DNA from: Winogradskya consettensis
GTDB taxonomy: Bacteria > Actinomycetota > Actinomycetes > Mycobacteriales > Micromonosporaceae
DNA: 64,000 bases
Reading direction: 5' to 3'
Assembly: GCF_018332715.1 (NCBI RefSeq)
Contig: NZ_BOQP01000002.1
Location: 1 to 64,000, forward strand
Part shown: positions 1-64,000 of the stretch, piece by piece
Layout: each line of letters opens with the position of its first letter
Numbering within the stretch: position 1 is the stretch's first letter
Notes under the pieces: model-generated
Told to the model about the DNA's origin: nothing
Database searches by the model: none
What the model saw: only the letters and a program-made list of their open reading frames with translations
Made by a program: the position numbers and the translations under genes

Positions 1-1
1 G

Positions 2-211
2 CGGCGCACGATCCAGCGGGACCTGGAGGACACCCTGTCGGAGCAGATCCTGTTCAACGAGCTGCGTCCCGGCCAGATCGTCGTCGTGGACTGTGAGGGC
101 GACCCGGACAACATCGAAAAGTCCAAGCTCACCTTCACCGGCGCCGACCGCGGCGCCACCGTCCCCGACGCCGTCCCGGCAGACCTCGGCGCGGCCGCGA
201 CCGACGAGTGA
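2..211 (+). CDS. clpC: ClpC-type Clp protease ATPase, C-terminal end (partial)
   Basis: The last 69 codons of a ClpA/B-type AAA+ unfoldase; the 5' part lies outside the window. The segment ILFNELRPGQIVVVD is the C-terminal small domain of the second AAA module, followed by a short acidic/Ala tail ending ATDE. ClpC unfolds substrates for the ClpP protease in the cytoplasm. The neighbourhood (clpC beside mutY, disA, radA) is the usual actinobacterial one and supports ClpC over ClpB. A strong hairpin terminator follows 28 bp after the stop. Confidence 0.8.
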   Translation, partial: RRTIQRDLEDTLSEQILFNELRPGQIVVVDCEGDPDNIEKSKLTFTGADRGATVPDAVPADLGAAATDE

Positions 212-238
212 CCTGACACTGAGCAGCACGACCAAGGA

Positions 239-270
239 AACGGCCCGGCGCTCTCCAGCGCCGGGCCGTT
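239..270 (+). terminator. Intrinsic-type terminator of clpC
   Basis: A perfect inverted repeat: AACGGCCCGGCGCT, loop CTCC, AGCGCCGGGCCGTT (14-bp stem). It sits 28 bp after the clpC stop. No U-tract follows, as is usual in high-GC actinobacteria. Confidence 0.85.
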
Positions 271-351
271 CCCGTCGGTGACGCGGTCGGCGTCGGTGAA
301 GGGCCGGAAACTCGCTGTCCTGCGGGGACCACCAACCCGCATCATCGCGGG

Positions 352-891
352 ATGGAAGTTCCCCAGCGGCAGATCAGAGCCGTGTACACCGACCGGACCA
401 TCACGGTCTACCAGGCCTACTCGCCCGAGATCGCGGTTCCCGCCGTGCGCGCCGGCCGGTTCGTCGAGCCGTTCAGGATCGGCCGGATGACCTGGATCAA
501 GCCGTCGTTCCTGTGGATGATGTACCGCTCCGGCTGGGCCACCAAGCCCGGCCAGGAGCACGTCCTCGCCGTTGAGCTCACCCGGGAGGGGTTCGACGCG
601 GCGCTGGCCCGGGCGTGCCCGAGCAGTTACGACCGGTCGAGCGAGGAGACCAGGCAGGAATGGTCCCGGCGGCTCAAGCAGAGCCCCGTGCGGGTGCAGT
701 GGGATCCCGAGCGGTCGCTGCAGCTCGCGCCGCTGGCGTACCGATCGCTGCAGCTCGGCCTGGCCGGTGAGGCTGCCCGGCAGTATGCCGAGGAATGGAC
801 CGTCTCCATCACCGATGTCACCGCGCTGGCCAGGGAGATCGCCCGCACCCGCGACCCCGCTCTGCTGCCCGCGGAGCGCCCGTACTGCTGA
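352..891 (+). CDS. DUF4291 family protein, copy 1
   Basis: 179 residues. Family hallmarks are the N-terminal RQIRAVYTDRTITVYQAY segment, the Trp/Met-rich MTWIKPSFLWMMYRSGW segment and the central VQWDPERSLQL region. The biochemical function of DUF4291 is unknown to me. The ATG at 352 is supported by a CATCAT -10-like box at 340-345 exactly 6 nt upstream, suggesting a leaderless mRNA; a short hairpin (CCCGC-atcatc-GCGGG, 336-351) overlaps it. The next gene is a diverged tandem copy with the same promoter arrangement. Confidence 0.85.
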   Translation: MEVPQRQIRAVYTDRTITVYQAYSPEIAVPAVRAGRFVEPFRIGRMTWIKPSFLWMMYRSGWATKPGQEHVLAVELTREGFDAALARACPSSYDRSSEETRQEWSRRLKQSPVRVQWDPERSLQLAPLAYRSLQLGLAGEAARQYAEEWTVSITDVTALAREIARTRDPALLPAERPYC

Positions 892-932
892 AAACCCAGC
901 GCGGACCGCCCGGGCAGTCGCATCATCGAGCT

Positions 933-1544
933 GTGCAGCAGACAGCAGTTCCGGTCCGGCAGGTGCGCGCCGTCTACACGCCGGAGACGGTCACCGTCTA
1001 TCAGGCGTACCCGGTGCAGATCGCGATGGCCGCGGCCAAGGCCGGACGGTTCGTCCCGCCCTTCAAACGGGACCGGATGAGCTGGATCCAGCTCTCCTAC
1101 CTGTGGATGATGCATCGCTGCCAGTGGACCACCGCCGAGGGGCAGGAACGGGTGCTGGCGGTCGAGATCACCCGGGAAGGCTTCGAGTGGGCGCTGGCCC
1201 ACGCCTGCCTGGCCCAGTACGACCACACCTTCCACGCCGAGCGCGAAGCCTGGACCCACGCCTTGAAGGAGAGTCCGGTCCGCGTCCAGTGGGAGCCGGA
1301 GCGTTCCCTGGAGCTCAAACAGCTGCCGTACCGGACCCTGCAGGTGGGGCTCGGCGTGGACGTGATCGACAAGTACGTCCAGGAATGGACCGTCGGCATC
1401 ACCGACGTGACGCACAAGGCTCGCCAGATCGGAGCGCTGGTGCGCAAGGGCGACGAGTACCGCGCCGAGGCGATGCTGCCGGACGAGCGCCCCTACCCCC
1501 TGCCCGCGGCGCTCGCGGCAGCCCTGCACATCTCGACGACCTGA
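933..1544 (+). CDS. DUF4291 family protein, copy 2
   Basis: 203 residues from GTG 933. It is clearly paralogous to the upstream gene: VRAVYTPETVTVYQAY, RMSWIQLSYLWMMHRCQW and VQWEPERSLELKQLPYR match block by block. It has a longer C-terminus (DERPYPLPAALAAAL). The reading frame stays open further upstream into copy 1, but GTG 933 is preferred because CATCAT at 921-926 lies exactly 6 nt before it, as in copy 1. The pair looks like an in-place duplication followed by divergence. Function unknown. Confidence 0.82.
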   Translation: MQQTAVPVRQVRAVYTPETVTVYQAYPVQIAMAAAKAGRFVPPFKRDRMSWIQLSYLWMMHRCQWTTAEGQERVLAVEITREGFEWALAHACLAQYDHTFHAEREAWTHALKESPVRVQWEPERSLELKQLPYRTLQVGLGVDVIDKYVQEWTVGITDVTHKARQIGALVRKGDEYRAEAMLPDERPYPLPAALAAALHISTT

Positions 1545-1559
1545 GAACAGGCCTGAGGC

Positions 1560-2462
1560 TTACAGCAGCGTCGGAAAGCGCGGCGGGTGATCGCCGGCCA
1601 GCACGAACCGGTCGGCGTCCGAGTCCAGCGGCTCCACCAGGCCGTCCTCCACCAGCCCGGCCAGGGCCCGGGCCCGTTGCACGTCATCCACCCACACCGT
1701 GTCGAGACGCTGGCGGGGGACCGGGGCGGTCGCGTTGCGCAGCACCTCGAGGAGCAGGCCACGGACCTGACGGTCGGTGCCCGCGTACCGCTGGGGCTTG
1801 CGGCTCGGGCCGGCCGGGATGGCCTCGCCGGACTGGCGGAAGGCGCAGACCTGCTCGAACGGGCAGTCGACGCAGCGGGGCGCGCGGGCGACACAGACGA
1901 TCGCCCCCAGCTCCATGAACGCGATGCTCGCCTTCGCCGCCACGGCGGGTTCCTCGGGCAGCAACGCCTCCATCGCCACGAGGTCGGCGGTGGTGGTGTT
2001 CGGGCCGGCGTCGGGCTTGCCCTCGACCGCGCGGCAGACCACCCGGCGCACGTTGGTGTCCACGACCGGGTGACGCTGCCCGTAGGCGAACGTCGCCACG
2101 GCTCGCCCGGTGTAGGTGCCCACGCCGGGCAGTGCGAGCAACTGATCAAGATCGTCGGGCACCCGGCCACCATGGCGTTCCACGATGGCCACCGCGCAGG
2201 CGTGCAGCCGCATCGCCCGGCGCGGGTAGCCGAGCCGCCCCCACATCCGGATCGCCTCGGACGGGGGGTCGACGGCCAGGTCAGCGGGGGTGGGCCAGCG
2301 GTTCATCCAGGCGCGCCAGGCGGGCTCCACGCGTACGACCGGGGTCTGTTGCAGCATCACCTCGCTGACCAGCACCGCCCAGGCGCTGGTGTCGGGCTGC
2401 CGCCAGGGCAGGTCGCGGGCATTTTCCTCGTACCACCGGATGGCTGAGTCGGCGAGAGTCAT
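1560..2462 (-). CDS. mutY: A/G-specific adenine DNA glycosylase MutY
   Basis: 300 residues. Removes adenine mispaired with 8-oxoguanine in base-excision repair. Seen directly: the catalytic-helix segment EVMLQQT with the general acid E34, the helix-hairpin-helix LPGVGTYTGRAV (about 111-122), the catalytic Asp D135 in VVDTNVRRV, and the [4Fe-4S] cysteine spacing C-x6-C-x2-C-x5-C (CVARAPRC..C.....C). The C-terminal 8-oxoG recognition part is short, similar to other actinobacterial MutY. It is divergent from the ACT-domain gene, with overlapping -10 boxes between them, and convergent with the DUF4291 pair. Confidence 0.93.
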   Translation of the reverse strand: MTLADSAIRWYEENARDLPWRQPDTSAWAVLVSEVMLQQTPVVRVEPAWRAWMNRWPTPADLAVDPPSEAIRMWGRLGYPRRAMRLHACAVAIVERHGGRVPDDLDQLLALPGVGTYTGRAVATFAYGQRHPVVDTNVRRVVCRAVEGKPDAGPNTTTADLVAMEALLPEEPAVAAKASIAFMELGAIVCVARAPRCVDCPFEQVCAFRQSGEAIPAGPSRKPQRYAGTDRQVRGLLLEVLRNATAPVPRQRLDTVWVDDVQRARALAGLVEDGLVEPLDSDADRFVLAGDHPPRFPTLL

Positions 2463-2471
2463 AGGCCCGCA

Positions 2472-2481
2472 AGCCTAAGCT
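2472..2481. promoter_or_regulatory. Overlapping divergent -10 boxes between mutY and the ACT gene
   Basis: The 10-mer AGCCTAAGCT holds TAAGCT (plus strand, 2476-2481), 6 nt before GTG 2488, and TAGGCT (minus strand, 2477-2472), 9 nt before the mutY ATG at 2462. Both fit the actinobacterial TAnnnT box. The whole intergenic gap is only 25 bp, so the two promoters must share DNA. Inferred from sequence only. Confidence 0.55.
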
Positions 2482-2487
2482 GTCCCG

Positions 2488-2988
2488 GTGAACGAGTTAG
2501 CCATCACCGTCATAGGCCCCGACCGCACCGGCATCGTCGCGGAGGTCACCGGGGCGCTGGCGGGTGCCGGCGCGAACCTCTCCGACTCGACGATGACCCG
2601 GCTGGGCGGTCACTTCACGATGACCCTGATCTGCACAGGTGCCGCAGCCGGGGACGTCGAGAAGGCGCTCGCGCCACTCAGCGGCGTCATCACCGCCGTC
2701 CGCGCGGTCGAACCGTCGGGCTCCGGCGAGCAGGGCGAGCCCTACCTCGTCAGCGTGCACGGTGCGGACCGGCTGGGGATCGTCGCCGCCGTCACCCGGG
2801 TCGTCGCCGCTGCCGGCGGCAACATCACAGACCTCACCACCCGGCTCACCGGGCCGCTCTACGTGCTGGTCGCGGAGGTCGACCTGCCGCCGGGTGCGTC
2901 CGATGACCTTTCGGTACGGCTGGAGCGCACCGCCCAGGAGCTCGGTGTCGAGGTGACCCTGCGCCGCGCCGAGTCGGACGTCCTGTGA
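2488..2988 (+). CDS. Two-ACT-domain protein (GcvR-like)
   Basis: 166 residues made of two ACT modules: residues ~3-72 (ITVIGPDRTGIVAEVT, GANLSDS) and ~88-160 (VSVHGADRLGIVAAVT, GGNITDL). ACT pairs bind small ligands such as amino acids; the nearest described group is the GcvR-type glycine-cleavage regulators. No catalytic or DNA-binding domain is present. GTG 2488 fits the TAAGCT box 6 nt upstream (leaderless). The stop overlaps the GTG of def (GTGA), so the two are translationally coupled. Confidence 0.8.
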   Translation: MNELAITVIGPDRTGIVAEVTGALAGAGANLSDSTMTRLGGHFTMTLICTGAAAGDVEKALAPLSGVITAVRAVEPSGSGEQGEPYLVSVHGADRLGIVAAVTRVVAAAGGNITDLTTRLTGPLYVLVAEVDLPPGASDDLSVRLERTAQELGVEVTLRRAESDVL

Positions 2989-3533
2989 ACGACCTCGCGG
3001 ACTGGAAGCCCGAGCTGCTCGGCGTCGACGGCAGGGTGCTCCCGGTGGTGACCGCCCCCGCCGAGGTGCTGAGCCGCCCGGGCACCGAGGTGGACCCGAC
3101 GGACCCGTCGATCGTCCAGCTGGCCGCCGATCTGGTGGCCACGATGCGCACCTCGCCGGGCTGCGTCGGCCTCGCGGCGCCGCAGGTCGGGGTCGGCGTC
3201 CAGGTGTTCGCCGTCGACGTCACCGAACACCCGAAGACCGCCACCCTGCACGGCGCGTTCGTGTTGTGCAACGCCCGCGTCGTGGAAGCCAACCGATGGC
3301 GGCCGGGCCGCGAGGGCTGCATGTCCGTCCCGGACCTGACCGGCGACGTGAAACGCGCCGGCCGCATCGTGGTCGAGGCCGTTCTTCCGGGTACGGGCAC
3401 TGCGGTGCACCTGGTCACCGACGCCTTCGAGGCGCGGGCCCTGCAACACGAGATCGATCACTGCGCCGGCAAACTTTTCCTCGACCGGGTCGCCGGTGCA
3501 CACGCCGTCTACCAGCGCAAGGTCTATCTCTAA
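2985..3533 (+). CDS. def: Peptide deformylase
   Basis: 182 residues. Removes the formyl group from nascent N-terminal Met. All three family motifs are visible: motif 1 VGLAAPQVG (about 61-69), motif 2 REGCMSVP with metal ligand C112, and motif 3 QHEIDH with H155, E156 and H159. Motif 2 carries Met where most deformylases have Leu (EGCLS). The GTG start overlaps the previous stop by 4 bp (GTGA). Confidence 0.93.
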   Translation: MNDLADWKPELLGVDGRVLPVVTAPAEVLSRPGTEVDPTDPSIVQLAADLVATMRTSPGCVGLAAPQVGVGVQVFAVDVTEHPKTATLHGAFVLCNARVVEANRWRPGREGCMSVPDLTGDVKRAGRIVVEAVLPGTGTAVHLVTDAFEARALQHEIDHCAGKLFLDRVAGAHAVYQRKVYL

Positions 3534-3616
3534 CGAGCAACCCCCGGAAGGGGTGTCGCACCGTCGGCGCGTCGTGCGTGGTTCCGGGGTGTCGCGGGGA
3601 TAGCGTGCAACACATC

Positions 3617-4390
3617 ATGCGTTCGACGGTTGGTCCCCTCCCCTCCGCCGTGTACTGGCGGCGCCGTGCTGTTGTGCTGGGCGCAGTCCTGCTCGGCATC
3701 ATCGTGCTGTTCGTCTCCTGCAGTGGCGGTGGCGACGACGACAAGAAGAAGCCGGGATCCAGCGCGGGTTCGCAGTTCCCGACCCCCGCCCCGGCATCCT
3801 CCACGCCCGACGACGAGCCGTCGTTCGTGGACGTGCCCCCGGGAGCGGGCAATCCGTCGCTCCCCGACCCGGAAGACCTCGAATCCGGCGCCGCGGCCGC
3901 GACCCCCACGGGTGGCGCGATCCCGAGTGGCGCGGCCACGGGCACCGGGACGACAACCGGCGGCTCCGACACCAACGTGAACGTCCCGGCCAGCGGGGAC
4001 TGCACCACCAAAGAGGTCTCGGTGACCCCGATCCCGGCGGTCACCACGCTCAAGCGCGGCGCCCAGGTCGAGATCCGCCTCAAAATCAAGAACGTCTCCA
4101 CCCGCACCTGTAACCGAGACGTCGGCGCCGACCTGCAGGAGCTCTACATCCAGTCCGGCGCCCAGAAGCTCTGGTCCTCCGACACCTGCAGCACCATCCG
4201 GGGCACCGACGTCCGCGCGTTCCCGCCGAACGGCGAACGCGAATACAACGTCACCTGGAACGGCCACCAGTCCAACAAGTGCACCGGCGAGCTCGCGACC
4301 GGCCCAGCCCCCGCCGCCGGCCAGTACCAGATCCGCGGCCGCCTCGGCGAGGTCCTCAGCGACCCGGTCACCCTCACCATCACCGACTGA
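3617..4390 (+). CDS. Membrane-anchored protein with extracellular Ig-like C-terminal domain
   Basis: 257 residues from ATG 3617. One N-terminal transmembrane segment (residues ~18-34, VVLGAVLLGIIVLFVS) is followed by Cys-Ser and an Asp/Lys cluster, then a Pro/Ser/Thr/Gly-rich linker (~45-120) and a C-terminal domain (~125-257) with paired cysteines and beta-strand alternation (KRGAQVEIRLKIKNVSTRTC). The last part resembles secreted actinobacterial beta-sandwich domains. No enzyme motif is seen. A TAGCGT box (3601-3606) lies 10 nt upstream. It could be a lipoprotein-like anchor (VSC), but the lipobox is poor. Confidence 0.65.
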   Translation: MRSTVGPLPSAVYWRRRAVVLGAVLLGIIVLFVSCSGGGDDDKKKPGSSAGSQFPTPAPASSTPDDEPSFVDVPPGAGNPSLPDPEDLESGAAAATPTGGAIPSGAATGTGTTTGGSDTNVNVPASGDCTTKEVSVTPIPAVTTLKRGAQVEIRLKIKNVSTRTCNRDVGADLQELYIQSGAQKLWSSDTCSTIRGTDVRAFPPNGEREYNVTWNGHQSNKCTGELATGPAPAAGQYQIRGRLGEVLSDPVTLTITD

Positions 4391-4414
4391 GCCCGGCCGG
4401 GCCCAGCTTTCCTC

Positions 4415-4822
4415 GTGCGTGACTGGCTGGTCGTTCCGGCGCTCGCGGTCGGCAGCCTCGTCGCGAGCTGGCTCGTGCTCCTGGTGCTGGCCCGCCGCCT
4501 GCCACCGGGAATCCTGCGCGACCTCGCGGCCTTCATCCCCGACTGCGTCACCACAGTCCGCAGGCTCCGCCGGGACCCCCGCGTCCCCCGCCGCGCCAAA
4601 GTCGCCATCGTCATCGCCGGGCTCTGGGTCGCCAGCCCCATCGACCTCATCCCCGAGTTCATCCCGGTGATCGGTCCCCTCGACGACATCGTCGTCGTAG
4701 CCCTCGCCCTGCGCTACGCGGCCAGACAGGTCCCCCGCGATCTCATCCTGGCCGCCTGGCCCGGCGAACCCCGCCTCATCCACCGCCTCCTCGGTCCCGC
4801 CCAGGACGCCCCGCTCAGCTGA
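4415..4822 (+). CDS. YkvA-family DUF1232 membrane protein
   Basis: 135 residues from GTG 4415. An N-terminal hydrophobic segment (residues ~5-26) precedes the DUF1232 signature at ~77-103, with SPIDLIPEFIPVIGPLDD as the most diagnostic stretch. Function unknown; such proteins are inner-membrane associated. The gene is convergent with the next one, and both stop codons are read from the same palindrome TCAGCTGA (4815-4822). Confidence 0.8.
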   Translation: MRDWLVVPALAVGSLVASWLVLLVLARRLPPGILRDLAAFIPDCVTTVRRLRRDPRVPRRAKVAIVIAGLWVASPIDLIPEFIPVIGPLDDIVVVALALRYAARQVPRDLILAAWPGEPRLIHRLLGPAQDAPLS

Positions 4823-5150
4823 ACTCGGCGGCGGCTCGGCCTGCGGTCTCGTGCTCCAGGCGAAGTATCACCCAGCCGAGCTGCTGACCGACCAGCGCAA
4901 CAGCGAGCCTTCGCAGCATCTCCTGCGGCGGTGCCGTGCTCGGCTCGAGCTCCACGTCGAGATGCCATCCCGTCGACCCGGTGCCGGCGCCTGTCACCTC
5001 GCCGTCTGCTCCCAGGACCTCGGCAAGTAAGTCCTCGACGTCGTCCCGGTCAACGTCGCCGGGCAGCGGACGCCTGCCGATGACCTCGATGAACATGCGG
5101 GCCGGCACCTCAGTGGAACGGTGGGTTCGGGTCCAGAAGCCGAACGGCAT
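4815..5150 (-). CDS. Hypothetical protein downstream of disA
   Basis: 111 residues, cytoplasmic in composition (no signal or membrane segment), with a C-terminal amphipathic helix (EMLRRLAVALVGQQLGWVILRLEHE). Not recognised. It lies 46 bp downstream of disA on the same strand with no terminator between, so co-transcription is likely. Its stop overlaps that of the convergent DUF1232 gene. Confidence 0.55.
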   Translation of the reverse strand: MPFGFWTRTHRSTEVPARMFIEVIGRRPLPGDVDRDDVEDLLAEVLGADGEVTGAGTGSTGWHLDVELEPSTAPPQEMLRRLAVALVGQQLGWVILRLEHETAGRAAAEFS

Positions 5151-5196
5151 ACCCGCCGGCTCGATGAAAGTAACGAACCAGCGGTTGTCGCAACGG

Positions 5197-6381
5197 TCAG
5201 ACGTAACGTTCGAGGATGGAGGCCTCTGCCAGGCGGGAGAGGCCTTCGCGGACGCCGCGGGCGCGGGCGTCGCCGACGCCTTCGACGGCTTGGAGGTCTT
5301 CGACCGTGGCTCCGAGGAGGCGTTGGAGGCTGCCGAAGTGGTCGACGAGGCGTTCGAGGATGGGGGTTGGCAGGCGGGGGACCTTGGCGAGCAGGCGGAA
5401 GCCGCGGGGGCTGACCGCTGCGTCGAGGGCGTCGGAGGCTCCCGGGTAGCCCATGGCCTTGGCGACCGCGACCAGGTCGATCATCTCGGTGGCGGAGAGC
5501 AGGTCGAGCTCGACCAGCGCCTCGTCGAGGGTGCGGGCCTTACGGCCGGTGGGGAGGTAGTCCCGGATGACCAGGGTGCGGTCGGAGTCGACGCCGGCCA
5601 TCAGCTCGTCGAGCTGGAGCGCGAGCAGGCGGCCGTCGGTGCCGAGCTCGACGACGTAGCCGGAGATCTCGTCGGCGATGCGGCGGACCATCTCGGTGCG
5701 CTGGACCACGGCGACGGCGTCCCGGACGGTGACCAGGTCCTCGATCTCCAGGGCGGAGAGGGTGCCGGAGACCTCGTCGAGGCGCAGTTTGTAGCGCTCG
5801 AGGGTGGCGAGGGCCTGGTTGGCGCGGGAGAGGATGGCCGCGGAGTCGTCGAGGACGTGGCGCTGGCCGTTCACGTAGAGGCCGATGATGTGCATCGACT
5901 GGCTGACCGAGATGACCGGGAAGCCGGACTGCTTGGCGACCCGCTCGGCGGTGCGGTGGCGGGTGCCGGACTCCTCGGAGGGGATGCCGGGGTCGGGCAT
6001 GAGGTGCACGTTGGCGCGCACGATGCGGGTGCCGTCGCTGGACATGACCACCGCGCCGTCCATCTTGCACAGCTCACGCAGGCGGGTGGCGGAGAACTCC
6101 ACGTCGAGCGGGAAGCCGCCGGTGCAGATCTGCTCGACGACCTCGTCGTGGCCGAGCACGATGAGGGCGCCGGTGCGGCCGCGCAGGATCCGCTCGAGAC
6201 CGTCGCGCAGGGCGGTGCCGGGGGCCATCAGAGCCAGGTTGGCGCGCAGTGGGTCGCCGGTGGCTCCGCCACCGGTCAGGCCGGGCGAGGTGGGCGTCAT
6301 CGGACCGGCTGCCGATCCGTTGACACCCGGGGCTGCCCCGTTGGTGTGGCGGTTGGTCGAAGCATCGCGGTCGAGCGGCAC
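5197..6381 (-). CDS. disA: DNA integrity scanning protein DisA (diadenylate cyclase)
   Basis: 394 residues. Makes c-di-AMP from two ATP and scans DNA for branched structures. The DAC domain carries the diagnostic DGA motif (KMDGAVV) and [15 protein letters not shown]; a helical spine and C-terminal helix-hairpin-helix ([15 protein letters not shown]) follow. The frame opens at GTG 6387, but TAGAAT (6393-6388) touches that codon and stands exactly 6 nt before GTG 6381, so 6381 is chosen as a leaderless start. It lies downstream of radA on the same strand. Confidence 0.93.
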
Positions 6382-6387
6382 CTGCAC

Positions 6388-6393
6388 ATTCTA
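6388..6393 (-). promoter_or_regulatory. -10 box of disA
   Basis: TAGAAT read on the minus strand is a perfect TAGRRT box. It is placed so that transcription would begin at GTG 6381. No clear -35 element. Confidence 0.55.
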
Positions 6394-6478
6394 CGGACTG
6401 TCATCCCACTCAACGAGCCGCGGTCCGCCAAGGGCTCCGCAGCGTGATGATCAATAACTGAGAGTGATCTTAGCGCGT

Positions 6479-7885
6479 TCATTCCGCTGAGGCCCGCGCT
6501 GCCCACTGCACCGCGCTCTGCAGATCGCCGACCTCGACGACGCGCATCCCCTTGGGTGGGGTGTCGCCCTCCGCGGGACCGCAGCCCGGCGGCACCAGCG
6601 CGAAGCGGAACCCCAGCCGGGACGCCTCGGCGAGCCGCCGGCCGACCGCACCGACCCGGCGCACCTCGCCGGTCAGCCCGACCTCCCCGATCGCCACCAG
6701 GTGCGGTGCCATCGCGAGGTTGAGCGCGCCGGAAGCCACCGCCAGCGCCATGGCCAGGTCGGCCGAGGGCTCGGTGACGCGGATGCCGCCGACCGTCGCG
6801 GCGAAGACCTCGCGGTCGTGCAGCTTGATCTTTTCCATCCGGCGCTGGAGCACGGCCAGCACCATCGCGAGCCGGGCGCTGTCGAGGCCGGAGACCGTCC
6901 GCCGGGGCGACCCCTGCACCTGAGCCCCGATCAGGGCCTGCACCTCGGTCACCATCGCCCGGCGACCCTCCATCGCAACCGTCACGCAGGTGCCCGGCAC
7001 GGGCTCGTTGTAGCGGGTGAGGAAGAGACCGGACGGGTCGGCGAGGCTGACGATGCCGCTCTCGTGCATCTCGAAACAGCCCACCTCGTCGGCCGGGCCG
7101 TAGCGGTTCTTGACGCCGCGCACGAGCCGCAGCGAGGAATGTTTGTCGCCCTCGAAGTGCAGGACCACGTCGACCAGGTGCTCGAGCACGCGCGGGCCGG
7201 CCACCGAGCCGTCCTTGGTGACATGACCCACGAGGACGGTCGCCACGCCGCGCTCCTTGGCGACGCTGACCAGTGCCGCGGTGACCGCGCGGACCTGGGT
7301 GACACCGCCGGGGACACCCTCGGTGCCCGGGGCGGAGATGGTCTGCACCGAGTCGATGATGAGCAGACCGGGCTTGACCGCGTCGAGGTGGGCGATCACC
7401 GCGCCGAGATCGCTCTCGGAGGCGAGATAGAGATTGTCGTGCAGGGCGTTGAGTCGCTCGGCGCGCAGCCGCACCTGGCTCACCGACTCCTCGCCGCTGA
7501 CCACCAGCGAGGGCGTGCCGGCGTTGAGGGCCCACTGCTGGGCCACGTCGAGCAGCAGGGTGGACTTGCCCACACCAGGCTCGCCGGCCAGCAGGATCAC
7601 CGCGCCGGGGACCAGCCCGCCGCCGAGCACCCGGTCGAGCTCGCTGACACCGCTGGGCACCGCCTTGGCCGGGGCCGCGCTGATCGTCTTGATCGGACGG
7701 GCCGGCTCGGAAGGGAGCCGGGAGCTGACCACCCGCCCGGAGATCATCGGGCCGGGCTTGGCCTCGATGATCGAACCCCACTCGTTGCACTCCGGACAGC
7801 GACCCAGCCATTTCGGGGGCTGGTGTCCGCACGCATCACATTGATAGGCGGGACGCGGTTCGCTGCGAGTCCGGGATGTCGTCAC
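6479..7885 (-). CDS. radA: DNA repair protein RadA
   Basis: 468 residues. RadA is a RecA-like helicase that processes recombination intermediates. Visible: N-terminal zinc finger CDACG...RCPEC, Walker A GEPGVGKST, the RadA-specific KNRYGP motif, and the C-terminal Lon-protease-like domain (SADLAMALAVASGAL). A TTG at 7915 would extend it by 10 residues; GTG 7885 is preferred because TAGCGT (7898-7893) ends 7 nt upstream. lpqE-radA-disA on one strand matches the mycobacterial order. Confidence 0.93.
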   Translation of the reverse strand: MTTSRTRSEPRPAYQCDACGHQPPKWLGRCPECNEWGSIIEAKPGPMISGRVVSSRLPSEPARPIKTISAAPAKAVPSGVSELDRVLGGGLVPGAVILLAGEPGVGKSTLLLDVAQQWALNAGTPSLVVSGEESVSQVRLRAERLNALHDNLYLASESDLGAVIAHLDAVKPGLLIIDSVQTISAPGTEGVPGGVTQVRAVTAALVSVAKERGVATVLVGHVTKDGSVAGPRVLEHLVDVVLHFEGDKHSSLRLVRGVKNRYGPADEVGCFEMHESGIVSLADPSGLFLTRYNEPVPGTCVTVAMEGRRAMVTEVQALIGAQVQGSPRRTVSGLDSARLAMVLAVLQRRMEKIKLHDREVFAATVGGIRVTEPSADLAMALAVASGALNLAMAPHLVAIGEVGLTGEVRRVGAVGRRLAEASRLGFRFALVPPGCGPAEGDTPPKGMRVVEVGDLQSAVQWAARASAE

Positions 7886-7892
7886 CCGCCCA

Positions 7893-7898
7893 ACGCTA
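7893..7898 (-). promoter_or_regulatory. -10 box of radA
   Basis: TAGCGT on the minus strand, 7 nt before GTG 7885, implying an almost leaderless radA mRNA. The box alone is weak evidence, but its spacing matches many genes in this window. Confidence 0.45.
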
Positions 7899-7923
7899 GC
7901 CCGCGGGTGTGACAAACGGGTCT

Positions 7924-8649
7924 CTACTCCTCGTGGCCCTCTGCGGTGTCGCCCGGAACCCGCGACGCGGGGATGAGCGGGGTGCTGACCGGAGCCTGCA
8001 CGACCAGCGGGTCGGCGTTGTTGCTGAACTCGAAGACGAGGTTGACCGCGCCGCCCGGCACCAGCTTGTCGCTGAGCTCGATGAGCTGCAGCTTCTGCGC
8101 GGCATCCGGCAGGAACGTGGCGCCACCCAGCGGGGGCAGCACGATCCGCGCCGCGGCGACCGCGGGGCCGGCGGGGGCTTCCGAAGCCGACTCGGACGGC
8201 GCCGCCGATGCCTTGGGCCGCTTCGACGAAGAGGGAGCGGGCGACGAAGACGGGCTGGGGTCCTCAGAAGGCGAATCCGAAGCTGACGGCAGAGCCCCGC
8301 CCACGAGGCCGACCTGCTTGGCCGAGATCACATCGGTGCCCACGACCGAGCCGGTGGCGACCGGCTGGCTGCTGATCAGCACCGTGATCGCCGCATCGGT
8401 CTGGTTGTAGAGGCCGACCTCGAGCGTGGCGTTGTCGCCGGCCGCGTAGCCCTCGGTGCCGTGATATTCCACCGACAGATTTCGCACGAAGACGGAGCGA
8501 TTGGCGTTGTCCGCGTTCACGCCCGGGTTCGACGGCTTCTTGAGCGAAGTCTCGGCGACCTGGCCGGCGCTGCAGCCGGCGAGCGCGATCGCGGCCACCG
8601 CTGCGACCCCAGTGGCCAGCACCGCGCGGCGGGTTCCCAGCGAGCGCAT
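7924..8649 (-). CDS. lpqE: LpqE-like secreted lipoprotein (PCuAC-related fold)
   Basis: 241 residues. A signal peptide ends in the lipobox LAGC, with the acylated Cys about 26 residues in. The mature part is beta-rich with a Ser/Pro low-complexity insert (~120-160). The closing block (LPPLGGATFLPDAAQKLQLIELSDKL) follows the layout of PCu(A)C/DUF461 copper-chaperone domains, but no His/Met copper ligands are present. The position next to radA-disA matches mycobacterial lpqE (Rv3584). ATG 8649 is preferred over GTG 8652 because GGAGG lies 6 nt before it. Outer face of the membrane. Confidence 0.75.
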   Translation of the reverse strand: MRSLGTRRAVLATGVAAVAAIALAGCSAGQVAETSLKKPSNPGVNADNANRSVFVRNLSVEYHGTEGYAAGDNATLEVGLYNQTDAAITVLISSQPVATGSVVGTDVISAKQVGLVGGALPSASDSPSEDPSPSSSPAPSSSKRPKASAAPSESASEAPAGPAVAAARIVLPPLGGATFLPDAAQKLQLIELSDKLVPGGAVNLVFEFSNNADPLVVQAPVSTPLIPASRVPGDTAEGHEE

Positions 8650-8730
8650 CACAGTCCTCCAAGACAGTCGAGAAACCTCCGCCGATCAGACTAGTGGTCC
8701 TAGATCGGGCGCGTACGCCGACCCGTCCAT

Positions 8731-9567
8731 TCACACCACCGGCCCGCTGAGCACGAGCAGCACGACGTCGATCAACGCGACCATGATCACCGATCGGAAC
8801 ATGGCCACCTGACGGGTACCCCGGGCGATGGCTCTTCTCCCCGCGTACCAGCCGAGAGGCAGGACCACGACGGCGGCCGCGGCGCCCGCCAGGCCCGCCC
8901 ACGACGGCGGTCCGGCCGGTCCCAGGACCAGGGTGAGCGTCGCGGCCAGCAGGAACGCTCCCGCGGCCAGCTGCGACCAGGCGGCGCCGAGCCGGTGCGG
9001 GAGGCCACGCACCCCCGTCGCGGCGTCGTCGGCGAGGTCCGGCAGCACGTTGGCGAAGTGGGCACCCCCGCCGAGCAGCGCACCGGCCGCGACCAGCCAC
9101 GCGGGCGGCCACGGGTGTCCGGGCAGGGCGATCACCACGAACGCCGGCATCAGCCCGAACGCGACCAGGTAGGGCAGCAGCGACAGCGCCGTCGACTTCA
9201 GCGGCCAGTCGTAGCTCAGCGCGAAGATCCCGACGAGCGTGATGCAGACGGTCGCCGCGGGCCCGAAGGGCAGCCCCAGCACGGGAACGGCCAAGGACGC
9301 GATCAGCCCCGAGATTCCGACGGTACGCCGTGACACCGCCCCCGACGCCACAGGTTTGTCCCCGCGCCCCGCAGCCCGGTCCCGATCGGCGTCCAGCCAG
9401 TCGTTGACCCAGCCGACGGAGAGCTGCGTAGCCCCGATCGCGGCTGCCACACCGGCCACGCCCCAGGCGCTGTGCCCCGCCCCTATGGCGAGCAGCGTCA
9501 TGGCGAACGTCACGGCGGCACCCGGTTCGATGTGCGAGGCCTTGAGGAGCGCGACCGGATCGGACAT
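8731..9567 (-). CDS. UbiA-family prenyltransferase
   Basis: 278 residues, about 8 predicted transmembrane helices. Both prenyl-diphosphate Mg-binding motifs are present: NDWLDADRD followed by DKPVASG (first loop) and DLADDAATGVRGLP (second loop). The family attaches isoprenoid chains to aromatic acceptors. It is divergent from a methyltransferase, flavoprotein and type III PKS, so a phenolic lipid is the likely acceptor; MenA-like quinone synthesis is the alternative. ATG 9567 is chosen because upstream codons would overlap the divergent promoter region. Confidence 0.85.
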   Translation of the reverse strand: MSDPVALLKASHIEPGAAVTFAMTLLAIGAGHSAWGVAGVAAAIGATQLSVGWVNDWLDADRDRAAGRGDKPVASGAVSRRTVGISGLIASLAVPVLGLPFGPAATVCITLVGIFALSYDWPLKSTALSLLPYLVAFGLMPAFVVIALPGHPWPPAWLVAAGALLGGGAHFANVLPDLADDAATGVRGLPHRLGAAWSQLAAGAFLLAATLTLVLGPAGPPSWAGLAGAAAAVVVLPLGWYAGRRAIARGTRQVAMFRSVIMVALIDVVLLVLSGPVV

Positions 9568-9613
9568 GTGATCAGTGTGGTGGTTGGGACGCCCGCATGC
9601 CACGCTCGATCAC

Positions 9614-10324
9614 ATGCGGCCACTGAAGCGCAACGATCCGCGTTTGTACGACGAGCTCGCCGACCAGTGGTGGCGTCCCGGCGGCGAGTTCGAGTTGCTG
9701 CACTGGCTGGCCGCCGCGCGGGGGGCGTTGGTGCCGCGCTCCGGGCGTACCGACGCGATCCTGATCGATGCCGGTTGCGGAGGTGGCCTGCTCGCACCGC
9801 ACGTGGCCGGTCTTGGTTATCGCCACATCGGCGTCGACCTCGGGCGTTCGGGTCTGGAGCTGTCGAAACAGCGTGGGATGACCGTGCTTGGCGGCGATGT
9901 CACGGCGTTGCCGCTGGCCGACGGGATCGCGGACGTCGTGGTTGCCGGCGAGATCCTCGAGCACGTCACCGACCTGCCGGCCACGGTGGCCGAGCTCTGC
10001 CGCGTGCTGCGACCCGGCGGTCTGCTGGTCCTCGACACGATCAACGCCACGTGGCTGGGCCGCTTCGTGTCGATCACACTGGCCGAACGGTTCGGAGCCG
10101 CGCCGGTGGGCATTCATGATCCGGAGCTGTTCGTCGATCCCGGGGACCTGACCACCCAGTGCGCCAAGCATGGCGTACACCTCAAGGTGCGCGGCGTTCG
10201 CCCGAGCGTGCCCGGCCTGATCCGCTGGCTGTTTCTGCCGGTAGCAGCCCGCGGCGCCATGATCCCGACCCGTTCGACGCAGGTGCTCTACCAGGGAATC
10301 GGTCGCAAGGAGGACACGCAGTGA
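9614..10324 (+). CDS. SAM-dependent O-methyltransferase (UbiG-like)
   Basis: 236 residues from ATG 9614. Class I Rossmann methyltransferase: motif I LIDAGCGGGLLAP (about 50-62), motif II GVDLGRSGLELS, then GDVTALPLADGIADVV and LRPGGLLVLDT. Overall layout (NDPRLYDELADQWW start) is that of UbiG-type O-methyltransferases acting on phenolic ring hydroxyls. The stop overlaps the GTG of the flavoprotein gene (GTGA), so the two are coupled. Confidence 0.83.
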   Translation: MRPLKRNDPRLYDELADQWWRPGGEFELLHWLAAARGALVPRSGRTDAILIDAGCGGGLLAPHVAGLGYRHIGVDLGRSGLELSKQRGMTVLGGDVTALPLADGIADVVVAGEILEHVTDLPATVAELCRVLRPGGLLVLDTINATWLGRFVSITLAERFGAAPVGIHDPELFVDPGDLTTQCAKHGVHLKVRGVRPSVPGLIRWLFLPVAARGAMIPTRSTQVLYQGIGRKEDTQ

Positions 10325-11478
10325 GCGTTGACGAGGCCAGGAGGCTGGCACCCCGGTTCGCCGCCCGCGCCGCCGAGCACGACCGGGCCGGCGTGTTCCC
10401 CGCCGACGACTTCGACGATCTGCGCCGCTCGGGGCTGTTCGGGCTGATGGTGCCGACGCGGCTCGGGGGAGCGGGCGCGGGCTTCGCGCAGTACGCAGCC
10501 GTGGCCTGCGAGCTGGCCCGCGGCAACGGCGCCACCGCGCTGATCTTCAACATGCACGCCTCGGTCACCGGCGCCCTGAGCAGCGTCACCGACGAGCTCG
10601 CCGACGCGCTGGGCCTGCCTCCGGAGGCGCTGGCCGCCCGCGATCGATACCTGCGGGCCGCGGCGGAGGGCAGCTGGTACGCGGTGGCGATGAGCGAGCG
10701 TGGCGCCGGATCCCGCCTGTCCCAGATGACGACGATGTACGAGAAGACCGAAGACGGCTACCACATCAAGGGTGCCAAGGCGTTCTGCTCGGGGGCCGGC
10801 CACGCGGACGCGTACCTGGTGGCGGCCCGGAGCTCGGCCGACCCCACCCAGGTCTCGCAGTTCCTGGTCCCGCCCGGCGAGGGCCTGACGGTCGAGCAGA
10901 CCTGGGACTCGCTCGGGATGCGTGCCACCGGCTCCAACGACGTGCACGTGGACGTCACGGTCCCCGAGGGGGCGCTGCTCGGTGGCGTCGAGGGGCTGGC
11001 CCTCGTGATCGCCCAGCTCGCTCCGCATTGGATGGTCGCGAGCTACGCGGCCGTCTACGTGGGCGTCGCCCGGGCGGCTGTCGATGCGGCCGTCGAGCAC
11101 GTGAACGCTCGCAAGCTCGGGCACCTGCCCGCCGTACGGTCCAGGATCGGCCGGGCCGACGCAGCGGTCTCCGCGGCGCATCTCGCTGTTATGGAGGCCG
11201 CCCGGCGGGTAGATGACCAACCGGGCGACGCCGAGACCAACCGCTGGGTGTGGCGGGCGAAGCTGCTCGCCGGCACCACGGCGGCGGACGTCGCCGCCTC
11301 GATGCTGGAGGCGGCGGGGACCTCGGCCATGCGCCGCGGGCACCCGTTGGAACGCCTCTACCGCGACGCCCGCGCGGGCTCGCTGCAACCGGCGACCTCC
11401 GACGTCTGCGCGGACTGGCTCGGCGTGGAAGCGCTCGGCGGCGACCCCGACTCGGAGGGCACCGCACCGCGCTGGTGA
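10321..11478 (+). CDS. Acyl-CoA dehydrogenase-like flavoprotein, probable hydroxylase
   Basis: 385 residues. Three-domain ACAD fold: N-terminal helical part (FAARAAEHDRAGVFP), central FAD beta-domain (AMSERGAGSRLSQMTT, KAFCSGAGHAD) and C-terminal helices (HPLERLYRDARAGSL). At the site where dehydrogenases carry the catalytic Glu in the YEGT-type motif, this protein reads LQPATSDVC, so the base is missing. That is typical of group D flavin monooxygenases that share the fold. With the type III PKS next door, a ring hydroxylase acting on the polyketide phenol is the best inference. Confidence 0.75.
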   Translation: MSVDEARRLAPRFAARAAEHDRAGVFPADDFDDLRRSGLFGLMVPTRLGGAGAGFAQYAAVACELARGNGATALIFNMHASVTGALSSVTDELADALGLPPEALAARDRYLRAAAEGSWYAVAMSERGAGSRLSQMTTMYEKTEDGYHIKGAKAFCSGAGHADAYLVAARSSADPTQVSQFLVPPGEGLTVEQTWDSLGMRATGSNDVHVDVTVPEGALLGGVEGLALVIAQLAPHWMVASYAAVYVGVARAAVDAAVEHVNARKLGHLPAVRSRIGRADAAVSAAHLAVMEAARRVDDQPGDAETNRWVWRAKLLAGTTAADVAASMLEAAGTSAMRRGHPLERLYRDARAGSLQPATSDVCADWLGVEALGGDPDSEGTAPRW

Positions 11479-11502
11479 TCTCACAACGCCTGGGGAGGCA
11501 CA

Positions 11503-12564
11503 ATGCAGGGAAAAGGTCGCGCGGTGATCGCCGGACTAGGGGTGGCACTGCCGCCGGCAACGGTGCAGGAAGACCTCTGGGAAGGCTATTTCTCACGGCA
11601 CTACGCCAGCGGCGGCAAGCGCGGCCTCGCCAAACGGATCTTCCAGAATTCCGGGGTACGCACGCGGCAGGCCGCGGTCAGCCCCCTGCTCGAAGACGTC
11701 TCCGACTGGTCCACGGAACGCCGCATGCGCCGTTACCAGGTCGAAGCCATCCCACTGGGCAAGGAAGCGGTCGGCCGCGCCCTCACCGACGCCGGAATCG
11801 CCGCTGACGAGCTCGGCCTGCTCGCGGTCTGCTCCTGCACCGGCTACGCGACCCCCGGCCTCGACATCCACCTCGCCCGGGACATGGGCATGTCCCCGTC
11901 GCTGCAACGCCTCTTCGTGGGCCACATGGGGTGCTACGCGGCGCTGCCCGGTCTCGGCACGGTGGCGGACTTCGTCACGTCACGCGGGCTGCCGGCGCTC
12001 CTGCTCTGCGCCGAGCTCACCAGCCTGCACCTGCAGCCCCCCGACACCAGGACCGACATCCAGCAGATCGTTTCCCACGCGCTCTTCTCCGACGCCGCGG
12101 CTGCCGTCGTGGTCACCCCACAACCATCCGACGGGTACGCCGTGAGCAACGTCGCCGCGCTCACCGACACCACCACGGCGGGCCACATGACGTGGGACGT
12201 CACCGACCTCGGCTTCCGGATGGGGCTCTCCCCGCAGGTGCCCGACGTGCTCTCGCTGCACGTCCGCGAACTAATGGCGGGGCTGCTCGGCCCGCACGGC
12301 CTGACGACCGCTGACGTGGACGGCTGGGCGATCCACCCCGGCGGGCCCCGGATCCTCGACGTGGTGCAGGAGCGGCTCGAGCTCACCGACGAGGACATGG
12401 CGGCGTCCCGGGGCGTGCTCTCCGCGTACGGAAACTGCTCGTCCCCCACTGTCCTGCTCGTCCTCGACGAACTGCGCAAGCGGGCAGCGCCCCCGCAACG
12501 CATCGTCCTGCTGGCCTTCGGGCCCGGCCTGACGCTCTATGGAGTCCTGCTGGAAAGGCTCTAA
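11503..12564 (+). CDS. Type III polyketide synthase
   Basis: 353 residues. Chalcone/stilbene-synthase fold with the full catalytic triad: C144 (GHMGCYAALPGL), H278 (WAIHPGGPRIL) and N311 (YGNCSSPTVLL). The GFGPG loop appears as AFGPGLTLYG. It condenses acyl-CoA starters with malonyl-CoA into phenols or pyrones. A strong Shine-Dalgarno (GGGGAGG) precedes the ATG, and it lies 24 bp after the flavoprotein. The gene set resembles the agq alkylresorcinol/methoxyhydroquinone cluster I recall from Actinoplanes missouriensis; exact product not provable here. Confidence 0.9.
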   Translation: MQGKGRAVIAGLGVALPPATVQEDLWEGYFSRHYASGGKRGLAKRIFQNSGVRTRQAAVSPLLEDVSDWSTERRMRRYQVEAIPLGKEAVGRALTDAGIAADELGLLAVCSCTGYATPGLDIHLARDMGMSPSLQRLFVGHMGCYAALPGLGTVADFVTSRGLPALLLCAELTSLHLQPPDTRTDIQQIVSHALFSDAAAAVVVTPQPSDGYAVSNVAALTDTTTAGHMTWDVTDLGFRMGLSPQVPDVLSLHVRELMAGLLGPHGLTTADVDGWAIHPGGPRILDVVQERLELTDEDMAASRGVLSAYGNCSSPTVLLVLDELRKRAAPPQRIVLLAFGPGLTLYGVLLERL

Positions 12565-12574
12565 CCTTGGTCCG

Positions 12575-13030
12575 GTGACGCCGGACCGTGCCCAGGGCGC
12601 AACCTTGTATGCCCTCGCCACCGCACTGCTGGTCGCGGGCGGCACCTGGTTCTTCGCCGCGGCCCCTGCCCTCGGCGAGGATCCCGCCCTGGCCGTCGGC
12701 CGTCGGACGGTCGAGCGACTCGTCCCGGACACCCCGGACCAGGCACAGGCGGAAACCATGGTCCTGGGCGCCGGCAGCAGCGAGGAACGCAGCGCGGCGG
12801 TCGGCAACGGCGTCTACACGGTGACGATGGCGTGCGTGGGCTCAGGACAGATCCGGGTCCGGGTGAGCATCACAACGGCCGACTCCGGCAAGGCTGTCCC
12901 GTGCGCACCGACCCCGACGCCGGTCGAACTGAACGTCAGCGTGGCCGCCATGCTCTTCCTGTCGATCACGTCCGAGTCGCAGGGCGAGGCTGTCTTCCGC
13001 TGGCGCGCGACGCCCGCTGCTTCTTACTGA
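12575..13030 (+). CDS. Membrane-anchored or secreted hypothetical protein
   Basis: 151 residues from GTG 12575. The N-terminus has one hydrophobic segment (residues ~8-28, LYALATALLVAGGTWFFAAAP), then a hydrophilic body with two cysteines (MACVG, VPCAP) that could form a disulfide outside the cell. Not recognised. TAACCT (12562-12567) ends 7 nt upstream, supporting a leaderless start separate from the PKS gene 10 bp before it. Confidence 0.6.
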   Translation: MTPDRAQGATLYALATALLVAGGTWFFAAAPALGEDPALAVGRRTVERLVPDTPDQAQAETMVLGAGSSEERSAAVGNGVYTVTMACVGSGQIRVRVSITTADSGKAVPCAPTPTPVELNVSVAAMLFLSITSESQGEAVFRWRATPAASY

Positions 13031-13072
13031 CTCGCTGCGCCGCTTCTCACTGTCTCTGCTGCTTCTTACTGA
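13016..13072 (+). repeat. Imperfect direct repeats of a gene 3' end
   Basis: GCTGCTTCTTACTGA occurs at 13016-13030, where it includes the stop codon of the preceding gene, and exactly again at 13058-13072. A diverged copy (GCTGCGCCGCTTCTCACTG) lies between. Period about 21 bp. Confidence 0.7.
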
Positions 13073-13127
13073 CCCTTTGGAGGTGCGGCCTTCCTGAGGT
13101 GCGCCGTTCTTGGAGGCCGCGTCTTTT

Positions 13128-13928
13128 TCAGAGGCGCGCGAGGTCGGGCTCGTAGTCGCCCAGGGAGGCCGTCCGGGGGATCTTGCGGACGATCTCGCCG
13201 GTGCGGCTGACCAGCAGGACCGCCGCCGTGCCGTCGTTCTTGGCGGGCAGCTCGAGGGTCGACCTCAGCTCGCTGGTGGGGTCGCGCAGGGATCGGACCG
13301 TTTTGCCCTGCGCCTGGGGTGTATTGCTCGTCGGCGGAGTTTGCGCCGTCGGCGGGTTCGGAGCCGGCACGCTCGCCTTTCCCGACACCACGATGACCAC
13401 GGCGATCTCGGGGCGCACGGCCGCCGTGGTCGCCTCGATCAGCGCGTCGCAGTCGCAACCGTCGGTGAGCAGCACGACGGCCGGTAGCTGGGCGCGGAGG
13501 GACACCGTGCGGTGGTCGGTGTCGACCAGATCGAGGGCCGGGAGCTTGCCGGAGCCTTCGTCGGTGGTGCTGGCGGTGCGCTGGGTGGCCGGGGAGCGGG
13601 CCGGCCCCGGCCAGGCGGACGCGAACAGGCTGGCGATCGTGACGAGGACCGCCATGGAGATGATGAGCACCGGGGCACGCAGGCTCGCGGAACCCACCCG
13701 GCGCAGGACGCGCAGGCCCGGACGGTCGGTGAAGCGCTGCCAGCGGCTGCGGGTGCGCTCGCGGCGCAGCTCGGCGCGGACCACCGTGACCTCGTCGGAC
13801 AGCTCCGAGAGGTCGTCCGGGATGACGATGACGCCCCACTCGGCGGGAAGATCGGGCAGGCCTTCGGGGGAGCCGCCATCGCCCGGCCAGCTGCCGCCGT
13901 TGTCGCCGTTGTCGCCCAGGCTGCCCAT
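13128..13928 (-). CDS. Single-pass membrane protein with degenerate thioredoxin-like extracellular domain
   Basis: 266 residues. A Gly/Asn-rich N-terminus and charged segment precede one transmembrane helix (~85-104, APVLIISMAVLVTIASLFAS). The outer part reads LPALDLVDTDHRTVSLRAQLPAVVLL.DGCDCDALIEA, the layout of a TlpA/thioredoxin-like domain in which a CDC replaces CxxC; it ends LLVSRTGEIVRKIP, like the terminal strands of that fold. The assignment is an inference from layout. GGGAGGG lies before ATG 13928. Confidence 0.55.
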   Translation of the reverse strand: MGSLGDNGDNGGSWPGDGGSPEGLPDLPAEWGVIVIPDDLSELSDEVTVVRAELRRERTRSRWQRFTDRPGLRVLRRVGSASLRAPVLIISMAVLVTIASLFASAWPGPARSPATQRTASTTDEGSGKLPALDLVDTDHRTVSLRAQLPAVVLLTDGCDCDALIEATTAAVRPEIAVVIVVSGKASVPAPNPPTAQTPPTSNTPQAQGKTVRSLRDPTSELRSTLELPAKNDGTAAVLLVSRTGEIVRKIPRTASLGDYEPDLARL

Positions 13929-14262
13929 GACTCACCCTCCCCTCTGCCGCAGAGTCTCACGTGCTGCGGGGACCTTGGGTCCAGCCTCCCCCAATCGGCC
14001 CTCCGACCGCCAGTGGTGGGCGGTTCCGGTCACTAGCGATAAGCTTGACCTCACAAATACATCGGGTCCGGAATATCCGACTCGCTGGGCTGAACAGTTA
14101 CTGGTTCATCACTCTCGGTTACTGAGGCAGTTTCCGGCCCGCATGTCAAGCGGTAGAAAGACGCCTCACATGCCCCCTGAGCTGCACTAACAGTCACCGC
14201 CAGGGTGGGACATCGCTGCCTGGGCGTGTTACCCTAGACACAGCGAAAGGGGTTTCGAACCT
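13929..14262. other. 334-bp gene-free region upstream of carD
   Basis: Lower GC than its surroundings. It holds an inverted repeat TGAAC-N8-GTTCA (14091-14108) with a GTTACTG repeat around it, a TTGACC at 14045-14050, and TACCCT at 14230-14235 that may be a -10 for carD. No open frame with coding character was seen. Probably the carD promoter region and that of the divergent membrane protein. Confidence 0.5.
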
Positions 14263-14748
14263 ATGGTTTTCAGTGTCGGCGAGACCGTTGTTTACCCCCA
14301 CCACGGGGCCGCACTCATCGAGGCAATCGAGACTAGAACTATCAAGGGCGTGGAGAAGCAGTACCTCGTCCTTCGGGTCGCCCAAGGCGACCTGACGGTC
14401 CGAGTGCCCGCTGAGAACGCCGAAATCGTCGGCGTGCGCGAAGTGGTCGGCGAGGAAGGCCTGGGCAAGGTCTTCGACGTCCTCCGCGCTCCGCACACCG
14501 AGGAGCCGACCAACTGGTCGCGGCGTTACAAGGCCAACCTCGAGAAGCTTGCCTCCGGCAACCCGCTCAAGGTCGCTGAGGTTGTCCGCGACCTCTGGCG
14601 CCGCGAGCGTGAGCGCGGTCTCTCGGCCGGGGAGAAGCGCATGCTCGCCAAGGCCCGTGACATCCTCGTCGGCGAGGTGGCCCTCGCCGAGAAGAGCACC
14701 AAGGACGAGGCGGAAGTCCTCCTCGACAAGGTGCTCACCGAGGCCTGA
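14263..14748 (+). CDS. carD: CarD-family RNA polymerase-binding transcription factor
   Basis: 161 residues. CarD stabilises the open complex through its N-terminal RNA polymerase beta-interacting domain ([18 protein letters not shown], residues 3-20) and C-terminal helical DNA-binding domain with the conserved Trp segment ([23 protein letters not shown]). Length matches the family. GAAAGGGG precedes the ATG. It is followed by ispD-ispF as in mycobacteria, but an unusual 618-bp gap separates it from ispD. Confidence 0.95.
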
Positions 14749-14780
14749 CGTTCCACCACCTCTCCTGCACCACGCTGGCC

Positions 14781-14834
14781 AAGGACCACGACGTGACCGC
14801 GATGCCCAACACTCGCGGTGACGTCGCGGTCCTT
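14781..14834 (+). terminator. Long imperfect hairpin 1 downstream of carD
   Basis: Arms of 22 nt (14781-14802 and 14813-14834) pair at 20 of 22 positions around a 10-nt loop TGCCCAACAC; outer ends AAGGACC/GGTCCTT. It lies 32 bp after the carD stop and may end its transcript. The right arm shares GCGGTGACGTCGCG with hairpin 2. Confidence 0.7.
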
Positions 14835-14896
14835 GTTCCGGCAAGCCCGGCCCGGACGCCTCGCTACCAGGCCCCGGACCCCCGGGCACGCCCCAC

Positions 14897-14957
14897 CACA
14901 AAGCTCGCGCCGCCTCCGCACAGCCCCAACCGTGCGGTGACGTCGCGAGCTTTTGTG
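14897..14957 (+). repeat. Long imperfect hairpin 2, related to hairpin 1
   Basis: Arms 14897-14921 and 14932-14957 (CACAAAGCTCGCG...CGCGAGCTTTTGTG) with three internal mismatches and one bulged T. The loop contains CCCAAC and the right arm GCGGTGACGTCGCG, both shared with hairpin 1, so the two hairpins look like copies of one element 116 bp apart. Confidence 0.7.
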
Positions 14958-15090
14958 CACCCAGCCGGCCACCCCTCCGCGGGCCGCGCCTCCCACAGAG
15001 TGTTGTGTCCGTGCGAGCCTCATCTTCCGCAGGCCTTCCGCGGTGTGCGCGGTGACCGTCGAGCTCACGATCGGACAACGGCACAAAGTC

Positions 15091-15265
15091 GAACCTCCGT
15101 GGTCTGTGCCTTCCGTAGGCCACGTCTCCCGCAGGCATCGATTACCGAGACCGCGTCTCTCACGGGTCTCGTCTCTTGCAGGACTCGATTCCCACAGGCC
15201 TCGACTTCCAAGGGCCTCGACTTCCAAGGGCCTCGACTTCCAAGGGCCTCGTTTTCCGTGGGCGC
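15091..15265 (+). repeat. Degenerate 16-bp tandem repeat array between carD and ispD
   Basis: About 11 head-to-tail 16-bp units. The three at 15202-15249 are identical (CGACTTCCAAGGGCCT); neighbours are diverged, e.g. CGATTCCCACAGGCCT (15186) and CGTCTCTTGCAGGACT (15170). One unit near 15139 is 15 bp. A further relic (TCTTCCGCAGGCCT) lies near 15022. Identity is highest towards the ispD end. No spacers, so not CRISPR. No open frame runs through it convincingly. Confidence 0.85.
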
Positions 15266-15366
15266 GGAGTGAACGGGCGGCTTTTTCGCAGTCAGTGGAT
15301 CATTTTGGTGCAGCCGGCCGGGTTGAGGAGCGCGAGGATGAGGACGGAGATCAATGTGAGTGGGGA

Positions 15367-16059
15367 ATGATGGCGCAGCTCAATGAGTTCGGGGATGTCG
15401 CGGTTCTGGTGCCGGCTGCGGGTTCCGGGGTGCGGCTGGGGCCGGGGGCGCCCAAGGCTCTGCGCCTGCTGGCCGGGGAGCCCTTGCTGGTTCATGCCGT
15501 GCGTCGGGTGGCTGCCGCGCCCTCGGTGCGGGTGATCGTCGTTGCTGCGCCGGCTGCCGAGGTTGAGGCCGTGCGCGGGTTGCTTGCCGATGTGGCGCCC
15601 GTGATCGTGGTTGCCGGTGGTGCGGAGCGGCAGGATTCCGTGGCGGCGGCGCTGGCTGTGGTTCCTGCTGATGTTGCGATTGTGCTCGTGCATGATGCCG
15701 CGCGGGCGTTGACGCCGCCTGGGCTGGTGGAGTCGGTTGCCGCTGCTGTCCGGGGCGGGCATCCTGCGGTGATTCCGGCGTTGCCGGTGGTCGACACGAT
15801 CAAGGAGGTCGACGCGGGCGAGACTGTGCTGGGGACGGTCGATCGGTCCGTGCTGCGGAGTGTGCAGACGCCGCAGGGGTTCCGTCACGACGTGCTGGCC
15901 GCCGCTCACCGGGCCGGGCTCGATGCGCACACCGATGACGCGGGGATGGTCGAGAAGTCCGGCACGCCGGTCGTCTGCGTGCCGGGTTCGGAGCTGGCGT
16001 TGAAGATCACCCGGCCGCTGGACCTGATCATCGCCGAGGCCCTCCTCCACGTACCCTGA
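15367..16059 (+). CDS. ispD: 2-C-methyl-D-erythritol 4-phosphate cytidylyltransferase
   Basis: 230 residues. Third step of the MEP isoprenoid pathway, making CDP-ME from MEP and CTP. The N-terminal nucleotide-binding loop [18 protein letters not shown] (about 12-30) and [10 protein letters not shown] are diagnostic, with VVDTIKEVD and QTPQGF further on. Two adjacent in-frame ATGs (15367, 15370) follow GTGGGGA; either gives a normal length. Four bases separate its stop from ispF. Confidence 0.93.
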
Positions 16060-16063
16060 CGCG

Positions 16064-16534
16064 GTGGATCAGCGCATCGGTATCGGCACGGACGTGCACG
16101 CCTTCGACCCCGACCGGGTGTGCTGGGTCGCCGGCCTGATGTGGCCCGGCGAATCGGGCCTCGCCGGCCACTCCGACGCGGACGTCGCCGCGCACGCCGC
16201 CTGCGACGCCATGTTCAGCGCCGCCGGCCTAGGTGACCTCGGCAGCAACTTCGGCACGTCAGAGCCGCAATGGGCCGGCGCCCCCGGAATCACCCTGCTC
16301 GCCGAGACAGCCCGGCGCCTGCACGCGGAGGGCTGGGCGATCAACAACATCGCCGTCCAGGTCATCGGCAACAAACCCAAAATCGGCAAACGCCGCGAGG
16401 AAGCCCAGAAGGTCCTCTCCGAAGCGGTCGGCGCCCCCGTCACGGTCTCCGGCACGACCACCGACGGCCTGGGCCTGACCGGCCGCGGCGAAGGCCTGGC
16501 GGCGATCGCCACCGCCCTGATCCATCGCCCCTGA
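16064..16534 (+). CDS. ispF: 2-C-methyl-D-erythritol 2,4-cyclodiphosphate synthase
   Basis: 156 residues. Cyclises CDP-ME 2-phosphate to MEcPP. The metal ligands D10, H12 and H44 lie in GTDVHAFD and [14 protein letters not shown]; the C-terminal [17 protein letters not shown] signature is complete. GTG start 4 bp after ispD, in one operon with it. Confidence 0.95.
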
Positions 16535-16685
16535 CGCCCCACGGGCGTAGCCCTGGCCACGGTCCCACCCCGTCCACAACGAGTAATCCGCGAGACTGGT
16601 CCGATTGGTCTGGCTTATCGGGGTTCGGGCGAGGCGGCGACCATGGGGAACGGTGGTTCTTGGCAGGACCGCCTAGGCTCGGAGG

Positions 16686-17789
16686 GTGTCGAGCGAGCCC
16701 ACTTCTCAGTCCGAGCCCGAGACCACCCCCGAGGAATACCGCCAGCGAGCCCTGTTGCTCGCGGATCTAGGACGTTACGACGAGGCGGCGGGGGAGTTGG
16801 CCGCCGGGCTGGCGGCGGCGCCGACCGATGCCGGGTTGCTGACCACTCTTGCTCGGGTGCATATCGCTGCTGCTCAGCCTGTTGATGCGTTGGTGGCGGC
16901 CGAGAGTGCCACGGCTGCGGCTCCGGGGACTGTGGAGCCGATGGTGGTGCGGGCGATGGCGCTCACCGATGATCGGCGGTACGGCGAGGCCGCGCAGGTC
17001 GCCGCCGAGATTCTGGCGCGGTGGCCGCAGGATGCGGTTGCGCAGCGGACCGGGGCTGCCTTGCTGGGCGAGTCACGCAACGGGCAGGAAGCGCTCAACG
17101 CTGCTTGGAACGGTGTGCGGTTGATGCCGCGCGAGGCCGAGGCCCACCTTGTCCTCGCGGTGGTCTCCGCGCGGCTGCGGTTGTTCGATCTGGCGCAGCG
17201 GGCGTATGCGGAGGCGCTCGAGTTGGAGCCCGCGATCGCCGACGCGCAGCGTGACGTGGGAATTGTCCGGCTCGAGCGCCGGCGGTGGGCGCTGGCCCTG
17301 GAGACGCTGGCAGACCAGGCGGCCCTCACGCCGGAGAGTGCGGCGCAGCCGGTGGCCACGCCGGTGGCAGAGCCGAAGTTCGAGGTCAACCGCCCGGCGC
17401 GGCCGGTGCTGGACCGGTCTGGTGCGGCTTTCGCAGCCGTACGCCAGGGCGTGCTCTACACCAGCAACGGCGTAATGATCACCGCGGTGCTGAGTGCGGT
17501 GATGACGCTCGCCAGCCCTGGCGTGGCTCGCATGTGGGCCGGGGTGATCGGTGTGACGATCCTGATCGCGGTTGCCGCGTGGCTGGCCCGTCAGCTGCGC
17601 CCGGAGACCGTCGGTGCGGTGTTCGCCCGCATCCGGCGCGCTGACGGCAGGCTCGCGCTGGCCGCGGCCACGAGTGCGCTCGCTCCGTTTCTGCTGGTCC
17701 TGCATGCGGTGGTCGGTGGCCTGCCCGCCCTGATCGCGGCCATGGTGGTCGCCGCCGCCGGAGAGTTGATCATCCTGACGTCGAAGTAA
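16686..17789 (+). CDS. TPR-repeat membrane protein
   Basis: 367 residues. Five or so tetratricopeptide repeats fill residues ~14-200 (e.g. LLADLGRYDEAAGELAAGL, LFDLAQRAYAEALELEPA), then four hydrophobic helices (~258-365) end the protein. A cytoplasmic scaffold tied to the membrane is likely. GTG 16686 lies 6 nt after TAGGCT (16674-16679), a leaderless arrangement. Its last 20 bp overlap the convergent sugar kinase gene. Confidence 0.75.
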   Translation: MSSEPTSQSEPETTPEEYRQRALLLADLGRYDEAAGELAAGLAAAPTDAGLLTTLARVHIAAAQPVDALVAAESATAAAPGTVEPMVVRAMALTDDRRYGEAAQVAAEILARWPQDAVAQRTGAALLGESRNGQEALNAAWNGVRLMPREAEAHLVLAVVSARLRLFDLAQRAYAEALELEPAIADAQRDVGIVRLERRRWALALETLADQAALTPESAAQPVATPVAEPKFEVNRPARPVLDRSGAAFAAVRQGVLYTSNGVMITAVLSAVMTLASPGVARMWAGVIGVTILIAVAAWLARQLRPETVGAVFARIRRADGRLALAAATSALAPFLLVLHAVVGGLPALIAAMVVAAAGELIILTSK

Positions 17790-18774
17790 CCGGCGCGGTC
17801 CCGTGAAGGGCACCCCGAAGCCGAGCCTCAGCGGATGTGGAAGCGGGGCCCAGGGCGTCCATGGCGAGCAGGGCCGCGCCGACGGCGGGCGGGACGTCCA
17901 GCACGCTGATCGTGACCGCCGGGGCCTGAGCGACCGCGCCCGCCACCACCAGGTCGTGCAGGACATCGTGCCGGGCGTGCAGCACCCCGCCCCCCAGCAC
18001 CAGCGCGTGTGGCGACGCGAGCAGCCCGAGCCGTCCCGCCGCGACCCGGTGCTGGGCGAGGATCTCGTCGGCTTGGCGGCGTACCAGGGACAGCGCCACC
18101 TCGTCGCCTGCCGTGGCCGCGGCGAACAGCAGGGGGGTCAGTTCCTGGACGCGCAGGGGGTTGATCTCCTGGAAGTGCAGGGCGATGCTGACCGCCTCCA
18201 CAGTGGCCAGGCCGAAGTGTGCGGCGACGAGGCGGGACAACTCGGTGGGTGCGCCTCGCCCGTCCTCGCCACGCGCGGCCAGTCGCAGTGTGTAGTCGGC
18301 GAGGTCGTGACCGCCGCCCCAGTCACCGGAGATCGGGCCGAGGGCGACGAACCTGGACGTACGCCCGTCCGCGGCCCGGCCGACGCAGTTGGTGCCCGCG
18401 CCGCAGACGACGGCGACGGCGTCCGGCAGGGAGGTGCCCGCGCGCAGCATGGCGAAGCAGTCGTTGTCGACGATGGTGTGGCGGCTCCAGTCCCGGGCGG
18501 TGATCGCCGCGTGGAGCTGGGCCACCTCGATGGGCAGGTCCGCGCCGGCGAGGTAGTAGGCGGCCACGTCGATCGGGACGTCGGCGGGCAGCCCGGCGGT
18601 CGTGCGTACGGCGGTGATCAGTTCGCCGAGCACGGTTATTGCCGCGGGGAGGCCGATGTTGTGGGGCGAGGTCGTGGGGCCGCGGACGAAACCCAGGACG
18701 TCACCTTTGGGCGTACCCAGGATGATGTCGGTCTTGGAATTGCCGCCGTCGACGGCGAGATAGAGCGCTCTCAT
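17770..18774 (-). CDS. csnK: BadF/BadG-type N-acetylglucosamine/glucosamine kinase
   Basis: 334 residues. ASKHA-fold kinase: phosphate-1 loop VDGGNSKTDII (residues 8-18), VVCGAGTNCVG and GPISGDWGGGHDLA, and C-terminal VLGGGVL. Homologues phosphorylate GlcNAc or GlcN. It is the last gene of the chitosan operon; ATG 18774 overlaps the GH4 stop (ATGA). The symbol follows the position in the Streptomyces csnR-K operon, where I recall the kinase as ROK type; this one is BadF/BadG type, so it may be a replacement. Confidence 0.75.
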   Translation of the reverse strand: MRALYLAVDGGNSKTDIILGTPKGDVLGFVRGPTTSPHNIGLPAAITVLGELITAVRTTAGLPADVPIDVAAYYLAGADLPIEVAQLHAAITARDWSRHTIVDNDCFAMLRAGTSLPDAVAVVCGAGTNCVGRAADGRTSRFVALGPISGDWGGGHDLADYTLRLAARGEDGRGAPTELSRLVAAHFGLATVEAVSIALHFQEINPLRVQELTPLLFAAATAGDEVALSLVRRQADEILAQHRVAAGRLGLLASPHALVLGGGVLHARHDVLHDLVVAGAVAQAPAVTISVLDVPPAVGAALLAMDALGPASTSAEARLRGALHGTAPVTSTSG

Positions 18775-20027
18775 CGGGCCCAGGCCAGGTGCTGGGCACC
18801 CGAGGCGATCAGCTTGTCGGTGAGGGCGTCCGCCCGGTCGTGCTGGCCGATCAGGGGATGGGCGAGCAGCGCGCGATAGACCCGCTGCCGCCCGCCGAGC
18901 AGGGCGGCTTCCAGAGCGATTTCCTCGTACGCCGAAATGTGCGCGACCAGCCCCGAAAGCTCAGGCGCCAACGGGCTGACCGGCAGCGCGACGGGCCCGT
19001 CAGTGGCGGCCCGCGCCGACACCTCGACGACAGAATTGTCCGGCAAGAACGGCAGCAGACCGTTGTTTCGGATATTGACCGAATGTACAGCCGACGGGTC
19101 GGAACCGTGCAGCGAAGCGATCAGCCCCACCGCAGCCTCGGAGTAGTAGGCACCCCCACGCTCCCCGAGCAACGCCGGCTTTTCAGCGAGCAGAGGATCA
19201 CGGTAGAGGTCGAGCAGCGTCGCCTCGATCTCCGCGACCCGCTGCCCCCGGGTCTGCGCGCCGCGTGACTCCGCAACGTGGCGGTCATGCGCGTAGAAGT
19301 AACTCAAGTAGTACGACGGCACATTACCGAGCGTGGTCAGCACGGACGGCGCAAGGTCGACATCGGCAGCGAGTGACTCGAGGTGTGTCGAGAGCAGCCC
19401 GGGCAGCCGGTCCACGCCGTCCACATAGGCTGCACGCTCCCAGGTCAGGTGGTTGAGCCCGACGTGGTCCAGCACGACCGAGGCGGGCGGGACCCCGAGC
19501 ATCGCGGCGAAGCGGCGCTGGAACCCGATCGCGACGTTGCAGAGCCCGACGGCCTTGTGCCCGGCGTCGAGCAGGGCGCGCGTGACGATGCCGACCGGGT
19601 TCGTGAAGTCGATGATCCAGGCGCCGGGCCTGGCTCGTTCGCGGATGCGCGCGGCGACGTCGAGCACCACGGGCACCGTACGCAGAGCCTTCGCCAGCCC
19701 GCCCGCCCCGGTGGTCTCCTGACCCACGCAGCCGCAGTCCAGGGGGAACGTCTCGTCCTCGATCCGGGCGGCCTGCCCGCCGACCCGCAGCTGGATCACC
19801 GCGACGTCGGCGTCGGTCACGCCGGCGTCCAGGTCGGTGGTCCAGGTGACCTTCCCGGGGTGGCCGTAGTGCTGGAAGATCCGGGCCGAGAACGCGCCCA
19901 CGATCTCCAGCCGGTCCGCCGCGGGATCGATCAGGACCAGCTCGGACACCATCGAGCCGAGCCGGGCGAACCCGTCGACGAGCTCCGGCGTGTACGTCGA
20001 ACCGCCGCCGACGACAGCGATCTTCAC
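18771..20027 (-). CDS. csnH: GH4 family glycosidase (6-phospho-beta-glucosidase type)
   Basis: 418 residues. GH4 enzymes cleave glycosides by an NAD/metal redox mechanism. Visible: NAD-binding VVGGGSTYTPEL (residues 5-16), the metal-binding Cys in LCNVAIGFQ, and the His in DHVGLNHLTW. In this operon the substrate is probably an imported glucosamine oligosaccharide or its phosphate. GTG 20027 overlaps the permease stop (GTGA) and the stop overlaps the kinase ATG, giving a tightly coupled operon. Confidence 0.85.
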   Translation of the reverse strand: MKIAVVGGGSTYTPELVDGFARLGSMVSELVLIDPAADRLEIVGAFSARIFQHYGHPGKVTWTTDLDAGVTDADVAVIQLRVGGQAARIEDETFPLDCGCVGQETTGAGGLAKALRTVPVVLDVAARIRERARPGAWIIDFTNPVGIVTRALLDAGHKAVGLCNVAIGFQRRFAAMLGVPPASVVLDHVGLNHLTWERAAYVDGVDRLPGLLSTHLESLAADVDLAPSVLTTLGNVPSYYLSYFYAHDRHVAESRGAQTRGQRVAEIEATLLDLYRDPLLAEKPALLGERGGAYYSEAAVGLIASLHGSDPSAVHSVNIRNNGLLPFLPDNSVVEVSARAATDGPVALPVSPLAPELSGLVAHISAYEEIALEAALLGGRQRVYRALLAHPLIGQHDRADALTDKLIASGAQHLAWAR

Positions 20028-20905
20028 CCTTTGACCCCCGTGAGTGTGACGCCCTGGACGAATGCCTTCTGGGCGAAGAAGAACACGACGACGATCGGGA
20101 TCATGGCCAGCACCGTGGCGGCGGTGACCAGGTTCCAGTCGACGTGATGGACACCGTGGAACGAGGCGAGGCCCAGGGACAGGGTCCAGGAGCTCTCGTT
20201 CTCGCTTGTGTAGAGCAGCGGGCCGTAGTAGTCGTTCCAGGCGTAGAAGAATTGGAACAGCCCGGCGGCCGCGATTCCCGGGCGGGCCATCGGGAGCACG
20301 ACGCGGATCAGGGTGCGCCACTCGCCGCAGCCGTCGACCCGGGCCGCGTCGAGATAGTCCGACGGGATGGTGAGCAGGAACTGACGCATCAGGAAGATGC
20401 AGAACGCGTCGCCGAACAGCATCGGCACGATCAGCGGGGTGAGGGAGCCGGTCAGCCCGTAGCCGGCCCACATCAGGTAGAGCGGAACGGTCACCACCTG
20501 TGGCGGCAGCATCATCATGCAGATCACGGTCAGGAACAGGGCGTTGCGGCCGCGGAACTTCAGCTTTGCCAGCGCGTACGCCGCCGGCACGCTGGACAGC
20601 AGCATGAACCCGGTCGCCGCGACCGCGTAGATGACGGTGTTGAGCAGGTAGCGGGGCAGCGGGGTGACCTGGAAGACGCGTACGTAGTTCTCGAAGTGCC
20701 AGCTGTTGGGCCAGTAGTCGCTGGTCAGAGCCTGCTGGCTGGTCATCACCGAGAGCAGCACGAGGTAGACCACGGGCGTGAGGAACATGATCGCCAGCAC
20801 GATCGCGATGCTGTGCCGGGCGATCCAGGTCAGGCGGCGCTCACGGCGTACCCGTCGATCTGGTGCCGGGATCTTGATCTGCGGTCTTTGCAGGACGGTC
20901 GTCAC
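20024..20905 (-). CDS. csnG: Carbohydrate ABC transporter permease (MalG type)
   Basis: 293 residues, six transmembrane helices. The EAA loop reads DYLDAARVDGCGEWRTLIRVVLPMARPG. It ends with the typical QKAFVQGVTLTGVKG. GTG 20905 follows GGAGG and overlaps the stop of the first permease (GTGA). Forms the inner-membrane channel with the MalF-type partner; no ATPase gene is in the operon. Confidence 0.88.
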   Translation of the reverse strand: MTTVLQRPQIKIPAPDRRVRRERRLTWIARHSIAIVLAIMFLTPVVYLVLLSVMTSQQALTSDYWPNSWHFENYVRVFQVTPLPRYLLNTVIYAVAATGFMLLSSVPAAYALAKLKFRGRNALFLTVICMMMLPPQVVTVPLYLMWAGYGLTGSLTPLIVPMLFGDAFCIFLMRQFLLTIPSDYLDAARVDGCGEWRTLIRVVLPMARPGIAAAGLFQFFYAWNDYYGPLLYTSENESSWTLSLGLASFHGVHHVDWNLVTAATVLAMIPIVVVFFFAQKAFVQGVTLTGVKG

Positions 20906-21819
20906 TGTTCCTCCCCGGAGAAGGCTTTCGAGCGGCGCAGGAGGATGACGGTCACCGCGAGGGCGACCACGAAGAGGACGACGGCCATGGCGTTGGCGTA
21001 ACCGAGGGCGTTGTAGCGGAAGCCGACGGTGTAGAGCCACAGCGGGTAGGTGAACGTGGAGCCCTCGGGGAAGCCGAACGCCGTCGAGATGCCGCCGCCG
21101 GTGACCGCCTGCCCGCTGGCGATCGAGCCGGCCACGGCGGCCTGGTCGAAGTACTGCAGCGTGTAGATGACGCCGGTGATCGTGGCGAACAGGATCACCG
21201 GGCGGATCGTCGGCAGGGTGACGTAGCGGAAGCGGTGCCAGGCGTTCGCGCCGTCCAGCGCGGCCGCCTCGTAGAGGCTGACCGGGACGCCCAGCACCGC
21301 CGCCAGGAAAATGATCATGATGTCGCCGATGCCCCAGAGCCCGAGCAGCACGAGCGACGGCTTGGACCAGTCCGGCGAGTTGAACCAGAGCGGACCGTTG
21401 ATCCCGAGGTGGGACAGCAGCGTGTTGACCGGTCCGGTGCCGGGTTTGAGCAGGTAGACGAACGCGATCGTGGCGGCCACCGGCGGTGCCAGGGCCGGCA
21501 GGTAGAAGATCGTGCGGAAGACGCCGGCACCACGCTTGAGCTGGCTGAGCAGCATCGACAGCCCGATCGCGCTGATGATGCGCACCGGGACGAAGACCGC
21601 GACCATCCACAGCGTGTTGCGCACCGACTGCAGCAGGAACGGGTCGTCGGCCATCCGCTTGTAGTTCTCGAGCCCGACCCACTGCGGCACGGTGAGCAGG
21701 TCGAACTTCGTGAACGAGAAGTAGACGGCGCTGACCAGCGGATAGAGGAAGAAGACCGCGATGCCGATCAGCAGCGGGGCTACGAACGAGAGCGTGGTGA
21801 GATTCCGGCGCAACCGCAT
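20902..21819 (-). CDS. csnF: Carbohydrate ABC transporter permease (MalF type)
   Basis: 305 residues from ATG 21819, which starts 2 bp after the binding-protein stop. Six transmembrane helices; EAA loop SLYEAAALDGANAWHRFRYVTLPTIRP. The first helix begins at RRNLTTLSFVAPLLIG, normal for the family. Partner of the next permease gene. Confidence 0.88.
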   Translation of the reverse strand: MRLRRNLTTLSFVAPLLIGIAVFFLYPLVSAVYFSFTKFDLLTVPQWVGLENYKRMADDPFLLQSVRNTLWMVAVFVPVRIISAIGLSMLLSQLKRGAGVFRTIFYLPALAPPVAATIAFVYLLKPGTGPVNTLLSHLGINGPLWFNSPDWSKPSLVLLGLWGIGDIMIIFLAAVLGVPVSLYEAAALDGANAWHRFRYVTLPTIRPVILFATITGVIYTLQYFDQAAVAGSIASGQAVTGGGISTAFGFPEGSTFTYPLWLYTVGFRYNALGYANAMAVVLFVVALAVTVILLRRSKAFSGEEQ

Positions 21820-21821
21820 CC

Positions 21822-23147
21822 TCAGCCGCCCAGGGACATGACGCTGTTCATCTGCTTGTCCGCGTCCGCGATCCCGGCGTCGAGATCCTTGACCTTGTCC
21901 GACTGCCACTTCACGGTGAAGGCCTGGAACGTCTCCTGGTACGCGGGCCCGGACGCGCTCGGCGGCGTGGTCGACGAGTTCGGGCTGGCGAAGATGTCCA
22001 TGAAAGTCTTGAAGTCAGGATCCGCGGCCAGCGTCGGGTCGCCCATCGTGCCCGTGGTCGTGGGCAGGTTCCTGAGCGAGTTCGCGAGCTTGGTGATCGT
22101 CGCGTCGTTCGTGGTCAGGTATTTGATGAGCTCCCAGGCCGCCTCGGGGTTCTTGGCGTTCTTCGAGATGCCCATGATGTTGCCGGTGACGTAACCGCCG
22201 CCGTATTTCGCCGGGTCGCTCGTGGGCAGCGGCGCGACGCCGTACTTCAGGTTCGGCGACTGGTCCTTGAGGAACGCGAGCCGGTATTCGGCGTCGACGT
22301 TGATCGCGACCTGGCCCTTCTGGAACGCGTTGTCGGCGCTGAACTCGTCACCCAGCCCGGCGCGGAACTTCTGCAGGTTGTCGTAGCCGTACCAGTCGAC
22401 GAGGTTCTTCTGCCAGGCCAGCAACGTCTTCCAGGCGGGATCGGCGGCGACCGCGGACTTGCCGTCGTCGGTCAGCCACTTCGCGCCCACGGCGGGGGCG
22501 AGGTGCGACGGGACGTTCTCGTAGAAATCGAACAGCGGCAGGTAGCCGACCGTTTTCAGGGAACCGTCCGGATTGCGTACGGTCAGCTTCTTGGCATCCT
22601 CGGTGAGCTCGTCCAGAGTCTTCGGCGGACCGGCGATCCCGGCCTTGGCGAAGAGGTCCTTGTTGTAATAGATGCCGTACGCGTCCGCGAGGAACGGCAT
22701 CGCGCACCGCTTCCCACCGAACTCCGTGTACTGCCGGGTCGTGGCGTTGAGCGTGTCGAGATCCACATTGTCCCGCTTGATGTACGCGGACAGGTCCACC
22801 CAGGCCCCCGACGAGCAGAACTTGCCGACGATGTCCGTGGAGTAGGACAAGCCGATGTCGGGGCCGTTGCCCGCGCCGATGGCCTGCGTGACCTTCGAGT
22901 CGTCCTGACCGGACTTCACCGTCACCTTGATCTTCGGGTGGCTGCTCTCGAAGTCCTTGATCACGGCGTCGACCGCGTCGGCCTCCCGCTCGGAGAAGAA
23001 GTGCCACAGCTCGACCGTGCCGGACACCTCCGTACCCGGATCGGCGATCTTCTGTTCCTTGGTTCCGGGCGTGCAGGCGGTGAGCAGAAGGACCGCCGTG
23101 GCGGCGGCGATGACCGATTTTTGGGCAGGAGGTATCCGCTTGTTCAC
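21822..23147 (-). CDS. csnE: Sugar ABC transporter substrate-binding lipoprotein
   Basis: 441 residues. Signal peptide with lipobox LTAC, acylated Cys C25. Family 1 extracellular solute-binding protein: VELWHFFSEREADAVD, the hinge segment MPFLADAYGIYYNKDLF, and FQKGQVAINVDAEYR. By operon context it captures chitosan-derived glucosamine oligosaccharides outside the membrane for the two permeases. Confidence 0.88.
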   Translation of the reverse strand: MNKRIPPAQKSVIAAATAVLLLTACTPGTKEQKIADPGTEVSGTVELWHFFSEREADAVDAVIKDFESSHPKIKVTVKSGQDDSKVTQAIGAGNGPDIGLSYSTDIVGKFCSSGAWVDLSAYIKRDNVDLDTLNATTRQYTEFGGKRCAMPFLADAYGIYYNKDLFAKAGIAGPPKTLDELTEDAKKLTVRNPDGSLKTVGYLPLFDFYENVPSHLAPAVGAKWLTDDGKSAVAADPAWKTLLAWQKNLVDWYGYDNLQKFRAGLGDEFSADNAFQKGQVAINVDAEYRLAFLKDQSPNLKYGVAPLPTSDPAKYGGGYVTGNIMGISKNAKNPEAAWELIKYLTTNDATITKLANSLRNLPTTTGTMGDPTLAADPDFKTFMDIFASPNSSTTPPSASGPAYQETFQAFTVKWQSDKVKDLDAGIADADKQMNSVMSLGG

Positions 23148-23169
23148 CAGGGGTCCTCTCGGAAAAGCG

Positions 23170-24351
23170 TTAGTTGTCGCGAATTTCGGCGATCAATGCC
23201 TCTCGGACGGCGCTGAGGCCGGCGTCGAGGGTGCCGAGCAGCACCGCGTCGTCGTCGATGGAGGTGACGGCGATGGTGCTCTCCAGCGGGGCGGCCCGGC
23301 GGACCGCGGCGGTGACCGCGGTCAGCAGGGTTTCGCCCCCGGCGTGCGCGACCGGACCCGCGAGGACGACGAGCGAGGGGTCGAGCACGGCGATCACGGC
23401 GGCCAGTCCGACCGAGATCCGGTCCGCGAGCTGGCCGAAGAACTCCCCTGCCGCGCCCGGATCGGCCGCGGCGGAGGTGACGACTTCGAGCGGGGTGGTG
23501 CCGGTGATGCCGTGTTCCTGGCCGAGGGCGAGGACAGCCGCGCCGCCCACCAGGTCCTGCAGGTCGATCTTGCGATGGGTGGAGTCGGGGGCGTACAGCG
23601 GCATGTAGCCGATCTCGCCGGCGCCGCCGCGGGCGCCGCGCATCAGGGTGCCGCCGAGGTCGATCGCGAGGCCGAGACCCTCCTGGCCGAGCCAGAGCAG
23701 GGCGAAGCCGTCCGCGTCGCGCCCCACGCCACGACGGCGCTCGGCGATGGCAGCGAGGTTGACGTCGTTGTCGACGCCGATCCGGGTGCCCAGGGCCGCG
23801 GCGATCTCGGGGATCAGGCCGGGGCGGGCGAAGCCGTGGACGTCGACGTGGCGGATGGTCTCCGCGCGGGAGTCGTACGAGCCGGCCACGCCGAGCTGCA
23901 CGTGGTGGATGCCGTCCTCCGGGATGCCGGCCTCGTCGCGCAGTGCCGCCACGACCTCGACCAGGGCGTCCTTCGGGTCCGTGTGCAGGAAGTCGACGTT
24001 GCGCTCGATCCTGGCGCGGACCGTTCCGGTGAGGTCGCAGAGCGCGGCGACGACGGAGGGGGCTCGGCTCGCGCCTATGTCCCGGACCGACACCGCCACG
24101 GCGTACGCTGCGTCGGGGTTGGCCGCATAGATCTCCGCGTTGGGTCCCGGGCGTCCGCTGTTGTGGCCGACGACCGTGACCAGCCCGGCCTCGGTGAGCC
24201 GGCGCAGCACCTCGGAGATCGTCGGGGTCGAGAGCTCGGTGAGCTTGCGCAGATCCGCGCGGGTCAGCCCGCCCGGCTCCAGCAGGTGGGCGAGTGCCGC
24301 GCTCGCGTTCATGGCGCGAAGCAGCTTGGACGAACCCGCCAGCCGTGTCAC
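23170..24351 (-). CDS. csnR: ROK-family transcriptional repressor of the chitosan operon
   Basis: 393 residues. N-terminal winged helix-turn-helix (residues ~14-62: LTRADLRKLTELSTPTISEV, RLTEAGLV) and a C-terminal ROK sugar-sensing domain (VDNDVNLAAIAERR, GAGEIGYMPL). The CxCGxxGC zinc motif of many ROK proteins is absent: after GEIGYMPL the sequence runs APDSTHRKIDL. First gene of the operon, GTG 24351, divergent from the chitosanase, as expected for a repressor acting on both promoters. Confidence 0.85.
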   Translation of the reverse strand: MTRLAGSSKLLRAMNASAALAHLLEPGGLTRADLRKLTELSTPTISEVLRRLTEAGLVTVVGHNSGRPGPNAEIYAANPDAAYAVAVSVRDIGASRAPSVVAALCDLTGTVRARIERNVDFLHTDPKDALVEVVAALRDEAGIPEDGIHHVQLGVAGSYDSRAETIRHVDVHGFARPGLIPEIAAALGTRIGVDNDVNLAAIAERRRGVGRDADGFALLWLGQEGLGLAIDLGGTLMRGARGGAGEIGYMPLYAPDSTHRKIDLQDLVGGAAVLALGQEHGITGTTPLEVVTSAAADPGAAGEFFGQLADRISVGLAAVIAVLDPSLVVLAGPVAHAGGETLLTAVTAAVRRAAPLESTIAVTSIDDDAVLLGTLDAGLSAVREALIAEIRDN

Positions 24352-24373
24352 CAGGGCCCCCTCGGCATTGGCA

Positions 24374-24390
24374 AATGATCTAACAATTAA
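24374..24390 (-). promoter_or_regulatory. Candidate ROK operator before the csn operon
   Basis: Minus-strand TTAATTGTTAGATCATT lies 22 bp before the regulator GTG. It matches 12 of 17 aligned positions (one gap) with TTAATCAGTTTTACTATT at 24453-24470 in the chitosanase promoter. Both are AT-rich islands in high-GC DNA and read towards their own gene. Inferred. Confidence 0.4.
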
Positions 24391-24448
24391 CGGAAACGTA
24401 GGGCCTGGTCAGCCCGTACGTCAAGGGGCGGGCCTCCACGGAGGTCTA

Positions 24449-24477
24449 TTGCTTAATCAGTTTTACTATTCTAGGGT
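24449..24477 (+). promoter_or_regulatory. Chitosanase promoter
   Basis: -35 TTGCTT (24449-24454), 17-bp spacer, -10 TAGGGT (24472-24477). This is a near-consensus actinobacterial vegetative promoter. The candidate ROK operator (24453-24470) fills the spacer, so a bound repressor would block polymerase. Confidence 0.75.
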
Positions 24478-24529
24478 CGGCGCTCATCCCCATCGATGGC
24501 ATCCCACTCCATCCCCCACGAGGAGCGCC

Positions 24530-25753
24530 ATGACCCGCAAGAGAACGCTGGCCTATGCCCTGGGCGCGGTAATCGTGCCCGCCGCCGCAGTCGCATACGG
24601 CCTGCTCCCGGCCAGTGCGGCGACCGCCGGATCGATCACCGGCATCGGCGGCAAGTGCGTCGAGGTCGCGTCCGCCAGCACCACCAATGGCGCCGCGATC
24701 CAGATCAACACGTGCACGAGCGGCTCCGGCCAGATCTGGACGACCGGCAACACCGACAATTCCCTCAAGGTGCTCGGCAAGTGCATGGACGTCACCAGCG
24801 CGTCCACGGCCAACGGCGCCAAGGTCCAGCTCTACGACTGCAACGGCACCGCGGCCCAGAAGTGGACCGCGGGCAGCACCGGCACGCTGATCAACACCGG
24901 CTCCGGCAAGTGCCTCGACGCCACCGATCAGAGCTCGGCCAACGGCACCCGCCTGCAGATCTGGACCTGCGGCACGACCGCCAACCAGAAGTGGACGCTG
25001 CCCGGTGGCGGCAGCACACCGACCACTTCGCCCACGACTACGCCGCCTGCCACGGGCGTCGGCCTGGACAACGCGGCGAAGAAGGACGTGGCGATGCAGA
25101 TCGTCTCCGCCGCCGAGAACTCGTCGCTGGACTGGCGTGCCCAGTTCAAGTACATCGAGGACATCGGTGACGGTCGCGGCTACACCGCCGGGATCATCGG
25201 CTTCTGTTCGGGTACGGGTGACATGCTCGAACTTGTCGAGGCGTACACGGCCACCAAGCCCAGCAACGTGCTCGCCAAGTACCTCCCGGCCCTGCGCAAC
25301 GTCGACGGCACCGACTCGCACGCCGGGCTCGACCCCAACTTCCCCGCCGACTGGCGTACGGCCGCCGCCGACACCGTCTTCCAGGCGGCCCAGGAGTCGG
25401 AGCGTGACCGCGTCTACTTCAACCCCTCGGTCCGCGACGGCAAGAGCGACGGCGTCCGCGCCCTCGGCCAGTTCATCTACTACGACGCCTCGGTCATGCA
25501 CGGCTACGAGGGCATGCGGCAGATCCGCACCCGCGCGCTCGCCAAGGCCAAGCCCCCGGCGCAGGGCGGCAACGAGACCACCTGGCTCAACGCCTTCCTC
25601 GACGAGCGCGTCATCGAGATGAAGAAGGAAGATGCCCACTCGGACACCAGCCGAGTGGACACCGGACAGCGCGTCTTCCTCCGGAACAGCAACTTCGACC
25701 TGAACACCCCGCTCGACTTCGCCGTCTACGGCGAGTCCTTTCACATCAACTGA
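24530..25753 (+). CDS. Secreted GH46 chitosanase with N-terminal ricin-B (CBM13) domain
   Basis: 407 residues. Signal peptide to about residue 32 (ASAATAG). Ricin-type beta-trefoil ~33-157 with three QxW-like repeats (GQIWTTG, AQKWTAG, NQKWTLPGG) and KC(V/M/L)(E/D)V starts. Thr/Pro linker ~160-176. GH46 catalytic domain 177-407 with the general acid E196 (VSAAENSSLDW) and the base D214 (EDIGDGRGYTAGIIGF). Hydrolyses chitosan outside the cell; products feed the divergent csn operon. AGGAG lies 5 bp before the ATG. Confidence 0.93.
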   Translation: MTRKRTLAYALGAVIVPAAAVAYGLLPASAATAGSITGIGGKCVEVASASTTNGAAIQINTCTSGSGQIWTTGNTDNSLKVLGKCMDVTSASTANGAKVQLYDCNGTAAQKWTAGSTGTLINTGSGKCLDATDQSSANGTRLQIWTCGTTANQKWTLPGGGSTPTTSPTTTPPATGVGLDNAAKKDVAMQIVSAAENSSLDWRAQFKYIEDIGDGRGYTAGIIGFCSGTGDMLELVEAYTATKPSNVLAKYLPALRNVDGTDSHAGLDPNFPADWRTAAADTVFQAAQESERDRVYFNPSVRDGKSDGVRALGQFIYYDASVMHGYEGMRQIRTRALAKAKPPAQGGNETTWLNAFLDERVIEMKKEDAHSDTSRVDTGQRVFLRNSNFDLNTPLDFAVYGESFHIN

Positions 25754-25971
25754 TCACTGGTGAAGCTCGCCTCCGTTCGGGAGGCGAGCTTCACGGCATG
25801 CGACGCGGTCCTGTTCGGGCACGCCGGACAGCGTCACGATCAGGGAATCGATGGGTGCGAGGTCGGCGGCGAGGCTGGTCACGGCCGTCGCGTCGTTGCC
25901 GTCCAGTTGGTGAGCGCTTCCGTGCCGAGTTCCTCGACCGCCGGCGTGCTGCGCTCGGCTCTCCTGACCAC
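25754..25971 (-). pseudogene. Remnant of a short-chain dehydrogenase/reductase gene
   Basis: Directly after the hmgA stop on the minus strand, one frame gives VVRRAERSTPAVEELGTEALTN; after a frameshift near 25890 a second frame gives DATAVTSLAADLAPIDSLIV and TLSG, ending at TGA 25754. Joined, they follow the SDR pattern (second beta strand with RRAER, helix, third strand, helix AALAADLxPID, strand before the NNAG position). The GxxxGxG start and the catalytic YxxxK part are missing. Read as a doubly truncated, frameshifted gene; identification is by pattern only. Confidence 0.5.
25760..25794 (+). terminator. Terminator after the chitosanase
   Basis: Perfect 15-bp stem GTGAAGCTCGCCTCC / GGAGGCGAGCTTCAC with a 5-nt GTTCG loop, starting 6 bp after the stop codon. 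Confidence 0.8.
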
Positions 25972-27129
25972 CTAGGTTCGGTTCCAGGTCCAGGCATAGC
26001 CGCTGTCCTCGACCGAGAGGCCGGCGTCGCACAGATCGAGCGGGCGGAAGGTGTCGACCATGACGGCCAGTTCGTCGAAGGCCTCGGCGCCGATCGCCCG
26101 CTCGACCGCGCCCGGCTGGGGCCCGTGGGTGAAGCCGGACGGGTGGAGCGAGATCGAGCCCTGTTCGATGCCCGAGCCGCGGCGGGCCTCGTAGTTGCCG
26201 CCGGTGTAGAACATCATCTCGTCGGAGTCGACGTTGTGATGGTTGTACGGCACCGGGATCGCCAGCGGGTGATAGTCGACCTTGCGGGGCACGAACGAGC
26301 AGACCACGAAGTTGGGGCCCTCGAACGTCTGGTGCACGGGCGGGGGCTGGTGCACGCGGCCGGTGATCGGTTCGAAGTCGTGGATCGAGAACGCCCACGG
26401 GTAGAGGCAGCCGTCCCAGCCGACGACGTCGAAGGGGTGGTGGGCGTACACGTGGCGGGTCCAGCCCGCACGGTGCCGCACGTACACCTCGACGTCCTCG
26501 CCATCGACCTGCAGAGGCGCAACGGGCGCGCGCTGATCACGTTCGCAGTAGGGGGCGTGTTCGAGGAATTGCCCGCGTACGGAGAGATAACGCTTGGGGG
26601 GTCCGATGTGCCCGGTCGCCTCGATGGTGAGAATCCGGACAAGTCCTTCGGGCACGATTCGGTGCACGACCGAGGTCGGAATGACGACATAGTCGCCGGC
26701 TCCGACGGAGAGCGCGCCGAAGGTCGTCTCGATCGTCGCCGAGCCCTCCTCGATGTAGAGGCACTCGTCGCCGACCGCGTTGCGATAGAGCGGTGACGGG
26801 CGGTCCGCGATCGCGTAGCCGATCCGTACATCGCCGTTGGCGAGCAGTGGAATCCGGCCCAGCACGGCGTCGGCCGGGCCGGCGCCGAGCTTGTGCGTGC
26901 GCAGGTGCCGGGGCTTGAGCGGCAGATTCGGGGTCTGTCCGCCGCCCGGGTGCTCGTAGACCTCGGCCGCCGTGATCGCCGTCGGCGGATAGCGGTGATA
27001 GAGCAGCGACGAGTCGGAGGAGAAGCCCTCCTGACCCATGAGCTCCTCGGCATAGAGTCCGCCGTCCGGCCGGCGGAACTGGGTGTGCCGCTTGCGGGGG
27101 ATCTCCCCGGCAGTGCGGTAGTAGGGCAT
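25972..27129 (-). CDS. hmgA: Homogentisate 1,2-dioxygenase
   Basis: 385 residues from ATG 27129 (a GTG at 27141 would add four). Opens the ring of homogentisate to maleylacetoacetate. The iron-site region is visible: HHNVDSDEMMFYTGGN (His and Glu ligands) and HPSGFTHGPQPG (His ligand); also HPFDVVGWDGCLYPWAF. The family's usual N-terminal start PYYRTAGEIPRKRHTQFR is intact. Divergent from the 27207 gene and fahA, which act next in tyrosine breakdown. Confidence 0.92.
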   Translation of the reverse strand: MPYYRTAGEIPRKRHTQFRRPDGGLYAEELMGQEGFSSDSSLLYHRYPPTAITAAEVYEHPGGGQTPNLPLKPRHLRTHKLGAGPADAVLGRIPLLANGDVRIGYAIADRPSPLYRNAVGDECLYIEEGSATIETTFGALSVGAGDYVVIPTSVVHRIVPEGLVRILTIEATGHIGPPKRYLSVRGQFLEHAPYCERDQRAPVAPLQVDGEDVEVYVRHRAGWTRHVYAHHPFDVVGWDGCLYPWAFSIHDFEPITGRVHQPPPVHQTFEGPNFVVCSFVPRKVDYHPLAIPVPYNHHNVDSDEMMFYTGGNYEARRGSGIEQGSISLHPSGFTHGPQPGAVERAIGAEAFDELAVMVDTFRPLDLCDAGLSVEDSGYAWTWNRT

Positions 27130-27206
27130 CGTTGCCACCACCCTTAGGAAACTGACATTACGGACGGTGTTGTCCGGCTCTCGCAGCGTCCATTAGGTTC
27201 AGTTTC

Positions 27207-28049
27207 GTGTCAACGCTGGTGCCGCCGCTCTTCGCAGGGCTCGTGGACGACGCTTCCGTGCTTCCGCCGGGCGTCGTCACGGTGGCTGACGCCGTCGACG
27301 CCCACCGCAAGCACCTGGCCGCCTGGTATGCGCCGATGATCGGTGCGCTGCTCGTGCCCGCGTCGCAAGCGGCCTTCGAGGTGTCACCCCGCGGTCTCTC
27401 CGTCGCCGTGGTGAACGACGGCCCGATCGGCGCCCTCCCGCCGGCCGTCGCGAAGTTACGGGCGAGCGGCGCGGTGGTCGGCCAGGTCGAAGCGCTGGTC
27501 GCGCGGCGCGGTGAGGACCCCCAACCCGGCCTGGTCGCGCTGCGGGAGTTCGCTGCCGGCGAGAACGACCTCGATGTGTACGCCGAGATCCCGCTGAGCT
27601 GGGGCCTGCTCGCCGCCCTCGACACCCTCGCCTCGGCGCAACCGGGTCCGGCCATCCGTCCCAAGTTCCGCATCGGCGGGCTGGCCGCGGAGCTCTTCCC
27701 CACCCCGGTCGAGCTGGCCGCCGTCATCTGCGCCTGCCGCGACCGGGACCTGCGGTTCAAACTCGCCGCCGGGATGCGGCACGCTCTGCGGCACACCGAC
27801 CCGGAGACCGGCTTCACCCATCACGGCTTCCTCAACGTGCTGGTCGCCGCCGCGCTGGCGGTGGACGGCGGGGAGGTGGCCGATGTCGCGGAGGTGCTCG
27901 CGGCCACCCATCCGGTGCCGCTCGTCGAGCCCGCCCGGGCCCGGCGCGCCCAGCAGCGGCCGCTCTGCGTCGGGTTCGGCACCGTCAACGTGCTGGAGCC
28001 GCTGACCGAGCTGGTCCGCCTCGGCCTGGTCAACGGGGGCTACGAATGA
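27207..28049 (+). CDS. Conserved hypothetical protein coupled to fumarylacetoacetase
   Basis: 280 residues. Not recognised. Starts STLVPPLFAGLVDDASVLPPG, contains FRIGGLAAELFPTPVELAAVI (a TIM-barrel-like edge), FKLAAGMRHALRH and HGFLNVLVAA, and ends VLEPLTELVRLGLVNGG. No signal peptide. TAGGTT (27194-27199) ends 7 nt before GTG 27207, a leaderless start. The stop overlaps the fahA ATG (ATGA), so its role is probably in homogentisate or aromatic catabolism. Confidence 0.7.
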   Translation: MSTLVPPLFAGLVDDASVLPPGVVTVADAVDAHRKHLAAWYAPMIGALLVPASQAAFEVSPRGLSVAVVNDGPIGALPPAVAKLRASGAVVGQVEALVARRGEDPQPGLVALREFAAGENDLDVYAEIPLSWGLLAALDTLASAQPGPAIRPKFRIGGLAAELFPTPVELAAVICACRDRDLRFKLAAGMRHALRHTDPETGFTHHGFLNVLVAAALAVDGGEVADVAEVLAATHPVPLVEPARARRAQQRPLCVGFGTVNVLEPLTELVRLGLVNGGYE

Positions 28050-29140
28050 CACTTTTCGGGCTCGACAACCTTCCTTACGGCGTTTTTTCTGTTAAATCGG
28101 GCGTCAGGAGGATCGGTGTCCGGTTCGGCGACGCCGTGCTGGACCTGACCCACCTGGGCGGGGTCTTCCAGCAGCCCACGCTCAACCCGCTGATGTCCCT
28201 CGGCCATCCACGCTGGGCCGAACTGCGCGCCCAGATCACTGAGCAGGCGCCGGACCTGCCCAGGATCCCGCTCGACACGGTGAGCCTCCACCTGCCGTTC
28301 GACGTCGCCGACTACACCGACTTCTACTCCTCCGAGCACCACGCCACGAACGTCAGCCGGATCCTGCGCCCGAACAACCCGGGTCTGCCACCGGCGTGGA
28401 AGCGGCTCCCGATCGGCTATCACGGCAGGTCCGCGACGGTCGTGGTCTCCGGCACGCCCGTCGAGCGCCCGCACGGGCAGCTGGGCGTGGACGTCTTCGG
28501 GCCCTCCGAGCGGCTCGACATCGAGGCCGAGGTGGGCTTTGTCGTGGGCACACCGGGCCGGCGCATCGCCACGGGGGACTTCGCCGAGCACGTCTTCGGC
28601 GTGGTGCTGGTCAACGACTGGTCGGCCCGGGACATCCAGGCGTTCGAGAACCAGCCGCTCGGTCCGTTCCTGTCCAAGTCGTTCGCCACGTCGGTGTCCC
28701 CGTGGGTGGTGCCGCTGGACGCGTTCGCGTCGCTGGCCGCCCCGGCGCAGGATCCGCGGCCCCAGCCGTACCTGCTGCCGCCCGGTCCCGCACTTGATGT
28801 TGACCTGCGGGTGGAATGGAACGACACCGAGGTCAGCAACCCGCCGTACGCCCAGATGTACTGGACGGCCGCGCAACAACTCGCCCACCTCACCGTCAAC
28901 GGCGCCTCGGTGCGCACCGGCGACCTCTACGCCTCGGGCACGGTTTCCGGCCCGGCCCGGGAGCAGGCGGGCTCGTTCCTGGAGCTGACCAGCAACGGTG
29001 AGCAGCCGGTCAAGCTCGCCGACGGCGCCGAGCGTTCCTTCCTGCTGGACGGCGACACCGTCACGATCAGCGCCACGGCAGCCGGTGCGGGTGGTGCAAG
29101 AATCGGCCTCGGTGAGGTAACCGGAACTGTCTGTCCCTAG
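28046..29140 (+). CDS. fahA: Fumarylacetoacetase (FAH)
   Basis: 364 residues, shorter than the ~400 of most two-domain FAHs. Last step of tyrosine breakdown, giving fumarate and acetoacetate. Active-site metal motifs: DYTDFYSSEHHATNV (Asp ligand and catalytic His), EAEVGFVVG (Glu ligands) and LVNDWSARDIQAFE (Asp ligand). The N-terminal SH3-like domain is trimmed. Coupled by ATGA overlap to the preceding gene. Confidence 0.92.
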   Translation: MTLFGLDNLPYGVFSVKSGVRRIGVRFGDAVLDLTHLGGVFQQPTLNPLMSLGHPRWAELRAQITEQAPDLPRIPLDTVSLHLPFDVADYTDFYSSEHHATNVSRILRPNNPGLPPAWKRLPIGYHGRSATVVVSGTPVERPHGQLGVDVFGPSERLDIEAEVGFVVGTPGRRIATGDFAEHVFGVVLVNDWSARDIQAFENQPLGPFLSKSFATSVSPWVVPLDAFASLAAPAQDPRPQPYLLPPGPALDVDLRVEWNDTEVSNPPYAQMYWTAAQQLAHLTVNGASVRTGDLYASGTVSGPAREQAGSFLELTSNGEQPVKLADGAERSFLLDGDTVTISATAAGAGGARIGLGEVTGTVCP

Positions 29141-29166
29141 TCGGCGACTCCCCGTACGGTTACCCC

Positions 29167-29625
29167 ATGTCCACGGTCGCGGTGACCCGCCTGATCGAGG
29201 CACCCGTCGTCACGGTCTGGCGTGTCTTCACCGACCTGCCCCGCCGCCGCGAATGGCTGTCCACGGTCACCAGGGTCGACATGCTCACCCAGGGACCCTT
29301 CGGGCGCGGCACGGTCTGGCGCGAAACGCGGACCATGGCCGACGGCGGCGAGGTCACCGAGGAATTCCGGGTACGCGAATGCGCCATCCCGGAACGCTTC
29401 GTGGTCGCCTCCCCGGGCCTCGGCGCCGACTATCGCATGACGTACTCGTTCACGCCGGTGATCGAGGGCCGGCACCGCGGCGGCACGATGGTCACCGTGG
29501 TCCAGGACGGCAGCCCCACCGCTCCCGCCGGACGGTTGCTGGCGTTGGTGTTCGGGGGGCTTGCCGCGCGTACGGTCGAGGGTGCCCTCCGCCGTGACCT
29601 GGACGACCTGGCCGCGGCCGCCTGA
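29167..29625 (+). CDS. SRPBCC-fold (START/polyketide-cyclase-like) protein
   Basis: 152 residues. Helix-grip fold layout: VTRLIEAPVVTVWRVFTDLPRRREWLSTV at the start, a beta sheet, then a long C-terminal helix. Family members bind hydrophobic ligands; no specific ligand can be named. TACGGT (29155-29160) lies exactly 6 nt before the ATG, so it has its own leaderless promoter despite following fahA by 26 bp. Confidence 0.78.
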   Translation: MSTVAVTRLIEAPVVTVWRVFTDLPRRREWLSTVTRVDMLTQGPFGRGTVWRETRTMADGGEVTEEFRVRECAIPERFVVASPGLGADYRMTYSFTPVIEGRHRGGTMVTVVQDGSPTAPAGRLLALVFGGLAARTVEGALRRDLDDLAAAA

Positions 29626-29639
29626 AATAGGGTCCGGGG

Positions 29640-30743
29640 GTGACCCGGAAACCGCTCGGCGTGCTGACTGCGATCGTCTTGCTCGCCGTCGCCGTCCTGA
29701 TCGGCTGGCGGGTGCTGCGCCCGGCGGAGGTCGTGGAGGCGGCGAAGGACCCCTACCCGGTGGCCCAGATCCTGCCCGCGGGCGTGACCGGCAAGACCAC
29801 GCTGGCCCCGCTGATCGTTGACGGACGCCTCCGGGTGTATGCGGGCGAGCGCTCGATCAAGGCGGACGCCCCCGTCGGAGCGCGGCTGATGATCACCCCG
29901 CGCTGGTCCTACCGGCGCTGGCCCGCGAAGCTCAGCGGGCTGGTCGCGATCGGCGCCACGGTCGTGAGCCGGTGGGACGACGGGTTGCTGGTCGCGCTCG
30001 ATGGGCGTACGGGGAAGGTGCTCTGGAAAGCGAACGGCCCGGCGGCGGCAGCCTTCACCGGCCGCACGGGTTCCGACGCGGTCTACGCACCCCCCGGCCT
30101 GTTCACCTCGGACAGCAGCGTCCTGACCCTCGACCGCAAACAACTGACGGCATGGTCCGTTTCGGACGGCACCCAGCGCTGGAGCACCCCTCTCCCGGCG
30201 GGCTGCAGCGCCGGCTTCACCACCGTCGGCGGCAGCTTCGCGTGCGGCGAGGGCGCCTGGGACATCGCCACCGGAAAACCGCTGCGCTCCTGGCCGGTCG
30301 GCCCGTCAACCCCGGTGGGCTGCGAGGTGGCCAGCTCCGCCTGCCCCGGCCTGCGCGACGCGGCCGGCCAGGAATGGGACGTCACCACGGCCGAGCCCAC
30401 CACCGGCGGACTGCACCTCACCACGGACGGGGGCGCGGTCACCGCATCGGGCACGGCCGTCTGGCGCTGGCCTTCCCGAGCCACGATCCTGGGGGTACGC
30501 GGGGAGCACGTCATCCTGCTCGCCGGCGTCGACCTCGTCGTGCTGGACGCCCGAACCGGCGCTCAACTGTCGCGCTTCCCGCTCTACGTCTCCGACGAGC
30601 GCGTCGAGCCGTGGAAGCCGTACCGCTGGCAACTGACCGGCACCTGGCTGGCCCTCGAACGCCTGCGCCCGGGTGCGGGAACCGACCCGTCGGAGCCGAA
30701 CCACTTCTACACGATCGACCCGGTCATCATCGCCGCGCTCTGA
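29640..30743 (+). CDS. Membrane-anchored PQQ-like beta-propeller protein
   Basis: 367 residues. One N-terminal transmembrane helix (residues ~7-23, GVLTAIVLLAVAVLIGW), then an extracellular domain with propeller-type blades: LVALDGRTGKVLWKA, LTAWSVSDGTQRWST, LVVLDARTGAQL. Two Cys pairs suggest disulfides. Function unknown. TAGGGT (29628-29633) lies 6 nt before GTG 29640, within 15 bp of the previous stop. Confidence 0.7.
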   Translation: MTRKPLGVLTAIVLLAVAVLIGWRVLRPAEVVEAAKDPYPVAQILPAGVTGKTTLAPLIVDGRLRVYAGERSIKADAPVGARLMITPRWSYRRWPAKLSGLVAIGATVVSRWDDGLLVALDGRTGKVLWKANGPAAAAFTGRTGSDAVYAPPGLFTSDSSVLTLDRKQLTAWSVSDGTQRWSTPLPAGCSAGFTTVGGSFACGEGAWDIATGKPLRSWPVGPSTPVGCEVASSACPGLRDAAGQEWDVTTAEPTTGGLHLTTDGGAVTASGTAVWRWPSRATILGVRGEHVILLAGVDLVVLDARTGAQLSRFPLYVSDERVEPWKPYRWQLTGTWLALERLRPGAGTDPSEPNHFYTIDPVIIAAL

Positions 30744-30816
30744 AAACTGTCACAGGGTCTATTTAGGATCAGAAAGAGTTCGCCGTCGGCGGCGCCCGCG
30801 AGGCGGAACGCGCGTC

Positions 30817-30847
30817 GCGGAGCAACGACGTGGTGTCGTCGCTCCGC
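30817..30847. terminator. Bidirectional terminator between convergent genes
   Basis: GCGGAGCAACGAC / GTCGTCGCTCCGC, a 13-bp stem with one G-T pair and loop GTGGT, between the stops at 30743 (plus) and 30860 (minus); TTT follows on the plus strand. Confidence 0.7.
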
Positions 30848-30859
30848 TTTCGCGGTCGG

Positions 30860-31063
30860 TCAGTCGGTGACCGGTGCGTTGATGCGGCCGGAGGCCTTCT
30901 TCTGGTGGATGACGGCATAGGTTTCTGCGAGGTTGAGCAGCTGGGTGGCGCTCAGGTTCGCCTCCGCCCCGGCGAGGATCCGCTTCATCAGGGTCACCTT
31001 TGCTCGCAGCACGAGGTGCTTTTCCTCGTCCACCAACTTGTCCAGCTCGTCGCCGGTTGCCAC
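30860..31063 (-). CDS. Small helical hypothetical protein (67 aa)
   Basis: 67 residues from GTG 31063, preceded by AAGGGAG at a normal distance. Highly charged and helical: DELDKLVDEEKHLVLRAKVT, then SATQLLNLAETYAVIH and a basic end. No membrane segment. Not recognised. It is divergent from the SMP-30-like gene 93 bp away. Confidence 0.6.
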   Translation of the reverse strand: MATGDELDKLVDEEKHLVLRAKVTLMKRILAGAEANLSATQLLNLAETYAVIHQKKASGRINAPVTD

Positions 31064-31156
31064 AGGCGCTCCCTTCGGTCCGGCCCACCCGGGGATCGGG
31101 GTGAGCCGCAACCCCAAACGAGCGGCGGCGGCGCTGGTGACGCTTAGCCTGGCTTG

Positions 31157-31918
31157 ATGGGCGATGCTCGGGTGGTGCTGGACGGGTTGGTGTTCGGCGA
31201 GTCGGTGCGGTGGCATGCGGGGCGGGTGTGGTTCTGCGACTGGGGTGCCGGGCAGGTTGTCCGGGTCGTCGACGGCAAATCCGAGGTGGTTGCCCGGGTG
31301 GATGATTTTCCGTTCTGCGTCGACTGGCTGCCGGACGGACGGATGCTGACCATCACCGGCCGGGGTGTGCTGCTGCGCGACGGAACGCCGTTTGCCGCGC
31401 TGGAGTCGCCTTATCCGTGGAACGACATCGCGGTGGACCGGCACGGCAACGCCTTCGTGAACAACATCGGGTACGCCTTCGGGTTGGGTGAGCCGGCGCC
31501 CGGCACGATCACCGTTGTCACCCCGGACGGCGCGAGCCGGGAGGTCGCGGCAGGCCTGGAGTTTCCCAACGGGATGGCGGTTCTCGGCGACACGCTGATT
31601 GTCGCCGAGTCCCACGCTTCGCGTCTTTCGGCCTTCGAGATCGCCGTGGACGGCACCCTGAGTCGCCGTCGCATCTGGGCCACCGTCGAGGACTCCGCTC
31701 CCGACGGCATCTTCCCGGACCCGTCCGGCGCCATCTGGTACGCCGACGTCCCCAACAAGGAATGCGCCCTGGTCCGCGAGGGCGGCGAAGTCATCCGCCG
31801 CATCCCCTTCGACCGTGGCGCCTTCGACTGCGCCCTCGCAGGCAACACCCTCTACGCGGTCATCGCCCACTACCCCAGCGATTCCCCCTCAGGCCGGCTC
31901 GTCGCCGTCGACCTCTGA
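31157..31918 (+). CDS. SMP-30/gluconolactonase-like protein
   Basis: 253 residues. Six-bladed SMP-30/gluconolactonase/LRE fold: FGESVRWHAGRVWFCDW (metal Glu), PWNDIAVDRHGNAFVNN, GLEFPNGMAVLGDTLIVAES and SAPDGIFPDPSGAIWYADV (metal Asn/Asp). Hydrolyses sugar or other lactones; substrate unknown. TAGCCT (31145-31150) lies exactly 6 nt before ATG 31157; the in-frame TTG just upstream is not needed. Confidence 0.85.
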   Translation: MGDARVVLDGLVFGESVRWHAGRVWFCDWGAGQVVRVVDGKSEVVARVDDFPFCVDWLPDGRMLTITGRGVLLRDGTPFAALESPYPWNDIAVDRHGNAFVNNIGYAFGLGEPAPGTITVVTPDGASREVAAGLEFPNGMAVLGDTLIVAESHASRLSAFEIAVDGTLSRRRIWATVEDSAPDGIFPDPSGAIWYADVPNKECALVREGGEVIRRIPFDRGAFDCALAGNTLYAVIAHYPSDSPSGRLVAVDL

Positions 31919-31920
31919 GC

Positions 31921-33033
31921 TCAGACCAGGGTGGTGAGCAGGGCGGTCCAGGCTTCTTCGGCGGCGCCGGCGAGGGGGCCGTCGTCGCCGAGGGTGGAGG
32001 GGAGGATGGGGGGTGGGTTTTCCCGGCGGAAGCCCATCAGGCCTGCTCGGTATGCCTGGTCGATGTGGGCCGGGGCGGCGGCGAGGAGGTCCGTGCCCAG
32101 GCCTCCGAGGGTGACCAGGTCCGGGTCGAGACCGTTGACCAGGCCTGCGATGCCTCGGCCGAGGGCGGTGGCGGCGGTTGCGGTTGCTGCTGCCGGGGCC
32201 GGGTCGGTGGAGGCGATGATGCGGCGGGCGTAGGAGATGGGGTCCCGGGGCTGGTGGTGGCCGAGGAGGCGGGCGAGGGCTGAGCCGTCGACGGCGGTGC
32301 CCCAGCAGCCGTAGGCGCCGCAGGGGCATTCGACCGTGGGGTCGCCGAAGGGCATGTGGCCGAATTCGCCGGCCGCGCCGAGGGCTCCGACCAGGACGCG
32401 GCCGCCGTCGACTACGGCGCCGCCCAGGCCGGCCTCGACTCGCAGGTGGAGGGCTACCGAGGCGCCCACCGCTGCGCCCCGGTGGGATTCCGCGCTGGCG
32501 GCCAGGGTGGCGTCGTTGCCTGCCACGAAGATCCCGGCTTTGGGCCAGATCGCGGCCAGGTCGACGTTTCGCCAGTTCAGGTTGCTGGCGTCGAGCATGA
32601 GGTCGCGGGAGACGGTGCCGGGGACCGCGATGCCGATGCCGCGGATGCGGTCGCCGTATTCCGTGCGGAGGCGGGACACCGCGGCGCCGACTGCCGCGAC
32701 CACTTCGTCGCCGGTGCGGTCGCCGAGGTCTTCGCGGACGGTGGCCAGGGCGGCGCCGCCGAGTTCGACCACGTCGACCCGCCACTGTTCGTGGGTGATG
32801 GAGGTGGCGGCGATGAGGGGGCCGCGTGGGTGCGGGATGAGTGCCGTGGTCGGGCGGCCCCGGGAACCGCTCGGTGCCGCCGGCGTCTCGGCCAGGAGCT
32901 CGGCGTGGCCCAGCCGGCCGACGAGTTCCGTGGTCGCGCCGGTGCCGACGCCGATCAGCCGGGCCGCGTCTGCCCGGGTGACGCCGGGACGGGCATGGAT
33001 CACTCGCAGCAGCTCTGTTGCGCGTGTCGTCAC
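31921..33033 (-). CDS. ROK-family transcriptional regulator
   Basis: 370 residues. N-terminal winged helix (residues ~5-45, LLRVIHARPGVTRADAARLIG) followed by a ROK domain with the zinc motif CPCGAYGCWG and GNDATLAASAESHRG. Unlike the csn repressor, the zinc site is intact. GTG 33033 follows AAGGGGG. It is divergent from the MFS transporter with a 46-bp gap and probably controls it, sensing a sugar or related ligand. Convergent with the SMP-30-like gene (2 bp apart). Confidence 0.82.
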   Translation of the reverse strand: MTTRATELLRVIHARPGVTRADAARLIGVGTGATTELVGRLGHAELLAETPAAPSGSRGRPTTALIPHPRGPLIAATSITHEQWRVDVVELGGAALATVREDLGDRTGDEVVAAVGAAVSRLRTEYGDRIRGIGIAVPGTVSRDLMLDASNLNWRNVDLAAIWPKAGIFVAGNDATLAASAESHRGAAVGASVALHLRVEAGLGGAVVDGGRVLVGALGAAGEFGHMPFGDPTVECPCGAYGCWGTAVDGSALARLLGHHQPRDPISYARRIIASTDPAPAAATATAATALGRGIAGLVNGLDPDLVTLGGLGTDLLAAAPAHIDQAYRAGLMGFRRENPPPILPSTLGDDGPLAGAAEEAWTALLTTLV

Positions 33034-33079
33034 ACCGTTCCCCCTTCTTAAGCTCGGATGTAGAGCATATTCTCGTACG

Positions 33080-34297
33080 GTGAAGATGAACCACCGCGGT
33101 GCAATCGTCGCCCTCGGCGCTGCCTGCTTTGCCTATGTCACGGCGGAAACCATCCCTGTGGGGCTGCTACCGGAGATCGCGTCCGGTCTGCGGGTCAGCG
33201 AGGCGGACGTCGGCCTGCTGCTGACGAGCTACGCACTCGTCGCCGGTCTGACCACCATCCCGCTGACCGCGTTGACCATGCGGGTCCCGCGGCACGTGCT
33301 GCTCGCCGTCACCCTGGGAATCTTCGCGACAGCGCAGTTGGTGGCAGCTTTCGCCCCCACCTTCCTCATCCTCGCCCTGTCCCGGCTGATCTGTGCGGTG
33401 GCGCACGGCGTGTTCTGGTCGACAGTCGCGCCGGTGGCCGCCAGGCTGGCCCCGGCCGGGCAGGCGGGCAAGGCGACCGCCATGGTCTTCCTCGGCAATT
33501 CGCTGGCCCTGGTGCTCGGTGTGCCGCTCGGGACGGCGCTCGGGCAGTGGCTGGGCTGGCGGGTCGCGCTGCTCGTGCTGGCGGGGATCGGGGTCGCCTG
33601 TGTGGCGGCGTTGCTGCTGGTGCTGCCCAAGCTTCCGCCGCTGCCGCACGACCTCGCCACCCGCGCCGGCGCGCAGCTGCGTAACTCGGTGCGGATCGCC
33701 CGCTCCGGGTCGGTCGCGGTGGTCTGCCTGCTCACCCTGGCGATCGTGGTCGGGCACTTCGCTGCTTACACGTACGTCGCGCCGCTCGTGCGCCGCGATG
33801 CCGGGCTCGAGGGCGGTGGGCTGAGCCTCGTGCTGCTCGGGTACGGCGCCGCGGGCCTGCTCGGCAACTGGCTCGTCGGCCGCTGGGTGGACCGGCGCCC
33901 GCGCCCGCTGCTCACCACGCTGATCTCGGCGATCGTGGTCTCGCTGGCGCTGCTGGTGCCGGTGCTCGGGCCGGTGCCGACGATCGCGGCGATCCTGGTC
34001 TGGGGCGGGGCGTTCACGGCGCTTCCGGTGGTGCTCCAGACGACGATCATGCGGGTGGCGCCGAAGGCACGGGAGTCGGCGTCGGCGGTGTACGTGGTCG
34101 CGTTCCAGGTCGGCATCGGCGGCGGCGCGTTCCTCGGCGAGCGGATGGTCAGCAACGGCCTGCTGGCGTGGCTCCCCGTGCTGGCTGCTCTGCTCGCCCT
34201 GAGCGCCGGAGTGGTCGTGCTGCTCGCCCGCCAGACGTTCCCGTCACACGCCCCGCACCACGACGAAGCCGACGACCACGTTCTGGTGCACGCCTGA
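33080..34297 (+). CDS. MFS transporter (DHA1 drug/sugar exporter type)
   Basis: 405 residues, 12 predicted helices. Matches the AraJ/SotB-like DHA1 group: FAYVTAETIPVGLLPEIASGL at the start, motif A-like LTTIPLTALTMRVPRHVLL, and HGVFWSTVAPVAARLAP. Its export substrate is unknown. GTG 33080 is chosen because TATTCT (33068-33073) ends 6 nt upstream; ATG 33086 is the alternative. Ends in a His/Asp tail (HAPHHDEADDHVLVHA). Confidence 0.82.
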   Translation: MKMNHRGAIVALGAACFAYVTAETIPVGLLPEIASGLRVSEADVGLLLTSYALVAGLTTIPLTALTMRVPRHVLLAVTLGIFATAQLVAAFAPTFLILALSRLICAVAHGVFWSTVAPVAARLAPAGQAGKATAMVFLGNSLALVLGVPLGTALGQWLGWRVALLVLAGIGVACVAALLLVLPKLPPLPHDLATRAGAQLRNSVRIARSGSVAVVCLLTLAIVVGHFAAYTYVAPLVRRDAGLEGGGLSLVLLGYGAAGLLGNWLVGRWVDRRPRPLLTTLISAIVVSLALLVPVLGPVPTIAAILVWGGAFTALPVVLQTTIMRVAPKARESASAVYVVAFQVGIGGGAFLGERMVSNGLLAWLPVLAALLALSAGVVVLLARQTFPSHAPHHDEADDHVLVHA

Positions 34298-34407
34298 TTG
34301 TGATCCTGAAGCCTTTAGTCCGCGGCTCACCGGTGAAGCTGCCTCCATGGCCTCGCTGAAGAGGCTGAATTTGATCTTGAAAAGAGGGGCCACGCACGCA
34401 GAACGAA

Positions 34408-34456
34408 GGGCCCGGGGATCCGTTCTCGGAGCGCCAGCTCCTGGATCCTCGGGCCC
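34408..34456. terminator. Nested hairpin between the MFS gene and pat
   Basis: Outer arms GGGCCCGGGGATCC and GGATCCTCGGGCCC (13 of 14 paired) enclose a second hairpin GGAGC-GCCA-GCTCC (34428-34441). It lies in a 216-bp gap between two convergent genes, so a bidirectional terminator is the simple reading. A TTGATCTT direct repeat (about 34373 and 34505) flanks it. No coding frame is seen in the gap. Confidence 0.55.
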
Positions 34457-34513
34457 GGCCTCGACGGGAGTTGCGGTCAGCACTACCCACCGAGCTACGA
34501 CATCTTGATCTTT

Positions 34514-35593
34514 TTAGATCGCGGCTTTCTCGGCCACTGCGAGGAACGTGTCGTTTTCTTCGGGGGTGCCGATCGTGACGCGGACGCCGTCGCCTTGGAA
34601 GGGCCGGACGATCACTCCGCGCTGCTCGCAGGCCGCACCGAAAGCAGCGGCCCGGTCGCCCAGCGGGAGCCAGACGAAGTTGGACTGGCTCGACGGGACG
34701 TCGGGGAAGATCTTGCGGATCGCCTCGGTGACCCGGGCCCGCTCGTCGACGACGATGGCGCAGCGCCGCCTGACCTCGGCCTCCTGGTCGAGGGCCGCGA
34801 GTGCGGCGGCCTGGGCGACCATGCTGGTCGAGAACGGCGTGAGCACCTTGCGGATGGCACCGGCCACCTCGGGCTGCGCCACCAGATAACCGACCCGCAG
34901 GCCCGCCAGACCCCAGGCCTTGCTCAAGGTCCGGAGAACAACAACATTCGGTCGATCACCGTACGCGCGGAGCCCGTCAGGCACGTCCGCATCGGTGACG
35001 AATTCGCGGTATGCCTCGTCGAGCACCACGAGCGTGTCGTCGGGGACGGCGTCGAGGAACCGGTCGAGCTCGTCCTTGCGGGAGCTGGTGCCGGTCGGGT
35101 TGTTGGGGTTGCAGACGATCACGAGCCTGGTCCGGTCGGTGATCGCGCCGGCCATCGCGGGGAGGTCGTGCCCGTGCGCCGCGGTGTTCGGCACGCGGAC
35201 GCTGGTGGCACCCACCCCGGCGGCGATGATCGGGTACGCCTCGAACGAGCGCCACGAGTACACGACCTCGTCACCCGGCAGGCACGTCGCCTTGACCAGG
35301 TGCTCGGCGAGCGCCACCGAGCCGCCACCGGTGACGATGCGGTCAGCGTCGACGTCCAGCCAGCCGGCGAGCTTGTCGCGCAGCGCCACCGAACCGGCGT
35401 CCGGGTAGCGGTGCGACTGGGTGACCGCCTCCGCGATCGCCTCGGCCACGCCGGGCAGCGGCCCGAACGGCACCTCGTTGCTGGCCAGCTTGATCGCCTC
35501 GGCGAGGCCGAGCTCGCGGGCCACATCCGCGACGTTCCGGCCGGCCACGTACGCGGGCAGCGCGTCCAGGTCCGCGCGCGTCAACCTGGTCAT
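34514..35593 (-). CDS. pat: Aromatic amino acid / histidinol-phosphate-type aminotransferase
   Basis: 359 residues. Fold-type I PLP aminotransferase: [31 protein letters not shown] and the PLP-lysine loop [16 protein letters not shown]. The closing NFVWLPLG and [13 protein letters not shown] match mycobacterial Pat (Rv3772) rather than biosynthetic HisC. It sits last in an operon with hpd, so it likely makes 4-hydroxyphenylpyruvate from tyrosine. ATG overlaps the RDD stop (ATGA). A HisC role is the alternative. Confidence 0.82.
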
Positions 35594-36855
35594 CGTCGTC
35601 CTCCGGTCGGGTCGTTCTCGTTCTCGGGCTTGAGCTGCGCCGGCGGCTGGGCGTGCCCGGGCGGGGCCATGACCACCACGGTGCCGGCCGACTTGTCATG
35701 CAGGGCCTGGTGCAGCTTCTGGTCGAAGAGCACCGACCCGGAGTCGATCAACTGGGCCAGGAACCCGACGCCGTAGCAACTCCACAGCGGCGTCCACATC
35801 CCGAGCCGGCCCCAGCGCCGGAACGCCCGCCCGAAGCCGAGCGCGGAGGTGTCCTCCACCTTGACCACCTTGACCCCGAGCAGCCGTTTGCCCAGCGTCT
35901 GCCCGCTGTTGGCCAGCGCGGGGACTTCGTAGGCGAACCAGAGCGCCGTGGTCACCACCAGGATGGTCAGCATGATGTAGCTCGACCGGGCCGAGGCGGC
36001 TTCGGGCGTCGCCAGGGGGTCCTCCATCGTCGCGCGGAAGATCGGTTCCACTTCCTGCCACCACTGGTACGCCAGCCAGCCGTTCACCAGCACGTTCAGC
36101 ACGAGCACCGCGACGATGTCGATCAGGCGCGCTACGAGGCGACGACCGAGCCCGGCCAGCGGGAGGCCGTGCGGGCGGGCCTGGACCTGGTAGGGGAACG
36201 GGTACGCCTGCATCGGGAAGCCGGGCGGCGGCGTCCAGCCTGCCGGGGGCGTCCATCCGGGCGGCGGCTGCCATCCCGGTTGGGGCTGCCACCCGGGCTG
36301 GGGCTGCCATCCGGGCTGGGGCTGCCATCCGGGCGGGGCCTGCCCTGGCTGAACCGCTCCTGGGTTTCCCGGGCCGGGATAAGGGGCACCGGGGTAGCCC
36401 GCGCCTGGCTGGGCCGCGCCTGGCTGACCAGCGCCTGGGTTGGTCGCGCCTGGATGACCAGCGCCTGGGTTGGTCGTGCCTGGCTGGGTTGAGTCAGGGT
36501 TGGTCGCGCCGGGGTGGGTCGGTGGGGGCTGCCAGCCGGGGGGTGCCCAGCCCGGGGGCGGGGTCCAGCCGGGGGGTGGGGTCCAGCCCTGCGGGGGTGC
36601 CCAGCCCTGCGGCGGCGTGCTGCCTGCGGCCGGATACTGCGGGCTGGGCGCAGGTGTGGGCTGCCCGATTTGTACGGCCTGGGAGGCGGGCGCAGGATCG
36701 GGGTCGGGGGTCGGGGGCTCCTCGGCGGGCGGGGGGCCGTCGGGCGGGGTCTGGTCCGCCGGGATCGCCTTGCCGAGCCAGCCCTCGCCGTCCCACCAGC
36801 GCTGGGTCTCGGGGTCGGCCGGGTCCTTGTACCAACCGGCGGAAAGCGAACTCAT
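35590..36855 (-). CDS. DUF2510-RDD membrane protein
   Basis: 421 residues. N-terminal DUF2510 ([18 protein letters not shown], residues 6-23), then a ~190-residue Pro/Gly/Trp-rich tail of GWQPQP and GWTPPP repeats, then an RDD domain with three transmembrane helices ([35 protein letters not shown]). RDD proteins are membrane proteins, in some cases ion antiporters. ATGA overlaps at both ends place it firmly between the second RDD gene and pat. Confidence 0.82.
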
Positions 36856-37664
36856 GGCGCAACCTTTATCACGACTGTCCCTGCGGCCTTGTCGTGCAGG
36901 GTCTGCTGGTAGGGCTTGTCCGACAGTTGCCAGAGGCCGTCCACGAAGCTGAAGAACGGGACGAGGCCACCGACGAATTCCACCAGGTAGCGCTTGGCGG
37001 CGCGGCCCCGGGTGAGCTTGGCGCCGGGTTCGAGCGGGACCACCTGGAGCTTGAGCCACTTCTTGCCGAACGTCTGGCCGCCGCGGTACATCATCTCGAC
37101 GTAGTAGACGTAGTACGCGATGAGGACGAACAGGACGAGACCCAGCTCCAGCAGCAGGAACGGGACGAAGAGATCGTCGATGAAGGCGCTCGGGTCCGGC
37201 GTTGCGTACGGGTCGCTGTAGGTCGTCGCCATGTTGTCGAACGTGCTGGTGATCAGCCAGATGTAGATCGGCAGGAACAGCACGGTCGCCACGGCCGACA
37301 GGAGAGCGCTGTCGATCATGTACGCCAGCAGGCGCGTCCCGAAGTCGGCCAGCGGCCGTCCGTCGGGGCTCAGCGGCACCGGCATCGGCCGATAGCCGTG
37401 CGGCCCCGATCCGGGAGGCGGCGGCCAGTAACCGCCGGGCGGGGGCGGGCCGTACCCGGACGGCGGCGGGCCGTACCCGGCTGGCGGCCCGTATCCGGGC
37501 TGGGGCGGGCCATAACCGCCGGGCTGGGGTGGCACGTGGCCGGTCGGCTGGGGCGGGCCGTAGCCCGGCTGGGGTGGGGGGAGGGCGCCGGGCGGCGCCG
37601 GGGCGCCGACCGGCCCGGTGCCGGGCCGGCCCGCGTCCGGGGCGTCGTCTTGTGCTGCGGTCAC
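36852..37664 (-). CDS. RDD-family membrane protein with Pro/Gly/Tyr-rich N-terminus
   Basis: 270 residues from GTG 37664. Residues ~15-95 are GYGPPP/PQPGG repeats. The RDD domain follows ([40 protein letters not shown]) with three membrane helices. It ends in [15 protein letters not shown], nearly the same as [15 protein letters not shown] of the neighbouring RDD protein, so they are paralogues. It begins 10 bp after the hpd stop and overlaps the next gene (ATGA). Confidence 0.82.
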
Positions 37665-37674
37665 GCTGACAGTG

Positions 37675-38883
<1,209 letters not shown>

Positions 38884-38900
38884 TCAGTCTGCACATTCGG

Positions 38901-38906
38901 TAGGGT
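38901..38906 (+). promoter_or_regulatory. -10 box of the Lrp/AsnC gene
   Basis: TAGGGT, a perfect TAGRRT box, ends 11 nt before ATG 38918, giving a leader of about 5 nt. A TTGG element lies 15-17 nt upstream. The 88-bp gap also serves hpd on the other strand. Confidence 0.6.
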
Positions 38907-38917
38907 CTGAAGTCACT

Positions 38918-39403
38918 ATGGCTGTACAAGATGTCCACCTCGACGCGCTCGATGGTCAACTCCTGGGACTGCTCACCGAGGAGCCGCGCATCGGCGTGCT
39001 CGAGATCTCGCGACGCCTCGGCGTCGCCCGCGGCACGGCACAGGCCAGGCTGGACAAGTTGCTCGCCCGCGGAGCGATACGCGGCTTCGGCCCGGAGGTG
39101 TCACCGGCCGCCATCGGGTTCGGGGTGATGAGCTTCGTGACCCTGGAGATCTCCCAGCGCTACGGGCACGCCGCGGTCACCGCCCACCTGGCGGAGATCC
39201 CGGAGGTGCTGGAGGCGCACACGATCACGGGCAGCGGCGACCTGATGTGCCGGATCGTGGCCCGGTCCAACGCCGACCTCCAACGGGTGATCGATCAGAT
39301 CGTCGGGTACGCGGGCATCGTCCGCGCCTCCACGATCGTCGCGCTCGCCGAGCAGATTCCGTACCGGACGATGCCCCTGGTCAGAGCCGCCAGCGGGGCA
39401 TAA
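38918..39403 (+). CDS. Lrp/AsnC-family transcriptional regulator
   Basis: 161 residues. N-terminal helix-turn-helix (DALDGQLLGLLTEEPRIGVLE, ISRRLGVARGTAQARLDKL) and C-terminal RAM ligand domain (VTLEISQRYG, EAHTITGSGDLMCRIVA). These regulators sense amino acids. Placed back to back with hpd, it is the obvious candidate regulator of tyrosine catabolism. Confidence 0.9.
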   Translation: MAVQDVHLDALDGQLLGLLTEEPRIGVLEISRRLGVARGTAQARLDKLLARGAIRGFGPEVSPAAIGFGVMSFVTLEISQRYGHAAVTAHLAEIPEVLEAHTITGSGDLMCRIVARSNADLQRVIDQIVGYAGIVRASTIVALAEQIPYRTMPLVRAASGA

Positions 39404-39442
39404 GGCTCCGACACGGGCTTATCGGGCTGATTCCCCCGCGCT

Positions 39443-40780
39443 GTGGATCTCAGTACCGTGTCGGACGTGGCATCTACCGGCGCGAAGGGCGCGGCTCTCA
39501 TCGGCGTCGTGGCTGTCGTCGTGCTGGCCACCACCGGAGTGTGGAACCCCTGGCCGAACGTCTGGTCGTGGGTGACCCAGAGCGACCCGATCGCCGAGGG
39601 GGTCGCGAGCTGGCAGGCCCCGATCGGTGGCTCCCCGCACAGCATCACGATCACCGGCGGCTCGGTGATCGTCGAATACCGCACTTCCGTCGAGGCGTAC
39701 GGCCTGACCGCCGGCGTGAAGCTCTGGAAGTCCGACGCCGACTGGGCCGGGGTCGCCGGAAGCGGCGGTGACGCCGTGGTCGTGGTCGGCCGCCTGCTCA
39801 CCAAGGGTTACGAGGTGCTCGACCCCGCCACGGGAGCGGTCCGGCGCCGCGACACCGACGCGACGGCGGTCTGGACGTATTCGGACATGATCCTCGACAT
39901 GCGCTGCCTGAAGGCCGGGGCGTGCGAGCTGAGCGCGTGGGAGCCGCACGGCAGCAAACCGGAGTGGACGGTGTCGACGCCCGGTATCGGCTTCGTGCTC
40001 AACGCGTCGAACCCGGATCTGCCCGACACCCAGCCGATCAGCGCCGCGCAGATCGACTCCCACGCCGCCGGCCCGCAGGCGCTGCCCGACCTGATCGGGC
40101 TCCCCGGCGACGGCAGGATCCAGGTCATCGACACCGCGCGGGGACGGGTGTCGCAGACCCGCACGCCCGCCCGCGACCAGCGCGTCGCGGTCGTCGGCAG
40201 CCGGGTGCTCACGGTCACGGGGGAGGCGCGTGACGGCACTTGCTACTACGACGTGACCGCCCATGACCCACCGAACGGGCGGACGGTGTGGCAGCGCGAC
40301 GGGCTCAATCTGCGTACGGCGGACAACGGCTCGGACTGCAAGCAGGAACGGGACCCGGCCGGCGGCTCCGATGTGGTGCTCGGCGTCGACCCGTACGGGC
40401 GGCAGGAGCTGATCGCCGCGCACGACGGGCGCAACCTGTGGCGCGGTGAGGACGGGCAGAACGTGCTCGCCGTCAACAACTCGTACGCGCTCATCCGCAG
40501 CGCCGACAGCAAGACCCTGACCGCGCGGTCGTTCGGCCGGGGTTCGGTGGCGTGGCGGCGACCCGTCACCGCGGAATCGTCGGCGGGGATCACCACGTAT
40601 GCCGCGATCATCTCCGATCCCAAGGCCGGGCGGCTGGTGGCGGTGAGTCCGCGTAACGGGGACGTGCTGATCGAGGCGCGTACCGATGCCAAGGTCTTCG
40701 CGGCCGGTCCGGCAGGCCTGATCCTGGTCTCCGGCCGGGACATGGCATACCTCCCATACCGGGCAACACCCGCGAAGTGA
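39443..40780 (+). CDS. Membrane-anchored PQQ-like beta-propeller protein
   Basis: 445 residues. N-terminal transmembrane helix (residues ~15-31, GAALIGVVAVVVLATTG), then a propeller-type outer domain (SVEAYGLTAGVKLWKS, YEVLDPATGAVRRRD, LIAAHDGRNLWRGEDG, VAVSPRNGDVLIEA). Several Cys pairs. Function unknown. The start could instead be GTG 39467, which lies 7 nt after TACCGT (39454-39459). Same architecture as the gene at 29640. Confidence 0.68.
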   Translation: MDLSTVSDVASTGAKGAALIGVVAVVVLATTGVWNPWPNVWSWVTQSDPIAEGVASWQAPIGGSPHSITITGGSVIVEYRTSVEAYGLTAGVKLWKSDADWAGVAGSGGDAVVVVGRLLTKGYEVLDPATGAVRRRDTDATAVWTYSDMILDMRCLKAGACELSAWEPHGSKPEWTVSTPGIGFVLNASNPDLPDTQPISAAQIDSHAAGPQALPDLIGLPGDGRIQVIDTARGRVSQTRTPARDQRVAVVGSRVLTVTGEARDGTCYYDVTAHDPPNGRTVWQRDGLNLRTADNGSDCKQERDPAGGSDVVLGVDPYGRQELIAAHDGRNLWRGEDGQNVLAVNNSYALIRSADSKTLTARSFGRGSVAWRRPVTAESSAGITTYAAIISDPKAGRLVAVSPRNGDVLIEARTDAKVFAAGPAGLILVSGRDMAYLPYRATPAK

Positions 40781-40828
40781 CCCAGCTGGTTGGCACCCTC
40801 GGCGGGCGCTGGCCTAGGCTTTCCGGTC

Positions 40829-42496
<1,668 letters not shown>

Positions 42497-42518
42497 GCCG
42501 CTGAGCCGCTGAGGCCGA

Positions 42519-43040
42519 TCAGGTCGCGCAGAAGCCGGTCACCGGGGTCATCCACTCCGTGATCTGGGCCTCGATGGTCTTCTCGAAGTCCTTCTCGGTC
42601 TTGATCTTGTCGAAGAACTTGGTGTCCGTGGCGCTGGCGGTGAGCTTGGCAGCCGAGGCGGCACCGGCGTCCTGGATCTTCGGATCCTGGGCCGCGGCGG
42701 TCTCCTTCTTCAGCTGGGCGCCGGCATCCTTGAGCTGCTTGCCCGCTGCCTTCTCGGCGGCGTCGGCTTCCTTGGTCTGCTTCTTCTCCTTGTACGCGAT
42801 CATCTTGCCGATCTCCGTACCGAAGTCCTCGAGCTCGGTGTTGTAGATCTTCGTGACCTTGGCGCAGACCGCCCTGGTGTTCGCCGAGTAGTCCGGCGGC
42901 GGGGTCGTCGACGCCGGCGCCGACGAGGGTGTGACGATCGTCGGGGCCTCGGTCGCGGAGTCCGTGTCGCCGTCGCTGCTGCAGGCCGCTCCGCTGAGAA
43001 GCAGTCCACCGAACGTCACGGCGATGAGGGCGCGTCGCAT
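42519..43040 (-). CDS. Probable lipoprotein with coiled-coil region
   Basis: 173 residues. Signal peptide ends LLLSGAACSS with Cys 20 as the likely lipid site, although position -3 is Gly rather than Leu. Then a Thr/Pro/Ser linker and a helical, Lys/Ala/Glu-rich body (KEADAAEKAAGKQLKDAGAQ) that may form a coiled coil; two Cys near the ends of the mature part. Not recognised. Convergent with the class I fumarase gene, separated by 22 bp containing GCCGCTGA repeats. Confidence 0.65.
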   Translation of the reverse strand: MRRALIAVTFGGLLLSGAACSSDGDTDSATEAPTIVTPSSAPASTTPPPDYSANTRAVCAKVTKIYNTELEDFGTEIGKMIAYKEKKQTKEADAAEKAAGKQLKDAGAQLKKETAAAQDPKIQDAGAASAAKLTASATDTKFFDKIKTEKDFEKTIEAQITEWMTPVTGFCAT

Positions 43041-43137
43041 AAAGATCCTGTTCGTCGGGGAAGTCCAAAAACCCCGCCGACGATACTTCCGCAGCTAGTC
43101 GCCGTCCAACTTCGCACAGCGACGGCCCCACGATGAA

Positions 43138-43167
43138 CAGCTCGCCCACCATCCGGTGGACGAGCTG
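43138..43167. terminator. Hairpin in the gap before the SARP genes
   Basis: CAGCTCGCCCACC / GGTGGACGAGCTG pair at 12 of 13 positions with loop ATCC. It lies in the 263-bp gap between the divergent lipoprotein and the first SARP gene. A second inverted repeat ACACCCCC/GGGGGTGT (43169-43206) follows at once. Either an operator region or structured leader DNA; no gene is in the gap. Confidence 0.5.
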
Positions 43168-43303
43168 AACACCCCCGTTACGACCGCCCCGCCCCGTAGG
43201 GGGTGTCGGGTGCAGGAGCGGAGCGGCCGTTGCTCCCACAGAGTGTCTTGTGGCTCTCTCGTTCCACTGTCGTTGCGCTCTCACCGGCTAAGGTCGGAAA
43301 TCG

Positions 43304-46246
43304 ATGAGGCTCGGAGGTGGCGCGGTGCGGTTCGGCATTCTGGGGCCGCTCGTGGTGACCGACGACGCCCGCGAGGTCGCGATCACCGCGGGGCGGGACC
43401 GCACGGTTCTGGCGTTGCTGCTGCTGCAGCCCGGCCGGATCGTCGGTGTCGAGGAGCTGATCGACGCGGTGTGGGGCGACGACCCGCCCGTGACCGCCCG
43501 CGGTCAGTTGCAGACCTGTGTGTCGCGGCTGCGACGGGCGCTGCCGTGGGACGTGATCCGCACCGACCCGGCGGGATACGGCATCGCGGTGTCGCCGGAC
43601 GACCTGGACGCCGGCCTGTTCACCCGGCTCACCACGCGGGCCGGCACCGATCCGGAGCGATATCGGCAGGCCCTGGCTCTGTGGCGCGGCCCTGCGCTCG
43701 CCGGGATCGAGGCCCGTGCCGTGCGCCGGCTCGCCGCCGTCCTCGACGAGCAGCGCGGTAACGCGGTCGAGGAGTGGATCGATCTCGAGCTGACAGCGGG
43801 GCGGGAGCGGGAGCTCGTCGCCGAGCTGACCGGCCTGGTCGAGGCATATCCGCTGCGGGAGCGGCTGCGCGCGCAGTTGATGCTCGCCCTGCATCGACTT
43901 GGCCGGCGCGCCGAGGCGCTCGCGGAATACCGCCGGGCTCGTCAGATCCTCCAGGAGCGGCTGGGCATCCAGCCGGGCCCGGAGCTGCAGGATCTGCATC
44001 GCCGCGTGCTGACCGGGGCCGACGAACCGGCCCCGGGCCAGGCCGGTGGCAAGACGGTCCGTAGCCTGCCCCGGACCGTCGGCGACTTCACCGGCCGGGA
44101 CGAGACAGTGGACCGGCTAGTGGGTGCCGCGGCGCAGACCACGCTGCTGACGGTCGACGGGATGGCCGGGAGCGGCAAGACGACGCTGGCGTTGCGGGTC
44201 GCGGAGCTGCTCGCGGACGCGTACCCGGATGCCCAGCTCTTTCTCGATCTGCAGGGGCACAGCGAGGGCCGGCCGCTCGACCCGGCCGCGGCGGTGCTCG
44301 CCCTGCTGCGCCAGCTGGGCGTCGAGATGGACAGGGTGCCGCCCGGGCTGGACGCGCAGGCCGGTCTGTGGCGCTCCGAGCTGGCCCGCCGCCGGGCGCT
44401 GGTGATCCTGGACAACGCCGCGTCCAGCGCCCAGGTGCTCCCGCTGCTGCCGGCCTCGCCGTCGAACCTCGTCGTGGTGACCAGCCGGCGCAGACTGCTC
44501 GGCCTCGACGGCGGGCACCCCGAGTCACTGCCGGTCCTCGAGGAGGCGGAAGCCGTCGCGTTGCTCGGCCGGATCGTCGGTGAGCGGGTCGCCGCCGAGC
44601 CGGAGGCCGCCCTGGACCTCGTCCGGCGCTGCGGTTGCCTGCCGCTCGCGATCCGGCTCGCCGGGTCCCGGCTCGCCCACCGGCCACGATGGGCGGTGCA
44701 CGATCTCGTCGGGCGGCTGTGGGAGTCGGCGCTTCCGGAGCTGGCGGCCGAGGACCGCAGCGTCGTGAACGCGTTCGCCCTGTCGTACGGTCAGCTGCCG
44801 GAGCCCGATCAGCAGTTGTTCCGGCTGCTCGGCCTGCATCCCGCCGACCGGTTCGGTGCCGTGTCGGTGGCCGCGCTCGCCGGCCTGTCCCTGACCCGGG
44901 CGCAGGAGGTCCTGGACGACCTGGTCGACGTGAACCTGATCGAGGAGCCGGCCCCGAACGTCTACCGGCTGCACGACCTGGTCCGCCAGTACGCCGTCCA
45001 GCTCGCCGAGACGATCGCGCCCGAGCGGCGTACGGCAGCGCTGGCCCAGCTGATCGGCCTGCACCTGGAGGCCAGCACCGAGCTCAACCGGCGCATCGAG
45101 CTGGGCGTCGGCTTCACCGGCGGCCCGCAGCCGAGGGACCGCCCCGAGCTGGTGGCGCGAGCCGTCGACGATCCCGGCTGGATGGAGGATCAGCGCCCTG
45201 CCCTGCTGGCGTTGATCCGGGCGGCGGCGCAGATCGGGGCGATCACCGACGGGTGGATGCTGGCCCGGGTCACGTGGCGCTTCCTGTACGAGCGCAACTA
45301 CCACGACGACATGATCGCGGTGCAGGAGCTGGGCCTGGCGATGGCGCGCGAGGACGGGGACGAGCGCGGGATCGCGACCCTGAACAACTCCCTGGCCTCG
45401 GGCTACTACCGCGCCGGTCAGTACGCCCAGGCCGTGGAGCGGTTGACGGAGACGCTCACCCACGAGGTCCGGCTGGGTAACGCGACCGGTGAGGCGAGGG
45501 CGCGTTACAACCTCGGCGGGGTGCTGCAGCGGATGGGCCGGCCGCACGAGGCGCTGGCGGAGATCCAGCGCGCGTACGACCTGATGCGCGCCCGCCAGGA
45601 TCTGTTCGGCCTCGCCCGCTGCAATTCCGGGCTGGCGGCGACCCGGCTCCTGCTCGGCCGGTGGCCGGAAGCCCTGCGCTCCGCCCGCCACACGCTGCAG
45701 GCCGCTGTCGAGACCGGGGACCGGGCGCTGGCCGCGTCCTCGCTGGTCGCGATCTCCGAGGCCCGGTTGGGGCTCGGCCAGACGGCGCAGGTCGAACGCG
45801 TGCTGATGTCCGTGCTGTGGTTCTCCCGGACGATCGGGTTCGCCTCCGCCCGGCCCGAGGCGTTGCATCTGCTCGGCCTCGTCGAGCTGCAGCGGGACCG
45901 TCCGCAGGCAGCCACCGAATGGTTCCTCGCCGCGCTGGACGACGCGCGGGGATCCGGCGACTGGCTGACCGTGGCCCACGCGGAGATCGGGCTCGGCCGG
46001 GCGGCCTGGGCACAGGGTGACACCGAGGTCGCCGTGCAGCGGCTCGGGCAGGCGCTGACGACGAGCCGCCGGATCCGTGCCGAGCTCGAGGAGGGCCGGG
46101 CCCTGCAGTGGCTGGGCGCCTGCACGGCGGCGAGCGACCCGGAGGCCGCGCGCCGTTACCTGTGGCGCGCGCTCGCGATCTTCGATCGGATGGGCGTGCC
46201 GGGAAGGGGCGAGGTCGAACGCGTGCTGGCCGGGCTCGACCGGTGA
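43304..46246 (+). CDS. AfsR/SARP-type regulator (BTAD-NB-ARC-TPR), copy 1
   Basis: 980 residues. Order: OmpR-like winged helix (residues ~8-95, [14 protein letters not shown]-type VSRLRRAL), bacterial transcriptional activation domain (~100-245, [29 protein letters not shown]), NB-ARC ATPase with P-loop GMAGSGKTT (~286-294) and LVILDNAASSAQV, then TPR repeats to the end. STAND regulators of this kind switch on secondary metabolism. TAAGGT (43289-43294) precedes ATG 43304. GTGA overlap with copy 2. Confidence 0.88.
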   Translation: MRLGGGAVRFGILGPLVVTDDAREVAITAGRDRTVLALLLLQPGRIVGVEELIDAVWGDDPPVTARGQLQTCVSRLRRALPWDVIRTDPAGYGIAVSPDDLDAGLFTRLTTRAGTDPERYRQALALWRGPALAGIEARAVRRLAAVLDEQRGNAVEEWIDLELTAGRERELVAELTGLVEAYPLRERLRAQLMLALHRLGRRAEALAEYRRARQILQERLGIQPGPELQDLHRRVLTGADEPAPGQAGGKTVRSLPRTVGDFTGRDETVDRLVGAAAQTTLLTVDGMAGSGKTTLALRVAELLADAYPDAQLFLDLQGHSEGRPLDPAAAVLALLRQLGVEMDRVPPGLDAQAGLWRSELARRRALVILDNAASSAQVLPLLPASPSNLVVVTSRRRLLGLDGGHPESLPVLEEAEAVALLGRIVGERVAAEPEAALDLVRRCGCLPLAIRLAGSRLAHRPRWAVHDLVGRLWESALPELAAEDRSVVNAFALSYGQLPEPDQQLFRLLGLHPADRFGAVSVAALAGLSLTRAQEVLDDLVDVNLIEEPAPNVYRLHDLVRQYAVQLAETIAPERRTAALAQLIGLHLEASTELNRRIELGVGFTGGPQPRDRPELVARAVDDPGWMEDQRPALLALIRAAAQIGAITDGWMLARVTWRFLYERNYHDDMIAVQELGLAMAREDGDERGIATLNNSLASGYYRAGQYAQAVERLTETLTHEVRLGNATGEARARYNLGGVLQRMGRPHEALAEIQRAYDLMRARQDLFGLARCNSGLAATRLLLGRWPEALRSARHTLQAAVETGDRALAASSLVAISEARLGLGQTAQVERVLMSVLWFSRTIGFASARPEALHLLGLVELQRDRPQAATEWFLAALDDARGSGDWLTVAHAEIGLGRAAWAQGDTEVAVQRLGQALTTSRRIRAELEEGRALQWLGACTAASDPEAARRYLWRALAIFDRMGVPGRGEVERVLAGLDR

Positions 46247-49095
46247 CCGAGGTACGCCTGGGCATCCTGGGACCGCTCGTGGTGACCTACGGCGGTCTCG
46301 AGCTGGCGATCACCGCGGGGCGGGACCGCACCGTTCTCGCCATGCTGATCCTGCGCGCGGGGCGGATCGTCGGCGTCGAGGAGCTGATCAGCGCGGTGTG
46401 GGAGGACGGCCCGCCCGCCACTGCCCGGGCGCAACTGCAGACCTGTGTGTCGCGGCTGCGCCGGGTGCTGCCCGCCGGGATCATCCGTACCGACCCGGCG
46501 GGGTACGCCGTCGTGACGGCTCCGGAGGACCTGGACGCGGCGCGGTTCACCCGGCTGACCGAGCGGGCCCGCGCCGAGGGGAACACCCCGGACGAGGCGG
46601 CGAAGCTGTTCCGCGAAGCGCTGGCGCTGTGGCGCGGGCCCGCCCTGGTCGGTCTCGACGCGCGAGGTGTCCGCCGACTCGCCGCGGTGCTCGACGAACA
46701 GCGCGCGGCGGCGGTTGAGGACTGGATCGACGTGCAGCTGGCGGCCGGCCACGAGCGGGACCTTGTCGCCGAGCTCACCGGGCTGGTCGACAGTTTCCCG
46801 TTGCGCGAGCGGCTGCGCGCCCAGCTGATGCTCGTCCTGCACCGGCTCGGGCGACGGGCCGACGCTCTCGCGGAGTACGCCAGAACCGTCGAGCTGCTCC
46901 GCGAGGAGCTGGGCATCGAGCCGGGCCCCGCGCTGCGGGATCTGCACGATCGCATCGTGGCCGGGGAGGTGGCGCCCGCGCCGGCCGTCCGACCCCGGTT
47001 CGCGCCGGTCCGGAACCTGCCCCGTACCGTCGGCGACTTCACCGGGCGCGATGCGACGGTGGAGCGGCTGGTGCGGGCCGCCGCCGTGACGACGGTGCTG
47101 ACCGTGGACGGCATGGCGGGCAGCGGCAAGACAGCCGTGGCGTTGCAGGCGGCGGAGCTGCTCAGGGGCGCGTACCCGGATGCTCAGCTCTTCATCGACC
47201 TGCGGGGATTCAGCGAGGGTGAACCGCTCGCCCCGGCCGCGGCCCTGCTGGATCTGTTGCGGCAACTGGGCGTCGCCGCCGACCGGATCCCGCCGGACCT
47301 CGACGGCCGGGCCGAGCTGTGGCGATCGGAGCTGGCGGGGCGCCGGGCCCTGGTGATCCTCGACAACGCGGAGTCCAGCGCCCACGTTGCCCGCCTGCTG
47401 CCGTCCTCGTCGGCGGGCCTCGTCGTGGTGACCAGCCGGCACCGGTTGCTGGGTCTCGACGGCGGCCACCCCGAGTCGTTGCCGATGCTCGACGAGCCGG
47501 AGGCCGTCGCCCTGCTCGGCAGGATCGCCGGCGTACGGGTGGCCGCCGAGCCCGAGGCTGCCCTGGAGGTCGTCCGGCGCTGCGGTCTCCTGCCCCTGGC
47601 CATCCGGCTCGCGGGTGCCCGGCTCGCGCACCGTCCCCGATGGGCGGTCGGTGACCTCGCCGCCCGGTTGAGCGCGTCGGCGCTCGCCGAGCTCGCGGCC
47701 GAGGACCGGACGGTGGCCGGTGCGATCGCGTTGTCGTACCGCCGGCTGCCGGAGCCGGCGCAGCGCTTGTTCCGGCTGCTGGGCCTGCATCCTGCCGAGC
47801 GCTTCGGTGTGGTGTCGGTCGCGGCGCTCGGTGGGCTGCCGTTGCCCGAGGCGCAGGACCTGATCGATGACCTGGTGGACGTACATCTGATCGAGGAACC
47901 GGACCCGCACCGCTACCGGCTGCACGAGCTTGTCCGGCAGTACGCGGCGAGCCTGGCGGAGTCCGACGGCCAGGCCCTGTCGCAGCTCCTCGACCTGCAC
48001 CTGCACGCGACCGCGGAGCTGACCCGGGCCGGGATCGACCTGCCGCCCGCCGCTCGTCCCGATCTGGTCGCGCGGGCCGTCGCCGAGCCCGATTGGCTGG
48101 CGGAGCAGCGAACGAGCCTGGCGCCCCTGATCCGCGCCGGTGAACCCCGCGCCGCCTGGCAGCTGGCCCAGGTCAGTGGGAGCTACCTCTACCACCTCGG
48201 TCATCCGGAGGAACTCATCACCGTGCAGACCGAGGGCCTGGCCGCTGCGCAGCGCACCGGTGACCGGCGAGCGGTGACGCTGATCGGTGACTGCCTGGCC
48301 GCCGCGCTGGCCGGGGCCGGTCGGCTCGCCGAGGCCCTCGACCGGCTGGACACCGGCCGGGCCGCGATCCTGCTGGAACTCGGTCGGCAGCAGGAGGCTC
48401 ACGCCGAGGCCGATCGCGTTTTCCAGGACCTCCGGCAGCAGGGGGCGAGCCCCGGCGCGGCAGCTCGGACATCCGGCCTGGCCCGCGTGCTGAACGAGCT
48501 CGGCCGTCACAGGGAGGCCCTCGGGTACGCCCGGGCCGGGCTGCAGGACGCCGTGGAACGCAAGCTCACCGGGCCGGTCGGTGTCTGCCTGTCGGATGTC
48601 GCCCGCGCCCGGATCGAGCTCGGTGACCTGGAACCCGCCGGGCGGCTGCTGGACGCTGCCGACGGGGTGCTGCGCAGGTCCGGCTTTCTGGTGGAACGGA
48701 TCGAGGTGCTGCGACTGCGTGGCCTGCTCGAAGTCCGGCGGGGGCGGGCTGTGCGCGGCGCTGTGGCGTACGGTGCGGCACTCGACCTTGCCCGAGAGCT
48801 CGGCTGGCGGGTCGCGGTGCCGCTCGTCGCCAACGACCTCGGGGTGGCCCTGCTCGTGACGGGTGACTACGAGCGGGCCGGGGAGCAGCACGAACACGCC
48901 CTGAGCAGTGCCCAGCACACGGGCGCGCAGCTGCAGGAAGGGCGTGCGTTCGAGGGTCTCGGCGCCTGCGCGGCCGCCCGGGGCGACCCGGGCGCGGCGC
49001 GTCGCCACTGGTGGCACGCGCGGGGGATCTTCGATCGGATCGGCTCCCCGCGGCGGGACGAGGCCGACCGCCGGCTCGGGGAGCTGGACGCCTGA
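46243..49095 (+). CDS. AfsR/SARP-type regulator (BTAD-NB-ARC-TPR), copy 2
   Basis: 950 residues from GTG 46243, which overlaps the stop of copy 1. Same domain order and very similar sequence: [23 protein letters not shown]-loop GMAGSGKTA (~289-297), [13 protein letters not shown], then a TPR region that is more diverged. The P-loop ends in Ala instead of Thr after GKT. Translational coupling suggests equimolar synthesis and perhaps heteromeric assembly. Confidence 0.87.
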
Positions 49096-49147
49096 AGAGT
49101 GGCACGGATCAACTGCGTCCCGCCCTTCGCGGAGGGAGGATGGAGGC

Positions 49148-50548
49148 GTGACGACGACTGACGAGAGCGGATTCCGGATCGAGCGCGACACGATGGGCGA
49201 GGTCCGGGTCCCAGCCGATGCCCTCTGGCGCGCGCAGACGCAGCGGGCGGTGGAGAATTTCCCCATCTCCGGGCGGGGGCTGGAGTCCTCGCACATCCGG
49301 GCGCTGGCCCGGATCAAGGGCGCGGCCGCGCAGGTGAACGCGGGCCTCGGCGTGCTGGAGGACGACCTGGCCAAGGCGATCGTGACCGCCGCGACGCGGG
49401 TCGCCGAGGGCGGTTATGACGACCAGTTCCCGATCGACGTCTTCCAGACCGGCTCCGGCACGTCGTCCAACATGAACACCAACGAGGTCATCGCGACGCT
49501 CGCCTCCCGCGAGCTGGGCCGCCCGGTGCACCCCAACGACCACGTCAACGCGTCGCAGTCCAGCAACGACGTCTTCCCCTCCTCGATCCACCTGGCCGCG
49601 ACGGAGGCGGTGACCAGCGACCTGATCCCGGCCCTGGAGCATCTCGAGCGCGCGCTGAGCGACAAGGCCGCGGCCTGGGCGGAGGTCGTGAAATCAGGCC
49701 GCACACACCTCATGGACGCGACTCCGGTCACCCTGGGTCAGGAATTCTCCGGGTACGCAGCTCAGGTGCGCTACGGCGTCGAAAGGCTCGGCGCCACCCT
49801 GCCGAGGCTCGGTGAGCTCCCGCTCGGTGGCACCGCCGTCGGCACCGGGGTGAACACGCCGCCCGGGTTCGCCCCGGCCGTGATCGAGCGGCTGCGTGAG
49901 CTGACCGGGCTGCCGTTGAGCGAGGCCCGCAACCACTTCGAGGCACAGGGCGCCCGGGACGCGCTGGTCGAGGCGTCGGGGCAGCTGCGTGTCATCGCCG
50001 TCGGCCTCTACAAGATCGTCAACGACATCCGCTGGATGGGTTCCGGCCCGCGCGCGGGGCTGCGCGAGCTGCGCCTGCCCGACCTGCAGCCCGGTTCGTC
50101 GATCATGCCGGGCAAGGTGAACCCGGTGGTGCCCGAGTCGGTGCGCCAGGTCGCCGCCCAGGTCATCGGCAACGACGCGGCCGTCGCGTTCGCCGGCAGC
50201 CAGGGCGACTTCGAGCTCAACGTGATGCTCCCGGTGATGGCCCGCAACCTGCTCGAGTCGATCAAGCTGATCGCCGCGGCCGCCCGGATGCTCGCCGACC
50301 GCTGCGTCGCCGGGCTGGAGGTCAACGAGGAGATCACCCGTGGCTACGCGGAGGGATCGCCGTCCATCGTCACCCCGCTGAACCGCGTCCTCGGCTATGA
50401 CGAGGCCGCCGCGATCGCGAAACAAGCCCTGAAGGAAGACAAGACCATCCGGGCGGTAGTCCTCGAACGTGGACATGTCGCCAACGGCACTTTGACCGAG
50501 GATCAGCTGGATTCGGCGCTTGATGTACTGCGAATGACCCGTCCCTGA
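49148..50548 (+). CDS. fumC: Fumarate hydratase, class II
   Basis: 466 residues, iron-independent fumarase of the aspartase/fumarase superfamily. [14 protein letters not shown], the catalytic His/Thr region [12 protein letters not shown], and the signature loop [15 protein letters not shown] (about 316-330) are all present. GGAGGGAGGATGGAGG gives a strong Shine-Dalgarno for GTG 49148. Unrelated in fold to the class I enzyme encoded upstream. Confidence 0.95.
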
Positions 50549-50614
50549 TCAACGGCGCGCGGGCGGGGGGTGACGACCCTTGTGGATCATCGTGTTCTTC
50601 GATGGAATGCGGTG

Positions 50615-52276
<1,662 letters not shown>

Positions 52277-52293
52277 TCTTCGCCTGCGGGCCC

Positions 52294-52314
52294 TGTGGAT
52301 AACTCTGTGGATGA
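52294..52314 (-). other. Pair of DnaA-box-like sequences
   Basis: On the minus strand TTATCCACA (52302-52294) is an exact E. coli-type DnaA box, and TCATCCACA (52314-52306) is a near match 12 bp away. Only two are present and no origin context exists, so function is doubtful. Confidence 0.2.
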
Positions 52315-52315
52315 C

Positions 52316-52342
52316 CGCCTCGCCCGTCCTTCGGGCGGGGCG
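52316..52342 (+). terminator. Terminator of the subtilase gene
   Basis: CGCCTCGCCCG / CGGGCGGGGCG, 11-bp stem with one G-T pair and loop TCCTT, 40 bp after the protease stop and 33 bp before cysS. Confidence 0.7.
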
Positions 52343-52375
52343 GCATCGCGTTGGTGCGGTCGGTACCCTTATGCG

Positions 52376-53791
52376 GTGACGATGAGGCTGCATGACACCG
52401 CGACCCGATCCGTCCGCGACTTCGTTCCGAAGACGCCGGGGCAGATCGGCATCTACGTGTGTGGGCTCACCGTCCAGTCGGTCCCGCACATCGGCCATCT
52501 GCGCAGCGGTGTCAACTACGACATGCTGCGGCGCTGGCTGACCCACACCGGCAACGAGGTCACGTTCATCCGCAACGTCACCGACATCGACGACAAGCTC
52601 CTGGTCAAGTCGCTGCAGGGCGGTCAGCCGTTCTGGGCGATCGCCTACGCGAACAAGCTCGTCCTCGACGCCGACTACCGCGCGCTCAACGTGCAGCCGC
52701 CGACCTACGAGCCGCTCGCGACCGGGCACATCCCCGAGATCCACGAGCTGATCGGCGAGCTGATCGCGGGCGGCCACGCGTATGTCTCCGCCGAAGGCAC
52801 CGGCGACGTCTACTTCGACGTGCACACCTATCCGGAATACGGCTCGCTCTCCGGACAGAAGCCGGAGGACATGCTCTCCGCCGGCGAGGCCCCCGAGCGC
52901 GGCAAACGCAACGCCGAGGACTTCGCTCTCTGGAAAGGCGTGAAGGCCGACGAGCCGACCGACGCCTCGTGGCCCTCGCCGTGGGGCCGTGGCCGCCCCG
53001 GCTGGCACATCGAGTGCTCCGCGATGGCCCGGCGCTACCTCGGCGCCGAGTTCGACATCCACGGCGGCGGCCTCGACCTCACGTTCCCGCACCACGAGAA
53101 CGAGATCGCCCAGTCCCACGCGGCCGGGCTGCCGTTCGCCCGCTACTGGGTGCACAACGCGCTGCTCAACCTCGGCGACGCCAAGATGAGCAAGTCCCTG
53201 GGCAACGTCATCGATGTCGAAGCGGTCCGCGAGATGGGCATCCGCCCGGTGGAGCTGCGCTACTACCTGGGCGCGCCGCACTACCGATCGCGCATCGACT
53301 ACTCCGACGACGCCCTGCGTGAGGGCGCCACGGCCTACAGGCGGATCGAAGGCTTCGTGCAGCGCGCCGTCGAGGTGGTCGGCCCCGGCCGGCCCAAGGC
53401 AGTGCCGCCGGCGTTCGCCGCCGCGATGAACGACGATCTCAACACCTCGGCGGCGCTCGCCGTCGTGCACGACACGATCCGCGTGGGCAACACGGCCCTC
53501 GCGGAATCGGACGAGACCGGGGTCCGGGCAGCGCTCACCGAGGTGCGTGCCATGCTCGGAGTGCTCGGCCTCGACCCTCTCGACGAGGCCTGGGGCGGCG
53601 GCGACACCGGTAGTGACCTCAAACCGGTGGTCGATTCGCTGGTGGCGCTCGCGCTGGAACAGCGCACGCAGGCCCGGGCACGCAAGGACTGGGGCGCGGC
53701 CGACTCGGTCCGCGACCAGCTCAAGAACGCGGGTATTCAGGTGGAGGACACTCCGGCCGGGCCGCGATGGACGGTAGGAGAACAGCACTGA
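52376..53791 (+). CDS. cysS: Cysteinyl-tRNA synthetase
   Basis: 471 residues. Class I synthetase with the HIGH motif H38-I-G-H41 ([11 protein letters not shown]), the KMSKS loop AKMSKSLGN (~268-276), and zinc ligands C29 (VCGLT), the Cys in IECSAM and His in FPHHENE. TACCCT (52364-52369) ends 6 nt before GTG 52376, so a leaderless start is chosen over ATG 52382. The stop overlaps the rlmB ATG (TGATG). Confidence 0.94.
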
Positions 53792-54915
53792 TGCCGGGCA
53801 ATTCAAGCAACGCGAGCAAGCGGGCGACCAACAAGAAGGGCGCGGCGGCCGGCTCCGGCGGTAAGAACCGCACGGGCAGCCTCAAGCCCCGTGGCAAGAC
53901 GCTGCCCGCCGACGAACGGCCGTGGCACAAGGGCTACTCCGGCACGGAGAAGCTCCCCAACAAGACCGCCCGTAAGCAGGACAAAGAGCGCAAAGCGGCA
54001 GCCGCCGAGGGGCGCGTCCCCAAGATCGGCCTGCCCGGCTCGAAGGACACCACCTGGGGTCGTGGCGGCGGCCGCGGAACCTCCGGACGCCCCACCCAGC
54101 AGCGCGGCAACCGGGCCCAGACCCGGGGCGGCCCGCGCATCGCCCCCGGACGCCGCTCCAACCCCACCAAGGAAGGCCCCGAGCTCCTGCTCGGCCGCAA
54201 CCCGGTGGTCGAGGCGCTGCGCGCCAACATCCCGTCCACCGCGCTCTACATGGCGCAGGGCATCGACATCGACGACCGCATCACCGAGATCGTCCGCACG
54301 GCGGGCGACCGCGGCATCCCGATCCTCGAGATCAGCCGGCTCGAGCTCGACCGGATGACCGGTGGCGTCATGCACCAGGGCGTCGGCCTGCAGGTGCCCC
54401 CGTTCGCCTACGAGGACTTCAACGACCTGGTAGCAGCCGCCCTCGAACAGACGGCCCCGCTCCTGGTCGCCCTCGACGGCGTCACGGACCCCCGCAACCT
54501 CGGCGCGGTCATCCGCTCCGTCGCCGCCTTCGGAGCCCACGGCGTCTTCATCACCGAACGCCGCGCCGCAGGCATCACCCCCACCGCCTGGCGCACCAGC
54601 GCGGGCGCGGCAGCCCGCGTCCCGGTCTCCCAGGTCGTCAACCTGACCCGCGCCATCAAGGCAGCCCAGCAGGCCGGCTTCACCGCCATCGGCCTCGACG
54701 CCGACGGCGAAGTCGACCTCTACCAGCTCGAGGCAGCCTCCGGGCCCCTCCTCGTGGTGGTGGGCTCGGAAGGCCGGGGCATCTCCCGCCTCGTCGGCGA
54801 AACCTGCGACATGCTGGTCAGCATCCCCATGGCCTCCGAAGTGGAGTCCCTCAACGCCAGCGTCGCCGCCGCGGTCACCCTGGCCGAGGTAAGCCGCCGC
54901 CGCACGTACAAGTAA
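53791..54915 (+). CDS. rlmB: 23S rRNA 2'-O-methyltransferase RlmB (TrmH/SpoU family)
   Basis: 374 residues. A ~130-residue basic, disordered N-terminal extension (Lys/Arg/Gly-rich) precedes the SpoU substrate-binding domain ([15 protein letters not shown]) and the SPOUT knot: [16 protein letters not shown] (motif 1), [12 protein letters not shown] (motif 2), [12 protein letters not shown] (motif 3). The extension is typical of actinobacterial homologues. The ATG overlaps the cysS stop by one base, as in mycobacteria. Confidence 0.92.
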
Positions 54916-54929
54916 CCAGCCCGGTCTCC

Positions 54930-54982
54930 GTTCGGGAAATTGCCGTGTTCCGCTGACAGCGGAACACGGCAATTTCCCGAAC
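54930..54982. repeat. 53-bp perfect palindrome, IR1
   Basis: Two 25-bp arms pair perfectly around a GAC centre. Core GTTCCGCTGACAGCGGAAC; outer ends GTTCGGG and CCCGAAC. It starts 15 bp after the rlmB stop and may act as its terminator. It shares core and ends with IR2, 107 bp away centre to centre, upstream of the AbiE-like cassette. Confidence 0.95.
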
Positions 54983-55036
54983 ATCAAGATGCGCGTGCAT
55001 CGTTGTAGTGTAAAAACGCAGGTGGCGGCCATCCTT

Positions 55037-55089
55037 GTTCGGGTTATGCTTGTGTTCCGCTGACAGCGGAACATGCCAATTACCCGAAC
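55037..55089. repeat. 53-bp imperfect palindrome, IR2
   Basis: Same length, core (GTTCCGCTGACAGCGGAAC) and outer ends (GTTCGGG/CCCGAAC) as IR1, but only 19 of 25 arm positions pair; all mismatches fall between the two conserved boxes. It ends 9 bp before ATG 55099. The retained boxes with degenerate spacers look like protein-binding half-sites, probably the operator of the downstream cassette. Confidence 0.9.
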
Positions 55090-55098
55090 GGGCTGCTG

Positions 55099-56187
55099 AT
55101 GGAGATTGCTACCGAGCCTCCTGTGAGCGAGGTTGAAGTGGTGCGCCGCGCCGCTGCCAACCTGGCATCACGCCTGCCCCGGGGGTGGTCGATCCAGCCT
55201 GTGGAAGTTGCCGCGCTGACCGATGGCCGGATCGATGCCCTGTACCAGCTGACCGCGCCCGACGGTCGATCGGCCTCTCTTGTGGTTGAGGCTAAAACGA
55301 TGCTCGACGGGCGCGATGTCGGGGCCGTGGGCGACCAGCTGATGGCTTACGCTGAGCAAGTGGTCAATGGTCAAGGCATCCTAGCTGCTCGCTACCTGTC
55401 CCCCCAGGTGCGTGAACAGCTGGCCGAGCGCGGTCTTTCCTTCGTGGATACGACGGGCAACATTCGTCTCGAGGTCACATCTCCCGGGCTGTTCATCGCG
55501 GACCGGGGCGCTGACGGAGACCCCTGGCGTGGTCCCGGCCGGCCACGCGGCACCCTCAAGGGCGTCCCAGCAGCGAGAATCGTGCGCGCGATCGCCGACT
55601 TCGCTCGTGACTGGACCATTCGCGAACTGGTCACAACCTCCGGGGCATCCACGGGGGCGGCCTACCGGGTGATCGATTTCCTTGAGCGGGAAGGGCTCGC
55701 CGAGCGAGGGGCTCGTGGCGCGGTAACGGTGCCACGTTGGGACAAAGTGCTTCTGCGCTGGAGCGACGACTACAGCTTCGTCGAAAACGGCCGGGTAACT
55801 CGGTGGATAGCGCCGCGAGGCCTCGAAGACCTGGTGAAACGCCTTCCCCGCACCGAAGCCCTGGAATACGCGCTGACCGGGACCCTTGCGGCAGCACAAT
55901 GGGCTCCGCACGCGCCGGCCCGCTCGGCAATGATCTACACGGCCGACGCCGGGACAGCCGCCGCACAATGGGATCTGCGTCCAGCGGACGCCGGTGCGAA
56001 CGTCATGCTGGCCGAGCCCGCGATCGATGTCCCGTTCGTGCGCACCTCCACGAATGCCGATGGCGTCAGGATCGCGGCCCCCACCCAGGTGTTCGTGGAC
56101 CTCATGACCGGTCCGGGGCGAAGCCCGCAGGAGGCAGAAGAGCTCCTCCACTGGATGGTGGCCAATGAGCAGGCCTGGCGTTCCTGA
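55099..56187 (+). CDS. AbiEi-like antitoxin/regulator with nuclease-like N-terminus
   Basis: 362 residues. Residues ~15-125 resemble a PD-(D/E)XK core: a strand ending LVVEAK (ExK) after an Asp-containing strand (RIDALYQLTAPDG), then GILAARYLSPQVREQLAERG and SFVDTTGNIRLEV. A winged helix follows (~155-215, WTIRELVTTSGASTGAAYRV, FLEREGLAERG). The C-terminal part ends QVFVDLMTGPGRSPQEAEELL, the layout of AbiEi-type antitoxins. It overlaps the next gene by 23 bp. Likely the antitoxin and autorepressor of a type IV toxin-antitoxin pair; whether the nuclease site works is unknown. Confidence 0.72.
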   Translation: MEIATEPPVSEVEVVRRAAANLASRLPRGWSIQPVEVAALTDGRIDALYQLTAPDGRSASLVVEAKTMLDGRDVGAVGDQLMAYAEQVVNGQGILAARYLSPQVREQLAERGLSFVDTTGNIRLEVTSPGLFIADRGADGDPWRGPGRPRGTLKGVPAARIVRAIADFARDWTIRELVTTSGASTGAAYRVIDFLEREGLAERGARGAVTVPRWDKVLLRWSDDYSFVENGRVTRWIAPRGLEDLVKRLPRTEALEYALTGTLAAAQWAPHAPARSAMIYTADAGTAAAQWDLRPADAGANVMLAEPAIDVPFVRTSTNADGVRIAAPTQVFVDLMTGPGRSPQEAEELLHWMVANEQAWRS

Positions 56188-57022
56188 CCCCCAGCCGCCG
56201 CCCAGCGATCTCCTGGTCCGATCCCGAGCGGCGATGCTCGATGCGCTCGAAGCCCTGGCTGATCATCGGAACGCGGTCGTCGTAATCGGTGCGCAGGCTG
56301 TTTATCTGCGAACCGGTCGTGCCCAGGTCGCGCTTGCGGAGGCGACCAAGGACAGCGACCTCGCCATCGATCCCCGGGCGCTCGGGGAGAACCCCCATGT
56401 GGAAGCCGCGATGAAAGCCGCCGGCTTCCTGCCCGACCCTCTGCATGGTCAACCGGGGTCCTGGATCAACGCGATGGGGATACCTGTCGACCTGATGGTC
56501 CCGGAGCTACTTGCCGGCGCAGGCGGCCCGAATGCCCGGGGCGCGCGGATACCTCCGCACGACCGACGCGCAATGCGGCGGGCTCGGGGGTTGGAGGCAA
56601 CCGTCGTCGACAACACTGTCGAGAAGGTGCGGGCGCTGGATCCGGCCGACGAGCGTGCCTATGACGCGAGAGTTGCGGGACCGGCTGCGTTGCTCGTGGC
56701 GAAGACCTACAAGATCTCGGAGCGCGTCGAGACGCCGCGGCGGCTGAATGACAAGGACGCTCACGATAGGTATCGGATCCTCGTGGCGGTGGAGACGGCA
56801 TCGTTGGCTGAAGGCATTCGTCGTCTTCTCGAGGACCCGATCAGTGCGTCCGTGACCGATCAGGCTCTGCGGCAGATGGGCGAATTGGCCGGGGCGGGGC
56901 CGGAGGCGCCGATCCCGATGATGGCCGGGCGGGCCGAAGAAGGGTTGGGGGACCCGCAGACGGTGGCGCTTGCGACCGCCTTGTTGGCGCAGGATCTTCT
57001 CGGCGCTGTGGAACGGATCTGA
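56165..57022 (+). CDS. AbiEii/MNT-like nucleotidyltransferase (probable toxin)
   Basis: 285 residues. Minimal nucleotidyltransferase fold: VVVIGAQAVYLRTG (the G-x-x-A helix start, here Ala where many have G-G/S), then ATKDSDLAID with the D-x-D metal pair, and MGIPVDLMVPE with the third Asp. The C-terminal half is helical. Such enzymes form toxins in AbiE and MNT systems by modifying tRNA or proteins. The ATG lies inside the preceding gene (23-bp overlap), typical of a toxin following its antitoxin. Confidence 0.72.
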   Translation: MSRPGVPDPQPPPSDLLVRSRAAMLDALEALADHRNAVVVIGAQAVYLRTGRAQVALAEATKDSDLAIDPRALGENPHVEAAMKAAGFLPDPLHGQPGSWINAMGIPVDLMVPELLAGAGGPNARGARIPPHDRRAMRRARGLEATVVDNTVEKVRALDPADERAYDARVAGPAALLVAKTYKISERVETPRRLNDKDAHDRYRILVAVETASLAEGIRRLLEDPISASVTDQALRQMGELAGAGPEAPIPMMAGRAEEGLGDPQTVALATALLAQDLLGAVERI

Positions 57023-57157
57023 GAACGTCCCCGTTTGGGTGGGTCCTGGGCTGATGTTCCGGGGGATTCGGCGCTGACCAGCGGGCGTGGCTGGGGGTGG
57101 TCGGGGGCGGCAGGTAACGTGACGGGCCGGGTGGTCACGTTGGTGGAGGGGACCTGC

Positions 57158-60100
57158 ATGCTCGGTGTTGATCTGGGCACGTCCCATACGATCGCGATGC
57201 TTCGTCAGCCTGATGGGCGGGTGCGGCCGCTGCTGTTCGATGGGCAGCCGTTGCTGCCGTCGGCGGTGTACCTGGATACGACCGGGCGGCTGCATGTCGG
57301 GCGGGATGCTGTGCGGCTCGGGTATGCGGAGCCGGACCGGCTCGAGCCCAATCCGAAGCGGCACGTTGATGCGGCGAGTGTGTTGCTGGGCGGGGCCGAG
57401 GTGCCGGTGGCCGACATGCTGGCGGCGCTGCTGGGGGCGGTGGCGCGTGAGGCTGTCGCTACGGTGGGTTATCTTCCGCCTGCGGTGGTGACCTATCCTG
57501 CCGCGTGGGGTGCGCAGCGGCAGGAAGTGCTGATCGCGGCGATCGCCCGGGCCGGGTGGCCGCCCACCACCGGAGTCTTGCAGGCCGCGCCCGTTCAAGC
57601 GCGTGCGAACGCGACGCTGATCGATATCGCCTGGACGCCGCCGGTTGCTGCGGGGGGCTTGCCAGGCCGGCTGGTGGCTACGCAGTTGGTGGCGGAGCCG
57701 GTCGCGGCGGCGCGGTATTTCGCCGACGTGTTGCGTCAGCCGGTGCCGGTCGGGTCGGCCATCGGGGTCTTCGACTTCGGCGGTGGGACGTTGGACATCG
57801 CTGTGGTGCGCAACGTCAGGGCCGGTGCCGACGGGCGGGGGCGGTTCGAGGTCGCGGCGTCCGGTGGGCTGGACGACCTCGGTGGGCTGGATCTGGACGC
57901 GGCGCTGGTGGACCATCTGGGCACCACGCTGCGGGCCGAGGAGCCTGCGGCCTGGGCGGCGTTGTCCGAGCCGGTGACGCTCGCGCAGTGGCGGGCGCGG
58001 CGGCGGTTCTGGGACGACGTACGCGGGGCGAAGGAGATGTTGTCGCGCGCGAGCCAGGCGCCGGTGCCGGTGCCCGGCGTCGAGAACGCGCTGCAGGTGA
58101 CCCGCGAGGAGCTGGAGCTGGTCGCCGGGCGGCTGGTGCGGCGGGGCGTGGCCGAGGCCGGCGAGGTCATCCGGGCCGCGGGGCTGGCTCCGGCCGACCT
58201 TGCCGGGTTGTTCCTGGTCGGGGGCTCGTCGAGGGTGCCGCTGGTCGCGCGCCTGCTGCACAGCGAGTTGGGTATCGCCCCGACCGTCCTCGAACAGCCC
58301 GAGCTGCCCGTCGCCGAGGGCTCCATCCTGGCCGCCGACCTGACCGAGGAGAAGCCCGCCGAGGGAAAGCCCGCCGCGGAGAAGCCCGCAGAAGGAAAGC
58401 CCGCGGAGGAAACGCTCCCCGACAGGAAGCTCCCCGAGGGAACGGTCGCCGGGGAAACAGTCGCCGAGCAGACGGTCGCCGGGGAAACGGTTGCCGAGCA
58501 GACGGTTGCTGGGGAAACGGTCGCTGGGGAAACGGTTGCCGGGGGAGGGGCCGCTGAGGAAGGGCGGGGCCGGGGAGAAGCCGCACCGACCGCGACCGTG
58601 GAGGCCGTCGCAGCCGCTGTCGAGCCCGCTCCCGACACGCAGCCCAGGGTCGAGCCCAGAGTCGAGCCCAGGGTCGAGCCCATGCCATTGACCAGGGCCG
58701 AGCCCGCGCTGAGCGCCGGGGTGCACAGCAACGGGGTGCAGGCGGCCGGGATGGGGAGCGCGCCACCCGGGCTGAGCAACGGGGTTTCGGGCGAGTCCGG
58801 GGAGGGGCCCGCGCCGCAGTATGCCGATCCGGTCGACCCGTGGGCGACGGGGGAGGCGGCGCATCTGGCGGCCGGTGGGGCGGCCTATCCGACGTCGGGG
58901 GCGCCGGCTGAGCCGTGGCTGGCGTCGACGGATGGCGAGGAGCGGCGGCTTCCTGCGTACCGTAAGAAGTGGGTCTGGGTTGTTGCGGCCTTGACCGTTG
59001 TGGTGCTCGGTGTGGGCGGTGGGCTTGTTGTCCGGGCCTGGCCGGATTATCCGGCGCTGGACTATCAGCCGCTGAGCGAGCCCGTCAGGGTGAAGCCGGT
59101 CGCGCCGGTGACGTCGAGTTTTTCGGCGACCGCACTGCGGGACGGGACAGCGTTCTTCGCCGCCGATGACGGTGCGGGGCAGTTGGGGGTGGTGGCTGCC
59201 GATGCCGGGACGGGGAAGGTCGCGTGGAGCAACGTCGAGGCCGGCTCGGCGACCCGCTGGGAGTCGTTCTTCAGCGTGCCCGATGCGCTCGTCGCGGTGA
59301 CCGCTGTCGAGTCCGCGTCGAGTGACCGGCGGGTGGTTCTGCTGGACCCGAAGAGCGGGCACAAGATGTGGGAGCGGCGGATCAACTCCGACGACGAGCT
59401 GCTTTTCGCCGGGGACACCGCCGTGCTGGTCGACCGGAGCGAGAACAGGCTGGTGGGGCTCGGGGTCCGGAAGCAGGGTAAGGCCGGGTGGGAGCTCAAG
59501 AGCCCGACCACGGAGTACGGCCAGAGCACCACGACAGTCGTCACCGTGACCGACGTCGAGGACCTGGGCGGTGTCGCGCGCACCGGTGGGAAGGACCCGC
59601 GGATCGTGCAGGTCGGCGCCGACCGCTCCGTGCGGGTGATCGACGCCGACAAGGGCAAGATCGTGGCGGGACCGCAGCCGAACGTCGCGCAGCCGGATGA
59701 GGACATCGTCGCGTACAACGGGCGGCTGATCGTGTCCGAGTCGAGTGACGCGCACCGGATGCTGGCGTACGACCTGGACAAGCTCGGTGAGCCGCGGGTG
59801 CTCTACACGCCGCCGGGCACGAACGACCGGGTGCAGACGCTGAGCCCGTGCGGGGACGACCGGATCTGCGGGGTGCAGAAGACGTCGTACGACAGCGAGA
59901 CCGCGCAGGTCGTCGCGATCGACGCGGCCAAGGGTGGGGAGGTGTGGCATCGCAGCGCGCCGCACGTCGCCACGCTGCTGCCGGTCGGTGACGCCGTGGT
60001 CGCGACCCAGGAGACCTCGCCGGGGCAGGTGATGCTGCTCGACGCCGCCGGGAAGGTCACGTGGACCAAGCCGGAGATCGTGGTGGGGCGCATCGACGCC

Positions 60101-60295
60101 GCGAACATGCTGGTGTTCTCGAAGGCGCTGAGCGCGTCGCCCGATGATCCTTCGATGTCGGGCGAGCACCTCGGGGACAACCCTGTGCCGCTGGGTTCGC
60201 TGAAGGGCGTACGGTCCCAGACCTGCTCCTGGGACAGCGAGCATCTCGCCTGCGTGGCCGACGAGGATTTTGTCCTGCAGACTTTCACCGAATAG
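57158..60295 (+). CDS. Hsp70-like ATPase fused through a membrane helix to a beta-propeller
   Basis: 1045 residues. Hsp70/actin-like ATPase ~1-370 with phosphate-1 GVDLGTSHT (3-11), phosphate-2 FDFGGGTLD (~205-213) and adenosine LVGGSSRVPLV (~352-362). No recognisable substrate-binding domain; instead a repetitive Glu/Pro/Thr linker (~385-520), a Pro/Gly stretch, one transmembrane helix (~603-625) and a C-terminal PQQ-like propeller (~640-1045: VVLLDPKSGHKMWERR, VVAIDAAKGGEVWHRS). The propeller would be outside, the ATPase inside. GGAGGGG precedes ATG 57158. Function unknown. Confidence 0.82.
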   Translation: MLGVDLGTSHTIAMLRQPDGRVRPLLFDGQPLLPSAVYLDTTGRLHVGRDAVRLGYAEPDRLEPNPKRHVDAASVLLGGAEVPVADMLAALLGAVAREAVATVGYLPPAVVTYPAAWGAQRQEVLIAAIARAGWPPTTGVLQAAPVQARANATLIDIAWTPPVAAGGLPGRLVATQLVAEPVAAARYFADVLRQPVPVGSAIGVFDFGGGTLDIAVVRNVRAGADGRGRFEVAASGGLDDLGGLDLDAALVDHLGTTLRAEEPAAWAALSEPVTLAQWRARRRFWDDVRGAKEMLSRASQAPVPVPGVENALQVTREELELVAGRLVRRGVAEAGEVIRAAGLAPADLAGLFLVGGSSRVPLVARLLHSELGIAPTVLEQPELPVAEGSILAADLTEEKPAEGKPAAEKPAEGKPAEETLPDRKLPEGTVAGETVAEQTVAGETVAEQTVAGETVAGETVAGGGAAEEGRGRGEAAPTATVEAVAAAVEPAPDTQPRVEPRVEPRVEPMPLTRAEPALSAGVHSNGVQAAGMGSAPPGLSNGVSGESGEGPAPQYADPVDPWATGEAAHLAAGGAAYPTSGAPAEPWLASTDGEERRLPAYRKKWVWVVAALTVVVLGVGGGLVVRAWPDYPALDYQPLSEPVRVKPVAPVTSSFSATALRDGTAFFAADDGAGQLGVVAADAGTGKVAWSNVEAGSATRWESFFSVPDALVAVTAVESASSDRRVVLLDPKSGHKMWERRINSDDELLFAGDTAVLVDRSENRLVGLGVRKQGKAGWELKSPTTEYGQSTTTVVTVTDVEDLGGVARTGGKDPRIVQVGADRSVRVIDADKGKIVAGPQPNVAQPDEDIVAYNGRLIVSESSDAHRMLAYDLDKLGEPRVLYTPPGTNDRVQTLSPCGDDRICGVQKTSYDSETAQVVAIDAAKGGEVWHRSAPHVATLLPVGDAVVATQETSPGQVMLLDAAGKVTWTKPEIVVGRIDAANMLVFSKALSASPDDPSMSGEHLGDNPVPLGSLKGVRSQTCSWDSEHLACVADEDFVLQTFTE
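58436..58540 (+). repeat. 15-bp tandem repeats coding the linker of the Hsp70-like protein
   Basis: Seven in-frame 15-bp units alternating GGGGAAACGGTTGCC and GAGCAGACGGTCGCC types, encoding GETVA/EQTVA. Adjacent stretches repeat EGKPA/EKPA (58350-58410) and EPRV (58645-58680). Length polymorphism between strains is likely. Confidence 0.85.
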
Positions 60296-60297
60296 AA

Positions 60298-60329
60298 AGA
60301 AGGGCGACCCCGCGCGGGGTCGCCCTTCT
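60298..60329. terminator. Bidirectional terminator between the Hsp70-like gene and msiK
   Basis: Perfect 14-bp stem AGAAGGGCGACCCC / GGGGTCGCCCTTCT with loop GCGC, between two convergent stops (60295 and 60343). Confidence 0.9.
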
Positions 60330-60342
60330 CAGTCAAGCGTGA

Positions 60343-61428
<1,086 letters not shown>

Positions 61429-61489
61429 GGTGGTGCTACTTCCTTTCCACCGGCAGGAACGTGCCGGACGATCCGAGTGGGAGGAACAT

Positions 61490-61509
61490 GCGTGTGGAAG
61501 ACCACATGC
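61490..61509. promoter_or_regulatory. Candidate operator at the msiK transcription start
   Basis: Inverted repeat GCGTGTGG-AAGA-CCACATGC (7 of 8 arm positions pair). It begins where the transcript predicted from the msiK -10 box would start, a classic repressor position. The AGACCAC half resembles half of the DasR site (ACTGGTCTAGACCACT), but the other half does not. Confidence 0.45.
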
Positions 61510-61515
61510 AGCGCA

Positions 61516-61544
61516 ACCGTAAGTCTTTTTTCACGTTCTGCCAA
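61516..61544 (-). promoter_or_regulatory. msiK promoter
   Basis: Minus strand: -35 TTGGCA (61544-61539), 17-bp spacer containing an A-tract, -10 TACGGT (61521-61516). Good match to a vegetative sigma promoter; the leader would be about 80 nt. Confidence 0.7.
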
Positions 61545-61607
61545 GGTCGCACCGCTGGTACGGCCGTTCGGCGGGTGTCATCGGGTTACCGGTATGCTGT
61601 GGCACGC

Positions 61608-61684
61608 GCCCCTGTAGCTCAGTTGGCTAGAGCACCTGTCTTGTAAACAGGATGTCGTCGGTTCGATTCCGACCGGGGGCTCCA
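61608..61684 (+). tRNA. tRNA-Thr (anticodon TGT)
   Basis: 77 nt including encoded CCA. Acceptor stem GCCCCTG/CGGGGGC, D arm GCTCAGTTGGCTAGAGC, anticodon stem-loop CTGTC TTGTAAA CAG with anticodon TGT, T arm GTCGGTTCGATTCCGAC, discriminator T. TATGCT at 61593-61598 is a plausible -10. Confidence 0.95.
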
Positions 61685-61715
61685 ATACGATTTTCCGCCG
61701 CTTTATTGTGGCGCT

Positions 61716-62138
61716 ATGCGCATTGAGCGGGTAACCGACGCTGCCGCCGTTCACGCAGCGGCCGATCTCTTCGATGCCCCGCCGCTGGCGGATGCGACCG
61801 AGAAGTTCCTCGCCCACCCGGATCATCACCTGCTGCTGGCATACGTGGACGACCGGGCCGTCGGGATGGTCACCGGGGTGGAGATGACGCACCCCGACAA
61901 AGGCACCGAGATGTTTCTGTACGAGCTGGGCGTCGCCCCGCACGCCCGGCTCACCGGTGTCGGCACGGCGCTGGTCACGGCGCTCGCCGGGATCGCCCGG
62001 GAGCGTGGCTGCTACGGCATGTGGGTCGGCACCGAGGTCGACAACGAGGCCGCCCAGAAGACCTATCGCAGGGCCGGGGCGAACGAGGAAGAGCGTTTCC
62101 TCCTGCTGTCCTGGGACACCACCCAGGGGGAATCATGA
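61716..62138 (+). CDS. GNAT-family N-acetyltransferase
   Basis: 140 residues. Acetyl-CoA-binding motif A lies in ELGVAPHARLTGVGTALVTAL, followed by GCYGMWVGTEVDNEAAQKTYRRAG (motif B). The layout is close to the small AAC(3)-I-like GNAT group, but the substrate cannot be named. Its stop overlaps the ltrA ATG (ATGA). Confidence 0.82.
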   Translation: MRIERVTDAAAVHAAADLFDAPPLADATEKFLAHPDHHLLLAYVDDRAVGMVTGVEMTHPDKGTEMFLYELGVAPHARLTGVGTALVTALAGIARERGCYGMWVGTEVDNEAAQKTYRRAGANEEERFLLLSWDTTQGES

Positions 62139-63304
62139 CGAGTCGTAGCTGGCTGGCGCCGATGCGGGCCCGGGACACGACCGAGAACCACCGGGTGGCG
62201 ACGCCGCTCGAGCTCTTCTTCGACCTGTGTTTCGTGGTCGCTGTCGCGCAGGCGGCCACCCCGCTGCACCACGCCATCGCCGAGGGGCACATCTGGCACG
62301 GCGTCGAGGGCTATCTGCAGGTCTTCTTCGCGGTGTGGTGGGCGTGGATGAACTTCACCTGGTTCGCGTCCGCGTACGACACCGACGACGACGTCTACCG
62401 GATCACCACCCTGGTGCAGATCGGCGGCGCGCTCGTGCTCGCCGCAGGAGTGGCCGACGCATTCGACGCCAACAACTACACCGCCATCACCATCGGGTAC
62501 GTCATCATGCGGCTCGCGATGGTCGCCCAGTGGATCCGGGCCGCCCGCGGTGACCGCGAGCGCCGGACAACCGCGATCTACTACGCCGTCGGCATCGTCG
62601 TCGTGCAGATCCTGTGGCTGCTCCGGCTCGCGCTGCCGGAGGACCTGCTGACCCCGGCGTTCGCCGCGCTGGTGGTCTGCGAGCTGCTCGTGCCGGTGCT
62701 CGCCGAGCGCTCCCCGGGCGGGTCGACCGCCCCGCACCCGCATCACATCGCCGAGCGGTACGGCCTCTTCACGATCATCATGCTGGGCGAGTCGGTCTCC
62801 GCGGCCACGATCGCCATCCGGACGGGGCTGGACACCGGGGAGCACGAGGCAGGCCTGGTCTCGGTCGCGGCAGCCGGGCTGGTCATCGTCTTCGGGCTCT
62901 GGTGGCTCTACTTCGACCGGTCGGCGCACAGCCTGATCCGGACGCTGCACAACTCGGAGCTGTGGGGCTACGGCCACTACTTCATCTTCGCCGCGGCGGC
63001 TGCGGTCGGCGCCGGGATCGCGGTGGAGGTCGAGTACGAGAGCCACCACGCGGAGATCTCCGGGACCGTGGCGGCGTACGCGGTCGCCGTACCCGTAGCT
63101 GTCTATCTCCTTGTCGTCTGGCTGTTGCACATCCGGCCGCATCAGCGTGGGCCGTTCATTGCGGCGTACCCGTTCGTCGCGGTGCTGACGTTGCTGGCCC
63201 CGCTCGGACCGGCCCCGGTCTTCGTGATCGCCGCGCTGATGGTGTTGCTCGTCACTGCCACGGTGGTGGTGGGCCGCCGGGTCCCCGACGCGATCGCTCA
63301 GTAG
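62135..63304 (+). CDS. ltrA: Low-temperature-requirement A (LtrA) family membrane protein
   Basis: 389 residues, about 10-11 transmembrane helices. LtrA signatures: TPLELFFDLCFVVAVAQ at the start, FFAVWWAWMNFTWFASAYDTDDD, and HIAERYGLFTIIMLGESV. Physiological role unclear beyond the Listeria cold-growth phenotype that named it. Coupled to the GNAT gene by a 4-bp overlap; its end overlaps the convergent small gene by 7 bp. Confidence 0.88.
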   Translation: MTSRSWLAPMRARDTTENHRVATPLELFFDLCFVVAVAQAATPLHHAIAEGHIWHGVEGYLQVFFAVWWAWMNFTWFASAYDTDDDVYRITTLVQIGGALVLAAGVADAFDANNYTAITIGYVIMRLAMVAQWIRAARGDRERRTTAIYYAVGIVVVQILWLLRLALPEDLLTPAFAALVVCELLVPVLAERSPGGSTAPHPHHIAERYGLFTIIMLGESVSAATIAIRTGLDTGEHEAGLVSVAAAGLVIVFGLWWLYFDRSAHSLIRTLHNSELWGYGHYFIFAAAAAVGAGIAVEVEYESHHAEISGTVAAYAVAVPVAVYLLVVWLLHIRPHQRGPFIAAYPFVAVLTLLAPLGPAPVFVIAALMVLLVTATVVVGRRVPDAIAQ

Positions 63305-63501
63305 TCGGGGTCCTCGCCGGCCACCGGACGGCTGGGCGAGAACGTCCGTTCGGAGTGCGGCTTGATGGGCGTTCCTCCCGGTGGCATGGCCGGTACACCC
63401 TCGGTGACCACCGCCCGGCCATCGGGAAGAAGGCCGCCGGTCGCCGGGACCGGCAGCGCGAGACCACCGATGAGAACCCAAGCGCTGAGCCACTTCCGCA
63501 T
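63298..63501 (-). CDS. Small secreted protein (67 aa)
   Basis: 67 residues from ATG 63501, with GGAGG 5-6 nt upstream. Signal-peptide-like start RKWLSAWVLIGGLALPVPA, then a short Pro/Gly-rich mature peptide (LLPDGRAVVTEGVPAMPPGG) without Cys. Not recognised. Convergent with ltrA. Confidence 0.55.
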   Translation of the reverse strand: MRKWLSAWVLIGGLALPVPATGGLLPDGRAVVTEGVPAMPPGGTPIKPHSERTFSPSRPVAGEDPDY

Positions 63502-63589
63502 GACGCCTCCGGGGAAACCTGGGACAAAACGCACCGCAGAGGGGAACGAGCGGCGACACGACCGGGTATCGGGTGACTACGATGCGGCA

Positions 63590-64000
63590 ATGTCCGTCGA
63601 TCCCGCCCGCCGCTCCCTGGTCTCGCGGTTGCGGCAGACGCTGCCGGGCAACGGGGACAACCGCCCGCACTTCGTGGTCTGCGGCGCCGACGCGCTCGTC
63701 TACACGCTCGCCGAGGAGTTGGCCAACGCCGGCCACCGCATTCGGCTGACCGTCATCGTGCCGACCGTTCTGCGGCGTGACGTTCCGGACCTGACCGCAC
63801 TGCGCGGCGTACGCGTCATCCGCGCCGACCGTCTCGACGAGCGCACCTTCCGCGCCGCCGGCCTCGACGGTGCCGCCGCCCTGGCCCTGGTGATGCCGGA
63901 CGACGTGGTCAACCTGCACGCCGCCCTCTGCGCCCAGGCCGTCGAGCCGGATCTGCGGCTCGTGATCCGGATGTTCAACACCGGTCTCGGCTACGGCGTC
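63590..64000 (+). CDS. TrkA-N (RCK) domain potassium transport/channel protein, N-terminal part
   Basis: First 137 residues; continues beyond the window. After a short basic leader comes a Rossmann NAD-binding domain: HFVVCGADALVYTLAEELANAG, VRVIRADRLDERTFRAAGLDGAAALALVMPDD, then VIRMFN. This is the TrkA-N pattern (G-x-G..; D at the end of strand 2 replaced by IVPT). TACGAT (63578-63583) lies 6 nt before ATG 63590, leaderless. The truncated end prevents telling a Trk subunit from a channel. Confidence 0.8.
   Translation, partial: MSVDPARRSLVSRLRQTLPGNGDNRPHFVVCGADALVYTLAEELANAGHRIRLTVIVPTVLRRDVPDLTALRGVRVIRADRLDERTFRAAGLDGAAALALVMPDDVVNLHAALCAQAVEPDLRLVIRMFNTGLGYGV

Follow-up and report, generated by a model that had tools for sequence, protein, structure and literature searches.

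An Hsp70-type ATPase linked by a membrane helix to a PQQ-type propeller in Winogradskya consettensis

Anatomy of the gene and its product

The window comprises 64,000 nucleotides (positions 1-64,000, forward strand) of contig NZ_BOQP01000002.1 in assembly GCF_018332715.1, from the soil bacterium Winogradskya consettensis (Micromonosporaceae). The reading frame at 57158-60295 (+) is open, starts with ATG and has GGAGG 5' of the start. The gene and its features are:

57158..60295, + strand: whole gene, Hsp70 ATPase, tether, membrane helix and propeller, 1045 amino acids (ORF, Pfam, model)
57158..58348, + strand: Hsp70-type ATPase (nucleotide-binding) domain, residues 1-397 (PF00012; model; Z 35.8 to DnaK)
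57170..57172, + strand: codon of D5 (DnaK D8), phosphate-1 motif (D in 38/38)
57356..57358, + strand: codon of K67 (DnaK K70), catalytic lysine (K in 38/38)
57695..57697, + strand: codon of E180 (DnaK E171; E in 38/38)
57770..57796, + strand: phosphate-2 motif FDFGGGTLD, residues 205-213 (DnaK D194, T199, D201; three catalytic positions kept in 38/38)
58349..58954, + strand: disordered low-complexity tether, residues 398-599, with the Hsp70 linker and substrate-binding domain missing here (pLDDT, length variation, dN/dS)
58955..59038, + strand: membrane helix, model residues 600-627 (hydropathy peak 607-625, basic residues on the N side; low confidence in the model)
59057..60292, + strand: extracytoplasmic propeller of the PQQ/BamB type, residues 634-1045, probably nine blades (model, fold matches, PF13360)
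59849..59869, + strand: invariant cysteine pair C898/C904 (alignment of 38)
60224..60253, + strand: invariant cysteine pair C1023/C1032 on two neighbouring strands (alignment of 38, model)

The window protein was aligned with full-length proteins from 37 of 41 related loci, giving 38 sequences. Left out were L072 and L073, which have the ATPase and helix without a propeller, and L074 and L075, which are short low-complexity matches. An AlphaFold2 model of the whole protein was built on this alignment. The ATPase domain was modelled confidently except for residues 140-170 and superposed on DnaK ATPase domains at 2.5-2.6 Å over 340-346 residues. Pfam HSP70 (PF00012) matched residues 198-394 (E 1.3e-19; 70.3 bits against a curated cut-off of 20.6). 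By profile and fold the domain thus belongs to the Hsp70 ATPase family. It shares fold, catalytic residues and nucleotide motifs with DnaK, at 27% identity to the E. coli protein over the domain. Equivalents of DnaK D8, K70, E171, D194, T199 and D201, i.e. all catalytic residues tested, were present in every aligned protein.

Residues 398-612 were disordered in the model (pLDDT below 50), and across the 38 proteins the tether between ATPase and membrane measured 40-260 residues. A rigid mechanical link between inside and outside is therefore unlikely. The model helix itself had low confidence (block pLDDT values of 47-63), so its assignment rests on hydropathy and on conservation: a hydrophobic membrane helix was found in all 38 proteins. 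Helix conservation and model supported a single-pass, N-inside protein with a cytoplasmic ATPase and an outside propeller, the topology that the sequence-only reading had predicted. After the helix each of the 38 proteins had exactly four cysteines, arranged as the two invariant pairs; before it, 15 cysteines occurred in 18,438 residues.

In the whole-protein model the propeller had block pLDDT values mostly above 90. VIA-align of the whole model returned ATPase chains only; therefore, the propeller was modelled and searched separately. Alone it reached a pLDDT of 94.1 and a pTM of 0.89 with 36 strands, from which nine four-stranded blades are probable. PQQ_2 (PF13360) matched residues 659-873 (E 8.7e-10; 39.1 bits against a cut-off of 27.6) and together with the fold identified a PQQ_2/BamB-type propeller. 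BamB shares the repeat type and sequence similarity; however, its propeller has eight blades, and it carries a lipoprotein signal instead of an internal membrane helix. A PDB sequence search with the propeller profile gave BamB as the best match (E 2e-17). Foldseek also ranked BamB first, yet with an rmsd of about 8-10 Å and a TM of about 0.5. VIA-align placed a Tetrahymena centriole protein, eIF2A and designed Cake proteins at the top (Z 19.5-22.3), with BamB at 17.2 or less. We take this difference in ranking to reflect blade number; it points to no function. The NCBIfam BamB equivalog cut-off was missed by far (24.7 versus 423 bits).

A crude Nei-Gojobori comparison of the window protein with its nearest relative gave dN/dS values of 0.07 (ATPase), 0.64 (tether) and 0.17 (propeller). 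This pattern and the invariable presence of the helix put the architecture beyond chance. The anatomy is thus well supported. The sequence-only reading had proposed a complete Hsp70-type ATPase, a transmembrane helix at about 603-625 and a PQQ-like propeller in place of the substrate-binding domain, and had called for a domain search and a structure model. Both Pfam families and both folds were recovered, the hydropathy peak fell within the proposed segment, and the model contained no canonical substrate-binding domain after the ATPase. The architecture went unnamed in the literature among the matches listed, a scope with most subscription papers outside it.

Departures from Hsp70 chaperones

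Unlike DnaK, the window protein has no linker and no substrate-binding domain, its J-domain contacts are changed and a membrane helix is added; where a chaperone would have the hydrophobic linker and the substrate-binding domain, disorder is followed directly by the helix. The linker positions V389-L392 were gaps in the window protein and in 32-38 of the 38 aligned proteins. Alignment with DnaK showed that N170 and T173, which we take to be the residues contacting the J-domain, were kept in none of the 38 and replaced in all; R167 was retained in 12. Eight residues were missing at what is presumably the DnaK IIB hairpin. The absence of domain and linker and the replacement of N170 and T173 throughout support the prediction that the protein is not a chaperone, and with it the earlier expectation of a role other than chaperoning.

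Hsp70s without a substrate-binding domain have a precedent in HSPA13/STCH, which like the window protein has the ATPase domain alone; for this group we met no description in which a membrane helix links the domain to a propeller. The PRK11678 model, presumably YegD, matched weakly (E 0.0056), and Rv0312 and Rv2264c are possible mycobacterial relatives.

Related genes, gene history and neighbourhood

The window protein belongs to a broader family of related bacteria that has been little described. A survey of 150 genomes of the order gave family-core matches in 60. In each of the 47 complete best ORFs examined (28 + 19) the ATPase was followed by one or more hydrophobic helices; the number was exactly one in 44 and seven or eight in L208, L215 and L217. 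A second ORF in L214 had none. The 28 came from 30 loci that were best matches to a tail-anchored query; of these we excluded L170 for a stop codon and L185 for a contig end, and two partial tandem copies did not enter the count. The 19 additional loci included weak matches. Because all 19 best ORFs had the helix and none a DnaK linker, we rejected the possibility that weaker matches are ordinary DnaK (G045 was outside this check). In a sparse sample of the phylum, which included the own genome, the ATPase was found in 3 of 296 genomes at E 1e-25 and the propeller in 2 of 296 at E 1e-8.

The outside parts attached to related ATPase cores differed. WD40, Peripla_BP_6 and a weak ANF_receptor match were observed, and some members had the ATPase and helix with no outside part. 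In a tree of 42 rows the 10 architecture labels required 12 changes as against 23.7 in shuffles. In the paralogous protein L124, encoded near EccC and WXG100 genes, a domain of the T7SS_Rv3446c family (TIGR03931) sits after the helix. The window protein has the propeller at that place and no TIGR03931 match at E 0.1.

In the Actinoplanes group a shorter propeller gene without the ATPase was present in 17 of 35 same-genus genomes, among the matches listed; in those genomes the ATPase is thus dispensable. For G001, of the same genus, these matches held no propeller orthologue. A quick tree, built with no bootstrap and leaving out the second propeller copy L097, required five changes between fused and ATPase-less forms. 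Three of them were forced by starred branches and could equal one gain and two losses. We read the five as ATPase losses; on that reading the propeller would be the core, to which the ATPase was added as a module. Among the matches listed, ATPase matches in ATPase-less genomes were 56% identical or less compared with 61% or more in fused genes. On these identities a split or relocated ATPase was rejected; the domain looks lost, not moved.

In 31 of the 37 relatives rlmB lies upstream of the gene in the same orientation, and in 22 of 37 a convergent ugpC follows downstream within 1.1 kb. The conserved neighbours cysS, rlmB and ugpC are ordinary genes with no signalling partner among them. Just upstream in the window, at 55099-57022, is an AbiE-like cassette, the first gene of which matches AbiEi_2 (E 4.5e-5). 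The adjacency noted in the sequence-only reading is real and could mean that the gene is part of a defence island. However, among 68 stored records longer than 9 kb the cassette was detected solely in the window and in L077, a second piece of the window's own genome, and the gene persists elsewhere. Three proteins searched against PADLOC had no family match at E 0.1. Thus, both the link to the cassette and a PADLOC-based defence role were rejected; the adjacency looks incidental, and the defence-island reading is largely refuted and extremely improbable.

Possible functions

We give about an even chance to the proposal that this is a receptor-like membrane protein in which the Hsp70 ATPase acts as a cytoplasmic switch or docking module. 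The single-pass, N-inside protein would be laid out like a receptor. Its core, the propeller, would bind a partner in the wall or a secreted one. Inside, the Hsp70 domain would shift its shape with ATP or ADP and bind or release a cytoplasmic partner at the membrane, hence a switch or docking module rather than a chaperone. Since the tether is disordered and variable in length, the two sides would be coupled by clustering or proximity without a rigid lever. The core of ATPase and membrane helix may have been combined with differing outside domains as in receptor kinases. With respect to the transmembrane signalling or envelope role suggested earlier, the architecture fits; signalling itself we infer. 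A precedent for the layout is AfsK, a kinase that associates with the membrane and carries PQQ repeats at its C terminus (PMC1262709). The window protein is predicted to share the arrangement of cytoplasmic catalytic domain, one membrane helix and outside domain, with the Hsp70 ATPase in the place of the kinase; no kinase domain matched at E 0.1.

Several observations speak against a switch. The neighbours cysS, rlmB and ugpC are ordinary, the disordered tether offers no visible signal path, and the data could also be explained by a propeller that acts by itself, since among the matches listed 17 of 35 genomes have its gene without the ATPase.

Alternatively, the protein may be an envelope scaffold. 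The propeller would offer a docking platform, comparable to BamB, on which wall or secreted proteins are assembled or maintained; the role of the ATPase would be limited to recruiting or timing cytoplasmic partners (dynamin-like, PspA-like or secretion components). The ranking of BamB in the profile and Foldseek searches, retention of the propeller where the ATPase was lost, and the location of some paralogous ATPase-membrane genes next to Dynamin_N GTPases, PspA-PspM or type VII secretion genes are consistent with this. Yet BamB serves an outer membrane, the score is far below the equivalog cut-off, no assembly partner was recognised adjoining the window gene, and the dynamin pair of the own genome (contig C8) is not beside an ATPase-membrane gene. 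We consider a scaffold rather unlikely. Still less probable, and by a wide step, is a tethered chaperone helper, the ATPase of which would bind nucleotide exchange factors or J-proteins or hold DnaK-type machinery at the membrane. The intact Hsp70 ATPase fold would permit it, and HSPA13, an Hsp70 described as lacking the substrate-binding domain, reportedly modulates protein translocation (PMC9691929). However, the J-domain face has lost N170 and T173 in all 38 proteins, the eight residues at the hairpin are missing, and dnaJ and grpE were not recognised by eye among the ORFs at 50-64 kb of the window.

The switch or docking proposal can be extended to the order, though at this breadth we regard it as doubtful. 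The order may possess a class of transmembrane receptors with an Hsp70 ATPase output freed from chaperoning and exchangeable outside sensors (nine-bladed propeller, WD40, periplasmic-binding-protein and others), which would act on dynamin-like GTPases, PspA and ESX-4 in membrane remodelling or secretion. Hsp70 ATPases are known as chaperone motors. Here, the ATPase was kept, the peptide-binding half dropped, a helix added and the outside part varied, which suggests that, like kinases, the fold came to be used as a membrane switch. The family makes a role of the Hsp70 ATPase without substrates directly testable and offers a handle on obscure neighbours such as the Rv3446c family, PspM and bacterial dynamins. 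The dynamin count was 10 of 12 genes within 10 kb where 0.1 was expected; it was not blind because the five genomes were picked for such a neighbour already seen there. In the own genome a third, weak dynamin match lies near dnaK on contig C69.

Parts of the fused protein

The gene is read as follows:
57158-60295, + strand, single open frame of 1045 residues: Hsp70-type ATPase, tether, membrane helix and PQQ/BamB-type propeller

Pfam matched HSP70 to residues 198-394 (E 1.3e-19) and PQQ_2 to residues 659-873 (E 8.7e-10); a PADLOC search with the protein gave zero matches. The whole protein was modelled by AlphaFold2 from an alignment of 38 sequences (mean pLDDT 77 overall). Residues 1-397 were modelled as the ATPase domain, with 140-170 uncertain; residues 398-612 were disordered. 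A helix at 600-627, itself of low confidence, was followed by the propeller. Superposition of the modelled ATPase on ATPase domains of DnaK gave Z 35.8, with 340-346 residues fitted at an rmsd of 2.5-2.6 Å. The domain matches, the model and the superposition bore out the sequence-only reading of an Hsp70 ATPase joined to a PQQ-like propeller; the membrane helix between them is supported by hydropathy and conservation.

Modelled alone, the propeller was confident (pLDDT 94.1, pTM 0.89). Because 36 strands of at least three residues were counted in this model, it probably consists of nine four-stranded blades. In VIA-align, two nine-bladed propellers, eIF2A (8dys, Z 20.5) and Cake9, a designed protein (Z 19.9), scored higher than BamB (17.2 or less). 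BamB was the top match when the sequence profile or the Foldseek E-value was used for ranking. The window contains two further PQQ-type propeller genes (40250-40684 and 29952-30200), and both products have a hydrophobic stretch close to the N-terminus. Across the genome, 14 PQQ_2 matches were listed in all, some sharing one ORF.

ATPase site, tether and orientation

The window protein was aligned with full-length relatives from 37 of 41 loci. Four loci were left out: L072 and L073, with ATPase and helix and the propeller match absent, and L074 and L075, low-complexity short matches. The presence of both domains throughout the 38 proteins is therefore partly a product of selection. In E. coli DnaK numbering, D8, K70, E171, D194, T199 and D201 were unchanged in 38/38, and T12 was replaced by serine in all. 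The interdomain linker of DnaK was missing. N170 and T173, J-domain contacts in DnaK, were substituted in every protein; R167 was retained in 12. Judged from these residues, the ATPase site is conserved as for a working enzyme and the protein is probably not a chaperone. A role other than chaperoning had been proposed before, and the absent linker and replaced contacts agree with it. A canonical DnaK is encoded elsewhere in the genome (contig C69, 720.9 bits).

Crude counts against the nearest relative (L035) gave dN/dS of 0.07 for the ATPase, 0.64 for the tether and 0.17 for the propeller. Tether length ranged from 40 to 260 residues across the 38, which argues against rigid transmission.

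A hydrophobic helix followed the ATPase in 38/38. Within 15 residues of it, basic residues numbered 2 to 6 on the N side and 0 to 3 on the C side; L066 was the sole protein with more on the C side. After the helix each protein carried exactly four cysteines, forming two invariant pairs, and before it there were 15 cysteines in 18,438 residues. All four were retained in 18/18 propellers without an ATPase. Such a pattern is expected if the N-terminus is inside and the outside domain is oxidised. From sequence and model, the window protein is likely oriented with its N-terminus inside and the propeller outside, as had been suggested at first reading. A short motif P-V-D-P-W-A lies ahead of the membrane helix (58820-58846); it occurred in 10 of the 38, those of the Actinoplanes group. 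At least one of the short, ATPase-less proteins (L079) has it as well.

Locus, unfused forms and possible function

The gene has cysS and rlmB upstream and convergent ugpC downstream (NCBIfam names). Same-strand rlmB was upstream in 31/37 relatives, in 20 of those 31 at most 450 bases away; convergent ugpC was within 1.1 kb downstream in 22/37. Three Stackebrandtia loci (Glycomycetaceae) had rlmB, with no convergent ugpC in that range. The AbiE-like cassette (55099-57022) was undetected outside the genome under study in stored records over 9 kb. L035 is without AbiE-like genes; there 235 bases separate the rlmB end from the gene start. By eye, long inverted repeats follow rlmB at 54910-55110 and 57015-57035 and at L035:7760-8010, with two copies ahead of the cassette in the window and one in L035. 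L035 also appears to retain bases from where the second cassette gene ends, which would fit a loss of the cassette from that locus.

Among 35 further genomes of the genus, 17 had the fused gene, 17 a short gene (helix and propeller) and one neither among the matches listed. Convergent ugpC was present at 17/17 short genes. A quick tree was built from 67 propellers. Fused and unfused states required 5 changes on it, and starred branches make at least 3 of these obligatory; all five outgroup rows, three from Glycomycetaceae and two from Micromonosporaceae, were of the fused form. On these grounds we think that the ATPase was lost repeatedly and the propeller kept. Assembly errors are an unlikely cause, given that five of the genomes with the short gene consist of a single contig.

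The propeller may bind a partner outside the cell or in its wall. Anchored at the inner face, the ATPase would undergo a nucleotide-dependent shape change and recruit a cytoplasmic partner, and outside and inside would be coupled by clustering or proximity. We give this joint reading about an even chance. A mainly structural role in the envelope is rather unlikely, and a tethered helper of a chaperone system quite improbable. AfsK has a similar layout, with a kinase instead of the Hsp70 ATPase (excerpt of PMC1262709). Each component is already known, be it a single Hsp70 ATPase domain, a PQQ propeller or a receptor layout; the three combined were found in none of the open-access literature matches listed. 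The closest earlier account found is a remark in an excerpt of PMC7159879: membrane-linked GTPase systems in actinobacteria and firmicutes are reported there to include Hsp70 domains that lack the peptide-binding domain.

Related ATPases with a membrane helix

Related ATPases without substrate-binding domain carried other outside parts: a WD40 propeller after a helix (L113), Peripla_BP_6 (L115) or a weak ANF_receptor match (L114). L112 had WD40 and no helix; other relatives had small domains, several helices or nothing past the helix. Mapped onto a 42-row tree in which two DnaK rows formed the outgroup, the 10 architecture labels required 12 changes, versus 23.7 in shuffles. A tail-anchored member as query matched 60/150 genomes of the order at E 1e-45. 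The best ORF was complete in 28 of 30 loci returned, with a single helix after the ATPase in 28/28; 14 stop within 26 residues of the helix and 14 extend 152-224 residues beyond. A further 19 loci, weaker matches deliberately included, all had at least one helix (exactly one in 16). The genome under study has one paralogue of this family (contig C6, 571 aa).

The pspA, dynamin and type VII neighbours belong to paralogues, not to the window gene. At L119:3523-8869 and L121:3461-8841, pspA and pspM (Rv2743c family) precede a paralogous gene and recA follows. A 69-residue ORF between, which we take to be DUF3046, had zero NCBIfam matches. The paralogue sits approximately where PspN does in M. tuberculosis (excerpt of PMC11237479); the terms Hsp70 and DnaK were both absent when the main text of that paper was searched. 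Dynamin_N GTPase genes adjoin L080, L118, L120, L122 and L126. Five genomes were chosen because they had such neighbours; of their 12 dynamin genes, 10 were no more than 10 kb away from a family gene, versus 0.1 expected. The link is absent in the genome under study. L124:1041-8531 is a type VII secretion locus with EccCa/EccCb and WXG100 genes. Its protein has an N-terminal Hsp70 ATPase, and the part past the helix matches TIGR03931 T7SS_Rv3446c (E 2.5e-24). According to an excerpt of PMC4791881, rv3446c is among the genes that joined ancestral ESX-4. An EccD gene is at L120. At L057:1752-3923, L208, L215 and L217 an Hsp70 ATPase is joined to membrane helices, seven or eight by prediction; at L057 (Virgisporangium) this gene is 4 kb upstream of the propeller-fused gene.
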